A stretch of 40,303 nucleotides of DNA from a virus, in the IMG/VR virus record IMGVR_UViG_3300024518_005224, positions 1 through 40,303 of that record; one strand, 5' to 3'. The position numbers and the translations under genes are program-made. The notes below the pieces were generated by a model. It was not told where the DNA came from and did no database searches. It worked only from the letters and a program-made list of their open reading frames with translations. This document shows positions 1-40,303 of this stretch, one piece after another (within the stretch, counting starts at the first letter, position 1; every line of letters begins with the position of its first letter).

Positions 1-142
1 ACTACATGTCTACCCACCAGGTATACACTTAGCCATTTGTGCTGGGCTTTTGTCCCTCTTCACTGAGTAGACTGTTGCCACATACCGTGGACGTGGCGAC
101 AGTCTGAGGCCATCAGTAGACCCATACATCAAGGTTGGAATG
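1..142. repeat. Left copy of terminal direct repeat
   Basis: This stretch recurs at 40162-40303. Positions 17-142 match exactly and positions 3 and 16 differ. It shows that the contig ends overlap, as expected for a circular or circularly permuted genome. A true short direct terminal repeat, as in T7-type phages, would look the same at this level. The repeat contains the last 30 bases of the leftward gene ending at 113 and the hairpin at 69-105. Confidence 0.9.
69..105. other. 13-bp stem hairpin downstream of the 113-589 gene
   Basis: The left arm AGACTGTTGCCAC (69-81) pairs with the right arm GTGGCGACAGTCT (93-105): 12 Watson-Crick pairs plus one T-G, with an 11-base loop. It begins 8 bases past the stop of the leftward gene, so it may act as its terminator, but no T-run follows on either strand. 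It also lies in the terminal repeat beside the non-coding block, so a role in packaging or replication is possible. Confidence 0.7.
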
Positions 143-589
143 GTCCGGGTCACGTCCCAAGCCGCTGCATGCCTCAAGCCAGTGCCGGAGCTCGTGACGC
201 ATTGAGTCGTGCAGCCGATGCACCTGAGATTCGTGGAAAACCATTATGGAAATGGCTGAATGGCTGAACAAATTGCCGTAGGTCCTTCGGTGGTAGCAGG
301 CTCTGGCGCATCCGTAGGGACACTGGTTAGAGACCCTTCCATCTAAACATGAGCCTGGCCCGCACCTGTTGCACTGGGCCTCGAACTCAGAGCCCCCGAG
401 TATTGTGAACCTGATATATGGCCGCTGTTCCTCGCAGGACTCGTCCCAAGGTAGGCCCTTGTCCTTCCACCAATCTACGGTCTCGTCCAGGACTGCCCGG
501 TCATCGTGGCTCAGCCAGTACAATGGCCTGGGCAGCCGGTTACTAAAACATGACCATAGGACTGGAAGCACTATCAGTAGGTATCTCAT
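113..589 (-). CDS. Exported HELRH-motif protein, putative zinc metallopeptidase
   Basis: 158 residues from ATG at 589, preceded by a purine-rich GGGGAGAGAGAAG ribosome-binding region; a longer upstream start at 715 has no support. Residues 1-14 form a hydrophobic export signal ending in Cys14, a poor lipobox because Trp precedes Ser-Cys. Residues 51-98 carry eight cysteines, which suggests disulfides or metal binding. HELRH at 132-136 followed by His150 resembles the HExxH zincin site with a distal third ligand. The gene stands alone, diverging from the accessory operon at 736. Peptidase activity is inferred from the motif only; the whole fold was not recognised. A secreted peptidase or cell-wall-associated factor would fit. 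Confidence 0.6.
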   Translation of the reverse strand: MRYLLIVLPVLWSCFSNRLPRPLYWLSHDDRAVLDETVDWWKDKGLPWDESCEEQRPYIRFTILGGSEFEAQCNRCGPGSCLDGRVSNQCPYGCARACYHRRTYGNLFSHSAISIMVFHESQVHRLHDSMRHELRHWLEACSGLGRDPDHSNLDVWVY

Positions 590-653
590 CTTCTCTCTCC
601 CCCTCCCTAGTTTAGCACCTCCATCTTTCTTCCCCTTTCTTTGTAAATCATCA

Positions 654-682
654 TTGACAAGTAAGGGAGGAATGAGTATGTT
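654..682 (+). promoter_or_regulatory. Sigma70-type promoter for the left accessory operon
   Basis: TTGACA at 654-659 is followed by a 17-base spacer and TATGTT at 677-682. The start of transcription would fall near 689, leaving about 47 bases of leader before the ATG at 736. The -35 is perfect; the -10 matches at the first, second and last positions plus one near match. Confidence 0.6.
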
Positions 683-735
683 TAGAGAGTCAGAGGGCAG
701 GGAGCCCCGGGACACACAAGGAAAGAGGGAACAAG

Positions 736-1044
736 ATGAGCAAGCTTTACTGGACTAGCAAAGACGGACAATCCTCAATCGACATGAGCGATGCGACTGA
801 GAAAGAGGCATGGGCCGAGCTACTTGAACAGTGCGGGAGCGAAGAGGAAAGGGCTGGCATCCTAGCTGGTACCCTCGAAGTCACCGACCACGATAACGAC
901 TGGGAGACCGAGACCTCGACGCTGACACTAAGCGATGGCACGAAGATTACCGACTCCAACGGAGAGCTTGAGCTTGCTGGCTCTTTCGAGAAGCCGACCG
1001 CAGCGATGAAAGAAGCTGTCTCAAGGTACTGGGCGGAGCAATAG
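736..1044 (+). CDS. Hypothetical acidic protein, first gene of left accessory operon
   Basis: 102 residues from ATG 736 with GAGGG nine bases upstream. The protein is acidic and soluble, without membrane segments. Residues 50-75 are rich in Asp, Glu and Thr and look like alternating beta strands. I recognise no family. It is the first complete gene behind the promoter at 654-682 and is followed after one base by the 46-residue gene at 1046. A possible 26-codon ORF (ATG 678 to 758) overlaps its start, but that ATG lies within the predicted -10 region. Confidence 0.75.
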   Translation: MSKLYWTSKDGQSSIDMSDATEKEAWAELLEQCGSEEERAGILAGTLEVTDHDNDWETETSTLTLSDGTKITDSNGELELAGSFEKPTAAMKEAVSRYWAEQ

Positions 1045-1045
1045 A

Positions 1046-1186
1046 ATGACTAAGACTTGGACATTCGTTTACCGCAGCGGACAGACCAAGACTGTAGTGG
1101 CATCGAGCCAAGAGAGGGCCATGAAGAAACTAGGCCTCCACAAGGATGCGGTCAGGTTCGGCTGGGTTGGAGTTAGGGTCAGATGA
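1046..1186 (+). CDS. Small basic hypothetical protein (46 aa)
   Basis: ATG at 1046 follows the previous TAG after one base, and its TGA at 1184-1186 overlaps the next ATG as ATGA. It encodes 46 residues, rich in Lys and Arg with a short beta-like N-terminus (TWTFVYRSG). It is shorter than the usual 60-residue gene-calling cut-off. The stop-start coupling on both sides is the main evidence that it is real. No function is recognised; it may be a host-takeover peptide. Confidence 0.65.
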   Translation: MTKTWTFVYRSGQTKTVVASSQERAMKKLGLHKDAVRFGWVGVRVR

Positions 1187-1398
1187 ATACAGCCCCCGAG
1201 TTCTGGTACGGCGTTGTCCAAGGCCTACACTCACAACAGATTTGGGACCACAAGCAACTGGCTACGGGCCGGCAGCTGGTCTCAGCAATATTCCGGGCCC
1301 GGGACTGTCGGGCTGAGGGCGCACTGGGGACAGCGAAACTTTACATAGAGCAGGCAAAGCACGCTTACGAATTACTTGAGTCACGGAGGATACGATGA
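1183..1398 (+). CDS. Hypothetical small protein (71 aa)
   Basis: 71 residues, mostly helical in character, ending in a basic ESRRIR tail. It starts inside the preceding stop (ATGA) and ends in an overlap with ATG 1395, so it is translationally coupled at both ends. The second half (roughly 45-68) looks like one amphipathic helix. No family recognised. Confidence 0.7.
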   Translation: MNTAPEFWYGVVQGLHSQQIWDHKQLATGRQLVSAIFRARDCRAEGALGTAKLYIEQAKHAYELLESRRIR

Positions 1399-1751
1399 AT
1401 ACGAGCACCGAGGATTATGTGGACTTTCTAAACGTTTACGAAAACGAGGTAACGAGGATAGCGAAACTGGCATTCGGGGACTCAGACGAGGACACGGTAC
1501 TAGACACCATGGTCGACAGGTTCGTGGGTTCCGACAACGCAGCCCTCATCCTGCACATATCCCCGAACCGGGACGCCGGGAACTTCATGCAATGGAAGGA
1601 CATCTACTCCTTGAGACAAGCCCTAGTGTTCGGAGCCGGGATGGCGATGCACAAGGACATCGGAGTAGAGCTGGACGCACTTGAAGAGGAAACTCTGGAA
1701 GAGGAAGAAAAATGCCAAGACTCATCAGATTTGGGGTATGCGCAGTGGTAG
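1395..1751 (+). CDS. Hypothetical acidic protein (118 aa)
   Basis: 118 residues beginning at ATG 1395, coupled to the upstream gene by a 4-base overlap. The protein is acidic and helical, and the C-terminal part (about 90-106) is a run of Glu-rich sequence. The last 40 bases overlap the next gene at 1712 in another frame. No enzyme motif or known family is visible. Confidence 0.7.
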   Translation: MNTSTEDYVDFLNVYENEVTRIAKLAFGDSDEDTVLDTMVDRFVGSDNAALILHISPNRDAGNFMQWKDIYSLRQALVFGAGMAMHKDIGVELDALEEETLEEEEKCQDSSDLGYAQW

Positions 1752-1909
1752 TCCTCGGACTTAGTATCGAGCCAGCTGAACCCGAGTGCCACGAGTGCGA
1801 GGGAGAGGGTTGGGTCTGCACGTACAAAGATGGCGACGAGTCCCGTCCCTGTCCCACATGCAAAGAAGACGCAGAGGAAGCTGGAGTCCTAGACTATGAT
1901 GGACAGTAG
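1712..1909 (+). CDS. Exported small CxxCxGxG zinc-finger protein
   Basis: 65 residues. Residues 1-24 form an N-terminal signal or anchor (basic MPRLIR followed by VCAVVVLGL). Then CHECEGEG and, 15 residues later, CPTC make a pair of CxxC knuckles like half of a DnaJ cysteine-rich domain. Such CxxCxGxG units bind zinc in DnaJ and in many small phage proteins. It overlaps both neighbours (1395-1751 and 1896-2393). A zinc finger behind an export signal is unusual; it might sit at the inner membrane facing outward. The partner is unknown. Confidence 0.6.
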   Translation: MPRLIRFGVCAVVVLGLSIEPAEPECHECEGEGWVCTYKDGDESRPCPTCKEDAEEAGVLDYDGQ

Positions 1910-2393
1910 AATACAGCACCTGCAGTCCCTTCCCGAAGAACATCGAGCAAACCTTGTGAGCGGGATTCTCGAGCACGCAGTGGACGGCTGCTTCCGCGGC
2001 CACGAAGAAATCATCAGCATCAGCATAGAGTGCGAGTGTTGCAACAGGAGAGAAGCCGGGGACGTAGACCGCCACCACGCCTGGCGTTCGGCTCTTGGTG
2101 CCTGGGCGGGCTGGCTCGTCTCGAGAAGGGACTATTCCGAGACGAGCTGGGGCACTATAAAAGGGAACGAAGAAGCCTGGGAGTTCCTGGAATACGCCGT
2201 AGGCTACATGAGCGCCGACTGGGATAGAGAAGAGTACGACTATCTAACCGAGGAAATGCCTGACGAAGCTCAGGAATACATCTCCAGCTGCTTTGAGATG
2301 TCCCTAGCACACCAGACAGCAAGAGAGGGCTTCGACGCACTCAAAGAAATGGTGGAGGAAGCTCGAGCATTAGATTGCGAGGATGAGGGATGA
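1896..2393 (+). CDS. Hypothetical acidic protein (165 aa)
   Basis: 165 residues starting ATGATG at 1896 and overlapping the upstream stop by 14 bases. It is Trp-, Glu- and Asp-rich. A short CECC cluster at about residues 47-50, followed by His-His near 60, could bind a metal. The C-terminal third is predicted helical. I recognise no family. After its TGA the same frame stays open for 47 codons and encodes CHGCNLC (see the 2394-2576 entry). Confidence 0.7.
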   Translation: MMDSRIQHLQSLPEEHRANLVSGILEHAVDGCFRGHEEIISISIECECCNRREAGDVDRHHAWRSALGAWAGWLVSRRDYSETSWGTIKGNEEAWEFLEYAVGYMSADWDREEYDYLTEEMPDEAQEYISSCFEMSLAHQTAREGFDALKEMVEEARALDCEDEG

Positions 2394-2576
2394 CCTCTTA
2401 CTCATCAAGAAGAGCTGACGCATGACCACCCGGGTCCCCTTGGATTATGCCACGGCTGTAACTTGTGTATCAACGGCGGCACCCCCGAGGGGGTAAGAGG
2501 CATGAAGAGGCGCGAGGGGGGAAACGTGCTCCCGTAAATGCTGTAAATTTTTTTGGTATCGCTGGTATAGGCTACA
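2394..2576 (+). other. Intergenic segment with in-frame CHGCNLC extension and small hairpin
   Basis: No convincing gene. Two short readings exist: a 24-codon ATG frame (2422-2496), and a frame continuing the previous gene past its TGA to TAA at 2535-2537 that contains CHGCNLC but no ATG, GTG or TTG before that motif. ACCCC at 2481-2485 pairs with GGGGT at 2490-2494 around a CGAG loop. A run of seven T lies at about 2549-2555, and TACAAT just before ATG 2577 resembles a -10 box but is too close to serve that gene. Confidence 0.4.
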
Positions 2577-2765
2577 ATGCATATCGTGGAATACTACACA
2601 ACATGTAGACGTTGCGGATGCCGTGGGACACTAGAGAGCAGCCCCCTGATAGTCCAGGTCCCCGAAAGGTGGTCCCGGATAGTCTGGCACAATGGTGCGG
2701 AATCAGAAGATGCGGCCCTTTGTGCAGAGTGTACGGACAGGGCCATCAGTTTGGAAGACGAGTAA
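2577..2765 (+). CDS. Small zinc-ribbon-like protein (62 aa)
   Basis: 62 residues with CRRCGC near residues 10-15 and CAEC near 49-52. This two-knuckle arrangement is typical of small zinc ribbons that bind nucleic acid or protein partners. The ribosome-binding site is weak (AGG seven bases upstream). It is the last gene of the left rightward operon, followed by the hairpin at 2810-2841. No specific function is recognised. Confidence 0.65.
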   Translation: MHIVEYYTTCRRCGCRGTLESSPLIVQVPERWSRIVWHNGAESEDAALCAECTDRAISLEDE

Positions 2766-2782
2766 ACTAGTGTACTCTTCTA

Positions 2783-2848
2783 GCTGATACGAATCAGCGC
2801 AAGGGTGTTAGCCTCCTAGAGCAATGGTGTTCTAGGGGGCTTCCTTAA
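2783..2848 (+). terminator. Tandem hairpins ending the left accessory operon
   Basis: A 6-bp stem (GCTGAT 2783-2788 with ATCAGC 2793-2798) is followed by an 11-bp stem (AGCCTCCTAGA 2810-2820 with TCTAGGGGGCT 2831-2841, one G-T pair, 10-base loop) and then TCCTTAATT. Its place right after the last rightward gene suits a terminator, although the T-run is weak. It may work in both directions against the minus-strand tRNA and replication operon. Confidence 0.6.
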
Positions 2849-2858
2849 TTCACGAGGG

Positions 2859-2930
2859 GACGGGAGAGGGGAATCGAACCCCCATCTCTGGCACACAATC
2901 GCCAGGCCCTTCCATTTGGGCGACTCCCGC
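2859..2930 (-). tRNA. tRNA-like gene with abnormal anticodon arm (His or Thr)
   Basis: Read on the minus strand, GCGGGAG pairs with CTCCCGT (acceptor, last pair G-T), GCCC/GGGC form the D stem with GG in the loop, and GGGGG/CCCCT flank the canonical TTCGATT T loop. The anticodon stem CTGGC/GCCAG leaves an eight-base loop, GATTGTGT, where seven is normal, and position 26 is missing. G before base 1 opposite C73 is a histidine-tRNA signature and fits anticodon GTG; the U33-UGU-purine spacing fits Thr TGT instead. CCA is not encoded. It sits alone downstream of the replication operon. Confidence 0.75.
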
Positions 2931-2961
2931 CGGGGTATTCCATATTCGGGAATGTGGATGC

Positions 2962-3177
2962 CTAGGGCCGGGGCCGCTTCTCTTTCATCTTGTCCTTAGC
3001 CTTCTTTGCCTCTGCATCTATATCCGGCATGCAGACATCGCAGTAAAGTCCGCCGCTATCCTCCCGCTTCGAGCCGCGGTCTTTCGTAAAAGCACAGGTC
3101 CACCAGCCGTCGGGATGGCGGGTCCCCGCTTCTTCTGTCTCACACGAGTCACACTTGTAGAGTACTGTCATTCCCAT
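2962..3177 (-). CDS. Small four-cysteine zinc-finger protein (71 aa)
   Basis: 71 residues with CDSC near 9-12 and CDVC near 46-49, flanked by Trp-Trp-x-Cys, which is a likely zinc-binding fold. The C-terminal 20 residues are a lysine-rich helix (AKKAKDKMKEKRPRP), which suggests nucleic-acid binding. It is the last gene of the leftward replication operon. The family is not recognised. Confidence 0.65.
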   Translation of the reverse strand: MGMTVLYKCDSCETEEAGTRHPDGWWTCAFTKDRGSKREDSGGLYCDVCMPDIDAEAKKAKDKMKEKRPRP

Positions 3178-3201
3178 TCTGTATTCTCCTTATGCCAGTT
3201 C

Positions 3202-3399
3202 TCACCAGCCGTATTTGTTTCTCTCCGCCGTAAGCTCAGGCCTGAACTCGTAACGGGAGTAAGACAGTTTACCACCCACGCGTACGGGCTGGTAGGGCAC
3301 TACTTCCCCCGGTATCCCGCACTGGGAGCACGTAGGCCCAGAGCCATAGTCCACAATCGTAGCTAAGTCCGTGTGCTCGCACTCTCCCCAGTCTTTCAT
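3202..3399 (-). CDS. Small Cys-containing protein following RuvC (65 aa)
   Basis: I place the start at ATG 3399, which overlaps the RuvC stop as ATGA; a longer frame to 3477 lies within RuvC and is less likely. The 65-residue product has Cys-Glu-His near the N-terminus and CSQCGIPG near residues 24-31, so one compact metal site is possible. The tail is rich in Tyr and Arg. It may assist the resolvase, but only position suggests that. Confidence 0.6.
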   Translation of the reverse strand: MKDWGECEHTDLATIVDYGSGPTCSQCGIPGEVVPYQPVRVGGKLSYSRYEFRPELTAERNKYGW

Positions 3400-3950
3400 A
3401 GTCGCCTCAACATCTGCATCTCTGTTGACTCTAAACACGCAACTACCGAGCCCAGGGCATCGAACCCATGCTCCCAATACGACTTGGCTACATCTAGCTG
3501 GAACTCCTGGATGGCCTTATTGCCCGGGTAACGCGTTAGTAACGATTCGATCACTTCTTCCTTGCTCGCTGTCTTGGACCCAGTGACCGCAAGTTTTAGG
3601 TCCATTGGGGAAGCCTCGATGACTGGGACGCCGACGCTCTGGCTAAGGCAATCTATTATTCCCCAGACCCGGCCCAGCTTGGCAGCTATGGAGGCACGCC
3701 GAGGGTAGGACAGAGCCTCTGCGCAAACTATCACCGGCTTCTTCTCGAACAGGCCCCGCAAGTTCTCGGCTATCTTCTTTCCTCTTCTGTGGTCGTCGGA
3801 GGTGATTCTTATCTTCCCCTTCCGGTCCCTCTTCTCGGTCCGGATGATACCAATGGATATCGGAGCCTCAGTCTTTGGCCCCACTTCCACCAGGGCCCAA
3901 CCGATATTAGCGAAACCAGGGTCCAAACCTAAGACGAGTCTGCCTGCCAC
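3396..3950 (-). CDS. ruvC-like: RuvC-type Holliday junction resolvase
   Basis: 184 residues from GTG 3950, with GAGGGGG five bases upstream. RuvC cuts four-way DNA junctions with an RNase H-fold active site and two metals. Visible here are Asp10 in LGLDPG, Glu78 in VCAEAL and the HGFDALG segment with Asp164 as the C-terminal acidic residue. LAVTGSKTASKEEV (about 120-133) matches the RuvC DNA-binding loop. The length agrees with bacterial RuvC (about 170). It overlaps the helicase stop by 22 bases. The likely job is resolving recombination intermediates or debranching DNA before packaging. Confidence 0.88.
   Translation of the reverse strand: MAGRLVLGLDPGFANIGWALVEVGPKTEAPISIGIIRTEKRDRKGKIRITSDDHRRGKKIAENLRGLFEKKPVIVCAEALSYPRRASIAAKLGRVWGIIDCLSQSVGVPVIEASPMDLKLAVTGSKTASKEEVIESLLTRYPGNKAIQEFQLDVAKSYWEHGFDALGSVVACLESTEMQMLRRL
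3528..3544 (+). repeat. 17-bp element, inverted partner of 5626-5642
   Basis: GTAACGCGTTAGTAACG here is the exact reverse complement of 5626-5642. Both copies share the palindromic core TAACGCGTTA. This copy lies inside the RuvC gene. Confidence 0.7.
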
Positions 3951-5170
3951 ATATCCCCCTCACGTAAATGACCCCTGGAGTCGCGGAACAAGTTGAACGA
4001 CTGTCCCGCTTCGTCCCACTTGAGTTTAGCAATCTTTCCTAGAACTCCACCAGAATCTTCCGGCCATAGAAGAACTACTACCTCCGCCATCTCTTCTATA
4101 GACCCAGTCTCCTTGAGGTCGCTTATGGACGGGACCTCTTTATCCGTTCGCTTCAGTTGGGAGCACAGAACTAAAGGAACGCTTAACTCCTGCGCTGCGT
4201 CTTTTAGTTCCCCAGCTATCTCCCCGAACATAATGCGAGCAGACTCTGCTTGCCTACCCCGGATCCGCTGTAGGTAATCTACATAGATTATCGTACACCC
4301 CTCTTTGCGGACCATCCGGCGCATGCTGTCGACCACGGTCTGAACACTAGAGTTACTTTCACATGAAAGTTTGAGGCTCAAATCTTTCGCCTTAGGGGCT
4401 GCCTCCACCATCGACTTCCTCTCCAGTAACGAGAGCTCCGCCTTACCTCCCCGGAACCTCGACGGGTTGATGCCAGTCATCCAGCCCAAAATCTTGGCGC
4501 CCCAGAGGTCGGCGGGGTCCTCGACAGAGATGATGCCAGGTTTGTGACCCTTGCTCTCCTGCTCCAGGGCCATGGTCAGGACCAACGACGACTTCCCGAC
4601 TCCCGGGCGGGCCCCGACTACGAACAGGGACCCCGAGCTGAGGTACCCAATCCTGAAGTCCAAGGTAGGTAAGCCAGGGAAGATTCTTACAGCAGAGGAG
4701 GAATTAGAGTCGAAAACCTCCAGGGCAGAGGCCACGACGTCCTCGGCCGAGACTGGTATGCCCGTTGCTGCCCCCAGGAACTCGTCTGAGGCCCCTTCCA
4801 TCAGTTCCCTGGCTCTGTCTACCTCGAACCTCTCGCAAGCCTCCACGGCCCTCTGAGCCCTTTCCCTGAGACGGCGAGCTTGGGATACCCGGCGGAGATG
4901 GGGGACCAGGGAGGCCCCGTCGAGCTCCACGACCCCGGCTATCTCGTCGACCTGGGCGATGGCCGCGGTCTCCCCGAACTCGGAAAGATAGGCCCGGACG
5001 CTAAGGGGGTTCACGGTTTCCCCGCTTGCCCGCATCTCGAGTACGGCCGTCAAAATAATGGCGTTCTGGCCGTAGGCTAGGTCCTCGGGGACCAGGGTCT
5101 CACCGTCCAGGGCAGCTGGGTGCCAGAGGCAGGACGAGAGGTAGCGGGTCTCGAGCTCTTTCGGGTTCAT
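3929..5170 (-). CDS. dnaB-like: DnaB-type replicative DNA helicase
   Basis: 413 residues from ATG 5170, which overlaps the initiator stop as ATGA; upstream in-frame sequence belongs to the initiator gene. DnaB helicases form hexamers that unwind the fork with ATP. The N-terminal helical domain spans about 1-130, then a RecA-like core has Walker A GARPGVGKS (186-194), Walker B TIIYVDYLQ (Asp298), CSQLKR (336-341) and the GSIEEMAE motif. The length is slightly below bacterial DnaB (about 450-470). With the upstream initiator it should recruit the host polymerase and primase, since no phage polymerase is present. Confidence 0.92.
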   Translation of the reverse strand: MNPKELETRYLSSCLWHPAALDGETLVPEDLAYGQNAIILTAVLEMRASGETVNPLSVRAYLSEFGETAAIAQVDEIAGVVELDGASLVPHLRRVSQARRLRERAQRAVEACERFEVDRARELMEGASDEFLGAATGIPVSAEDVVASALEVFDSNSSSAVRIFPGLPTLDFRIGYLSSGSLFVVGARPGVGKSSLVLTMALEQESKGHKPGIISVEDPADLWGAKILGWMTGINPSRFRGGKAELSLLERKSMVEAAPKAKDLSLKLSCESNSSVQTVVDSMRRMVRKEGCTIIYVDYLQRIRGRQAESARIMFGEIAGELKDAAQELSVPLVLCSQLKRTDKEVPSISDLKETGSIEEMAEVVVLLWPEDSGGVLGKIAKLKWDEAGQSFNLFRDSRGHLREGDMWQADSS

Positions 5171-6000
5171 CGGGACCTCCGCTGCTCGAGCCAGGAGTTG
5201 TAGGCCGGGACGTCGCGGGAGTTCGTGGGTTCGCCGTGGACCGCGGGGTCGTAGGCGATGGCCGCAGGTCGTTTGCTCTTGCCGTTGGCCTTGGGCTGCA
5301 TATCGCGGAAGCCCTCGAGCTTGCCCCCGTTGCGGCAGATGAGCTCCAGGTCCGTGTACTCCCTGCCGTCGTCGTTGTCGCCGCGGTGGAACGGGGAGCG
5401 GGCGATGTTGTCCACGGCCGAGCATATCTCCTCGACGCTGTAGCCCTCGGCAAGACGGGCGGTAATCTTCTTGCGGCGGGGTGCGGTGAGCCGGGTGGTC
5501 CCGGGGCGTTTCCCCAGTGCCTTGACCCAGTGCTCGAACACCTGCCGAGGGAGGTCCGGAGCTGGCTCAGGAGGCTTAGCCGACGTTAGAGTTAATGTCT
5601 CTGTCTCTGTCTCTGTCTCTGGGGGCGTTAGTAACGCGTTACACGATATGTCCTTTATCTCGCTCTTTTCCCTGTGTTTCTGCACCCTTAGCCTGGTTTT
5701 CTCCTGCTCCTCCTTAAGCGCTTCTCGACTCTTGTTCCACTTTAGATAAGCATTTATAAACCATTTGTTTCTTACTTTTCGGAGTAAGCCGGACACTCTT
5801 AGTGCCTCGCAGCTGACCTCCCAATCAGCCCCCATCTTGGCCATCACCTGGTCGGGAATCTTCCCGTCGGTCATGTGCCTCTTGCTCCAGGCAATGCATT
5901 TAAAGAACAGGACCTGAGCCGAATCCGACAGGCCCAATGCTTCAGGGCTATCGAAAAAGTTCACGTCCACTTGAAAGAACAACCGTCCCTTCGGTGCCAT
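5167..6000 (-). CDS. Replication initiator / helicase loader, phage O-like
   Basis: 277 residues from ATG 6000. The N-terminal 90 residues (starting APKGRLFFQVDVNFFDSP) look like the winged-helix domain found in phage replication initiators and replisome organisers. A charged helix follows, then a Glu-Thr repeat linker (about 127-137) and a C-terminal domain that could bind DnaB, in the manner of lambda O or DnaD-type loaders. It lies immediately upstream of the helicase with an ATGA overlap, the usual initiator-helicase order. The repeat (GTCTCT)4 and a 17-bp element lie inside the gene, as origin repeats do in lambda O. The exact family is uncertain. Confidence 0.7.
   Translation of the reverse strand: MAPKGRLFFQVDVNFFDSPEALGLSDSAQVLFFKCIAWSKRHMTDGKIPDQVMAKMGADWEVSCEALRVSGLLRKVRNKWFINAYLKWNKSREALKEEQEKTRLRVQKHREKSEIKDISCNALLTPPETETETETLTLTSAKPPEPAPDLPRQVFEHWVKALGKRPGTTRLTAPRRKKITARLAEGYSVEEICSAVDNIARSPFHRGDNDDGREYTDLELICRNGGKLEGFRDMQPKANGKSKRPAAIAYDPAVHGEPTNSRDVPAYNSWLEQRRSR
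5597..5620 (+). repeat. Four tandem GTCTCT units inside the initiator gene
   Basis: Four perfect 6-bp units encode the Glu-Thr run in the initiator linker on the minus strand. The unit length is a multiple of three, so copy changes would alter linker length without breaking the frame. The location between two protein domains resembles the lambda O arrangement, where origin iterons sit in the linker. Confidence 0.85.
5626..5642 (-). repeat. 17-bp element, inverted partner of 3528-3544
   Basis: CGTTAGTAACGCGTTAC contains the perfect 12-bp palindrome GTAACGCGTTAC (5631-5642). Its reverse complement occurs exactly at 3528-3544. It lies six bases from the GTCTCT repeats in the initiator gene, so it is a candidate binding site for the initiator or a regulator. 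Confidence 0.7.
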
Positions 6001-6019
6001 CTCCCCGCCTCCCCATCTC

Positions 6020-6199
6020 TCAAAATAGTCTTAGGTTCTCGTCCCTCTCAGCCGGCTTCTCAGGGGCTCCCTCTGCGGCCCGCCTCCTAGCCTGCAACCA
6101 TCTCTTCGCGGCCCTCCTGCGTTCCTCCGGGGGCAGCAAACGGACATCGTAGACCACGACAACTCTGGCCCCCGACTCGTATAGGGTCTCAATCTCCAT
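6020..6199 (-). CDS. Small basic hypothetical protein (59 aa)
   Basis: 59 residues from ATG 6199; a TTG at 6208 would add three residues. It overlaps the preceding Acb2-like gene by 11 bases. The N-terminus has a short hydrophobic beta stretch (RVVVVYDVRLL), followed by an Arg/Ala-rich helix. It sits between the Acb2-like protein and the replication initiator. The family is not recognised. Confidence 0.55.
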   Translation of the reverse strand: MEIETLYESGARVVVVYDVRLLPPEERRRAAKRWLQARRRAAEGAPEKPAERDENLRLF

Positions 6200-6365
6200 T
6201 CGAGCCAAGCCACACGCGTAACCAGAACTTGGCTTCCTCCAGCCTGCTCAAAGCATTTATTCGAGCGGGGCAAGGGGGGTCGCCGGTGTGCTCACGCTCC
6301 AAGCGGGCCTGGCAATAGTCGATGATGTCTACGACGCTCTCATCCGCCGCTTCCCGACCAATCAC
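6189..6365 (-). CDS. Acb2/Tad1-hairpin-like protein, candidate anti-CBASS/anti-Thoeris sponge
   Basis: 58 residues from GTG 6365, overlapping the HTH gene stop as GTGA; stop TGA at 6189-6191. Two helices are predicted, joined by GDPPCPAR. The second helix, ALSRLEEAKFWLRVWL, matches the signature of the Acb2/Tad1 hairpin family (roughly A-L-[ST]-[KR]-L-E-E-A-x-[FM]-W), whose members bind cyclic nucleotide or cyclic ADP-ribose signals made by bacterial CBASS and Thoeris systems. Known hairpin proteins of this type are about 60-95 residues. It is the second gene of the leftward early operon, a fitting place for anti-defence. Family membership is my recognition from memory; ligand binding is inferred. 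Confidence 0.58.
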   Translation of the reverse strand: MIGREAADESVVDIIDYCQARLEREHTGDPPCPARINALSRLEEAKFWLRVWLGSNGD

Positions 6366-6589
6366 GTCTTCCCCAGGGCGAGCATGGACTCTGTAGGTAC
6401 AGCCCCCTCCGTGAAGTCTCGGACCCTCTCAGCTATGGGTATCCGGACCCGCTGGCCCCGGTGGAGCTTGTACGCTGTTGGATACGCGACCCCCGCATCT
6501 AGGGAGAAGCGCTGCAGGGCAGTAGACTTCTTCTCCCCCTGTCTGCGGTACCTCTCTTCGAACCAAACTCTAAAAACGACATCGGACAT
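6362..6589 (-). CDS. Cro/CI-like HTH transcription regulator
   Basis: 75 residues from ATG 6589. Residues 24-60 form a helix-turn-helix: ALQRFSLDAGVAYPTAYKLH fits helix 2, turn and recognition helix, and the following part (IPIAERVRDFTEGAVPTESM) resembles the end of Cro and YdaS-type domains. The ATG lies at the predicted +1 of the leftward promoter, six bases after its -10, so the mRNA would be leaderless, like lambda cI from PRM. It probably binds the dyad at 6598-6636 and controls both promoters. No dimerisation or protease domain is present, so it is Cro-sized rather than CI-sized. Confidence 0.78.
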   Translation of the reverse strand: MSDVVFRVWFEERYRRQGEKKSTALQRFSLDAGVAYPTAYKLHRGQRVRIPIAERVRDFTEGAVPTESMLALGKT

Positions 6590-6595
6590 GAGAAA

Positions 6596-6624
6596 GATAT
6601 AAATCTCCCTTGCACTACTGTCAA
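6596..6624 (-). promoter_or_regulatory. Leftward early promoter (regulator and replication operon)
   Basis: On the minus strand TTGACA (6624-6619), a 17-base spacer and TATATC (6601-6596). The -35 is perfect. The predicted start falls on or near the A of ATG 6589, giving a leaderless regulator transcript. Confidence 0.75.
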
Positions 6625-6636
6625 GGACGATTTATA
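6598..6636. promoter_or_regulatory. Dyad-symmetric operator covering both divergent promoters
   Basis: The element is symmetric about base 6617. TATAAATC (6598-6605) mirrors GATTTATA (6629-6636), and CCTTG (6608-6612) mirrors CAAGG (6622-6626). The outer arms cover the two -10 boxes and the inner arms overlap the two -35 boxes. This suits binding of a dimeric or tetrameric regulator, most likely the HTH protein encoded next to it. Confidence 0.75.
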
Positions 6637-6638
6637 AG
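6610..6638 (+). promoter_or_regulatory. Rightward early promoter
   Basis: TTGCAC (6610-6615), a 17-base spacer and TATAAG (6633-6638). The predicted start lies within a few bases of ATG 6646, so this transcript too could be leaderless. It interleaves with the leftward promoter: each -35 lies in the other's spacer, so both cannot be occupied at once. Confidence 0.7.
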
Positions 6639-6645
6639 TGTGGAC

Positions 6646-6828
6646 ATGGTTGGTCAAGGGGGAGTCCGGAAACTCACAATGCTGCAGTGGCTCTGCTCCG
6701 ACGCCAAGACCTGCAGGAACATAGGGAACGAAAAGCAGTTCGCGCGGACCCTGAGGAAGATGCGCTCTTTACTAAATGAAGTAGAGGAGGAGTTCCATGA
6801 GCAAGAGAAGATACATAAAAGTGATTGA
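6646..6828 (+). CDS. Hypothetical helical protein, first rightward early gene (60 aa)
   Basis: 60 residues from ATG 6646; a longer reading from TTG 6610 would begin inside the promoter. The C-terminal half (about 25-58) is a charged amphipathic helix that could form a coiled coil. The transcript may be leaderless, as the predicted start is at the ATG. In a two-way switch this slot often holds a second regulator (the counterpart of Cro or CII), but no HTH is evident. Its last 32 bases overlap the next gene. Confidence 0.65.
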   Translation: MVGQGGVRKLTMLQWLCSDAKTCRNIGNEKQFARTLRKMRSLLNEVEEEFHEQEKIHKSD

Positions 6829-7033
6829 TGAAGGCAGGGCCGTCCTGGTGTTCGCGGACAAGGTTACGTCAATGTCGTACAAGGGAGACCGGGTAGAGAT
6901 CTGGACCACGGAAGGAGAGGCGCCGTTGACGGAGAGGTTCCGTGACGAGGAAGCAGCTAGGTCATTTTACCACGGTGCAATTGACTGCGTCGCTGGCAAG
7001 AGCGAGACCAACTTCGTGGTAGCCAAGGTTTAA
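6797..7033 (+). CDS. Hypothetical small protein (78 aa)
   Basis: 78 residues from ATG 6797 with a strong GGAGGAG site upstream, starting inside the preceding gene. The sequence alternates short beta strands (RAVLVF, RVEIWTT) and a helix near residues 48-60, suggesting a small alpha/beta fold. The 70-residue product at 7229 has a similar pattern (strand, strand, helix near the C-terminus), so the two might be distant relatives. Function unknown. Confidence 0.7.
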   Translation: MSKRRYIKVIDEGRAVLVFADKVTSMSYKGDRVEIWTTEGEAPLTERFRDEEAARSFYHGAIDCVAGKSETNFVVAKV

Positions 7034-7035
7034 CG

Positions 7036-7236
7036 GTGGACCACGAGAGTCAGATGCTAATGACTGAGAGGTTGTTCAGACAGTTCGACCAACTACTCGA
7101 GTCAAAGTGTAGAGGCAGGGACCTGGACGAGGAGACTGACCGTAGAGCTGTAGCTATGGAGATGGCCGCAGCTATGGTCCGTATCGGCCTGTACGGTGCA
7201 GCAGATAAGAAATGTTGTGGGGGATGCCATGAGTGA
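7036..7236 (+). CDS. Hypothetical helical protein with C-terminal Cys cluster (66 aa)
   Basis: 66 residues from GTG 7036, with AAGG eight bases upstream. Mostly helical, with an Ala/Met-rich helix near 38-55, and ending in KKCCGGCHE, a compact Cys-Cys-x-x-Cys-His group that could hold a metal. It overlaps the next gene by 8 bases. No family recognised. Confidence 0.65.
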   Translation: MDHESQMLMTERLFRQFDQLLESKCRGRDLDEETDRRAVAMEMAAAMVRIGLYGAADKKCCGGCHE

Positions 7237-7441
7237 GCCTCGCGAGTTCTTACTCCTCCGCACGGAAGATAGTATATCCATAATCCGGAGGGCGGATATC
7301 CTGATGGTCTCGTCAAAAGAGTTTGGCCGTGGGACCTGGCAGGTAATCGTGGCGACGGCAAGGGAGGACTACACTGTAAACTTCTACGATGAGCAAGAGT
7401 CCACGAAATATATGGAAAAGCTAGCCGAGGAGTTGAGATGA
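7229..7441 (+). CDS. Hypothetical small alpha/beta protein (70 aa)
   Basis: 70 residues from ATG 7229; a longer frame from 7196 lies in the upstream gene and is not needed. Beta strands EFLLLR, SISIIRR and WQVIVATA are followed by a C-terminal helix. Its TGA overlaps the nuclease start as ATGA, so it is coupled to that gene. The family is not recognised. Confidence 0.68.
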   Translation: MSEPREFLLLRTEDSISIIRRADILMVSSKEFGRGTWQVIVATAREDYTVNFYDEQESTKYMEKLAEELR

Positions 7442-8424
7442 CCTGGGACTGTACAAAGTGGGCAACTAAGGAAGACCCGGCCCGGCAGTCCGACTTCGGG
7501 AATCTCATCGGCCCCTACGGCTGTCCTCGTAAGTTCAAGTACACGAAGGACGGAGTCGACCGAGACCCGTTTTCTGTACCCTGGCGTAGGACTATGGGCA
7601 CCGCGGTCCACCACGCAATAGAAGTAACCCTCAAGTCTGGTCACCCCCCTACACATGAGGAATACACCTACATGGTCTTAGAGGGACTCGAGGCGGAACG
7701 GGGAAACAAGCCGATAGACTGGAAGGACGCGAGGGCCGAGCTCGAGGTAGACAAGGGCGCCCGGATGGCTGCAGCTGTCGTTGATGACATGGCAGAGAGG
7801 GCAGAGGAGATAGTCCTGACCGAGTCCTCGTTTACTACCTGCATCGGCGGCTTCTGGTTCCGGGGTACCCTGGACATCTTGTACCGAGACCGTGGCGGCA
7901 GGTTGGTCCTGGCCGACTGGAAGACGGGGGCCAAGGCCATCAGCAAGATAGTCAGGGACCACGGGTACCAACTGGGCATCTACGCTCACGCTGTAGCTTT
8001 CGGAGAGTTCGAGGACGGCAAGAGGGTCTCCGCGCATCCGGACAAGATGTATATCGTTCAAACCCAGGACATGCTGGCGTACACTAAGGGGTCGCGTAAG
8101 AAGATATGGACTCAGGAAGAGGCAGAGCACTGGGGCGTTCCGATGGGTGGTGTGGCCTATCCGAAGCCGGGGGACCAGAAGGGGCCGGCCTGGTACGAGG
8201 GCCAGTTCTCTCTGGAGAGGCTCAAGAGACTAGAACTCTCTTGCTCCCGCATGGTGCAGATGGTTCGGAACGGGCACTTCCCAGATAGCATGTCGGAGAA
8301 GTGCGGAGGCTGTGGCTTCAGACCTCAGTGTTTTACTGAAGGACTGAGCATGGGCGGGGACGAGCAAGACAGAGCAAACGATTCTCTCGAGGGGATAGAC
8401 CTCTCGGGTCTAGACGACATCTAA
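7438..8424 (+). CDS. Cas4/RecB-like PD-(D/E)XK exonuclease with Fe-S cysteines
   Basis: 328 residues from ATG 7438. This superfamily degrades DNA ends in recombination and repair. The layout is typical: Cys29 in GPYGCPRKF, the GTAVHHAIE motif (about 53-61), Asp in FRGTLDIL (about 140-147), the catalytic pair in LADWKTGA (about 157-164), QLGIYAHA (about 176-183), then Cys-x2-Cys-x5-Cys (about 286-294). One early and three late cysteines would hold a 4Fe-4S cluster, as in Cas4 and AddB. The SSB-like gene follows, so the pair probably supplies end resection plus strand protection. No annealase was recognised beside it. Confidence 0.85.
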   Translation: MTWDCTKWATKEDPARQSDFGNLIGPYGCPRKFKYTKDGVDRDPFSVPWRRTMGTAVHHAIEVTLKSGHPPTHEEYTYMVLEGLEAERGNKPIDWKDARAELEVDKGARMAAAVVDDMAERAEEIVLTESSFTTCIGGFWFRGTLDILYRDRGGRLVLADWKTGAKAISKIVRDHGYQLGIYAHAVAFGEFEDGKRVSAHPDKMYIVQTQDMLAYTKGSRKKIWTQEEAEHWGVPMGGVAYPKPGDQKGPAWYEGQFSLERLKRLELSCSRMVQMVRNGHFPDSMSEKCGGCGFRPQCFTEGLSMGGDEQDRANDSLEGIDLSGLDDI

Positions 8425-8443
8425 TGCAACGGAGGACACGAGG

Positions 8444-9196
8444 ATGACGAACGAACTAGCAGTAGCAGGAGAGCAAGCACTAGCAGGCCTGGACATGGAG
8501 ACCGACGGTCTGGACGAAGTAGGTGCAGAGGAAGTAAAGATTCCCTCGATGGTCTGGAACATGGCAGGCCAAAAGCCCGACCAGTTCTTCAATACAGTGA
8601 CCGAGGAAATGAAGCCCAGCATAAATGCTGTCCTCCTGTACCTCCACAAGACTAACGAGTGGAGGGAGTACACAGAGGGCGAGGGCACCAAGACTCTGTG
8701 CCGGAGTCAGAACAGAACCGACGGGGTGGCCCACGACGGCGTGCTACGTACCTGCGCAGGATGCCCCGAGTCGCAGTGGAGGATGGACGAGACCACAGGA
8801 CGCAAGCGTCAGCTCTGCTCCATCGTCTACAACATTACGGGTTTCGACCTGGACGAGGGGTCTCCGTTTATTATCCGCCACCGGAAGACTGCCGTCCCTC
8901 CCCTGGTTGCTTACCTCAACAAGTACCATCTCAACCGTAGACCTATGGAAGGTCGCATGGGGAACTGGCCACTGTTCATGTGGGCGGCGAAGATCGAGCT
9001 GGTCCTGGCCTCGAACAAGAAGTACGCGGTGCCCGGCCTATCCCAGGGAGAACGGTTCCCCGCAGACAAGCTGCAAGAGTACGCAGAGATGGCTAAGTAT
9101 CTGAAGGATATCTCCCCCATCATTGGGCAGGAGGCTCCACCTAAAGGCAAGCCGCAGACCAAGTCGGACTTCTCTGATGAAGAGGTCCCGTTCTGA
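8444..9196 (+). CDS. Single-stranded DNA-binding protein-like
   Basis: 250 residues from ATG 8444, with GGAGG upstream. The last nine residues, DFSDEEVPF, match the acidic tip used by bacterial SSB and phage gp2.5-type proteins to contact replication partners. The middle carries four cysteines (about 87-127, including CAGC), which could hold zinc. Length and context (after a Cas4-like nuclease, before nucleotide-metabolism genes) fit a phage SSB of the non-canonical large type. An OB fold is likely but cannot be proved by eye. A recombination annealase is the main alternative. Confidence 0.68.
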   Translation: MTNELAVAGEQALAGLDMETDGLDEVGAEEVKIPSMVWNMAGQKPDQFFNTVTEEMKPSINAVLLYLHKTNEWREYTEGEGTKTLCRSQNRTDGVAHDGVLRTCAGCPESQWRMDETTGRKRQLCSIVYNITGFDLDEGSPFIIRHRKTAVPPLVAYLNKYHLNRRPMEGRMGNWPLFMWAAKIELVLASNKKYAVPGLSQGERFPADKLQEYAEMAKYLKDISPIIGQEAPPKGKPQTKSDFSDEEVPF

Positions 9197-9498
9197 TGTC
9201 GGCTTATACGTACCATTCCAGGAATGAGTCGTGGGATAAGCTGGACAGCCCTGGCGAGGTAATCCTCAGATACAGGGACAAGTTGAGAGTGGTGGCCAGC
9301 GTCGTGGCCGATTACGAAGTTCCTGACAGCCGGGACGTCACCTTCACCATCGAGGAGAAAGTGGCTGACTCCTTAGGAGAAGAGTCCTGGGTAGAGGTGG
9401 ACTCTACCCCCAGTAAAGAAATCGAGCTTGTACTCTTCGGTCTGGCTTCAAAGCACCTTAGCCTGAAGGAACTGAAGGAGTCCAGTGAACCACTCTAG
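9196..9498 (+). CDS. Hypothetical protein (100 aa)
   Basis: 100 residues; ATG 9196 overlaps the SSB-like stop as TGATG. The first 80 residues look beta-rich with charged turns, and the end (KHLSLKELKESSEPL) is helical. Coupled translation with the SSB-like gene suggests a shared early role. The family is not recognised. Confidence 0.65.
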   Translation: MSAYTYHSRNESWDKLDSPGEVILRYRDKLRVVASVVADYEVPDSRDVTFTIEEKVADSLGEESWVEVDSTPSKEIELVLFGLASKHLSLKELKESSEPL

Positions 9499-9661
9499 CG
9501 TAATCAAGACGTGGACCGCAGAGCTCGAAGCCATGAGGAAGTCTCGTGAAGAGCTCAACCGTAGGTCAGTGATGATGGCCTGCGACGCTGACGACATGGC
9601 GCACGACATCGAGGTCCTGGTTTCAGCTATCCAAGTACTCAAAGCATACGATAAGGAGTAG
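9485..9661 (+). CDS. Small helical protein (58 aa)
   Basis: 58 residues from GTG 9485 to TAG 9659-9661, overlapping the upstream gene by 14 bases. It fills the gap before the gene at 9668. The whole length reads as two helices with heptad-like hydrophobic spacing (about 5-25 and 33-55), so a helical hairpin or coiled coil is likely. Evidence is coding continuity and packing; function unknown. Confidence 0.55.
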   Translation: MNHSSVIKTWTAELEAMRKSREELNRRSVMMACDADDMAHDIEVLVSAIQVLKAYDKE

Positions 9662-9667
9662 GGGACC

Positions 9668-9988
9668 ATGGCCGAGGACATCGTAATCAATGCAATCAGG
9701 GAGGTCTGCTCTGAACTGTCCGACATGCTCGTAGCTAAGAACAGAGCCTACGGGAACTCGGCCTTGGAGCCCCTCCGTATCTTTTCCAAGGCCTCAGTGG
9801 AGGAACAGCTCAACGTCAGGATTGATGACAAGCTGAGTAGGATTCTGAGGGGGGACGGCTCGGGGGATGAAGACGCAGAGCTGGACCTGAGGGGCTATCT
9901 TACCCTGAAGGCCGTCCTCAAGAAGATGGCCGGGTGCCCTACAGCGAAGATATCTGGGGGGAAGGGCGGAGATGGAGAGTGGAGATAA
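9668..9988 (+). CDS. Nmad1/DUF1599-type nucleotide-associated protein
   Basis: 106 residues from ATG 9668, with GGAG upstream. The sequence DMLVAKNRAYGNSALEPLRIF, followed by VRIDDKLSRI and DLRGYLTL, is the hallmark of the DUF1599 family, called nucleotide modification associated domain 1, related to all-alpha NTP pyrophosphohydrolases. Such proteins occur in phages that manipulate the nucleotide pool or make modified bases. No other base-modification gene was seen in this genome, so a house-cleaning or defence-evasion role is as likely. Its end overlaps the next gene by 10 bases. Confidence 0.78.
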   Translation: MAEDIVINAIREVCSELSDMLVAKNRAYGNSALEPLRIFSKASVEEQLNVRIDDKLSRILRGDGSGDEDAELDLRGYLTLKAVLKKMAGCPTAKISGGKGGDGEWR

Positions 9989-10419
9989 CTGAACAGATAT
10001 GCCGCATAGAGGAAGCGAGCGAGCCTAACACTAGGAGTCCACACCTTGCTTGTTTTTCTGGCTACCGAGTCATAACAACAGAGGGGAGAATCCTAATGCT
10101 CATCAGTACTGACCAAGACTGCTGCGAAGAATGGGGATACTTCTGGTCAGAGGATGACCCTGGCGGGTTCGTGGGAGCAGACCTGCTGTCGGTAGAAATA
10201 GTCGACGATGCTTACAAGTCTTACCGGCTCCCCCATTGGAAGAAATCCGACGGGTCTGAGTTTAGATGGGACGATGGTGCAGTATTTGTCAACTTCGAAA
10301 CGGACAGGGGTACCCTTCAGTTTGTAATCTACAACGAACAAAACGGGTTTTACGGACACAGGGTTAAGATTACGAGCACCAGAGAGGGGCGACCCTTAGA
10401 ATTAGACACGGAGATATGA
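9979..10419 (+). CDS. Hypothetical phage protein with CCEEWGYFW motif (146 aa)
   Basis: I choose GTG 9979 because a GGGCGGAGATGGAGA site lies just upstream; GTG 9934 would lengthen it by 15 residues. The protein is beta-rich and contains DQDCCEEWGYFWSEDD near residues 45-60, a motif I associate with a widespread uncharacterised phage family (possibly DUF7448). Aromatic and acidic residues dominate. Function unknown. It sits between Nmad1 and the transglycosylase. Confidence 0.62.
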   Translation: MEITEQICRIEEASEPNTRSPHLACFSGYRVITTEGRILMLISTDQDCCEEWGYFWSEDDPGGFVGADLLSVEIVDDAYKSYRLPHWKKSDGSEFRWDDGAVFVNFETDRGTLQFVIYNEQNGFYGHRVKITSTREGRPLELDTEI

Positions 10420-10443
10420 TGTGGTCTCAGGGGAGGAAGAACA

Positions 10444-11040
10444 ATGAGGATGAAGGATGCCAGTGATTACTTCGTGCTGTCTTTGGTGCTCGGTTGTGCA
10501 GGCGTTTTCCTTGTGGCGTCTGACTGTTCAGCCCAGGGGGAAGCACAAGAAGAGATGGTCCAGAGAATCGAGGAGATGATATCCGTCGGTCCGGAGCCAC
10601 CTAGACATTGTCGTCAGGGCGCTGGTGCTTCTGATACTTGGAGGCTGTGTAGGACTCGGCTTATGGAATTCGTCGACTGGTTCTACATGGCCTCCGGTAC
10701 TTACGAAGTCAGGGCAGAGACCCTGGCAGCCATTGCTATGGTCGAGTCCCGGTTCAGCCCCGATGCAATCTCTAGGTCTGGAGCTGTGTCCATCATGCAG
10801 CTGGTACCACGCTGGTTCCCTGAACTGAGGTTCGGGGTGGACGGGGCGCATACAATAGAGTGCCTAGCTACGACGGGAGCCTGCCAGGACGAACCCATCA
10901 TGAAAGCAGCGGAGCGGCTGGCGGAAATGATTACGTTCTGCGGGTCCGAGGCCGAGGCTATCGGCTACTACAATACAGGCGAGTGTCAGGTAAACGGGTA
11001 CGTCAGGTCAGTACTCAGGGCTAGAAGAATACTGGAGTGA
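10444..11040 (+). CDS. Exported lytic transglycosylase (SLT fold)
   Basis: 198 residues from ATG 10444, with GGGGAGGAAG upstream. A hydrophobic signal (about 10-26) ends near CSAQ, so the enzyme should be exported or membrane-anchored. The catalytic segment AIAMVESRFSPDA has Glu101, followed by SGAVSIMQLVP and, later, AIGYYNTGE, the three SLT motifs. Lytic transglycosylases cleave the glycan strand of peptidoglycan. It is in the rightward early operon, far from the amidase in the late lysis block, so it may remodel the wall during infection or superinfection control rather than cause lysis. Cys pairs suggest disulfides. Confidence 0.82.
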   Translation: MRMKDASDYFVLSLVLGCAGVFLVASDCSAQGEAQEEMVQRIEEMISVGPEPPRHCRQGAGASDTWRLCRTRLMEFVDWFYMASGTYEVRAETLAAIAMVESRFSPDAISRSGAVSIMQLVPRWFPELRFGVDGAHTIECLATTGACQDEPIMKAAERLAEMITFCGSEAEAIGYYNTGECQVNGYVRSVLRARRILE

Positions 11041-11044
11041 AGAC

Positions 11045-11245
11045 ATGGGACTACTAAATATTCAGACTGCTATTTGCGACGAGTGCGGGCAGGCACAGGA
11101 CTACCGGACCCCTAACATGGGACTCGCCCCCGTGGCCTGGGCTGCCAACGACGACGGGAGCAAACTATTCTGCGGTGGATGTATCAAGAAGGCTGCAGAA
11201 GAAGGGGAGAAGAAAGATGAGGAGCCCGAAGTTCACTCTGATTGA
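11045..11245 (+). CDS. Small zinc-ribbon protein (66 aa)
   Basis: 66 residues from ATG 11045. CDECGQ (about 11-16) and CGGC (about 43-46) make a two-knuckle zinc ribbon. The acidic C-terminal tail (about 50-66) overlaps the next gene by 29 bases. It could bind nucleic acid or RNA polymerase, but nothing specific can be assigned. Confidence 0.65.
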   Translation: MGLLNIQTAICDECGQAQDYRTPNMGLAPVAWAANDDGSKLFCGGCIKKAAEEGEKKDEEPEVHSD

Positions 11246-11519
11246 CGCAACAGAGACATTCACCGAGGAAGAGATAAAGGTAGCCGAGGGGCTCATCGTC
11301 CCTCTCAACGACCTAGTCCTAGAGCAGGAGGAGGAGGAGGAGCAGCATGAGAGGGATGCGAATACCTTCTGGGTTGGGGTTGGTCTCGCCTACGGGACTC
11401 TGGTGGCGATGTACATCTCCAATTCAGAGGACCAAGAAGCGGCTGCGAAACTTATTGAGCAGGTTGTTTACGGCCTAAGGTCTCAAGAGGAACCGAAGCC
11501 TAAGCCAGGGATGAACTGA
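11217..11519 (+). CDS. Hypothetical protein with acidic run and membrane-like helix (100 aa)
   Basis: 100 residues from ATG 11217, with a GGGGAGAAGAAAG site. An acidic stretch (about 35-46, EQEEEEEQHERD) precedes a moderately hydrophobic helix (about 50-67, FWVGVGLAYGTLVAMYI) that could be a single membrane span. It is the last gene of the rightward operon and ends 18 bases before the convergent amidase stop. The family is not recognised. Confidence 0.62.
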   Translation: MRSPKFTLIDATETFTEEEIKVAEGLIVPLNDLVLEQEEEEEQHERDANTFWVGVGLAYGTLVAMYISNSEDQEAAAKLIEQVVYGLRSQEEPKPKPGMN

Positions 11520-11524
11520 CATAC

Positions 11525-11538
11525 GTTCCACGTGAAAC
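11525..11538. promoter_or_regulatory. parS-like ParB-binding motif
   Basis: GTTCCACGTGAAAC agrees at all 14 positions with the core GTTNCACGTGAAAC of the conserved bacterial chromosomal centromere site parS; only the outermost bases of the 16-bp consensus differ (C and T instead of T and A). It fills most of the 18-bp gap between the convergent operons. It could also act as a short self-complementary terminator, but it has no loop and no T-run. Confidence 0.55.
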
Positions 11539-12239
11539 TAACCGCACATCTCAGGTAGCCCAGCCCTGCGTGCGAACGACTGCCAGCCCTTCCACTTACT
11601 GGGGGGAGGGTCCCAGGGCGCACCCTTGAACGTAGTCCGGGATATGGGTGCAGCATCTGAATGGGTGATGACCCTCTCTCTACTGAGGCGGACCCCAGTC
11701 GAAGAAGATATCTCCTCGCAGAGACCGACCAGTGTCTTCCAGCATCTGTCAGACCATGGGGCAGAGATTGTCCGCGGGCAGACAACCTCGATACCCACGG
11801 TGACATCATTAGGACGCCCTGTGCGCCAGAGCTGTCCTTCAGCTAGTTCCCGGGGAGACTTGAAGTCCGGCCATCGCTGGAACCACCAACCGTACTTGTT
11901 GGACGCGTTCCAGTCTGGGCTTACGTACGCGTTCCGCCTGCTAGAACCCACATGCCATGCTCCAAAGTCCATCGGCACCATCTGGATGCACTCTCCTCGT
12001 TGCCCCACAACGAAATGGGCTCCGAAGTGGCCGACTCTGCCGTCCCGGTACATGTCAACTGCTGTCTGGAACGGGTCTCCGGCAGGTCCAGCATTGCGTA
12101 CAGGACCTGAGCCGGTTGTGTGGATGACGATGGCTTCGACATTATCGTGTCTCCTCGCTTTGAACTTGCCCTTGGCGAAGCCGTAGAGAGGCACGAAAGT
12201 CGATGCGGCGCCTACTTCAGTCCTCTTCTTCTCCCCCAT
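11538..12239 (-). CDS. N-acetylmuramoyl-L-alanine amidase (endolysin)
   Basis: 233 residues from ATG 12239. Amidase_2-type enzymes cut the bond between muramic acid and the peptide using zinc. Here His40 (IVIHTTG), His193 (ITHSDAAP) and Asp210 (GAPWDPP) occupy the metal-ligand places, and Glu151 in VGIEVV fits the catalytic acid region. There is no signal peptide, so a holin must release it. No separate wall-binding domain is visible; the whole length is one catalytic domain with a short tail. It is the last gene of the late operon, overlapping the upstream gene by 23 bases. Confidence 0.87.
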   Translation of the reverse strand: MGEKKRTEVGAASTFVPLYGFAKGKFKARRHDNVEAIVIHTTGSGPVRNAGPAGDPFQTAVDMYRDGRVGHFGAHFVVGQRGECIQMVPMDFGAWHVGSSRRNAYVSPDWNASNKYGWWFQRWPDFKSPRELAEGQLWRTGRPNDVTVGIEVVCPRTISAPWSDRCWKTLVGLCEEISSSTGVRLSRERVITHSDAAPISRTTFKGAPWDPPPSKWKGWQSFARRAGLPEMCG

Positions 12240-12417
12240 CAGCGAACTTCTCCAGTGCTTCGATGCGGGCCAAAATAGCCTTCATCTCAATCTTGAACTT
12301 GGACGGGAGAATCTTGTCTACCTTCTCGTCTGCCTCGTCCTTGATGGCCTCTGCTGTAGTCCGAGCGATACCGATGAGAGCACCTATGGCCTTGAGTATA
12401 TCCAGAAATGTTTCCAT
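12217..12417 (-). CDS. Small helical protein of the lysis cassette (66 aa)
   Basis: 66 residues from ATG 12417, one base after the upstream TGA; the open frame extends to 12681 but overlaps the lipoprotein gene. Residues 1-20 are a hydrophobic or amphipathic helix (FLDILKAIGALIGIA), followed by charged helices that could form a coiled coil. This is compatible with a peripheral membrane holin partner or antiholin, but the hydrophobic stretch is short. Assignment to lysis rests on position beside the amidase. Confidence 0.6.
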   Translation of the reverse strand: METFLDILKAIGALIGIARTTAEAIKDEADEKVDKILPSKFKIEMKAILARIEALEKFADGGEEED

Positions 12418-12418
12418 G

Positions 12419-12865
12419 TCAGTTGCACTCCCCGCTGGCCAGAGGCCCGAGGAGCCCCAGGGCTTGAGCCAACTGGTCCGGGATGGGGACGCCGAGACCA
12501 CGAAGTCCTTCGGCGATGGCAGAAACGGCTCCCACGAGACACGCGAGCCCACCAATAATGTCCCCTTCATGGAACTCTCCGTAGGAGTCGAGGCTCCTCT
12601 GGCTTGCGACGAGCGAATCCTTCGCGCTGACAAACGCCATCTCGACCCTGGTCCACGGGCGCATCCTCTCCTCGTATTCACTGAGCGTCTCCGATGCTTC
12701 TAGGGCTACATCGTGGGCGGCCTCGTACATGGGAGCCACCATCCCGTCAGCTTCGACGACAGCCAGGGCCGTAGTGGAGAGTACCCTCTGCACAGTCTGA
12801 GAAGCGTTCGCGCCACATCCCGCCACCATACCTACAGCGGCCAGAGTCAGGGCCACGGTCCTCAC
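12419..12865 (-). CDS. Lipoprotein of the lysis cassette (possible spanin-type)
   Basis: 148 residues from GTG 12865, overlapping the upstream TGA as GTGA. The signal peptide ends in a textbook lipobox VAGC with Cys17, so the product should be lipidated. The mature part is helical, with a charged middle and a Gly/Leu/Ala-rich C-terminal segment (about 103-145), moderately hydrophobic. Lipoproteins in a lysis block are often outer-membrane spanin subunits, which would suggest a Gram-negative host. It is larger than typical Rz1 proteins, so the spanin role is only a suggestion. Confidence 0.65.
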   Translation of the reverse strand: MRTVALTLAAVGMVAGCGANASQTVQRVLSTTALAVVEADGMVAPMYEAAHDVALEASETLSEYEERMRPWTRVEMAFVSAKDSLVASQRSLDSYGEFHEGDIIGGLACLVGAVSAIAEGLRGLGVPIPDQLAQALGLLGPLASGECN

Positions 12866-13020
12866 GGTTCCTCTGGGGACTTGAGGGGACTGGGGCTCAG
12901 GGCACCAGCAACAACGCCGGTAAGAGCAGCAGCAATCTCGTTTGCACCGAAGGCCAAGGAGCCGACGACTCCCGCAACCACTAGGCCCAACATTACGACG
13001 CCCATCCAGTTCAAAGACAT
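12862..13020 (-). CDS. Small membrane protein, candidate holin (52 aa)
   Basis: 52 residues from ATG 13020, with GAGGAGG upstream. One clear hydrophobic span (about 6-24, MGVVMLGLVVAGVVGSLAF) and a second weaker one (about 28-42) form a helical hairpin, followed by a short polar tail. Size, topology and position in front of the lipoprotein and amidase genes fit a small holin that releases the endolysin. It was found by reading the gap directly, as it is below common length limits. Confidence 0.6.
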   Translation of the reverse strand: MSLNWMGVVMLGLVVAGVVGSLAFGANEIAAALTGVVAGALSPSPLKSPEEP

Positions 13021-13039
13021 ATCCTGTCCTCCTCTGAAA

Positions 13040-13048
13040 AGTATAGCA
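13040..13048 (-). promoter_or_regulatory. Possible extended -10 promoter for the lysis genes
   Basis: On the minus strand TGC-TATACT fits the extended -10 pattern (TGn then TATAAT-like), 20 bases upstream of ATG 13020. No -35 hexamer is convincing. It could add late expression of the candidate holin separately from the long operon. Confidence 0.35.
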
Positions 13049-13087
13049 GGTGTGTAAGGAAGGTACTAATCGGCTAAGTAGCTGGTA

Positions 13088-13285
13088 TTACGCTAGTATC
13101 TGCCAGACGATAGCAACGGTGGCAGGGAGGGTGCCGGCGACGAGGCCCCAGAGAGAGGCCTTAGCCTTGATTGAGGTCAACTCTACTTTGACTTTGTGCA
13201 GTTCCAGGTGCACGCGGCACAGTTCTTCCTTCATCTCGTCTAGTCGGAAGATGACCAGCTTCTCGTATTTCCCCCAGTCGTTCAC
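13088..13285 (-). CDS. Coiled-coil plus C-terminal membrane span protein, holin/XhlA-like (65 aa)
   Basis: 65 residues, beginning two bases after the stop of the large adhesin. Residues 5-42 have heptad-spaced hydrophobics with charged residues between (a coiled coil), then a membrane helix at about 45-63 (LWGLVAGTLPATVAIVWQIL). This shape, with a cytoplasmic coil and a C-terminal anchor, matches XhlA-type lysis accessory proteins and some holin partners. It opens the lysis block at the end of the adhesin genes. Confidence 0.6.
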   Translation of the reverse strand: MNDWGKYEKLVIFRLDEMKEELCRVHLELHKVKVELTSIKAKASLWGLVAGTLPATVAIVWQILA

Positions 13286-13287
13286 CT

Positions 13288-16200
13288 CTACTCCACCTCG
13301 CAGGATGCGTAGACGCTGTAGACGTCGATGTCTCTTGCGGCTGCAGCCCCTGAGTTCTGCACATAAAGCATCGGCTTCAGTAGGGTAGAGGAGCCTGGCA
13401 GGTCGGTGGTCGCAGTCTCAACCAAGACATCGTCAATCCAGTACTGGACGTCAGAAGCTCCCATCACAATCTCGAGTTTATATACCTGGTCGACAGTAAG
13501 AGTGGACTCTGTCGAGGTTGACGGGGTGACACCACCATCGTTCGTGGAAGTGTTCCAGACCGTGCCGGTTGCCTCGTAGGTGAACAGCGCGTGGTGGGTG
13601 CTGGCCGTAAGATGAGTCTGGCCCAGGCCAACCCTGACAACCGTATTAGTAAGAGTAGTGTTGACGGCTAGATGGCACAGGAACCGCCCCACCCCGCCAC
13701 GGCTCACCCATTCGGAGTTCGTGACCATGGTTATTAGAGCGTCGTCACCGTCACCGTTACCCTGGGAGGCCAGCGTGATAGCCGCTCCTCTGACTGCACT
13801 GGGAGCCTGGGTTGCTGTGCCAGAGGTTGGGTCTGTTAGCTCCCACCAGTCAGAGTTGAATTGACCGATGCACGGGTCGTACATCTCGATCCGGGTCTCC
13901 CTCAGGTAGTCGCCCATACTGGTGATGCGGGCAACTCTTCTCGCAGCACTATCTTCGAACCTGGTGAAGTTCCGCCCAACGGCATCACCAGATTGGATTT
14001 CAATATTGTCGTTGGAGTCTAGGGTTACCAACGTGTTGCTAATAACTCTAGCGTTAGCATCACCGTCTAAGGTTGCTGACCCATTGTTAGAGTCGATGTC
14101 GATGCTGCCGGCCGTGGACGTGATGTTGACCGCGTCTGTGCTGGTAATCGTGGTGATGTCTGCAGCAGAAAGGGTTATGTCCCCGTTAGCAGCACCCACA
14201 GCGGTCAGGATGATGGAGCCATCTGCTGTATCAACCGAGAAGTTGCCTGTGCCGGCTAGGTTCAGGTCTATATCGTCTGCTGAATTCACCTGGAACACAG
14301 GCGTGGAACCAGCAGTAGTAAACGTCATGGAACCCACGCCACCCGTAGTGTCGATGGTCATGATTCCAGCGTTGAGGTCCAGGGCTGAGGTACCTCCTGC
14401 TGTAACGGCTACCCCAGTGGTACCAGCAATGATGGTGTTCAGAGTCGAGCTGATATCCATCTGCCCGTTGGCGCCGTTCGCGTCCAGTTTCACGATACCG
14501 TCGGTGGTCTGAATCCAGAGTAGAGCAGCGGCCCCGTTGGTTTGGATGTTCATCGTACCCGGAGCACCGCCAGCAGTGGTGTTCAGGGTCATCTGGTCGC
14601 CAGAGGTGATGTTCGTCGTAGACGCCGAATCTATATCTACCGTGCCTGTAGCCCCTAGTGCGTTGAGGTCGATGGTGCCGTTGACCGTGTCTACTGTGAT
14701 ATTTCCGGTGCCACCAGCATCTATATCGATGTCGTCTGCGGAGTTGATTGTGAGTACTGGCGCTGTCCCCAGGGTATTTATGTTCATGGCCCCTGTGCCA
14801 GAGCCTGCGTTCACCGTCTCAATGACGATGGTTCCGCGAGAGGTCAGGTCAGCCGCGTTACCCGCGCCGCTGGTGCACCGTATCCTGATATTCCCGTTTT
14901 GCGGGATGAGGTCGATGTTACCTCCGGTAGCGGGCTCGACGAATACCCGGGAGCCGTTCGAGGACTTGAGGGTCAACTCGCCTCCAGCGTCTACGTCGAT
15001 ATCTCCGGTCTCCGTGAACATCTTGATTTCGCCTGCGACTGCGGCTGGCTGGGAAGCGGTGTCTCCCGCGTACAGGATTACTGCACCCTCGGCACCGTTG
15101 GTGGTGAAGGAGGACCGGACAACAACGTCACCTGCTGTGGAGCCTGTAGCGTTGTTCACTAGGGATTCGAGGTATACGTCGCCGCTAACGTACCCGCCTC
15201 CGCCGCCAGTTACAGCCTGGAGGTTTCCGAACCGAGCGTCTCCCCAGCTAGTCAGGGTAGTGGCTGCGTTGTTCGTAACCGTGGACCTCATGTCGGTGTC
15301 ACCAACCGTAAGTGCACCAGCGGCAGCCGCGACCGCGTGGCCTACGGTCATGTCCCCAGCGTTCAGGCCGGTAGAGTCGTCTTCCGCTTGGACGGTTACG
15401 TTGTTCTCGCCCGTGATGCTGATGTTGCCAGCTGTACCGCCGTTAGCATCTAGGGTGATACCTCCGTCTACCGTGGCTAGGTCGATTCCAGATGTCGTAC
15501 CCGATGTAGCTAGGCCTAGAGTCCGCGCGTTACCACCAGCCGTGATTGTAAGGTCAGCATCGGTAGTGAGAAGAGTTGCGGCCGAGCCTACTGCATCAGC
15601 TCTCATCGTTAGGGTTCCGGTGTTGGAATCGATGAGTACGTTGCCAGCCGTATTGTTGACAATGTTTATGCCGTTGTTGGCTGTGACGTTGAACTGGCCT
15701 GTTGCCGTATTGACGATGTTTACGTCGGTCGTGATGTTACACGTGCCACCAGCGCCCAAGGTGTTGGCGTTGATGTTGATGTTACCGTCTGTTGTGGTGA
15801 CAGCTACGGGGCTACCGGTTCCAGTAGTAGACGCTGTAAGGGTCCTCGCGTTACCACCAGCAGTAACGGTTACGGCACCGTCCGTCGTGGATACCGTGTT
15901 GGAACTCGCGGCTCCGGTGGTAGTGAGCAAGGATGTAACACCAGCACCGCCTGCAGTGATTGCTACGTTGCCGTTGAACGTTCTGGCTGTGACGTTTCCG
16001 GGTGCAGCGCCAACGCCAGCATCAATCAGGATGTCCGAAGTGATAGTCCGGAGCTGAATAGGGGCGCCAGCACTGTTGGTAGTGATGGTAGCCTGACCGG
16101 AGGTAGACACGGTTAGCGTGCCACCAGTCGTGGTGTTCATCAGGATAGAGCCACCCTGGCCACCAGCTGTCGTGCCCCCATCAATGTCGATGCTGCCCCC

Positions 16201-17238
16201 GTCGGCCGTACCTGCCGTAGCGTTGCCGCCCTGGACTTTTACGAGGCCGCCTACTGAAGATGTGGAGTCTCCACCTATAGCGAGAATGGCCCCGCCAGCC
16301 TGGCCGTTAGGGTTGTCTGCTCCCAGTATGGATACGTTCCCAGAGTCAGAAGCAGCGTTCGAGCCGTCGCCTGCACCTGAAGAAATGGTGACATTTCCGC
16401 CCCTGGCACCTGGGCCCGTAAGGTCTAGACCAGCGTCGCCCGCAGATATCGTGATATCGGAACCAGCGCCCGAGGCAGTCAGGTTGTTCCCGTCGCCGCC
16501 CTGTCCGCCAAGTACGAATATCGCCCCGCCTGCCCCGCCTGGACCTACGAGGCTGACTCCGATGTCCCCGCCGTCCCCGCTAGTTGCGATGATTGGTCCA
16601 CCGGCACCGGGTATGTTGCCTGCTGTGCCTGGGGCTCCGATGCCCGTACCAGCAGAGAACGTTCCGCCTGTAGCATTCTCTGTAGCGTTACCAGTAGTGA
16701 AGGAGATGTTGCCGCCGGAGGAACCAGAAGCAGAAGAGTTCCCTGTGATGTGGCTGAAGTCTGCCGCGGTGGTGTCTGCAGGGGTGATAAACGTGAAGTC
16801 CTGGGTAGCCCGCAGTTCGTCGGCTCCCATGGTGGCGTTGCCGCCCGAATCCGTAATCTGGATTGCCGTGTTACCTGCCAGAACGTTGAGTTCGAGGTTC
16901 AGCGAGCCGTTGGCGGAGGTGTCGATGTCCACCAGGGCAGCGCCGATGGCACCGACCGAATCGTTGATATCTACTGAGACACCTACAGCGTTGGCAATCG
17001 TGTTACCCGCAGTATAGGCCTGCTGCAGAGTGTTGCCGCCGCCAGCGACAGCCAGGGCTACCCAGGTAGCAGGTGGACCGCCTGCGTTGGTGCAGATGTA
17101 CAGCAGGTTACCAACGGTGTCGTAGGCGGTATCCCCCACCTCCAGGCCGTCCTGTAGAGCAGCTACGCCCGGGAAGGCTCCTGCTCCTGCAAACTGACCC
17201 CAGTGGTTGTGATTGTTGGTCGGTGACTTGGTTGCCAT
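13288..17238 (-). CDS. Giant repetitive adhesin / tail fibre with C-terminal lectin-like domain
   Basis: 1316 residues from ATG 17238. After an N-terminal region (about 1-100), a Gly/Ala/Ser/Asn-rich part (about 165-385) and a very long stretch of Asp-, Thr- and Asn-rich beta repeats (about 385-1115) follow. A repeat of roughly 100 residues recurs, for example SADDIDIDAGGTGNITVDT and SADDIDLNLAGTGNFSVDT. The last 200 residues (from about DPCIGQFNSDWWEL) look like a jelly-roll carbohydrate-binding domain. It is probably a receptor-binding fibre or a beta-solenoid adhesin on the virion. The repeats make copy-number change by recombination likely. The exact fold is inferred. Confidence 0.7.
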   Translation of the reverse strand: MATKSPTNNHNHWGQFAGAGAFPGVAALQDGLEVGDTAYDTVGNLLYICTNAGGPPATWVALAVAGGGNTLQQAYTAGNTIANAVGVSVDINDSVGAIGAALVDIDTSANGSLNLELNVLAGNTAIQITDSGGNATMGADELRATQDFTFITPADTTAADFSHITGNSSASGSSGGNISFTTGNATENATGGTFSAGTGIGAPGTAGNIPGAGGPIIATSGDGGDIGVSLVGPGGAGGAIFVLGGQGGDGNNLTASGAGSDITISAGDAGLDLTGPGARGGNVTISSGAGDGSNAASDSGNVSILGADNPNGQAGGAILAIGGDSTSSVGGLVKVQGGNATAGTADGGSIDIDGGTTAGGQGGSILMNTTTGGTLTVSTSGQATITTNSAGAPIQLRTITSDILIDAGVGAAPGNVTARTFNGNVAITAGGAGVTSLLTTTGAASSNTVSTTDGAVTVTAGGNARTLTASTTGTGSPVAVTTTDGNININANTLGAGGTCNITTDVNIVNTATGQFNVTANNGINIVNNTAGNVLIDSNTGTLTMRADAVGSAATLLTTDADLTITAGGNARTLGLATSGTTSGIDLATVDGGITLDANGGTAGNISITGENNVTVQAEDDSTGLNAGDMTVGHAVAAAAGALTVGDTDMRSTVTNNAATTLTSWGDARFGNLQAVTGGGGGYVSGDVYLESLVNNATGSTAGDVVVRSSFTTNGAEGAVILYAGDTASQPAAVAGEIKMFTETGDIDVDAGGELTLKSSNGSRVFVEPATGGNIDLIPQNGNIRIRCTSGAGNAADLTSRGTIVIETVNAGSGTGAMNINTLGTAPVLTINSADDIDIDAGGTGNITVDTVNGTIDLNALGATGTVDIDSASTTNITSGDQMTLNTTAGGAPGTMNIQTNGAAALLWIQTTDGIVKLDANGANGQMDISSTLNTIIAGTTGVAVTAGGTSALDLNAGIMTIDTTGGVGSMTFTTAGSTPVFQVNSADDIDLNLAGTGNFSVDTADGSIILTAVGAANGDITLSAADITTITSTDAVNITSTAGSIDIDSNNGSATLDGDANARVISNTLVTLDSNDNIEIQSGDAVGRNFTRFEDSAARRVARITSMGDYLRETRIEMYDPCIGQFNSDWWELTDPTSGTATQAPSAVRGAAITLASQGNGDGDDALITMVTNSEWVSRGGVGRFLCHLAVNTTLTNTVVRVGLGQTHLTASTHHALFTYEATGTVWNTSTNDGGVTPSTSTESTLTVDQVYKLEIVMGASDVQYWIDDVLVETATTDLPGSSTLLKPMLYVQNSGAAAARDIDVYSVYASCEVE

Positions 17239-17243
17239 TTCTA

Positions 17244-18383
17244 TTACCTGTCAATGTTGTGGGCCACGTCGTTGCCGGCACCGAGGTCTTCTACTGGGGC
17301 TGCTTGAGTGATGGTGTTGAATACGTTGCCTGTAGCTACGTTGTCGTCGTCTCCAGCTGCGGAGAACTTGATGGCCCGGTCCCAGTCAGAGATGAAGTTG
17401 CCATTGATGGAGCACCCCACGCATCCGTTGACTAGCTCCACGGCTTCTAGTCCTACTCCGATGCCGCCCTCACCCTGAATGTAGTTCCCCTGGATGATGG
17501 CAAAATCAATGTTGTTCAGGACTACCCCGCGCATCGTCGCCAAGTTCTGTTGCACGTTGATGTCGCTATTGAACAGGCCGAACCGGTTCTGAGTAGTCTG
17601 GGCTCGGACGCCTTCTCTTAGATTTCTGAAGATGGTTCCCCTGATGAGGAGCCCAGTCTGGACGACGCTGACACCGATGTCCCCACCGCGCAGTTCACAG
17701 TCTACGATGATGACCTGAGAGTTCGGGCCTGTGGCAGTTACCATGATGAAGTCGGTACCGGGCACCAGAGTATCGAACGACGGGGCCTGTCGGCTGGTAG
17801 CTGTATTCGAAGTGCAGTTCATCAGGTATGCAGGGCTATTGGGGCACGAGAAGTCGTACACAGACCTAAGAGCTGTCTCGCCTACGTCGGTGGCGTCCCA
17901 CCCCAGTGCCCCTATGAACTCGACCTGGACCCGGATACACCGAGTTGCGTTGGCCATGGTTATTACTGCCGTGGCTCCAGCAGGAGGGCCGGCTGTTGGC
18001 CTAGCTACCTCAATCCCGACGTCCATCACAGTGGCCTCGGAGTTCAGCCCCAGTGCCCCCATGTTGCCGGTTGACTTGGTCCTGATGAACGTCTGCTGAG
18101 TCCCGGCCCCACGGAGGGTTGTGCTGTTGGGAACCACCAACGGAGACGTAGCTGCCCCTGCACCAAGGTCGTAAGTCCCCGGCCTGACCCAAACGTCCAA
18201 GTTGGCTCCGGCTGTAGCTAGGGCAGCCTGTAGCTGAACACCGTCCCCTACATCTAGGAAGTCGCAGTCTGTGCCTAATACGTCACCTACCACGGAGTTC
18301 CCGACGACAATAGCCGGGGTCAGCCCTTGAGCCGCGCCGCCACCGCCGCCACCGCCACCTGTTAAACTAGAACGTCGGGACAT
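17244..18383 (-). CDS. Beta-helix tail spike-like protein (379 aa)
   Basis: 379 residues from ATG 18383. It starts MSRRSS followed by a run of eight glycines, then PAIVVGNSVVG, like the start of the 707-residue protein at 18808-20931. The rest is a parallel beta-helix pattern of the pectate-lyase type (WVRPGTYDLG near 85-95, then repeated short strands with asparagine turns). Such spikes bind or cut surface polysaccharide. No catalytic residues could be assigned. It lies between the small 134-residue protein and the large adhesin. Confidence 0.7.
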   Translation of the reverse strand: MSRRSSLTGGGGGGGGAAQGLTPAIVVGNSVVGDVLGTDCDFLDVGDGVQLQAALATAGANLDVWVRPGTYDLGAGAATSPLVVPNSTTLRGAGTQQTFIRTKSTGNMGALGLNSEATVMDVGIEVARPTAGPPAGATAVITMANATRCIRVQVEFIGALGWDATDVGETALRSVYDFSCPNSPAYLMNCTSNTATSRQAPSFDTLVPGTDFIMVTATGPNSQVIIVDCELRGGDIGVSVVQTGLLIRGTIFRNLREGVRAQTTQNRFGLFNSDINVQQNLATMRGVVLNNIDFAIIQGNYIQGEGGIGVGLEAVELVNGCVGCSINGNFISDWDRAIKFSAAGDDDNVATGNVFNTITQAAPVEDLGAGNDVAHNIDR

Positions 18384-18390
18384 TTATTAC

Positions 18391-18795
18391 CTACCTTACC
18401 GGTCCGCTTGAACGCCAAAAACGGAGGACACCAACTAACGGAGAGATGTGATTAATCCAGACACCTTCTGCTGCCGCTCCCGTTCCGTCTCCAAACTTGA
18501 GCATCTTGAGGTCGAAGTGCCGTTCTTCCCCTGCGCCCATGCGAATGCAACCAGCATTAAGTAGAGGCAGAGGCACGGGGTCCCCACCCAAGGACAACGT
18601 CAGGTTACTGATGACAGTAGCAGTACGCGTGAAGCTGATGTAGACGTCCTCTGATTCCGCCTGGATAGTTATCCATTGGTTTGAGAACTCAGCGGGCAAC
18701 AGCATGGACTGAGCAGCCGCAGCCGAAGCCCTCACGTATGTTTCGATTGGAGGCGTAATAGATGCCTCTGAGTTGAGTAATGTATTTCCCGACAT
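18391..18795 (-). CDS. Hypothetical virion-associated protein (134 aa)
   Basis: 134 residues from ATG 18795. Beta-rich, with mixed hydrophobic strands and an Arg-rich end (RFWRSSGPVR). It lies between two spike-like genes of the tail block, so a spike chaperone, connector or small head/tail fibre component is plausible. I recognise no family. Confidence 0.6.
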   Translation of the reverse strand: MSGNTLLNSEASITPPIETYVRASAAAAQSMLLPAEFSNQWITIQAESEDVYISFTRTATVISNLTLSLGGDPVPLPLLNAGCIRMGAGEERHFDLKMLKFGDGTGAAAEGVWINHISPLVGVLRFWRSSGPVR

Positions 18796-18807
18796 CGTTC
18801 CTATCTC

Positions 18808-20931
18808 CTAAAGTTTCTCGCCGTTGGTCCAGAATACACCGGATATCTCGGCCATAGTTATATCTACTGCACCCGGAGGGGCGGCACCTGCGGAGTCCAT
18901 CTCTAGTCTCCAGTAGACAGTGTCCGACTCATAGTAGCCGGATATGTCGTACAGCCCAAAGTTGATTTCCTGTATCCTAGTCAGGTCGGTACTCAGGACT
19001 GGGACAGTAGCCGAGAGGGTGGCCACCTTGGATGTGATGACCTCGGTTTGGGCTATGGTCCTAGTTATCGGGGTAGTCCCTCCTGTCGGGTCTGCCTCCA
19101 TTACATTCACGCTCTCGATGGGGAGTACCGAGAGAATCCAAGTCGTATTCCCTGGAGCCCCGGGTGCGGTAGCTGGGAGCATGTGGAAGTCGAAAGTCAG
19201 CGGGAACGAGGTGTCTAGACCCCGAGGGATATCGAACTGGCCGTATATGGCATCGCCCGAACCGTTCAGTCTAGAGTTCTTCATGATGTGGGCCCAGCCA
19301 GTCGGGACTCCGCCGGAGCCAATGGTTGGGTTAGCGTCGGCTACTGCTCCAGATTCCCCGAAGACGTTGCCTGTGGACTGGATGGTCCTCTTGAACCTAG
19401 CGTTGCCGAAGTACTCTTGGGTCCCGTCCGCGTTGAGTTCGGTCCTAGATGAGTGGAGCTTGAACTGCTGGAATACAGGGGCCGTAGTCAGAATGTTCTG
19501 GTTCCGTAGTCTTGACCAGTAACCCGTGGTCCCGTTGATGTTCTTCGTAGCCCAGGCTGCGTTAGAGTCTACTCCGTACCTGATCTGTTCTGATGTATTG
19601 GTCCGGATTAGGACTTCGTTGGCGTAACGGTGGAATAAGTCTGAGTGGGTGGATAGTACGCCGAATGGAGTCCAGGCTGCCCCGTCCCAGAGTTCCCAAA
19701 CGAAATCTCCGCCGATGTTCGCCGCTACGGTCTGGAGCACCTTGAGGCCCCAATGTTTTTTCAGGCCTACGATGTCTTGGAGGGTTGTGCAGAATAGGAT
19801 GGAGTGGTTGGCCCCGAGCCCCTGGAAGGAAAGGGTCGAACCCGTAGGGCTAGAGGCCGCAGCTGACTCGTCTACGAACCCGGCACCGTCGCCGACGCCA
19901 GCAGTCCCATCGGTTGTCAGGACGACCATCTCTCGAGTGTAGGAGTCCCCCTCTCCGAACACAGCCTCCGTGCCCTTCTCTGGGCTTCCGACGTGGAGCT
20001 CCGACTGGCACTTGAAAGCTTGGTCCTCGGCAAATTCATCCTGGTAGTTGGCTATGATAGTTGCGCCGGTCTTCCAGGCAGTAGGAGCTGAAATCATCGA
20101 CTCTTGGTACGAGCATCCGACGGCGTGGTAAGTACCTGAGACAAGCACAGGGTCTACCAGGATGTCGTTGGTTACCGAGTTGTCGATGTGTACGGCGGAC
20201 AAGTGGACGATTGCACTGTTGTCGATGATGCTGATGCCGTTGGTGCAACCCTCGATCGTAGCGTCTGAGACTGTAAGCTGACCCGGGCCGCACTCAAAGC
20301 CGTTGGTGATGGTACCTGTTACTGGGCCAATCTGAACTGAGTGCGCATGGACCGAGCCAGAGTTGTTCACGAGGACTGCAGAGCCGATAGTTCCCACAGC
20401 TACGAACAGGCCATCGATAATCAGGAGCCCGCCGCCGACGACTGTAGCCATTACGTTGTCGCAGGTTCCGGACATGTACTGGATATCTCGGCAGGCTAGT
20501 GTCCCGGCTCCGAGGTTAGCGATGCCGGTACCCAGGACCCCGGTTCCGATGAGTCTACAATCAGTGACCGTCGCCGAAGCAGCGGAGGTGACAATGCCAC
20601 CGGCAGCGTCGTTAGGGAGGGTTACCGAAAATCCACGTATGGTTGAGTTTAGGGACAGGGTGACCCGGGTTCCGCCTGGCGCAGCACCTGTGATGGATGC
20701 CCACGCATCAGATTCCAGGTTGACCGAGGCAGGGACTGTCACCGACTCAGGGTAAGTCCCGGGACCGACCTTTACCGTATCTCCTCCGGCTGCTGCTGCG
20801 AGTGCACCCGCAATAGTGGCGAAGGTAGTCCTTGCTGCTGGTTGGAGGAGCACGACGCCTACTACACCGCCGTTAGTTATACCCGCTGCGGCTCCGGCAC
20901 CACCGGCACCGATGTTTCCTCGTCTGCTCAT
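18808..20931 (-). CDS. Tail spike with N-terminal anchor, beta-helix and C-terminal domain
   Basis: 707 residues from ATG 20931. The start (MSRRGNIGAGGAGAAAGITN) resembles the anchor of the 379-residue spike. Residues 30-290 hold a parallel beta-helix (KVGPGTYPESVTVPASVNLES, then repeated TVTDC, HLSAVHIDN turns). From about 290 to 707 follows a different, aromatic-rich beta domain, including FVWELWDGAAWTPFGV. The layout fits a podovirus tail spike that attaches to the tail by the N-terminus and recognises surface glycans. Enzymatic activity cannot be read off. Confidence 0.72.
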   Translation of the reverse strand: MSRRGNIGAGGAGAAAGITNGGVVGVVLLQPAARTTFATIAGALAAAAGGDTVKVGPGTYPESVTVPASVNLESDAWASITGAAPGGTRVTLSLNSTIRGFSVTLPNDAAGGIVTSAASATVTDCRLIGTGVLGTGIANLGAGTLACRDIQYMSGTCDNVMATVVGGGLLIIDGLFVAVGTIGSAVLVNNSGSVHAHSVQIGPVTGTITNGFECGPGQLTVSDATIEGCTNGISIIDNSAIVHLSAVHIDNSVTNDILVDPVLVSGTYHAVGCSYQESMISAPTAWKTGATIIANYQDEFAEDQAFKCQSELHVGSPEKGTEAVFGEGDSYTREMVVLTTDGTAGVGDGAGFVDESAAASSPTGSTLSFQGLGANHSILFCTTLQDIVGLKKHWGLKVLQTVAANIGGDFVWELWDGAAWTPFGVLSTHSDLFHRYANEVLIRTNTSEQIRYGVDSNAAWATKNINGTTGYWSRLRNQNILTTAPVFQQFKLHSSRTELNADGTQEYFGNARFKRTIQSTGNVFGESGAVADANPTIGSGGVPTGWAHIMKNSRLNGSGDAIYGQFDIPRGLDTSFPLTFDFHMLPATAPGAPGNTTWILSVLPIESVNVMEADPTGGTTPITRTIAQTEVITSKVATLSATVPVLSTDLTRIQEINFGLYDISGYYESDTVYWRLEMDSAGAAPPGAVDITMAEISGVFWTNGEKL

Positions 20932-20932
20932 G

Positions 20933-23704
20933 TCAGAGTCCCTCCTCGACGGACTGAGATTGTGTAAGTGTAGCCGATGCGAGGCCTAAGGGCCTAGAGG
21001 CTGGACGTGGGCCAGTTATCCCTGAGGCCTGAGCTTGCTGCTCAGTCTGCGCAGCCGTGGACTGCATAGCTTGTACGAACTGGCCTGAGAGTGTTGGGTC
21101 GATATCCAGGCCGAACGCCTGCCCGAGCTGGATTCTACTTTGGTACGAAACTGTCCCGCCGGCACTGGCAACCTCAGTTAGGACCTCCATTGCCTGCATT
21201 CTCATCTCGTTGTGCATCGACGGTAGGACTGACCTCACGGCCTCCATCCCGGACGCATTGGGGATTCCGGATGCGATGTCCTCGTATACTGATACGGGGT
21301 CTTCTAGCGCTGCCACCTTGTCAGTGAACTCGTCCATGTCTGTAGCTGACGGGGGAACCATTACCTGGTTAGGAAACAGCGGGTCCATGACTACAGGGGG
21401 GAGCACCCCGGCAAGATAGAACAAGCTACCCACTGCCACCTCCTGAGAATACTGCGAAACGCTCTCGTCCAGTAGGTCCAGGCTCTCTGTCGTCGCACCG
21501 AGCCTGTTGATGAGAAGCTCAGGGTTAGCACTTAGTTCCATGATTTCGTCGGCGAGCTCCACGAAGGCCTCTTGCCTCGTAGCTGGGTTGCGGAGCGCGG
21601 CGACTAGAGGGGTCGCTGTTGCTGTAACTGACGGTCTGCCGAGTCTACCTAGCGAGCGCTCTCCAGATTCGATAGACTTCTTGAGGGCTAGGGAGGCTTT
21701 CTCCATCCTACCGCCGACCCTCCTCAGGACCTTCTCCCACTCCAGAATCTTCTCCCAGGTTTTAGCTGGGTTAGCTGCGAACTTAAGTGCAGTAACGGCA
21801 GCCCCACCTGCTAGGCCGCCCAACCCGCCTCCAGCCATGTTACCAACCACAGCCCCAAGTGCCGGGGATACGTTCCTGGCCAGGATTTGAGGTAGACTTG
21901 TGGCCTCAGCCTCAGCCTTCACTGCACGGTTGAACTGAGCCCTGCGGTTAATGTCCAGGGCATGCCTCTCTATAGACTGGGTCAGCCCCTCGGTAGCCTT
22001 ACCTAGGCTGGTCGGTATCCCTAGATTGCTTGCGTCCGCTGAATGGTCCTCGAGATTCTTCGTTATCTCTCTTAGCCTGTCCACGGTGATGTCGCCGCGA
22101 GGTTCCTCGAAGTCCTTGAATGCATCCCTGAGCCGACCAGATGTGACTACTGGACCAGACTCTGTCCCGCCGATATCCGAAGATGCCTTTAGTATCCCGA
22201 CTTCCGTGTCAAGTACGGCGTTTCTCTTGGAGAAGATGGTGCCAGCTCTTCCGAATGCATTCTCGTCGCCAAGTGCGGCGTTGAGGAGGGTCCGCTGCTC
22301 GTGTAGGAAACCGGATGCGTCGCTCTCTTTTGCTGCAGCAACTCCCAAGTCGTCGCTTAGGCCAACAAGCTGCCTGTGCATCTGGGCCGGGGTCCCACCT
22401 CTTATGGCCGCAGCCCTGCCTTCGACTACACCCAGGGTCTTCCCCAGCAAATCGCTCGATCCCTTGAACGCATTGTTATCTAGGGCCTGGGTCACCGCTA
22501 CACGGATTCTCTGCGCTGCGTTGTCAGATGCGGCAGCGACCACTTCCCTTGGTACGTCCCCGAGGGCTTTGGCGAACTGGGGGGCTAGGCTGTCGTAGTC
22601 CCGCACGGTCCTGGCGTAGCTCGAGAACTCGTCTGTGGCGGCCTTGATATTCGTAGCTATATCGTCAGCGGCCCGCACCATACTTTCCGGGCTTCTGATG
22701 AGGCTGGCCCTTGTGTTGGTATCCATCATGCGAAGTTGAGGAGCGTCCGGGCTTCTAAGCAGGGTCTCGCCCAGTTCGGTTGGGGTCTGCCGAACAATGC
22801 TCTGTTCAGCTGCATCAATCCTAGAGCCAGATACCAACCTGGTCCCCGGTGTCATGGACATGCGGTTCACCAAGGCTCGGCCCCCAGTGACAACCCCCTG
22901 CAGGCCCAGGCCTAGGACCATGCCCATGCCAGCATCGGAGAACACCCTCTCAGCCGTCAGCTCTGTATTAGTGATTTGAGAGACAGCGTGGTTCATGGCT
23001 GCAGAGGCTACGATACCCTCCGTGGCTTCCCTGCCGATGACTCCAGCTACCCTCGAACCGCGCTCGCTCAAGCCTAAAGTCCTAGAAATCTGTCCCGCGA
23101 AGAACCGCTCCGCGCTGGGGGCAATGGTTCGCGCTAACCCAGCTGGACCCGCTGCCCTGAACGCCTGGCGCAATAGCCCGCCTTGCCCACCTGGCAAGAG
23201 GAGTGGGCCGAATACCCCCGCGGTCATTCCTATCCTGGTAAACCCTGGAACGTTCTCCGCTACCATCCCGGATGTCCGTCTTGTTCCAGGCCTGATGGCT
23301 TCCTGAGCAGCGCCAGAGAGACCAAAGCTTAGGGTATTGGCGGCAGCGTTGAAGAGAGCCGTGCCCCTGTAGTTGTTTGCTAGAACTCTTCGGGTCGACT
23401 CCTTGTCGTCTCTAGCGAATATTTGGCCCGCCAAGGGCTGTATCTCCGCGTTCCCAGTAAGTATCCTGAGGCTCCTGTTGCCCTGTTGAGCCAAGTCACG
23501 AATGTTGGCGATATCGCCTGCTCTTACTACATCGTGCTGCATGTTCCCGTCGTCGCCGGTGTAGACAATCTCTATCGGCTGGTCGGGGTCCTTCGGTGCT
23601 TGGCCCATCTGGAACAGGCGCTGCTCGAATTCCCCATCATTGCCTAGGTCGACAACTTCCTCGTCGCCGTCTGCGTTTATGACAATGTATGTGGGGTCTG
23701 GCAT
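20933..23704 (-). CDS. Large ejection / internal virion protein
   Basis: 923 residues from ATG 23704 (TGATG overlap with the upstream gene). Several Gly/Ala hydrophobic stretches (for example VVGNMAGGGLGGLAGGAAV near 615-635, and a short one near 775) alternate with long charged helices. In podoviruses the proteins between the tail nozzle and the spikes are ejected with the DNA to build a channel through the envelope, and these features suit that role. No peptidoglycan hydrolase motif was recognised. The three proteins 20933-27233 probably work as a set. Confidence 0.6.
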   Translation of the reverse strand: MPDPTYIVINADGDEEVVDLGNDGEFEQRLFQMGQAPKDPDQPIEIVYTGDDGNMQHDVVRAGDIANIRDLAQQGNRSLRILTGNAEIQPLAGQIFARDDKESTRRVLANNYRGTALFNAAANTLSFGLSGAAQEAIRPGTRRTSGMVAENVPGFTRIGMTAGVFGPLLLPGGQGGLLRQAFRAAGPAGLARTIAPSAERFFAGQISRTLGLSERGSRVAGVIGREATEGIVASAAMNHAVSQITNTELTAERVFSDAGMGMVLGLGLQGVVTGGRALVNRMSMTPGTRLVSGSRIDAAEQSIVRQTPTELGETLLRSPDAPQLRMMDTNTRASLIRSPESMVRAADDIATNIKAATDEFSSYARTVRDYDSLAPQFAKALGDVPREVVAAASDNAAQRIRVAVTQALDNNAFKGSSDLLGKTLGVVEGRAAAIRGGTPAQMHRQLVGLSDDLGVAAAKESDASGFLHEQRTLLNAALGDENAFGRAGTIFSKRNAVLDTEVGILKASSDIGGTESGPVVTSGRLRDAFKDFEEPRGDITVDRLREITKNLEDHSADASNLGIPTSLGKATEGLTQSIERHALDINRRAQFNRAVKAEAEATSLPQILARNVSPALGAVVGNMAGGGLGGLAGGAAVTALKFAANPAKTWEKILEWEKVLRRVGGRMEKASLALKKSIESGERSLGRLGRPSVTATATPLVAALRNPATRQEAFVELADEIMELSANPELLINRLGATTESLDLLDESVSQYSQEVAVGSLFYLAGVLPPVVMDPLFPNQVMVPPSATDMDEFTDKVAALEDPVSVYEDIASGIPNASGMEAVRSVLPSMHNEMRMQAMEVLTEVASAGGTVSYQSRIQLGQAFGLDIDPTLSGQFVQAMQSTAAQTEQQAQASGITGPRPASRPLGLASATLTQSQSVEEGL

Positions 23705-26133
23705 CAGGGTGCAATCCTTGCCCGGCTGTTACGGACCGCGTTCTGTAGGCCCAGTCTACGTGTTGGAACCCCTCCTCTGGACTGAATCAGAGAAGCCGCT
23801 TCCCTACCTATTAGGTTGGAGGTTGCCCTCAGGGATGCTGCAGCGTCGTCTCTCATATCGAAGCTGTTGATATTAGGCACCAGAGACTCGACTAGTTCCA
23901 GGTCGGGGCCGTTCAGCGCTCCCAGACCTAGGCCTCTGGCCAGGAGGATCTGGTTGAATCGGGTAAACGATATGTTCTCACCGCCAGATATGCCCAGGCT
24001 CTCGAAGAAGTCCTCGCTTTCGGTCCTCGCGGCAAGCCTTTGCAGCGATTCCATGATGTCCTTGATTTGGGCAACCTTAGTTTTCATCTCCTCAAAGGCT
24101 CGCTTGCTTGCCGGAGATGAGTTGACCACCGCCATAGCTTCTTCGTTAAATCGATGGTTGAGGACAGTCTGCGCCCTATTTGAAAGTGCTATCGCTTGTT
24201 CTGGCCTAGTCAGGAAGTCGGGGACTCTGCGGAAATCATGGAATACGTAGACATCTTCTCCGGCTGTGTTCGTCGCCGTAGAGTTCGGCCCAGGGGTCCA
24301 AGTTCTTTGGACACTCATGTTATCTTCGTTCATGGACAGGAGACGGGTGAGGTGGATGTTGTTCGGGGGCAGGGGCCTCCCCTGGCTGTCCCGGCTCACG
24401 GATACGTCACTCAAATGCCGGCGAACCCTCGAACCCTCGAACCCGGCGACGCTGTCCCTCGGGCTGTATGACTGAACCTGGTCGCTTCCTACAGCTGTAG
24501 TTCTGGCTGGTCGCTGCCTCTCTTCCTGAGTCTGGGGCTGTCCTGTCGTTGTGCCAGTTCCACCGCCCCTTCTTGCTCTTCTGGGCTGGGCTGCCGCCGC
24601 TTCTACGCCCGCTTGCTCCAGCGCTCCTGGGCCTTCACGAGACACCAGCCTCCTTAGGGCCATCTCCGCGTCTAGGTTCCTCTGGGAGACTTGTCTCACG
24701 CTACTAATCGTCTCTGAGATATGGACTGCGCCTGTAGCCCGAGCTGCCTCGATTCGTGCCTGGTTTTGAGCTTGGCGCATCTGAGTCTGCATTATCTCCC
24801 AAGCCTGCCTCTCGGCATCGGATGAGGAACGCAGTTTGCGTGCTTCGATGTCCTCCAAGGCTCTCTGCCGATGCATGTCAGTCAGCATGGCTCTAGCCTT
24901 GGTCTCGTCCCCGGTAATGCGAATCAGGTCGCCAAGGATGTTTCTGGCAGTCGTGACTCCAGCCCTAGCGTTGATGATGTTAGCCTTCTGTGCGTCGATG
25001 TCTCTGGCTATAGCGTTATCGATAATACTAAGGGCCGCGTTCGAGCCAACACCCGTCAGGCCTCTGCCAAACTCACCAAGTGCTACAGCTATGGACGCAC
25101 CAATCCTGGCCCCGGAACCTCGGCTCGAGAAGAACCGGTTAGGGTCAATCTCTCTGGCTGAGACTTCTCTATTTAGTGCCTGGACCTCTTCCCAGTACCC
25201 CCGCATCTTCTGGAAGCTCTCGTCCACAATGCCCTGCATGATCTGCTCGTCTTCAAGCATTGCCCTTGCGGTGTCAGCGTGGACAGCGGATAGCTGAGCG
25301 TCCCTAGTTGCGAGGTTGTTTACCAGGTCGTCCTTCTGTTGGATTGCCAGCTCGGCCAAGGTCGACCTCTCAGCCTCTAGCTCCGGCGGGACATGGCCAG
25401 AGATGAACTCTTCCATGGTCACCGTAGTTGTCATCCGAGGACCGCCCGCGCCTCCTCTGCGCCCAGGTCCTGCTTCCGGAGCCCCCAAGTCGAACGGGAG
25501 GTTAGGGAAGTTAGGGTCTACGATTCCCACGCCTCCAGGGTCAACGCTAAAGGTGGCAGCATCAGCATCTCCACCAACACCTAGTAGAGCGTTAATGTCG
25601 GCCGTCTCGTCTTTCTGGCGCTGCTCGTTGGTGACGTTCGAAGATGGCCCAGAAGCTGTGGCGGGCCGCTGCCTGCCCCTAACCGCTCCTCCCTGGGACT
25701 CTGGCCTAGAAGGGACGATTCCTGGGTCGAACGTACGGAAGTCGGTGACGATGCCATCGGCTGGTGCAGGCGTGGCTCCGGCGGGTATCTCGTCTTCGTT
25801 GGTTGCGAGTAGGGGTTGCTCGGGTGGAGCGAATACGTCCTGAGCCTGCAACCCGGGACCAGGCTGCGCGAACCCTCCGGAGACGTCTCCAGCTCCGACA
25901 AGCCCTCCGGGTGTCCCGCGTACATCCTCTGCGCTAATCCCAGCCTCTTCGCTTAGGGCTATAGTCCGGGCCGTATCGCTTACCAACTGGTCCTGCGAGG
26001 CCCCCAGGTTCCCCTGTAAGGCTTGCGCGGTAGCTGTGGGTATAACGAACCTCTGGCCGTCCTCGGACTCGACTACGGTGGTCTCCTGGCCCTCTATGAC
26101 GGGCCCTGGGCCGACTTCGTTGGGTCCCGGCAT
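23704..26133 (-). CDS. Large ejection-type virion protein, coiled-coil rich
   Basis: 809 residues from ATG 26133, coupled to the upstream gene by TAATG. The N-terminal 230 residues are low-complexity (Gly, Pro, Gln, Asp) and probably flexible. The central part (about 235-480) is long helices (LAELAIQQKDDLVNNLATRD and so on). A second flexible region with many Arg (about 500-560) is followed by a helical C-terminal domain. Size and position between two other ejection-type genes support an internal virion protein. No enzyme motif seen. Confidence 0.58.
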   Translation of the reverse strand: MPGPNEVGPGPVIEGQETTVVESEDGQRFVIPTATAQALQGNLGASQDQLVSDTARTIALSEEAGISAEDVRGTPGGLVGAGDVSGGFAQPGPGLQAQDVFAPPEQPLLATNEDEIPAGATPAPADGIVTDFRTFDPGIVPSRPESQGGAVRGRQRPATASGPSSNVTNEQRQKDETADINALLGVGGDADAATFSVDPGGVGIVDPNFPNLPFDLGAPEAGPGRRGGAGGPRMTTTVTMEEFISGHVPPELEAERSTLAELAIQQKDDLVNNLATRDAQLSAVHADTARAMLEDEQIMQGIVDESFQKMRGYWEEVQALNREVSAREIDPNRFFSSRGSGARIGASIAVALGEFGRGLTGVGSNAALSIIDNAIARDIDAQKANIINARAGVTTARNILGDLIRITGDETKARAMLTDMHRQRALEDIEARKLRSSSDAERQAWEIMQTQMRQAQNQARIEAARATGAVHISETISSVRQVSQRNLDAEMALRRLVSREGPGALEQAGVEAAAAQPRRARRGGGTGTTTGQPQTQEERQRPARTTAVGSDQVQSYSPRDSVAGFEGSRVRRHLSDVSVSRDSQGRPLPPNNIHLTRLLSMNEDNMSVQRTWTPGPNSTATNTAGEDVYVFHDFRRVPDFLTRPEQAIALSNRAQTVLNHRFNEEAMAVVNSSPASKRAFEEMKTKVAQIKDIMESLQRLAARTESEDFFESLGISGGENISFTRFNQILLARGLGLGALNGPDLELVESLVPNINSFDMRDDAAASLRATSNLIGREAASLIQSRGGVPTRRLGLQNAVRNSRARIAP

Positions 26134-27233
26134 TAGGATTCTCCTCGGCTGGACCTCTGCACCAGGCGCTGAATCTCTTCGTCGCTGAAGCCTAGGTCCG
26201 AGAGGATGGTCTTAGCGGCGGTGTCGAAGGCGCTGCCCGGTCTAGCTAGGAACCGAGACGCTGCCCTCAAATCTTCGAGACCTTCTGCGTCCAGGTTCTT
26301 GGCCCGAGCTAGTTGGGCCACTGGGTCGCGTCTTTCGGCTGCAGGCTCGTCGATTCTGCGCGTCAGCCCCTCGGACTGCTGCAATGCCTGTCGAATCTGC
26401 TGCTCGACCTGCTGGACTCTGATGCTAGCCCTCTGGGGCGCCGCGGCTTGTGGTTGGACAGGGGCCTGCCTAGCCACGGTTTGGCTTAGGGGCTGGTCTA
26501 ACGGCTGCCCTTCTTGGGCTGGCTGGGTAGGTACGGCCTGGGGCTGAGTCTGGAGCTGTTGGGCCGGGACCGCTGGGGGCTGGACCTGGGGAATCACTGC
26601 AGCTGAGACTGGGGGAGACTGCGGAGAAGCCTGGGCCGGAGCCGCCTGCTCAACTGGAGCAACGGGGGCTCCCGTGGGGGCATTAGTTGCTGCCGGTTGG
26701 GCTGCTGGTTGCTGGGTTGGGACCCCTCCCCCCAATTGCCCTGGAGGCCTGTTCAGGAACTGGTTTCCCTCGGTCAGGCCGGTGTCACGGCTCAGTGAGC
26801 TGCTGATTGCATTGCTGAGCTGTTGGTCCTGCTCAGATAAGGCCCCCGTGGTTGAGTCGGCCGCATCAGAACTTGCGGTAGACTGTGCAATCCCAGCTCC
26901 GACGGCCGATGCCCCTGCTCCAATGATTCTCTGCGTATTCTGCAGTTGTTGCTCGGCTAGCTGGAGTCGGCCTAGCTGAGCCTGCTGAGCTGCTGCAATC
27001 CTACTCGGACCAGCTGCTGCCACCGCTCCCTGAGCCTGCCTTGCCGCTAGAGAAGGAGAAACTCCTGCCCTGGCCCCAATAGCTTGGGCTGCTGAAAGGT
27101 CTGCCTCTCTCTGCTGCTGCAGGAGCTGCCGGGTGTCCTTCTTTGCGCGTGCCTCCGCTCCCTGCCTCGCAAAGTGAGACCCTACGGCTGTCCCAACCGC
27201 GACTAGCCCTGAAATAATTGCACCTATTGGCAT
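26133..27233 (-). CDS. Small ejection-type virion protein, Gln/Ala/Pro-rich
   Basis: 366 residues from ATG 27233. Residues 4-20 (GAIISGLVAVGTAVGSHFA) form a membrane-like helix. Helices rich in Gln and Ala follow (to about 140), then a long disordered segment of Pro, Gln and Ala (about 150-290) and a helical end. An N-terminal glycine-rich helix plus Gln-rich coil is characteristic of the smallest of the three podovirus ejection proteins. It lies immediately after the nozzle gene, as expected. Confidence 0.62.
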   Translation of the reverse strand: MPIGAIISGLVAVGTAVGSHFARQGAEARAKKDTRQLLQQQREADLSAAQAIGARAGVSPSLAARQAQGAVAAAGPSRIAAAQQAQLGRLQLAEQQLQNTQRIIGAGASAVGAGIAQSTASSDAADSTTGALSEQDQQLSNAISSSLSRDTGLTEGNQFLNRPPGQLGGGVPTQQPAAQPAATNAPTGAPVAPVEQAAPAQASPQSPPVSAAVIPQVQPPAVPAQQLQTQPQAVPTQPAQEGQPLDQPLSQTVARQAPVQPQAAAPQRASIRVQQVEQQIRQALQQSEGLTRRIDEPAAERRDPVAQLARAKNLDAEGLEDLRAASRFLARPGSAFDTAAKTILSDLGFSDEEIQRLVQRSSRGES

Positions 27234-27240
27234 GATTCCC

Positions 27241-30200
27241 TCATCTCTTGGCTCCCGCTTCGTTGAGCTTGTGAAGCCCTTCTTTCATACCAACCTCCAG
27301 GCCAATCCCGGTAAGGACGAGTCCTGAGCCGTTGGTCGGTGGTGACCCTGGAGCAATGACGACCTCTTCGACCGTCATCCTCATAGATTGTGATTTCTGC
27401 CTACCCACGTGGACCGAGAGCTGCATCGGGTCCCCGAATGTCGGGAGACCGGAGAGGAACCCTAAGGCCTGGACCTCCGCCTCCGTCCAATCGGAAACCT
27501 GGGCCCCGGTCGTATCCTGATACTCAAACTCTAGAGTAACCCGCACGTCGCCAGTTGAGTGGCGACCTAAAGTATACGCTCGCCAAATCCTCTGGAAACC
27601 CTGGAGCCCTGCCAGCTTCAACCAGGCAGTCCTAGCAAAAGTAGGGATATGGTTGGTCAAGTCCGTGGGGAGACCTTCTGATTCCGACGCGACGTCGAAC
27701 GGGCTATCCAGGATAACAGAGTATAGATTGTCATGGCTGCACGCCGAGCGGGTTTGTCCCATGCTGGTAGTGCTCGGGTCAAAGAAGATTGACCAAGCTC
27801 CGTGGTAGTAGTCGTAGGTCAGGGTCACGTTGGTAAGGGCGCCCTGCATCCCGAACCTAACCTGATTCTGCTTATCCAAGAGCACAGCAGAGTTGATTAG
27901 GATATCCTGGCCAGCCACAGCATTAGCGAAGAAGTCCTCGACTGGAGCGCCGATGTAGTTGACGTTCAAGCCTCGGTCGATGTTGTAGATGCCCTTCTCA
28001 GATTGGAACATCACTCCGAACGGCCCCGAGATAACTGAGCTGCGGCTGACACAGCCAACATCGCCAGAGATTAGCTTGGGCCCCACCAGCGACTGCCCGG
28101 CTCCAGCGTCGTTCGGCCCAGCCCCCGCAATGTAGAAGATTGAAGATGATGTGAAGACGAGGACCTTATCGTCCAGGGCTCCCAGAGCTGTGATGGTCTC
28201 GGAATCTGTTTGGACCGATATCTCGAACGCACCAGTGAACTCAGGGGGGAGAGCTGGGGAGCTTATTTTGGAGAACCATACCGATGTTCCCGTTTCAGCA
28301 GAGGCTACCCAAACCCTACCGTTGACCGTAGCTACGTCGATAGCAGCTGGAGGTTGGAGGTTTCCCAGGATGCCGCCTGTCGTGTACAGGATTGGATTAT
28401 CGGTGAGGAGACTAACGGCTGGCGCTCCGACAAACGTGGGGAAGTCGACCTGTAGGGACACCCTTCCAGGGACAGCACTTATAGCGTCAGGCCCGAAGGC
28501 CGGCTCCCTCAGCGTGTAATAGTGGATAGCCCCGTCTGCGGCCGTCATGTAGAGCTCTATGAACAGGGACTTCACATCTGGATTGAATGCAGTGGGGAGG
28601 GAAGGGTGCAGGGCTATGAATGTGATGTCTGAGACGGCGCCGCCAGTTGTGTCGATTACCCTGGGCCTGCTAGGGGCGCTCCTGTGCTCGTTGCCGTGGC
28701 TATCGATGAAGACGAAGACAGCTATGCCCTCGTATCTCCCGGGCGTAACGCCAACTCCGCCTACAATGTTGAACTCGATTATTTCAGGAGCAGTGTGGGG
28801 GATAATCTCGCTCCACACATCCCCGTCGAACTGACCTGCCACCGCACCGCTCGATACAGTCAGACCAGATGACTGGAGCATCTTAGAGGGGAGAAGAGGC
28901 TGCCACTGCATGTCGTAGGAGACTATGCCGTCCGTGTGGTCGTCTAGGTAAATGTCGTCCCCGTGCCTGTCGGAATACTTGATTGAGTATATCCTGTTGA
29001 ACACCCAGTTGATGTTATCTGTGCTGGATACCCTCGGAGGGCTAAACTGGAAGTTGTCGGGGCAGTTGAGCGTGTCGACCCAGTTATCTACGAGGCTTAG
29101 CCTGTCCTGCTGGAACCTGGCCACAGGCTTCAGGTAGTTAGTAGTGGTTGCCCCGACAGTCCTGGTGTAAGGCATCACGAAGACTGCGGCTGGAGTCTCG
29201 TGGTCCACACTGACAGCTCTGTTTACCAGCGAGCCAGAGCGGTTTGTCCTCAGGCCAAACACAGCACCGTAGTCGTCCGGCTGGAATGCCTTGGTTGCGA
29301 GGTACGCGTTGTGCCAAAGGCCTACTGTGCCAGCTACCAAGACACCAGCGGTTGTAAGGTCTGCCCACTGGGTTTGAGCGTAGAACCTGTCTTCTCCTGT
29401 GGGGAAAAGGAAGTCCTCCTCTAGTCCAGAGCTGGCGATGAGCATGGTGCCAGTAACACCGCGAGTGGTTATCGTGATGTACGAAGCACCCTCGTAGACC
29501 AGAGCAGTATTGAGCCAGTTGTAGATAGGGCTTGGACCAGTTGTTACAGCCAGAGTCGTCTCGTTTACAGTGAAGGTCCAGACCTGGTCGTCTGCAGCAG
29601 CTGGGTCTTTCGATACACCACAGCAGTACTCGTTAGTGATGCTGTTGTGGAAGATTGTCCTGCCCTGGGTTCCCTCGTGATGAGCAGCCAGAGCAAGGTT
29701 GGATGCTGTGATAGCTGGCACCGCATCGAAGAGATGCAAATCAGTCAGTGCCCCTGAGCCGCCGGGAGACCTGATGGCTATGATTCCGCCGGTCGAGTCC
29801 GTATTGGTGGAGTCAGCATCGAAAGCAAAGACCGCGTTCAGGAGTACAAACGTAGCGCTGACCGTGAACGGGTTCGTGGTGGTGTTGATTGAAAGAGCTG
29901 TTACGTTGTTCGTAGTGGTGTTCAAGGAGATTAGTACGAATGTTCTAGTGTTCAGAACCAGCACCTGAGGCATGCGGCCCATACCAGTAACAACGGTTGG
30001 CGGGATTACAGGCTGCCCCGTGCTCCTCTCGTAAACTGCATACCAGGTGTCCTCGCCGAAGGCAGTTGGGTCCGGAGTATCGGTCCACGCCACCATCTCG
30101 TACTCAGGTGTTACGTTGGAGTCGCACCTGGTAGGTGTAGAATTAGCGGCGATGTGCCTTCTGACACTGAGGTCGACGGGGACTAGTCCGCCGTTGCCAT

Positions 30201-30513
30201 TGCTAGAGTGGTTCCTCCACCGGCCCTCGTCTTCAATCAGACTCTGGACGCTATCTTGGTTAGTTACCCTAAGCTGTCCGCCATGATCGAAGATGGTGTG
30301 CGCGGTTGGGTTATTAGTGAACCCTGCCGTGACCTCAGCAGCGTAGCCGTTTCTCTTGCTGAGACTTCCGGTCTTATCGTACTGCATTTCTCGCACAAGA
30401 GAGAGAACTGGAGACTCCACCAGATGCTCGTCTAGCTTCGTATCCATGCCGCCCTCTAGGGAGACTTGGACCACGTTCTTAAGCAGCGGTACTCTTGTGG
30501 ATTGTTTTGGCAC
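27241..30513 (-). CDS. Tail nozzle / stabilisation protein (P22 gp10-like)
   Basis: 1090 residues from ATG 30513. The start (LLKNVVQVSLEGGMDTKLDEH, then SLSKRNGYA) matches the opening of podovirus nozzle or stabilisation proteins, which extend the short tail below the portal adaptor. The remainder is beta-rich, with the propeller-like repeated strands expected of the family. It is longer than P22 gp10 (472) and T7 gp12 (794), so extra domains are present. It lies downstream of the adaptor and the small 103-residue gene, in the canonical order. Confidence 0.7.
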   Translation of the reverse strand: MPKQSTRVPLLKNVVQVSLEGGMDTKLDEHLVESPVLSLVREMQYDKTGSLSKRNGYAAEVTAGFTNNPTAHTIFDHGGQLRVTNQDSVQSLIEDEGRWRNHSSNGNGGLVPVDLSVRRHIAANSTPTRCDSNVTPEYEMVAWTDTPDPTAFGEDTWYAVYERSTGQPVIPPTVVTGMGRMPQVLVLNTRTFVLISLNTTTNNVTALSINTTTNPFTVSATFVLLNAVFAFDADSTNTDSTGGIIAIRSPGGSGALTDLHLFDAVPAITASNLALAAHHEGTQGRTIFHNSITNEYCCGVSKDPAAADDQVWTFTVNETTLAVTTGPSPIYNWLNTALVYEGASYITITTRGVTGTMLIASSGLEEDFLFPTGEDRFYAQTQWADLTTAGVLVAGTVGLWHNAYLATKAFQPDDYGAVFGLRTNRSGSLVNRAVSVDHETPAAVFVMPYTRTVGATTTNYLKPVARFQQDRLSLVDNWVDTLNCPDNFQFSPPRVSSTDNINWVFNRIYSIKYSDRHGDDIYLDDHTDGIVSYDMQWQPLLPSKMLQSSGLTVSSGAVAGQFDGDVWSEIIPHTAPEIIEFNIVGGVGVTPGRYEGIAVFVFIDSHGNEHRSAPSRPRVIDTTGGAVSDITFIALHPSLPTAFNPDVKSLFIELYMTAADGAIHYYTLREPAFGPDAISAVPGRVSLQVDFPTFVGAPAVSLLTDNPILYTTGGILGNLQPPAAIDVATVNGRVWVASAETGTSVWFSKISSPALPPEFTGAFEISVQTDSETITALGALDDKVLVFTSSSIFYIAGAGPNDAGAGQSLVGPKLISGDVGCVSRSSVISGPFGVMFQSEKGIYNIDRGLNVNYIGAPVEDFFANAVAGQDILINSAVLLDKQNQVRFGMQGALTNVTLTYDYYHGAWSIFFDPSTTSMGQTRSACSHDNLYSVILDSPFDVASESEGLPTDLTNHIPTFARTAWLKLAGLQGFQRIWRAYTLGRHSTGDVRVTLEFEYQDTTGAQVSDWTEAEVQALGFLSGLPTFGDPMQLSVHVGRQKSQSMRMTVEEVVIAPGSPPTNGSGLVLTGIGLEVGMKEGLHKLNEAGAKR

Positions 30514-30824
30514 TAAAAAACCCAGAAATTAGCGTTTACCGTTCCGCCGGCTACTGTGATTCGCACAAACTTCTCTGGGTCCACGGCACTCTCTTGGATT
30601 ATGATTGTGGCGCCCCCGTTGTCGTTCCCGATAACCGTTCCGCCAATAGACCGTCTACCAAGTTTATGGGGGACCTCGTGCGTTCCGGCGGCCAAGTTCA
30701 GACCTGTGAGAGCGGAGCCCCTGCCGATATCTGACTGCTGCGGGATGGCCTCTTCAACGTTATCTTGGATGCGGTTCGCAGCCTCGTTATCCGTCTGGAT
30801 GCGTACGTATTTCGAATTAGCCAA
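30513..30824 (-). CDS. Small virion-associated protein with HKLGR motif (103 aa)
   Basis: 103 residues from ATG 30824, overlapping the adaptor gene by 8 bases. The central LAAGTHEVPHKLGRRSIGGTV resembles a short beta domain found in small proteins between the adaptor and the nozzle of many podophages. The N-terminus (about 15-30) is helical. It is probably a minor tail or head-tail component; its exact role is unknown. Confidence 0.6.
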   Translation of the reverse strand: MANSKYVRIQTDNEAANRIQDNVEEAIPQQSDIGRGSALTGLNLAAGTHEVPHKLGRRSIGGTVIGNDNGGATIIIQESAVDPEKFVRITVAGGTVNANFWVF

Positions 30825-31839
30825 AATGACCGAACCTTCTGCTGCCGAGACCGCCAGCGTCTGTAATCCTCTCTGGAAATCCCTGGTCTCTCGCCTGGGA
30901 CATCATTTTAATTCTCTGCTCTAAGCCGTTCTTTCTCGTGAGGAGAGCAGAGATGTCGCCCTCCTCCTTCTCGATGCACTTGATGGCGGAATCGATAACT
31001 ACGTACTCCTCCCAGCCGTTGAAGCCGTTCCAGACCTGAGCGTCCGTAACTAGCTGAGGAGCGTGGGGGATGTACCAAACCGTGGCCGTCAGGACTGAGC
31101 CGGGGGGCGGGTCGAACCTGATGGAAGCGTTGTACTGACCAACGAGGCCCGAGGAGACCACATTACTGACCACTGCGGGAATAGTCGCTAGGTCGGTATC
31201 TGTAACAACCCTGTTCGTGACTGTTCTCACCTCTGTGACTGTGGCTGTGGCCGGAGCACCGATGAGGGCTGCACCAGATGTAGCCGAGAACGTCAGGACC
31301 TGGCCCGGGTAGAAGGCCGATATATCCGAGGCGTTGACCAGAGAGAAGGACTCCTGGTTCGGCACCCCGATAACGATGTCGAAGAGGGCTGCAATAGTCC
31401 CCATCTCAACACCCGGGAGGGGGCCTGTCCCGAAGTCTGTGTTGGACATGCTCCCAGCATTGAAACCCAAGAGCCTGTACCTAGCTGCCTCCGCCCAAGT
31501 TGCCGTCACATGCTGGTTATCAAACCTCTCGTCGAACATGTAGGGCCGGATTGGAACGGGGGACGTGCCGCCCAAGTTCACGTCGACACCCTTCAGGATG
31601 TAGAAGTCGTTGGGTAGGTGGTAGACGTCTCGGGCCGCCTCTGTGGTGATGTCGTGTCTGGTCAGGAAGAACTCTTGCCCCGCTGCATCGAGGATGAGGT
31701 CGTACAGTTCCGAGATGGACTCGTTGATGTACCGGTCGACCTCGCCCCCCAGAGCTGTATCGACGAACGTGGTATTTTCCATGTTCGCCCTCTGGAGGGT
31801 TTCGGTCCGCAACTGAGCAAGAGTTCGTACCCTGGCCAT
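30817..31839 (-). CDS. Head-to-tail adaptor (podovirus connector / tubular A-like)
   Basis: 340 residues from ATG 31839. The N-terminus (MARVRTLAQLRTETLQRANMEN then INESISELYDLI) is the usual helical start of phage head-tail adaptors, which bind the portal ring and the nozzle. The middle is beta-rich and the last 90 residues are helical (EEYVVIDSAIKCIEKEEGDISALL). It lies after the capsid and small head genes and before the nozzle gene, as in P22-type order. Confidence 0.72.
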   Translation of the reverse strand: MARVRTLAQLRTETLQRANMENTTFVDTALGGEVDRYINESISELYDLILDAAGQEFFLTRHDITTEAARDVYHLPNDFYILKGVDVNLGGTSPVPIRPYMFDERFDNQHVTATWAEAARYRLLGFNAGSMSNTDFGTGPLPGVEMGTIAALFDIVIGVPNQESFSLVNASDISAFYPGQVLTFSATSGAALIGAPATATVTEVRTVTNRVVTDTDLATIPAVVSNVVSSGLVGQYNASIRFDPPPGSVLTATVWYIPHAPQLVTDAQVWNGFNGWEEYVVIDSAIKCIEKEEGDISALLTRKNGLEQRIKMMSQARDQGFPERITDAGGLGSRRFGHFG

Positions 31840-31846
31840 GTATTAC

Positions 31847-32251
31847 CTACTGACCAGCCAAGGATTCGCGAGTAACGATGGTCACGAACATTTCTTCATT
31901 AGCAGTAAGCTCGAAAGCAGCGCCAGCCTCATCGTAAACACTGAATGTGAAGGTACGCGTACCCTCGACAATCGCTGTGCACTGGCAAATCAGAGTGACA
32001 CCAGCCGCTCCGAGGCCAGTAGCCTGGACACTTTGAACTCGGATTGGGGTTGCTGCGGCCACTGGTGTGTTGAGCTGAATATCGTATTCGCCAACGCCAG
32101 TTCTATCGATACCAAGCGTACCGAATGTTGCGTCCAGCGCATCGCCTTCGACCAGGGCCGGGTCAGCAGCACCAGTTCCTAGCATCCGAATATGATAATA
32201 AACTACCTGCGGGTTTACTTCCCAACTTCTATGGATTGCGTCGACTGCCAT
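31847..32251 (-). CDS. Candidate capsid decoration protein, paralogue 1 (134 aa)
   Basis: 134 residues from ATG 32251. Beta-rich, with the C-terminus NEEMFVTIVTRESLAG. This resembles the end of the neighbouring 130-residue protein (DQELCVMLVERNSVAN), and both have similar length and strand pattern, so the two are probably duplicated copies. The position directly after the major capsid gene suits a capsid cement or fibre base protein. Confidence 0.6.
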   Translation of the reverse strand: MAVDAIHRSWEVNPQVVYYHIRMLGTGAADPALVEGDALDATFGTLGIDRTGVGEYDIQLNTPVAAATPIRVQSVQATGLGAAGVTLICQCTAIVEGTRTFTFSVYDEAGAAFELTANEEMFVTIVTRESLAGQ

Positions 32252-32278
32252 TTCAAATTCTCCTGAATAAAATTGTTG

Positions 32279-32671
32279 TTAGTTAGCCACACTGTTGCGC
32301 TCGACGAGCATGACGCATAACTCTTGGTCAACGTCTAGGTCGTCGGCCGCTGGGGGGTTAGCGCCGTCGTAGATTTGCACATGAACCTGACGGTTAGGCC
32401 GGTCCACTTCGATTCCAAACTGGTGAGGCTGCTCGCCGCCAACGTCCTCTAGGACCTGGCAACTGAAGCTGACATCTTGAAGCGCTCCAACACCTTCAAA
32501 AGTGAAGATATATGGAGAGTTCGCGCCACCAGCGTTGGTAACTGTGATTCCCTTACCTGCTCCGGCTACCATACCGAGGCCAGCACCACCGATTCCCTCC
32601 GCTTTGCCTGCATAAAACAGTAGGCCGGGCTGGAGAGCCCACATCTTCGACTTGTTTCTATTCGAGGGCAT
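32279..32671 (-). CDS. Candidate capsid decoration protein, paralogue 2 (130 aa)
   Basis: 130 residues from ATG 32671. Following a Gly-rich start (about 20-45, GIGGAGLGMVAGAGKG), beta strands alternate to a C-terminal DQELCVMLVERNSVAN similar to its neighbour at 31847-32251. It is the first gene after the capsid protein, behind a hairpin at 32697-32723 that may set its level below that of the capsid. A cement protein is likely; the fold is not proved. Confidence 0.6.
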   Translation of the reverse strand: MPSNRNKSKMWALQPGLLFYAGKAEGIGGAGLGMVAGAGKGITVTNAGGANSPYIFTFEGVGALQDVSFSCQVLEDVGGEQPHQFGIEVDRPNRQVHVQIYDGANPPAADDLDVDQELCVMLVERNSVAN

Positions 32672-32696
32672 CTTTTTTCCTTTGTTTTAGAGGACC

Positions 32697-32723
32697 GGAG
32701 CCCCGAGACCATCCCGGGACCCC
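32697..32723 (-). terminator. Hairpin after the major capsid gene (attenuator or mRNA-end structure)
   Basis: In minus-strand RNA the arms at 32723-32712 and 32708-32697 pair over 12 positions (nine Watson-Crick, three G-U), with a three-base loop. It lies 18 bases after the capsid stop, between the capsid and the next head gene. No T-run follows, so partial termination or protection of the capsid message is more likely than full termination. Confidence 0.55.
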
Positions 32724-32740
32724 TTAGACCTCAGTCAGTA

Positions 32741-33979
32741 CTAAACAGCGAGGCTAATATTCGCGTTCCAACCTGGAGCAGCGCAGCCCAACTGAGCGTA
32801 GTACCCAGTGCGAACTTCGATTGCGTCTAGGCCAGCTTCGCGGAGGAACTGCATACCGTCGGAGTCGAGCAGCTGAGGCGCGGCACCGAGGGAATACAAC
32901 TTCCAAGTATCCATCTGAAGCATGAAGGCGGTTCCGACCGGGCAGTTGTGGTCAGGGATGACCAGGACCGAACCCGTGGGCGTGTGGAGGCGCATCCCCG
33001 AGAAGGAGATGTCAGCCATATCGCCGGAGCCGTTGCCACGCTCGTACTCAACGCGGGAGCCCAAGTCATTGAGCAGCTCGTTGTAGTGGAGGTGGTTGAG
33101 AAACACGTGGCTGGGGCGTCCACCCTCACGGCCGAGGCGAGTCGCGCCACCGGTCAGGGCTTCTTGCACAGTCATCGTGACACCAGCAAAACGGACACCA
33201 CCGAGGCGGGTAACGTCTGCAGTCCGGTTAACACCGAAGAAGAGGCCAGCGCCAGGAGCAGCAGGAGGAAGCCAGCCGCCGAGACCCGTGAGGGAAACGT
33301 TGGCGCCACCGTTAGCTGCGTCGCCCTGCTTGTACAGGAAGTCGGTTGCAACGAGGCCCGGAATCTGAGCGTTCCAGTTACCGCCAACAACCGTCAGAGT
33401 TCCGAGGTCACGGTCGATGCCCGTAAGAACAACGGAACCGGGGTAGAGCACGCCACCTGCGGCAACCGAAGCCACGATGGTATCGCCAACCTCGAAGTTC
33501 GTCACATCAGCCGGAGTGGCCAAGGTGATGGTAAGAGCAGCGGCACCAGCGGCGTTCACAACACCGATTTGGCCTGTGCCCGTTCCGTAGATCTTCTGGG
33601 CCAAGGAGCGGCCGACACTCTGGAAGACGCCGTCGATTTCTGAGGTCACTGCCTCCATGAAAGCGCCAACATCACCCTTCGAAGCCTTTAGAACCTCGTT
33701 CTGGATAGTTGCCAGGCCGTAGTCGCGGGCTCGGGTAAGCACGAAACGGACGTACTGGCTGTTTGCGCCAGGCTTCTGGGCCAAAGCGGTGGGGAAATCC
33801 ACTGAACGGGACGCCGGGGTACCGAAACGGACAGGAACCGGAAGGTTCAGACCGGTGAAGTTCTCCATTTTCGGAAGCATCGCCAAGAGGGGATGGTTCG
33901 AGTAGGACATGCTCTTGATTTCAAGAGCGGTGTAGTGTTCCTTGAGTACGCTCGCGAACGAGACTAGATCCAATGCCAT
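32741..33979 (-). CDS. Major capsid protein
   Basis: 412 residues from ATG 33979, with GGAGATAAGAA upstream. The N-terminal helical arm and the pattern SYSNHPLLAMLPKMENFTGLN followed by long beta stretches and FLNHLHYNELLNDL fit the HK97-like capsid fold. Length, position after the scaffold-like gene and before the small head genes, and the strong ribosome site all support the call. No protease gene is present, so maturation by cleavage is not evident. Confidence 0.83.
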   Translation of the reverse strand: MALDLVSFASVLKEHYTALEIKSMSYSNHPLLAMLPKMENFTGLNLPVPVRFGTPASRSVDFPTALAQKPGANSQYVRFVLTRARDYGLATIQNEVLKASKGDVGAFMEAVTSEIDGVFQSVGRSLAQKIYGTGTGQIGVVNAAGAAALTITLATPADVTNFEVGDTIVASVAAGGVLYPGSVVLTGIDRDLGTLTVVGGNWNAQIPGLVATDFLYKQGDAANGGANVSLTGLGGWLPPAAPGAGLFFGVNRTADVTRLGGVRFAGVTMTVQEALTGGATRLGREGGRPSHVFLNHLHYNELLNDLGSRVEYERGNGSGDMADISFSGMRLHTPTGSVLVIPDHNCPVGTAFMLQMDTWKLYSLGAAPQLLDSDGMQFLREAGLDAIEVRTGYYAQLGCAAPGWNANISLAV

Positions 33980-33992
33980 TTCTTATCTCCGG

Positions 33993-34754
33993 TTATTCGT
34001 TGAACCTCAGGCCTTCCATCATCCGCCTGATTGATTCTTCGCGGCTTCTGGGGGCTTCGGTCCTACTGGGGGTTTGTGCTGAGTGTCGGTTCGATAGAGT
34101 CGGAGCCCTCGGAGCCGGCTGGGTGAACTTGTCCGCCCAACGCTTCCTGATGTTCTCGTCTTCCATCATCTTGTCCATCAAACCGGAGAGATATTGCTCA
34201 ATCTCGCTGGCGGCCTTATCTTCGCTTAAGGACTCACCGGTCTTTTCAACGTGCTCCTGAATCCTCTGGACGACTGCTTCCTGCATGCCGAAGTTATTCG
34301 TGAGCGGGTATTCGCCGGAGGAGTCCACGTAGCTACGGATTCTGCCTCTAGCCTCTTCCAGGGCCTGCTCGTACTTGGCCCGGTCTTCACGTTCCTGTCT
34401 TTCCTGCCACATCCTCTTCATATCGGAAACTTCACCCCTGAGACCTGCTGTGGGGTCCGGCCGGTTGCCCTTCAGTACCTCCTGAGTGAGGTTCTCGAAG
34501 GTGTGGCCGTGGGTCTCTAGGGCGCGCATAGGAGCGCTTTCCATCTGCGTCCTCAGTTCATCTAACTGCTGCTTATAGTCTTCTGCAGTTTTTAGCTGGC
34601 TTGCTTGCCTTCTTACGTTAGCTTCCTGCTCCATAAGTGCTTGGAGGGCTGCTGCTGCTCTCGGCGTCATCTCAGGCTCCGGTGCTGTTACTGCCGGGGT
34701 TTCCGTTGCTTGCTCAGTCTGAGTAGTTTCGTCCATGGTTCTTACCTCTGTCAC
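33993..34754 (-). CDS. Capsid scaffolding protein-like
   Basis: 253 residues from ATG 34754, overlapping the portal stop by 4 bases. Glu- and Gln-rich and almost entirely helical: a flexible acidic start (about 1-30), a central coiled coil (about 35-150) and a basic, helical C-terminus (about 220-253) that could bind the capsid protein. This is the usual shape and place of a podovirus scaffold, between portal and capsid genes. Confidence 0.75.
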   Translation of the reverse strand: MTEVRTMDETTQTEQATETPAVTAPEPEMTPRAAAALQALMEQEANVRRQASQLKTAEDYKQQLDELRTQMESAPMRALETHGHTFENLTQEVLKGNRPDPTAGLRGEVSDMKRMWQERQEREDRAKYEQALEEARGRIRSYVDSSGEYPLTNNFGMQEAVVQRIQEHVEKTGESLSEDKAASEIEQYLSGLMDKMMEDENIRKRWADKFTQPAPRAPTLSNRHSAQTPSRTEAPRSREESIRRMMEGLRFNE

Positions 34755-36622
34755 TGTAGGTTTGTCTGACCGTCCCCAGCACTAACTGCATTCGGAGCTA
34801 CTCCGTTGGGCCCGGGGGCCGGAGGGGCAACGCCTGCCTGCATAGACTGGGCTTGATTTAGTTGAGCCTGCTGCTCCATTTGAGCCCTCTTGATGAACTC
34901 GTTGACGGCAACCATGAACTGACGCAAAAGTCTTAGTCGGTCCTCCTCCACGCTGTCGTTAACGGCCTTGTTGTACTCGGCCTGTATCTTCTTGAGGGCT
35001 AGCTGGTGGTCGATAAAAGGCTCAGGTGCCTCGTAGACCCCGTCGTCAATCATCTGTTCCGCGACTCTATCAATATAGTCTGAGGCTGCTCGGTCTAGGG
35101 CGACGGAGCGGTCGAGGTCTGGGTAGTCCAGGAGCCTCTTGCCCTCTTCGATATCGATGAGTCTAAGTCCGATAAGCTGCTCAATCATTGCGAGCCTGCC
35201 CGAGGGCGACTGGGGCAGAGACGAGGAGGGGAACACTTTCAGTACGTACGCGTCGCGGTCTAGGTCTACGTCCGCCCACTTCACCTCTTGTATGGTTCTC
35301 TTATCCCTCTGGGCTACAACGCTGTAGCTCGGGTCTTCTTCGTGTATCTCTCGGCCGAGGTCCACCATGCGTACTGCAATGTCCAAGAACATCTGCTCGT
35401 AGGCTTGGGATACGACGGCAAATCTCCCAGACTCTATATCGCTGAAAGCACGGAGCGCAGCCCCGGACTCCAGGCCAGCAGGCTTCTGGGAACTGGCAGA
35501 TAGTTGGCTTACGCCCGCTATCTCGAAAGCCCTCTGGTACAGCCGGTCTAGGTGGGCAAAGAGTTCTCCGGGGACTGATTGGCCAGACGAGATGATAGGT
35601 GGGGTACCGGCGTAAGGGACGATGGCGCCGATTTGGTTGTTTATCTGGGACTTCTTTATCTTGCTGCCGGACTCTACGAAGATTCGAGGAATGGACACCA
35701 AGTCCATAATCTTCTTGATGGTAATGAGCAGCTTGTTGATTTCAGACTGCAGTCCCCGGAGCTCTTCTGCTACGCCGATGCCGAAGAAACCTCGTAGGTT
35801 GCTCGACCAGCGGACGAAGACGAACGGCAGGTAATCCTTCTCCCACGGCTCGTCTGCTAGAATCTTGCTCTCGATGGTTATCTGGTGTCGGCCGTCTCCT
35901 GCCCCGGGTCCCGAGGGGAGGTGCCAGCCCTCGACAACTCGCAACTGGTCTGCCGTGGAATCGTGGGCGGAGCGTTGCTCTGCTGTGCCTTCCCGCCACT
36001 GGTCCGAGGGGTTCGAGGCCGCGAGGATGGCTCCCTGGTGCTCGGGGAATAGCTCGAGGAGGACGTCACGGTTCACGAACTTGGACTGGATGATTTGCTG
36101 GGGTTCCTCGTAGAAGCCCTCCGCATAATCCACGAACAGCTCGGAGGGGAGGATGCGCTCAAACTTGATTTCTGTGCTCCCGGGGTCCCGGAACACCTTG
36201 GCTACTCCGGTCCCGAACACACAGGCATCCAGGAACACTCTGGGGGCCTTCTCAAACACCCTAGATAGGTAGAACTGGCCGTCTACGAACCTCTCGAGGA
36301 GCTTGGCTCTCCTTCTCGTGGAGTGGTTGCCTCCGGAGGTCAGGAAGGTCGGGCGGGGCCGGGAACGTGCAATTCTTGATACGATGGTATCGCAAACGCT
36401 CTTCACCACGTTCAGGGTGACCCGGTCCTCCGTCAGGAGCCTCTCGTACGTTCTGGGGCCTACTCCGCCCAATCCGCGGTTGGTGTAGAGGGCTGAGTGG
36501 AGACGGTCGTCAATCCGCCTGCCCCTGTCATTGTTCCAGATATGCTCGAAGGTATCCTTAAGAGCGCCGTCTGGAGCCCCCTCTAGCCACCAACGAAAGT
36601 CCTTCTTAGAAAGGTCTGGCAT
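34751..36622 (-). CDS. Portal protein
   Basis: 623 residues from ATG 36622. Portal proteins form the dodecameric DNA gate at one capsid vertex. The start (LSKKDFRWWLEGAP) and central segment with KLLITIKKIMDLVSIPRIFVESGSKI match large podovirus portals (P22 gp1 is 725). The last 130 residues form a long helical barrel region and a flexible Gln/Ala/Pro tail. It lies between the large terminase and the scaffold gene, as expected. Confidence 0.85.
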   Translation of the reverse strand: MPDLSKKDFRWWLEGAPDGALKDTFEHIWNNDRGRRIDDRLHSALYTNRGLGGVGPRTYERLLTEDRVTLNVVKSVCDTIVSRIARSRPRPTFLTSGGNHSTRRRAKLLERFVDGQFYLSRVFEKAPRVFLDACVFGTGVAKVFRDPGSTEIKFERILPSELFVDYAEGFYEEPQQIIQSKFVNRDVLLELFPEHQGAILAASNPSDQWREGTAEQRSAHDSTADQLRVVEGWHLPSGPGAGDGRHQITIESKILADEPWEKDYLPFVFVRWSSNLRGFFGIGVAEELRGLQSEINKLLITIKKIMDLVSIPRIFVESGSKIKKSQINNQIGAIVPYAGTPPIISSGQSVPGELFAHLDRLYQRAFEIAGVSQLSASSQKPAGLESGAALRAFSDIESGRFAVVSQAYEQMFLDIAVRMVDLGREIHEEDPSYSVVAQRDKRTIQEVKWADVDLDRDAYVLKVFPSSSLPQSPSGRLAMIEQLIGLRLIDIEEGKRLLDYPDLDRSVALDRAASDYIDRVAEQMIDDGVYEAPEPFIDHQLALKKIQAEYNKAVNDSVEEDRLRLLRQFMVAVNEFIKRAQMEQQAQLNQAQSMQAGVAPPAPGPNGVAPNAVSAGDGQTNLQ

Positions 36623-36808
36623 TTAACTGGTCCAATCCAATGTATCACCAATGTCCTCTTGGGAAAAGGCGACGGGTTCCGGGTTTGATACGGGCAATGT
36701 ATCGGGTTTGAATACGAGTTCAACTTCACCAATCTTTGCCTGCAGAACCCCGAGTGCTTTCAAGCCCTTGGCCAGTTCTAGAATCTCTTCTGCGTTTAGT
36801 TCTTTCAT
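36623..36808 (-). CDS. Small hypothetical protein between terminase and portal (61 aa)
   Basis: 61 residues from ATG 36808, which overlaps the terminase TGA as ATGA; an upstream ATG at 36820 would lie inside the terminase. The N-terminal half (KELNAEEILELAKGLKALG) is an amphipathic helix and the end is acidic. A terminase or portal accessory is possible. The family is not recognised. Confidence 0.62.
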   Translation of the reverse strand: MKELNAEEILELAKGLKALGVLQAKIGEVELVFKPDTLPVSNPEPVAFSQEDIGDTLDWTS

Positions 36809-38268
36809 AATTCCCACCATGACTTGCTGTTCTGAGCCTCTATCTTTTCTGCGAGGGCCTGTTCGTGCTCGTCAGCCTTCTTTCTCCAGAAATCGTCCGT
36901 GCCAGGCACTGGACCCTCTTCTACCGGGTCGTAATCGTGGTGGCGGCACTCCCTCCAGGCGTAGAGGAGGGCGTCCGTTAAATGGTCCGCGAAGTTACGG
37001 TCGTAGACGAACTTGCCCCGGGAGAGTCGGTTCTCGTCCCACTGCAGGAGACGTATCTCGTCTAGGAGGTCTCGGTTGCCCGTCCGGCAGACCTGGAGCT
37101 TCCCGTTCCAGAGGTCGCCGTTCATCATCTCTATGTAGGTAACCTTGTTGAGCTTCTGGGCTGCCAGGACCGGGAGGGAGAACCGGACCTTGAACTCTTC
37201 AGCGTAACCTTTACCGAAGCCCCCGGTGTCAGCGACGATGCGGCTGAAGGGGTACATCTGGAGCAGTTCCCCTACACGGTCCGCCGCAACGGAGGGGATG
37301 AGGCCCGACTCCTTGTAGGACTCGACGACGAAGGACTGGCCCAGGTTGTGGGAGTAGGCGAGGACAACGAAGGCTGTGGGGTCGTTAAAACCTAAATCAA
37401 TCCCTAGGACGTACTCCCAGTCGTCAGCTGCCTCTTCCGAAAACTCCTCGACAAGGTTTACGTCTTCCTGAAACTTGAAGACGAGGGTGTTGCTGTCTCT
37501 AATCCATTTTCCACAATACTCTCGGAGATATGTCGGATGATCTTCACCCCAGCCCTTCTGAGCCTTTTTCCGTTCGAGCCAACCTGCGACGTCTGGGAGG
37601 AAGGGGTTATCCCGAAGAGTCCAACGATGGACCGACCAGCCTTCCCACCCCGCCTGTCCTGTGCTCATAGCCCAGAATGGTCCCGCGCAGGCCGAGTTCG
37701 GCGTTCCCGAGATGATGATTGGACCGTTGTAGTCTAGAGTAGCTGGCTCGAGCACGTCCTCGATAAGGTCCTTGAGAAACCATGGGAATCCCTGAGCCTC
37801 GTCTATTACTGCTACTGGGTACTTCGGTCCTCTTAGCTTCTCTATTTGCCTTTTATCGTCTGCGCCCCTGAGGATGATGCGGGAGCCGTTGGGGAGGACC
37901 ACGTCCCCGGTATTTTCCTTGAACTGGAGCTTCAGCCGGAACTGTTCGTTCAGGGAGTGCAACGCCGGCCACAGGATGTTCCTCGCGTTGTCCCGGGTCA
38001 GGGTAATGAAGGGATTGAGGCTTCTTTCGTGTTTGAAGGCGGAATCTAAGAGGATGAAGGCTTCTGAGAAGGACTTTCCAGCTCGACGAGAGCAGAGCGC
38101 AATTTTGGACTTACTTTCGTCGAGCACGAACTTTTTTTGATGAGCGAACAGTATCTTGTCGGGGTCGAGGTTTCTCTTCCGCTCTATCCTCTTCTGGGCT
38201 TCCTGAAGGACTTTCCGAGCCTTCTTCTCGTCCATCTTCTTGGGTTTCGGCTTCGGGGGCATCCTCAA
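36805..38268 (-). CDS. terL: Terminase large subunit
   Basis: 487 residues from ATG 38268, overlapping the GNAT-like stop as ATGA. TerL cuts concatemeric DNA and pumps it into the procapsid with ATP. Visible: Walker A CSRRAGKS (59-66), Walker B VAVIDEAQ (152-159), ISGTP coupling motif (186-190), then the RNase H-like nuclease with Asp291 (GIDLGFND), Asp347 (IVADTGG) and Asp432 (DHLTDALLYA). Length is typical (450-600). The first 40 residues are very basic and overlap the 125-residue ORF at 38111-38488, so MDEKKARK at residue 12 is a possible alternative start. Confidence 0.93.
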   Translation of the reverse strand: MRMPPKPKPKKMDEKKARKVLQEAQKRIERKRNLDPDKILFAHQKKFVLDESKSKIALCSRRAGKSFSEAFILLDSAFKHERSLNPFITLTRDNARNILWPALHSLNEQFRLKLQFKENTGDVVLPNGSRIILRGADDKRQIEKLRGPKYPVAVIDEAQGFPWFLKDLIEDVLEPATLDYNGPIIISGTPNSACAGPFWAMSTGQAGWEGWSVHRWTLRDNPFLPDVAGWLERKKAQKGWGEDHPTYLREYCGKWIRDSNTLVFKFQEDVNLVEEFSEEAADDWEYVLGIDLGFNDPTAFVVLAYSHNLGQSFVVESYKESGLIPSVAADRVGELLQMYPFSRIVADTGGFGKGYAEEFKVRFSLPVLAAQKLNKVTYIEMMNGDLWNGKLQVCRTGNRDLLDEIRLLQWDENRLSRGKFVYDRNFADHLTDALLYAWRECRHHDYDPVEEGPVPGTDDFWRKKADEHEQALAEKIEAQNSKSWWEL

Positions 38269-38488
38269 CCTTCTCCGTCGCCGGAATCAACCAGGCCAGG
38301 TTCTGAAACGGCGTAATCACTGATTCCCCGGTCTTCGGAGACACAATCATCACCATCTGCCCCTCCACCAGCCATATCTCGAGCTCCCCCGGGACTGTTC
38401 TGAAGTAGTTGCGGGTCTTTGTCCTCGCTGGTTGGCCCAGGGTCGGGTTCGGGACCCCGTGGCGCACCATCATCTGCTGGATTCTCAT
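38111..38488 (-). CDS. Overlapping-frame ORF between GNAT-like gene and terminase (125 aa)
   Basis: 125 residues from ATG 38488. Residues 25-70 look like a folded small beta domain (GELEIWLVEGQMVMIVSPKT, then PFQNLAWLI), followed by an acidic then basic disordered tail. It overlaps the end of the GNAT-like gene (38265-38488) and the start of terL (38111-38268), each in a different frame. The overlapping part of the GNAT-like protein is low-complexity, so this ORF is the better-looking reading of that stretch. It is probably real, though function is unknown. Confidence 0.5.
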   Translation of the reverse strand: MRIQQMMVRHGVPNPTLGQPARTKTRNYFRTVPGELEIWLVEGQMVMIVSPKTGESVITPFQNLAWLIPATEKVEDAPEAETQEDGREEGSESPSGSPEEDRAEEKPRPRQDTVRSSKKVRARRK

Positions 38489-38972
38489 CTCTCTTGCTCC
38501 AATCGCTCGGTAGGGTCTGAAACATCAGGTAGGGGTCGTAGACGAAGCCTTTAATCTTCTTTTCCTTGGCTATAGACCGCCCCTGCCTCGTTAAATGCGT
38601 TGAGATAATCATCGGAGGCTCTTCTACGGCCACCAGCTTCTCGTACAGGGCCCTAGCTATCCCGAAACCCCGGAAGGGGCCCTTTATGTACAGATAATGA
38701 ATCACTAGAGCCGTATTCACGACCTCAGCGCATACCCAGCCCAATATCTGGTCCGGGTTCTCCTCGTTTACGGCCATTATCATTATCGACCGGGGAATCA
38801 GCTCCTCCAGAAGCATGTGGTGCTTCATGAAGTAGGTCCGGTTCCCAATGCTGATATTGAAGTAGCCGTACTCCCGGAAACTCTTGAGCCAGGAGTTAGT
38901 AATGAAGGGGACATCCCTCTTATTTGCATTACGAAGCAAAATAGGGAGGGTCTTACGTACTGAGGCCATCAC
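38265..38972 (-). CDS. GNAT-like N-acetyltransferase
   Basis: 235 residues from ATG 38972, overlapping the upstream stop as ATGA. Residues 1-160 have the GNAT order: N-terminal strand and helix, central strands QILGWVCAEV and ALVIHYLYIKGPFRGFGIARALYEKLV, where FRGFGIA sits at the acetyl-CoA loop (Q/R-x-x-G-x-G/A), then a further alpha/beta part ending near FVYDPYLMF. The remaining 70 residues are disordered and overlap another ORF. Acetyltransferases beside terminase genes occur in several podophages; the substrate is unknown. Confidence 0.72.
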   Translation of the reverse strand: MMASVRKTLPILLRNANKRDVPFITNSWLKSFREYGYFNISIGNRTYFMKHHMLLEELIPRSIMIMAVNEENPDQILGWVCAEVVNTALVIHYLYIKGPFRGFGIARALYEKLVAVEEPPMIISTHLTRQGRSIAKEKKIKGFVYDPYLMFQTLPSDWSKRDENPADDGAPRGPEPDPGPTSEDKDPQLLQNSPGGARDMAGGGADGDDCVSEDRGISDYAVSEPGLVDSGDGEG

Positions 38973-39193
38973 TTAAGTCTCCCCGGAGGCTTCTTCCGGC
39001 CCTCTAAGCCGCATGCATCAGCTTCCTCCGGACTCAGGTGCCTCCTGAGGTCCCACATCATCCGGGACAGTTCGTGGAACTCTCTTTCCTCCGTTCTGTA
39101 GAACCCTCGGGCCAACTCCAAGGCCTTGTAGTTCTTGATTACCCGGGGCCGGGGACCCGGAGGAGGAAGGTTCCATATCTGTTCTGGGGCCAT
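38969..39193 (-). CDS. Small basic hypothetical protein upstream of GNAT-like gene (74 aa)
   Basis: 74 residues from ATG 39193, overlapping the next gene as ATGA. Pro-rich N-terminus (about 5-18), then a helix with Arg, Glu and Trp, and a basic end (GRKKPPGRLK). It lies between the candidate small terminase and the GNAT-like gene. No family recognised. Confidence 0.65.
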   Translation of the reverse strand: MAPEQIWNLPPPGPRPRVIKNYKALELARGFYRTEEREFHELSRMMWDLRRHLSPEEADACGLEGRKKPPGRLK

Positions 39194-39200
39194 CGCTTAA

Positions 39201-39617
39201 TTAACCTTTCCCCAAGGCCTTCTTAGCCTCTTCCACCATCTCTAGTAATTTTGCGTCCGACAGGTTCGCTGGGTCTTCCCGCTTGTCCTGTTCCCGCTCC
39301 TCCCTGGCCAATTTCACCAGTGCAGAGGTCAGCTTGTCGAACTGGGATATCTCCTCCCGGTCCAAGACCATCCCCGCCTCCAGCTTGTCCCAGTACATCC
39401 TCAGCTGTTTGTGGATGATGTTGTACGAGTCCGCCAGCATCGTCCCTATATGGGGCTTCAGCTTCACCATGGGCTCGTAGTCCACCCCCTCAGGAGGCTT
39501 CCCCAGGTTGAAGTGGGTCTTACGGATGGGACTTGGGACCAGTTTAGCCCCCTCCGCCAGCTTCGTAGAGACCGGGACCTCCCTGTACGAAAGGTCCTCT
39601 TTATAGTCCTTGGACAA
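39201..39617 (-). CDS. Candidate terminase small subunit (138 aa)
   Basis: 138 residues from TTG 39617, with a strong AGGAGG site about six bases upstream. The C-terminal 90 residues are helical with heptad spacing (about 60-105 and 115-135), which could drive ring formation. The N-terminus is basic and Pro-containing. It is the first gene of the late operon, next to the non-coding repeat block, where a small terminase would bind DNA. No HTH is obvious, so the call rests on position and helical build. Confidence 0.5.
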   Translation of the reverse strand: MSKDYKEDLSYREVPVSTKLAEGAKLVPSPIRKTHFNLGKPPEGVDYEPMVKLKPHIGTMLADSYNIIHKQLRMYWDKLEAGMVLDREEISQFDKLTSALVKLAREEREQDKREDPANLSDAKLLEMVEEAKKALGKG

Positions 39618-39722
39618 TGGAGCCTCCTACATGTAGGCCCAAACCCAATTTCAACCCTGCAGTGGGTGTATCAATGCTTCGCAGGCCAGTTCGCTCGGTG
39701 ACCGGGATTGATGGGGGAGGGG

Positions 39723-39831
39723 GGATAGATAAAAGGGACGAAGGATAGATAAGAAGGAAAGGATAAATAGAAAGGATGAAGGATAGATAAAAAGGGAAGG
39801 ATAGATAAAAAGGAAAGGATAGAAGACAAGG
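39723..39831 (+). repeat. Five and a half imperfect 18-20 bp direct repeats (iteron-like)
   Basis: Units start at 39723, 39743, 39761, 39781, 39799 and, partial, 39817, with consensus GGATAGATAAAAAGGRAA and lengths 20, 18, 20, 18 and 18. The upper strand is nearly all A and G, with T only in the GATA parts. Helical-turn spacing is irregular. Regular binding by an initiator or small terminase, or a flexible curved region, would each be compatible. Confidence 0.8.
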
Positions 39832-39889
39832 GTGCATGCCCTTTATCCACCTCTCTTTACCTCTCAATCTCGATTCGCCGTACCCTCCG

Positions 39890-39925
39890 CTATTTCCACT
39901 ATTCCCACTATTCCTACCACTTCCA
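39890..39925 (+). repeat. Four imperfect 9-bp tandem repeats
   Basis: CTATTTCCA, CTATTCCCA, CTATTCCTA and CCACTTCCA follow each other without gaps. The stretch is pyrimidine-rich on the upper strand, the opposite bias to the repeats at 39723-39831. Confidence 0.75.
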
Positions 39926-39962
39926 CTCGACCCTTTCTCACGACCCCGGTGGGACGCATTCA

Positions 39963-40006
39963 GCATGGGAGCACCTACCAGGGTTTCCCCTAGTGCTCTC
40001 CCATGC
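39963..40006. other. Long imperfect hairpin in the non-coding block
   Basis: GCATGGGA (39963-39970) pairs with TCCCATGC (39999-40006), then GCAC (39971-39974) with GTGC (39993-39996) across a CT bulge. Inside, TA-AT pairs and GGG (39981-39983) with CCC (39987-39989) continue the stem to a TTT loop. It could be a terminator, a protein-binding cruciform or an end-processing signal. Confidence 0.65.
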
Positions 40007-40161
40007 CTCACAGAGCCTTGTAAAGACTCATCTTTCGTTCCTCTGAGCATCACTAAACACGGAAGCGAACACTCCCGCACACATCTGAACATGGAGTATC
40101 TTGTCCCCAGTGTCAAACACAGTTGATACAACGTCAACGGTCTGACTTAGGTTATGGCCCC

Positions 40162-40303
40162 ACCACATGTCTACCCCCCAGGTATACACTTAGCCATTTG
40201 TGCTGGGCTTTTGTCCCTCTTCACTGAGTAGACTGTTGCCACATACCGTGGACGTGGCGACAGTCTGAGGCCATCAGTAGACCCATACATCAAGGTTGGA
40301 ATG
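40162..40303. repeat. Right copy of terminal direct repeat
   Basis: Identical to 1-142 except at the positions matching 3 and 16 (C for T and C for A here). It contains the same hairpin as 69-105 (at 40230-40266). It marks the closure of the contig. Confidence 0.9.

Follow-up and report, generated by a model that had tools for sequence, protein, structure and literature searches.

A mirror-symmetric pair of interleaved divergent sigma70-like promoters, a candidate early control site in a phage genome

Gene layout around the two divergent junctions

The stretch of DNA analysed here (the window; 40,303 bases) is the entire virus record IMGVR_UViG_3300024518_005224. Positions 1-142 recur at 40162-40303 with 2 mismatches, and this 142-bp direct terminal repeat makes completeness probable, with a genome size of about 40,161 bp. 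The late genes (terminase, portal, capsid, internal virion protein and amidase) run leftward in one long block, whereas the early part is divided between a leftward block (DnaB, RuvC and a replication initiator) and a rightward block (a PD-(D/E)XK exonuclease). Only two divergent gene junctions occur in the ORF map of the whole genome, i.e., junction A (590-735) and junction B (6590-6645), and the 56-bp gap of junction B is all that separates the replication operon, which runs leftward, from the nuclease operon, which runs rightward. Several side observations concern other parts of the genome. A convergent gap holds a tRNA gene (2859-2930, minus strand; Rfam, 39.3 bits) that ARAGORN cannot name, the anticodon being read as two bases; a cluster of TTGAC motifs at 40088-40137 (TTGACGTTGTATCAACTGTGTTTGACA, then CATGTT) lies upstream of the leftward late genes and is possibly a late promoter region; and a repeat-rich predicted protein of 1316 aa (13288-17238), without a PHROG match, is among several unmatched large proteins of the late block.

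The replication operon begins with the gene of a putative small regulator of 75 aa (6362-6589, minus strand) and includes, on the same strand, genes for an O-like/DnaD-like replication initiation protein (5167-6000; PHROG 2447 and 16167, E ~3e-19) and a DnaB-like replicative helicase (3929-5170; Pfam DnaB_C, 7e-36); a RuvC-like Holliday junction resolvase is encoded at 3396-3950, also on the minus strand (PHROG 159, E 3e-25). The first gene of the rightward operon (6646-6828, plus strand) encodes 60 aa, and the PD-(D/E)XK exonuclease of this operon lies at 7438-8424 on the plus strand (Pfam PF12705, 3.5e-22; PHROG 69 exonuclease). Integrase, CI and repressor families had no match among the ORFs searched, which included most ORFs of >200 aa; many small ORFs had zero family matches. 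An earlier note on this DNA had invoked an anti-defence function on the replication side, which is not borne out by PADLOC: there was no match among the genes tried, bar generic PD-(D/E)XK/Cas4-like matches to the nuclease. The same note had identified the product of 6362-6589 as a helix-turn-helix (HTH) protein, and this identity also failed to find support, as neither Pfam, PHROG and NCBIfam profiles nor the P22_Cro and YdaS profiles matched the 75-aa protein, and its single-sequence structure model (pLDDT 44.6) did not suffice for a fold search. The label of HTH regulator is putative and rests on a motif seen by eye and on gene order, i.e., the Cro-like position of the gene.

Relatives were sought by the nuclease, the regulator, DnaB and the terminase, and none with this early region was found. 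The capsid family yielded many structural relatives, with the regulator or the nuclease in none of those searched. A contig that is 99.8-99.98% identical spans only 10647-36918, and the nearest relative genome (L123/L060), the terminase of which is 61% identical, has a different early region.

The dyad, its promoters and the adjoining start codons

A dyad of 39 bp occupies 6598-6636 in junction B. Its arms (6598-6612 and 6622-6636) are complementary at 13 of 15 positions and lie 9 nt apart, about an axis at 6617; the inner part, CCTTG-N9-CAAGG, falls at 6608-6626, and the outer part is TATAAATC/GATTTATA. The leftward sigma70-like promoter (6596-6624, minus strand) consists of the -35 hexamer TTGACA (6624-6619), a 17-bp spacer and the -10 hexamer TATATC (6601-6596). 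The rightward one (6610-6638, plus strand) consists of TTGCAC (6610-6615), a spacer of the same 17 bp and TATAAG (6633-6638). The dyad overlaps all four hexamers. These are placed in exact mirror symmetry around 6617, and each -35 sits inside the spacer of the opposite promoter, as in interleaved divergent sigma70 promoters of the P22 PR/PRM type. Thus, every element that the earlier note had described, from the dyad and its axis to the mirrored TTGACA-17-TATATC and TTGCAC-17-TATAAG, is present. The symmetry reaches past the consensus letters, with GATT before TATA and CC before TTG. Junction B carries one full dyad, compared to the several operators of a lambda-type switch; no second exact CCTTG-N9-CAAGG occurs in the 40-kb window, and the half-site GTCAAGG recurs at 6653-6659.

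An equally good dyad was obtained in 0.06% of dinucleotide shuffles of the 97-bp stretch (P ~6e-4), and the number of distinct dyads this good in the 40-kb window was 2, compared to 0.9 expected. The other 13/15 dyad, AGACTGTTGCCACAT/ACGTGGCGACAGTCT, is located within the terminal repeat (69-105 and 40230-40266). Among the 80,536 sigma70-like scores of the window, the leftward promoter ranks 2nd and the rightward promoter 37th, the -35 of the latter, TTGCAC, being poor (3/6). A stricter promoter scan reports neither promoter of junction B, because both -10 hexamers are without T at the last position (-7). A divergent pair of equal quality was found in 63 of 100 whole-window shuffles, compared to 22 of 2000 local shuffles (1.1%); the promoter pair by itself thus beats chance only moderately. 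Given the whole-window result, the case is one of location in a 56-bp divergent gap, of dyad symmetry and of recurrence, and promoter strength is not part of it. The same 63 shuffled windows are the argument for coincidence, i.e., for an AT-rich intergenic gap that resembles promoters by chance. This explanation has to contend with the local rarity of the dyad, with a second copy at junction A and with the reappearance of the exact spacing in other viruses (both described below), and we consider it extremely improbable.

The second composite (642-682) consists of TGTAAATCATCATTGACA (642-659) and a -10-like TATGTT (677-682), and it comprises a leftward -10-like block, GATTTACA, and a rightward TTGACA-17-TATGTT that has the top sigma70-like score in the window. 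TGTAAATCATCATTGACA matches the arm-plus--35 segment of junction B, TATAAATCNNCCTTGACA, at 14 of 16 positions, with 0.01 such matches expected per shuffled window. At A as at B, the rightward -35 lies 12 from the leftward -10 block, and the rightward -10 lies a further 23 on, so that the composite stands in the same register as 6598-6638. Judged by its letters, this is a newly found recurrence of the junction B composite at the only other divergent junction of the genome. It should be noted that a short ORF with a Shine-Dalgarno (SD) match begins at 672/678, inside the junction A promoter, which makes the -10 at A somewhat doubtful.

The composite at junction A is without the mirror -35 of the leftward side, and most of the letters common to A and B belong to a -10 block of one strand or to a -35 of the opposite strand. 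Interleaved promoters would account for these common letters without an operator. Since A keeps one promoter and half of the dyad, the arms with their symmetry may belong to the promoters, rather than form an operator. On this alternative, the symmetry is simply the consensus of two sigma70 promoters at equal spacing, and the 75-aa protein acts elsewhere or is no regulator. In line with it, the letters retained at 642-659 belong mostly to the leftward -10 block and to the rightward -35. Conversely, the extension of the symmetry beyond the consensus letters and the locally unusual dyad argue for something more than promoters; we regard promoters without an operator as a possible explanation, if not a probable one.

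The ATG codons next to the dyad are at 6589 (minus strand) and 6646 (plus strand), and 6 and 7 bases, respectively, separate the -10 from the A of the ATG. Of the 47 listed starts, two of which are alternatives for one gene, 42 are preceded by an SD match at 4-12 nt. The five starts without SD are those of the left gene of junction B, the two candidate starts of the right gene, the portal start and a doubtful TTG start. The first genes at junction A carry SDs; thus, the absence of SDs is particular to junction B. The left gene has no start codon in its 89-codon open frame other than the ATG at 6589. The right gene starts at 6646 or in frame at 6679, neither with an SD at normal spacing, and codon statistics on the 11 codons in question are too few to decide. 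Because SDs are missing and the -10-to-ATG distances are short, leaderless starts 7-8 bases past each -10 are plausible at junction B. The leaderless reading of the earlier note gains support, short of proof, from the missing SDs and the spacing of 6-7 nt from the -10, with the amendment that the right gene may start at 6679. An archaeal TATA-box reading was rejected on two grounds, a distance of about 8-11 nt between box and start codon and the use of SDs by the genes.

SD-like letters do occur farther upstream, i.e., CAAGGGAG 15 nt before 6589 and AAGGGGGAG 14 nt before 6679, and they raise the question of whether the dyad acts in RNA. Transcripts would then start farther off, and the dyad would form a leader hairpin hiding CAAGGGAG before the 6589 ATG. 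The predicted minus-strand hairpin has an energy of -16.6 kcal/mol (fold z = -4.5); however, any DNA dyad folds as RNA, the distance of 14-15 nt exceeds the 4-12 nt SD spacing of the other genes, and sigma70-like scoring of the window found no better promoter for such transcripts. This RNA-level explanation appears very unlikely.

Mirror pairs in other viruses and comparison with known systems

Perfect mirror pairs (TATA-N8-TTGAC-N(0-16)-GTCAA-N8-TATA) were sought in 2.9 million viral contigs; this pattern is stricter than the pair of the window itself, which would fail it with its right -35 of TTGCAC. Of the 54 mirror-pair loci detected, 32 have the spacing of the window (gap 5). After related loci were merged, there were 16 independent groups at gap 5, compared to 18 across the other 16 gaps (about one per gap), with the neighbouring gaps 4 and 6 contributing four and three groups, respectively. 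Both spacers are 17 bp when the gap is 5; therefore, the excess shows that genuine mirror promoter pairs, as recognized by pattern, occur well above chance, and it does not imply a preference for this overlap over others. The peak at the 17-bp spacer, a promoter requirement, is also what promoters without an operator would produce. The claim of the earlier note that the interleaved promoters could be used by one polymerase at a time gains from these data, as the geometry is repeated at junction A and recurs in viruses.

The gap-5 groups lie outside any ORF of at least 100 aa in 12 of 16 cases. For example, in a phi29-like phage, the genes for encapsidation and for a holin flank a mirror promoter that comes close to a perfect consensus (L169:1163-1201), and each TATAAT is followed 8 nt later by an ATG. 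In L154/L164, the mirror pair adjoins a Cro/C1-type HTH gene, and the opposite gene is of no known kind. In the capsid relatives (1.5 Mb), promoter pairs showed no enrichment of this offset, and the best pair among them (L111) was rejected as having no clear divergent regulator junction. A genome-wide test of offset preference gave no usable signal: the apparent left -35 hexamers at gap 16 are overlaps within TTGACAA. A search for the exact arms gave 9 matches. One of these (L102:4154-4182, also in L101) is CCTTG-N9-CAAGG-N2-GATTTATA overlapping TTGAAA-17-TATATT; it lies between the genes of a putative regulator and of an early operon in a virus that carries an integrase-like gene, and this one-sided motif is possibly there by chance.

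The promoter layout is, by analogy, already known in kind. In P22, PRM (31673-31701, minus strand) and PR (31686-31713, plus strand) are annotated as interleaved, each -35 lying in the spacer of the other, so that uniqueness of the geometry is not supported. The RM transcript of P22 begins 4 nt before c2, and the P22 gene order (cro, c1, orf48, 18, which is O-like, and 12, which is DnaB-like) matches the order of regulator, small genes, initiator and DnaB found here. P22 differs in having two regulators (C2 and Cro), three operators and a lysogenic side, whereas the opposite side here is a nuclease operon; its PRM is poor by sequence, its offset is about 2 bp shorter, and no single mirror dyad of the junction B kind was noted in it. 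In the EcoRV system, the core promoters PCR and PM overlap and polymerase cannot hold both, and in AhdI, which is related to EcoRV, the C mRNA is leaderless (PMC5333194). The C-protein systems share with junction B a small regulator encoded by one of two divergent genes; however, they are another kind of system, the leaderless C belongs to AhdI and not to EcoRV, and the C protein also activates. The OR region of lambda is likewise a divergent early control region adjoining cro and replication genes, but it has three operators and CI, and its -35 hexamers are not interleaved (best scores at 37970-37975 for PRM and 37988-37993 for PR). The CI-type repressor and integrase that go with a lambda-type switch were not found here among the ORFs searched. 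Compared to P22, EcoRV and lambda, what appears to be new is the greater symmetry, the presence of two sigma70-like sides and the occurrence in a phage without detected lysogeny genes.

Proposed early control

We consider it somewhat probable that 6596-6638 is a Cro-style early control site of a virulent phage, in which mutually exclusive divergent promoters are co-repressed by a small regulator. Two promoters of the host sigma70 type face apart and interleave, such that one polymerase would shut out the other. The leftward promoter, which is the stronger by sequence, would give a leaderless mRNA encoding the regulator in the Cro position first and then the replication genes; the rightward promoter would serve the nuclease operon, the first gene of which may also be leaderless. 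Before the regulator builds up, competition between polymerases would fix the ratio between the two operons. Because the dyad overlaps all four hexamers, a dimer bound to it would block both promoters, and co-repression is predicted: the accumulating 75-aa protein would bind the dyad and lower both operons together. The composite at 642-682 probably gives the other divergent pair the same type of control.

The earlier note had instead seen a two-way choice between replication/anti-defence and the nuclease/SSB operon. A true bistable switch of this type would require that the regulator fill one side first and thus favour one operon. Polymerase exclusion is built into the geometry, and P22 has a real decision switch with PR and PRM interleaved. 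Conversely, there is a single regulator gene, and neither an antagonist nor CI was found in the ORFs searched; the dyad shares its centre with the promoter pair, so that its occupation would block the two together; and both operons resemble lytic functions. Thus, the two-way choice was not upheld, a protein on the dyad being expected to block both sides and no second factor having been found, and we judge a bistable switch unlikely.

Returning to the co-repressed exclusive promoters, a broader proposal can be made, which we put forward tentatively and with more doubt than confidence: the mirror pair may be a recurring portable phage element, with 17-bp spacers and -35 hexamers 3 bp apart, that divides polymerase between two operons in a fixed proportion; if both sides start leaderless, a single 56-bp element would tie together the translation of both first genes. 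If active, junction B would be a compact early switchboard, in which a 56-bp gap holds two promoters, their common control site and both message starts. The 16 independent groups with this mirror spacing make the effect of strict interleaving on the gene ratio testable. Where protein matches are lacking altogether, the mirror spacing may also be used to search phages for control regions.
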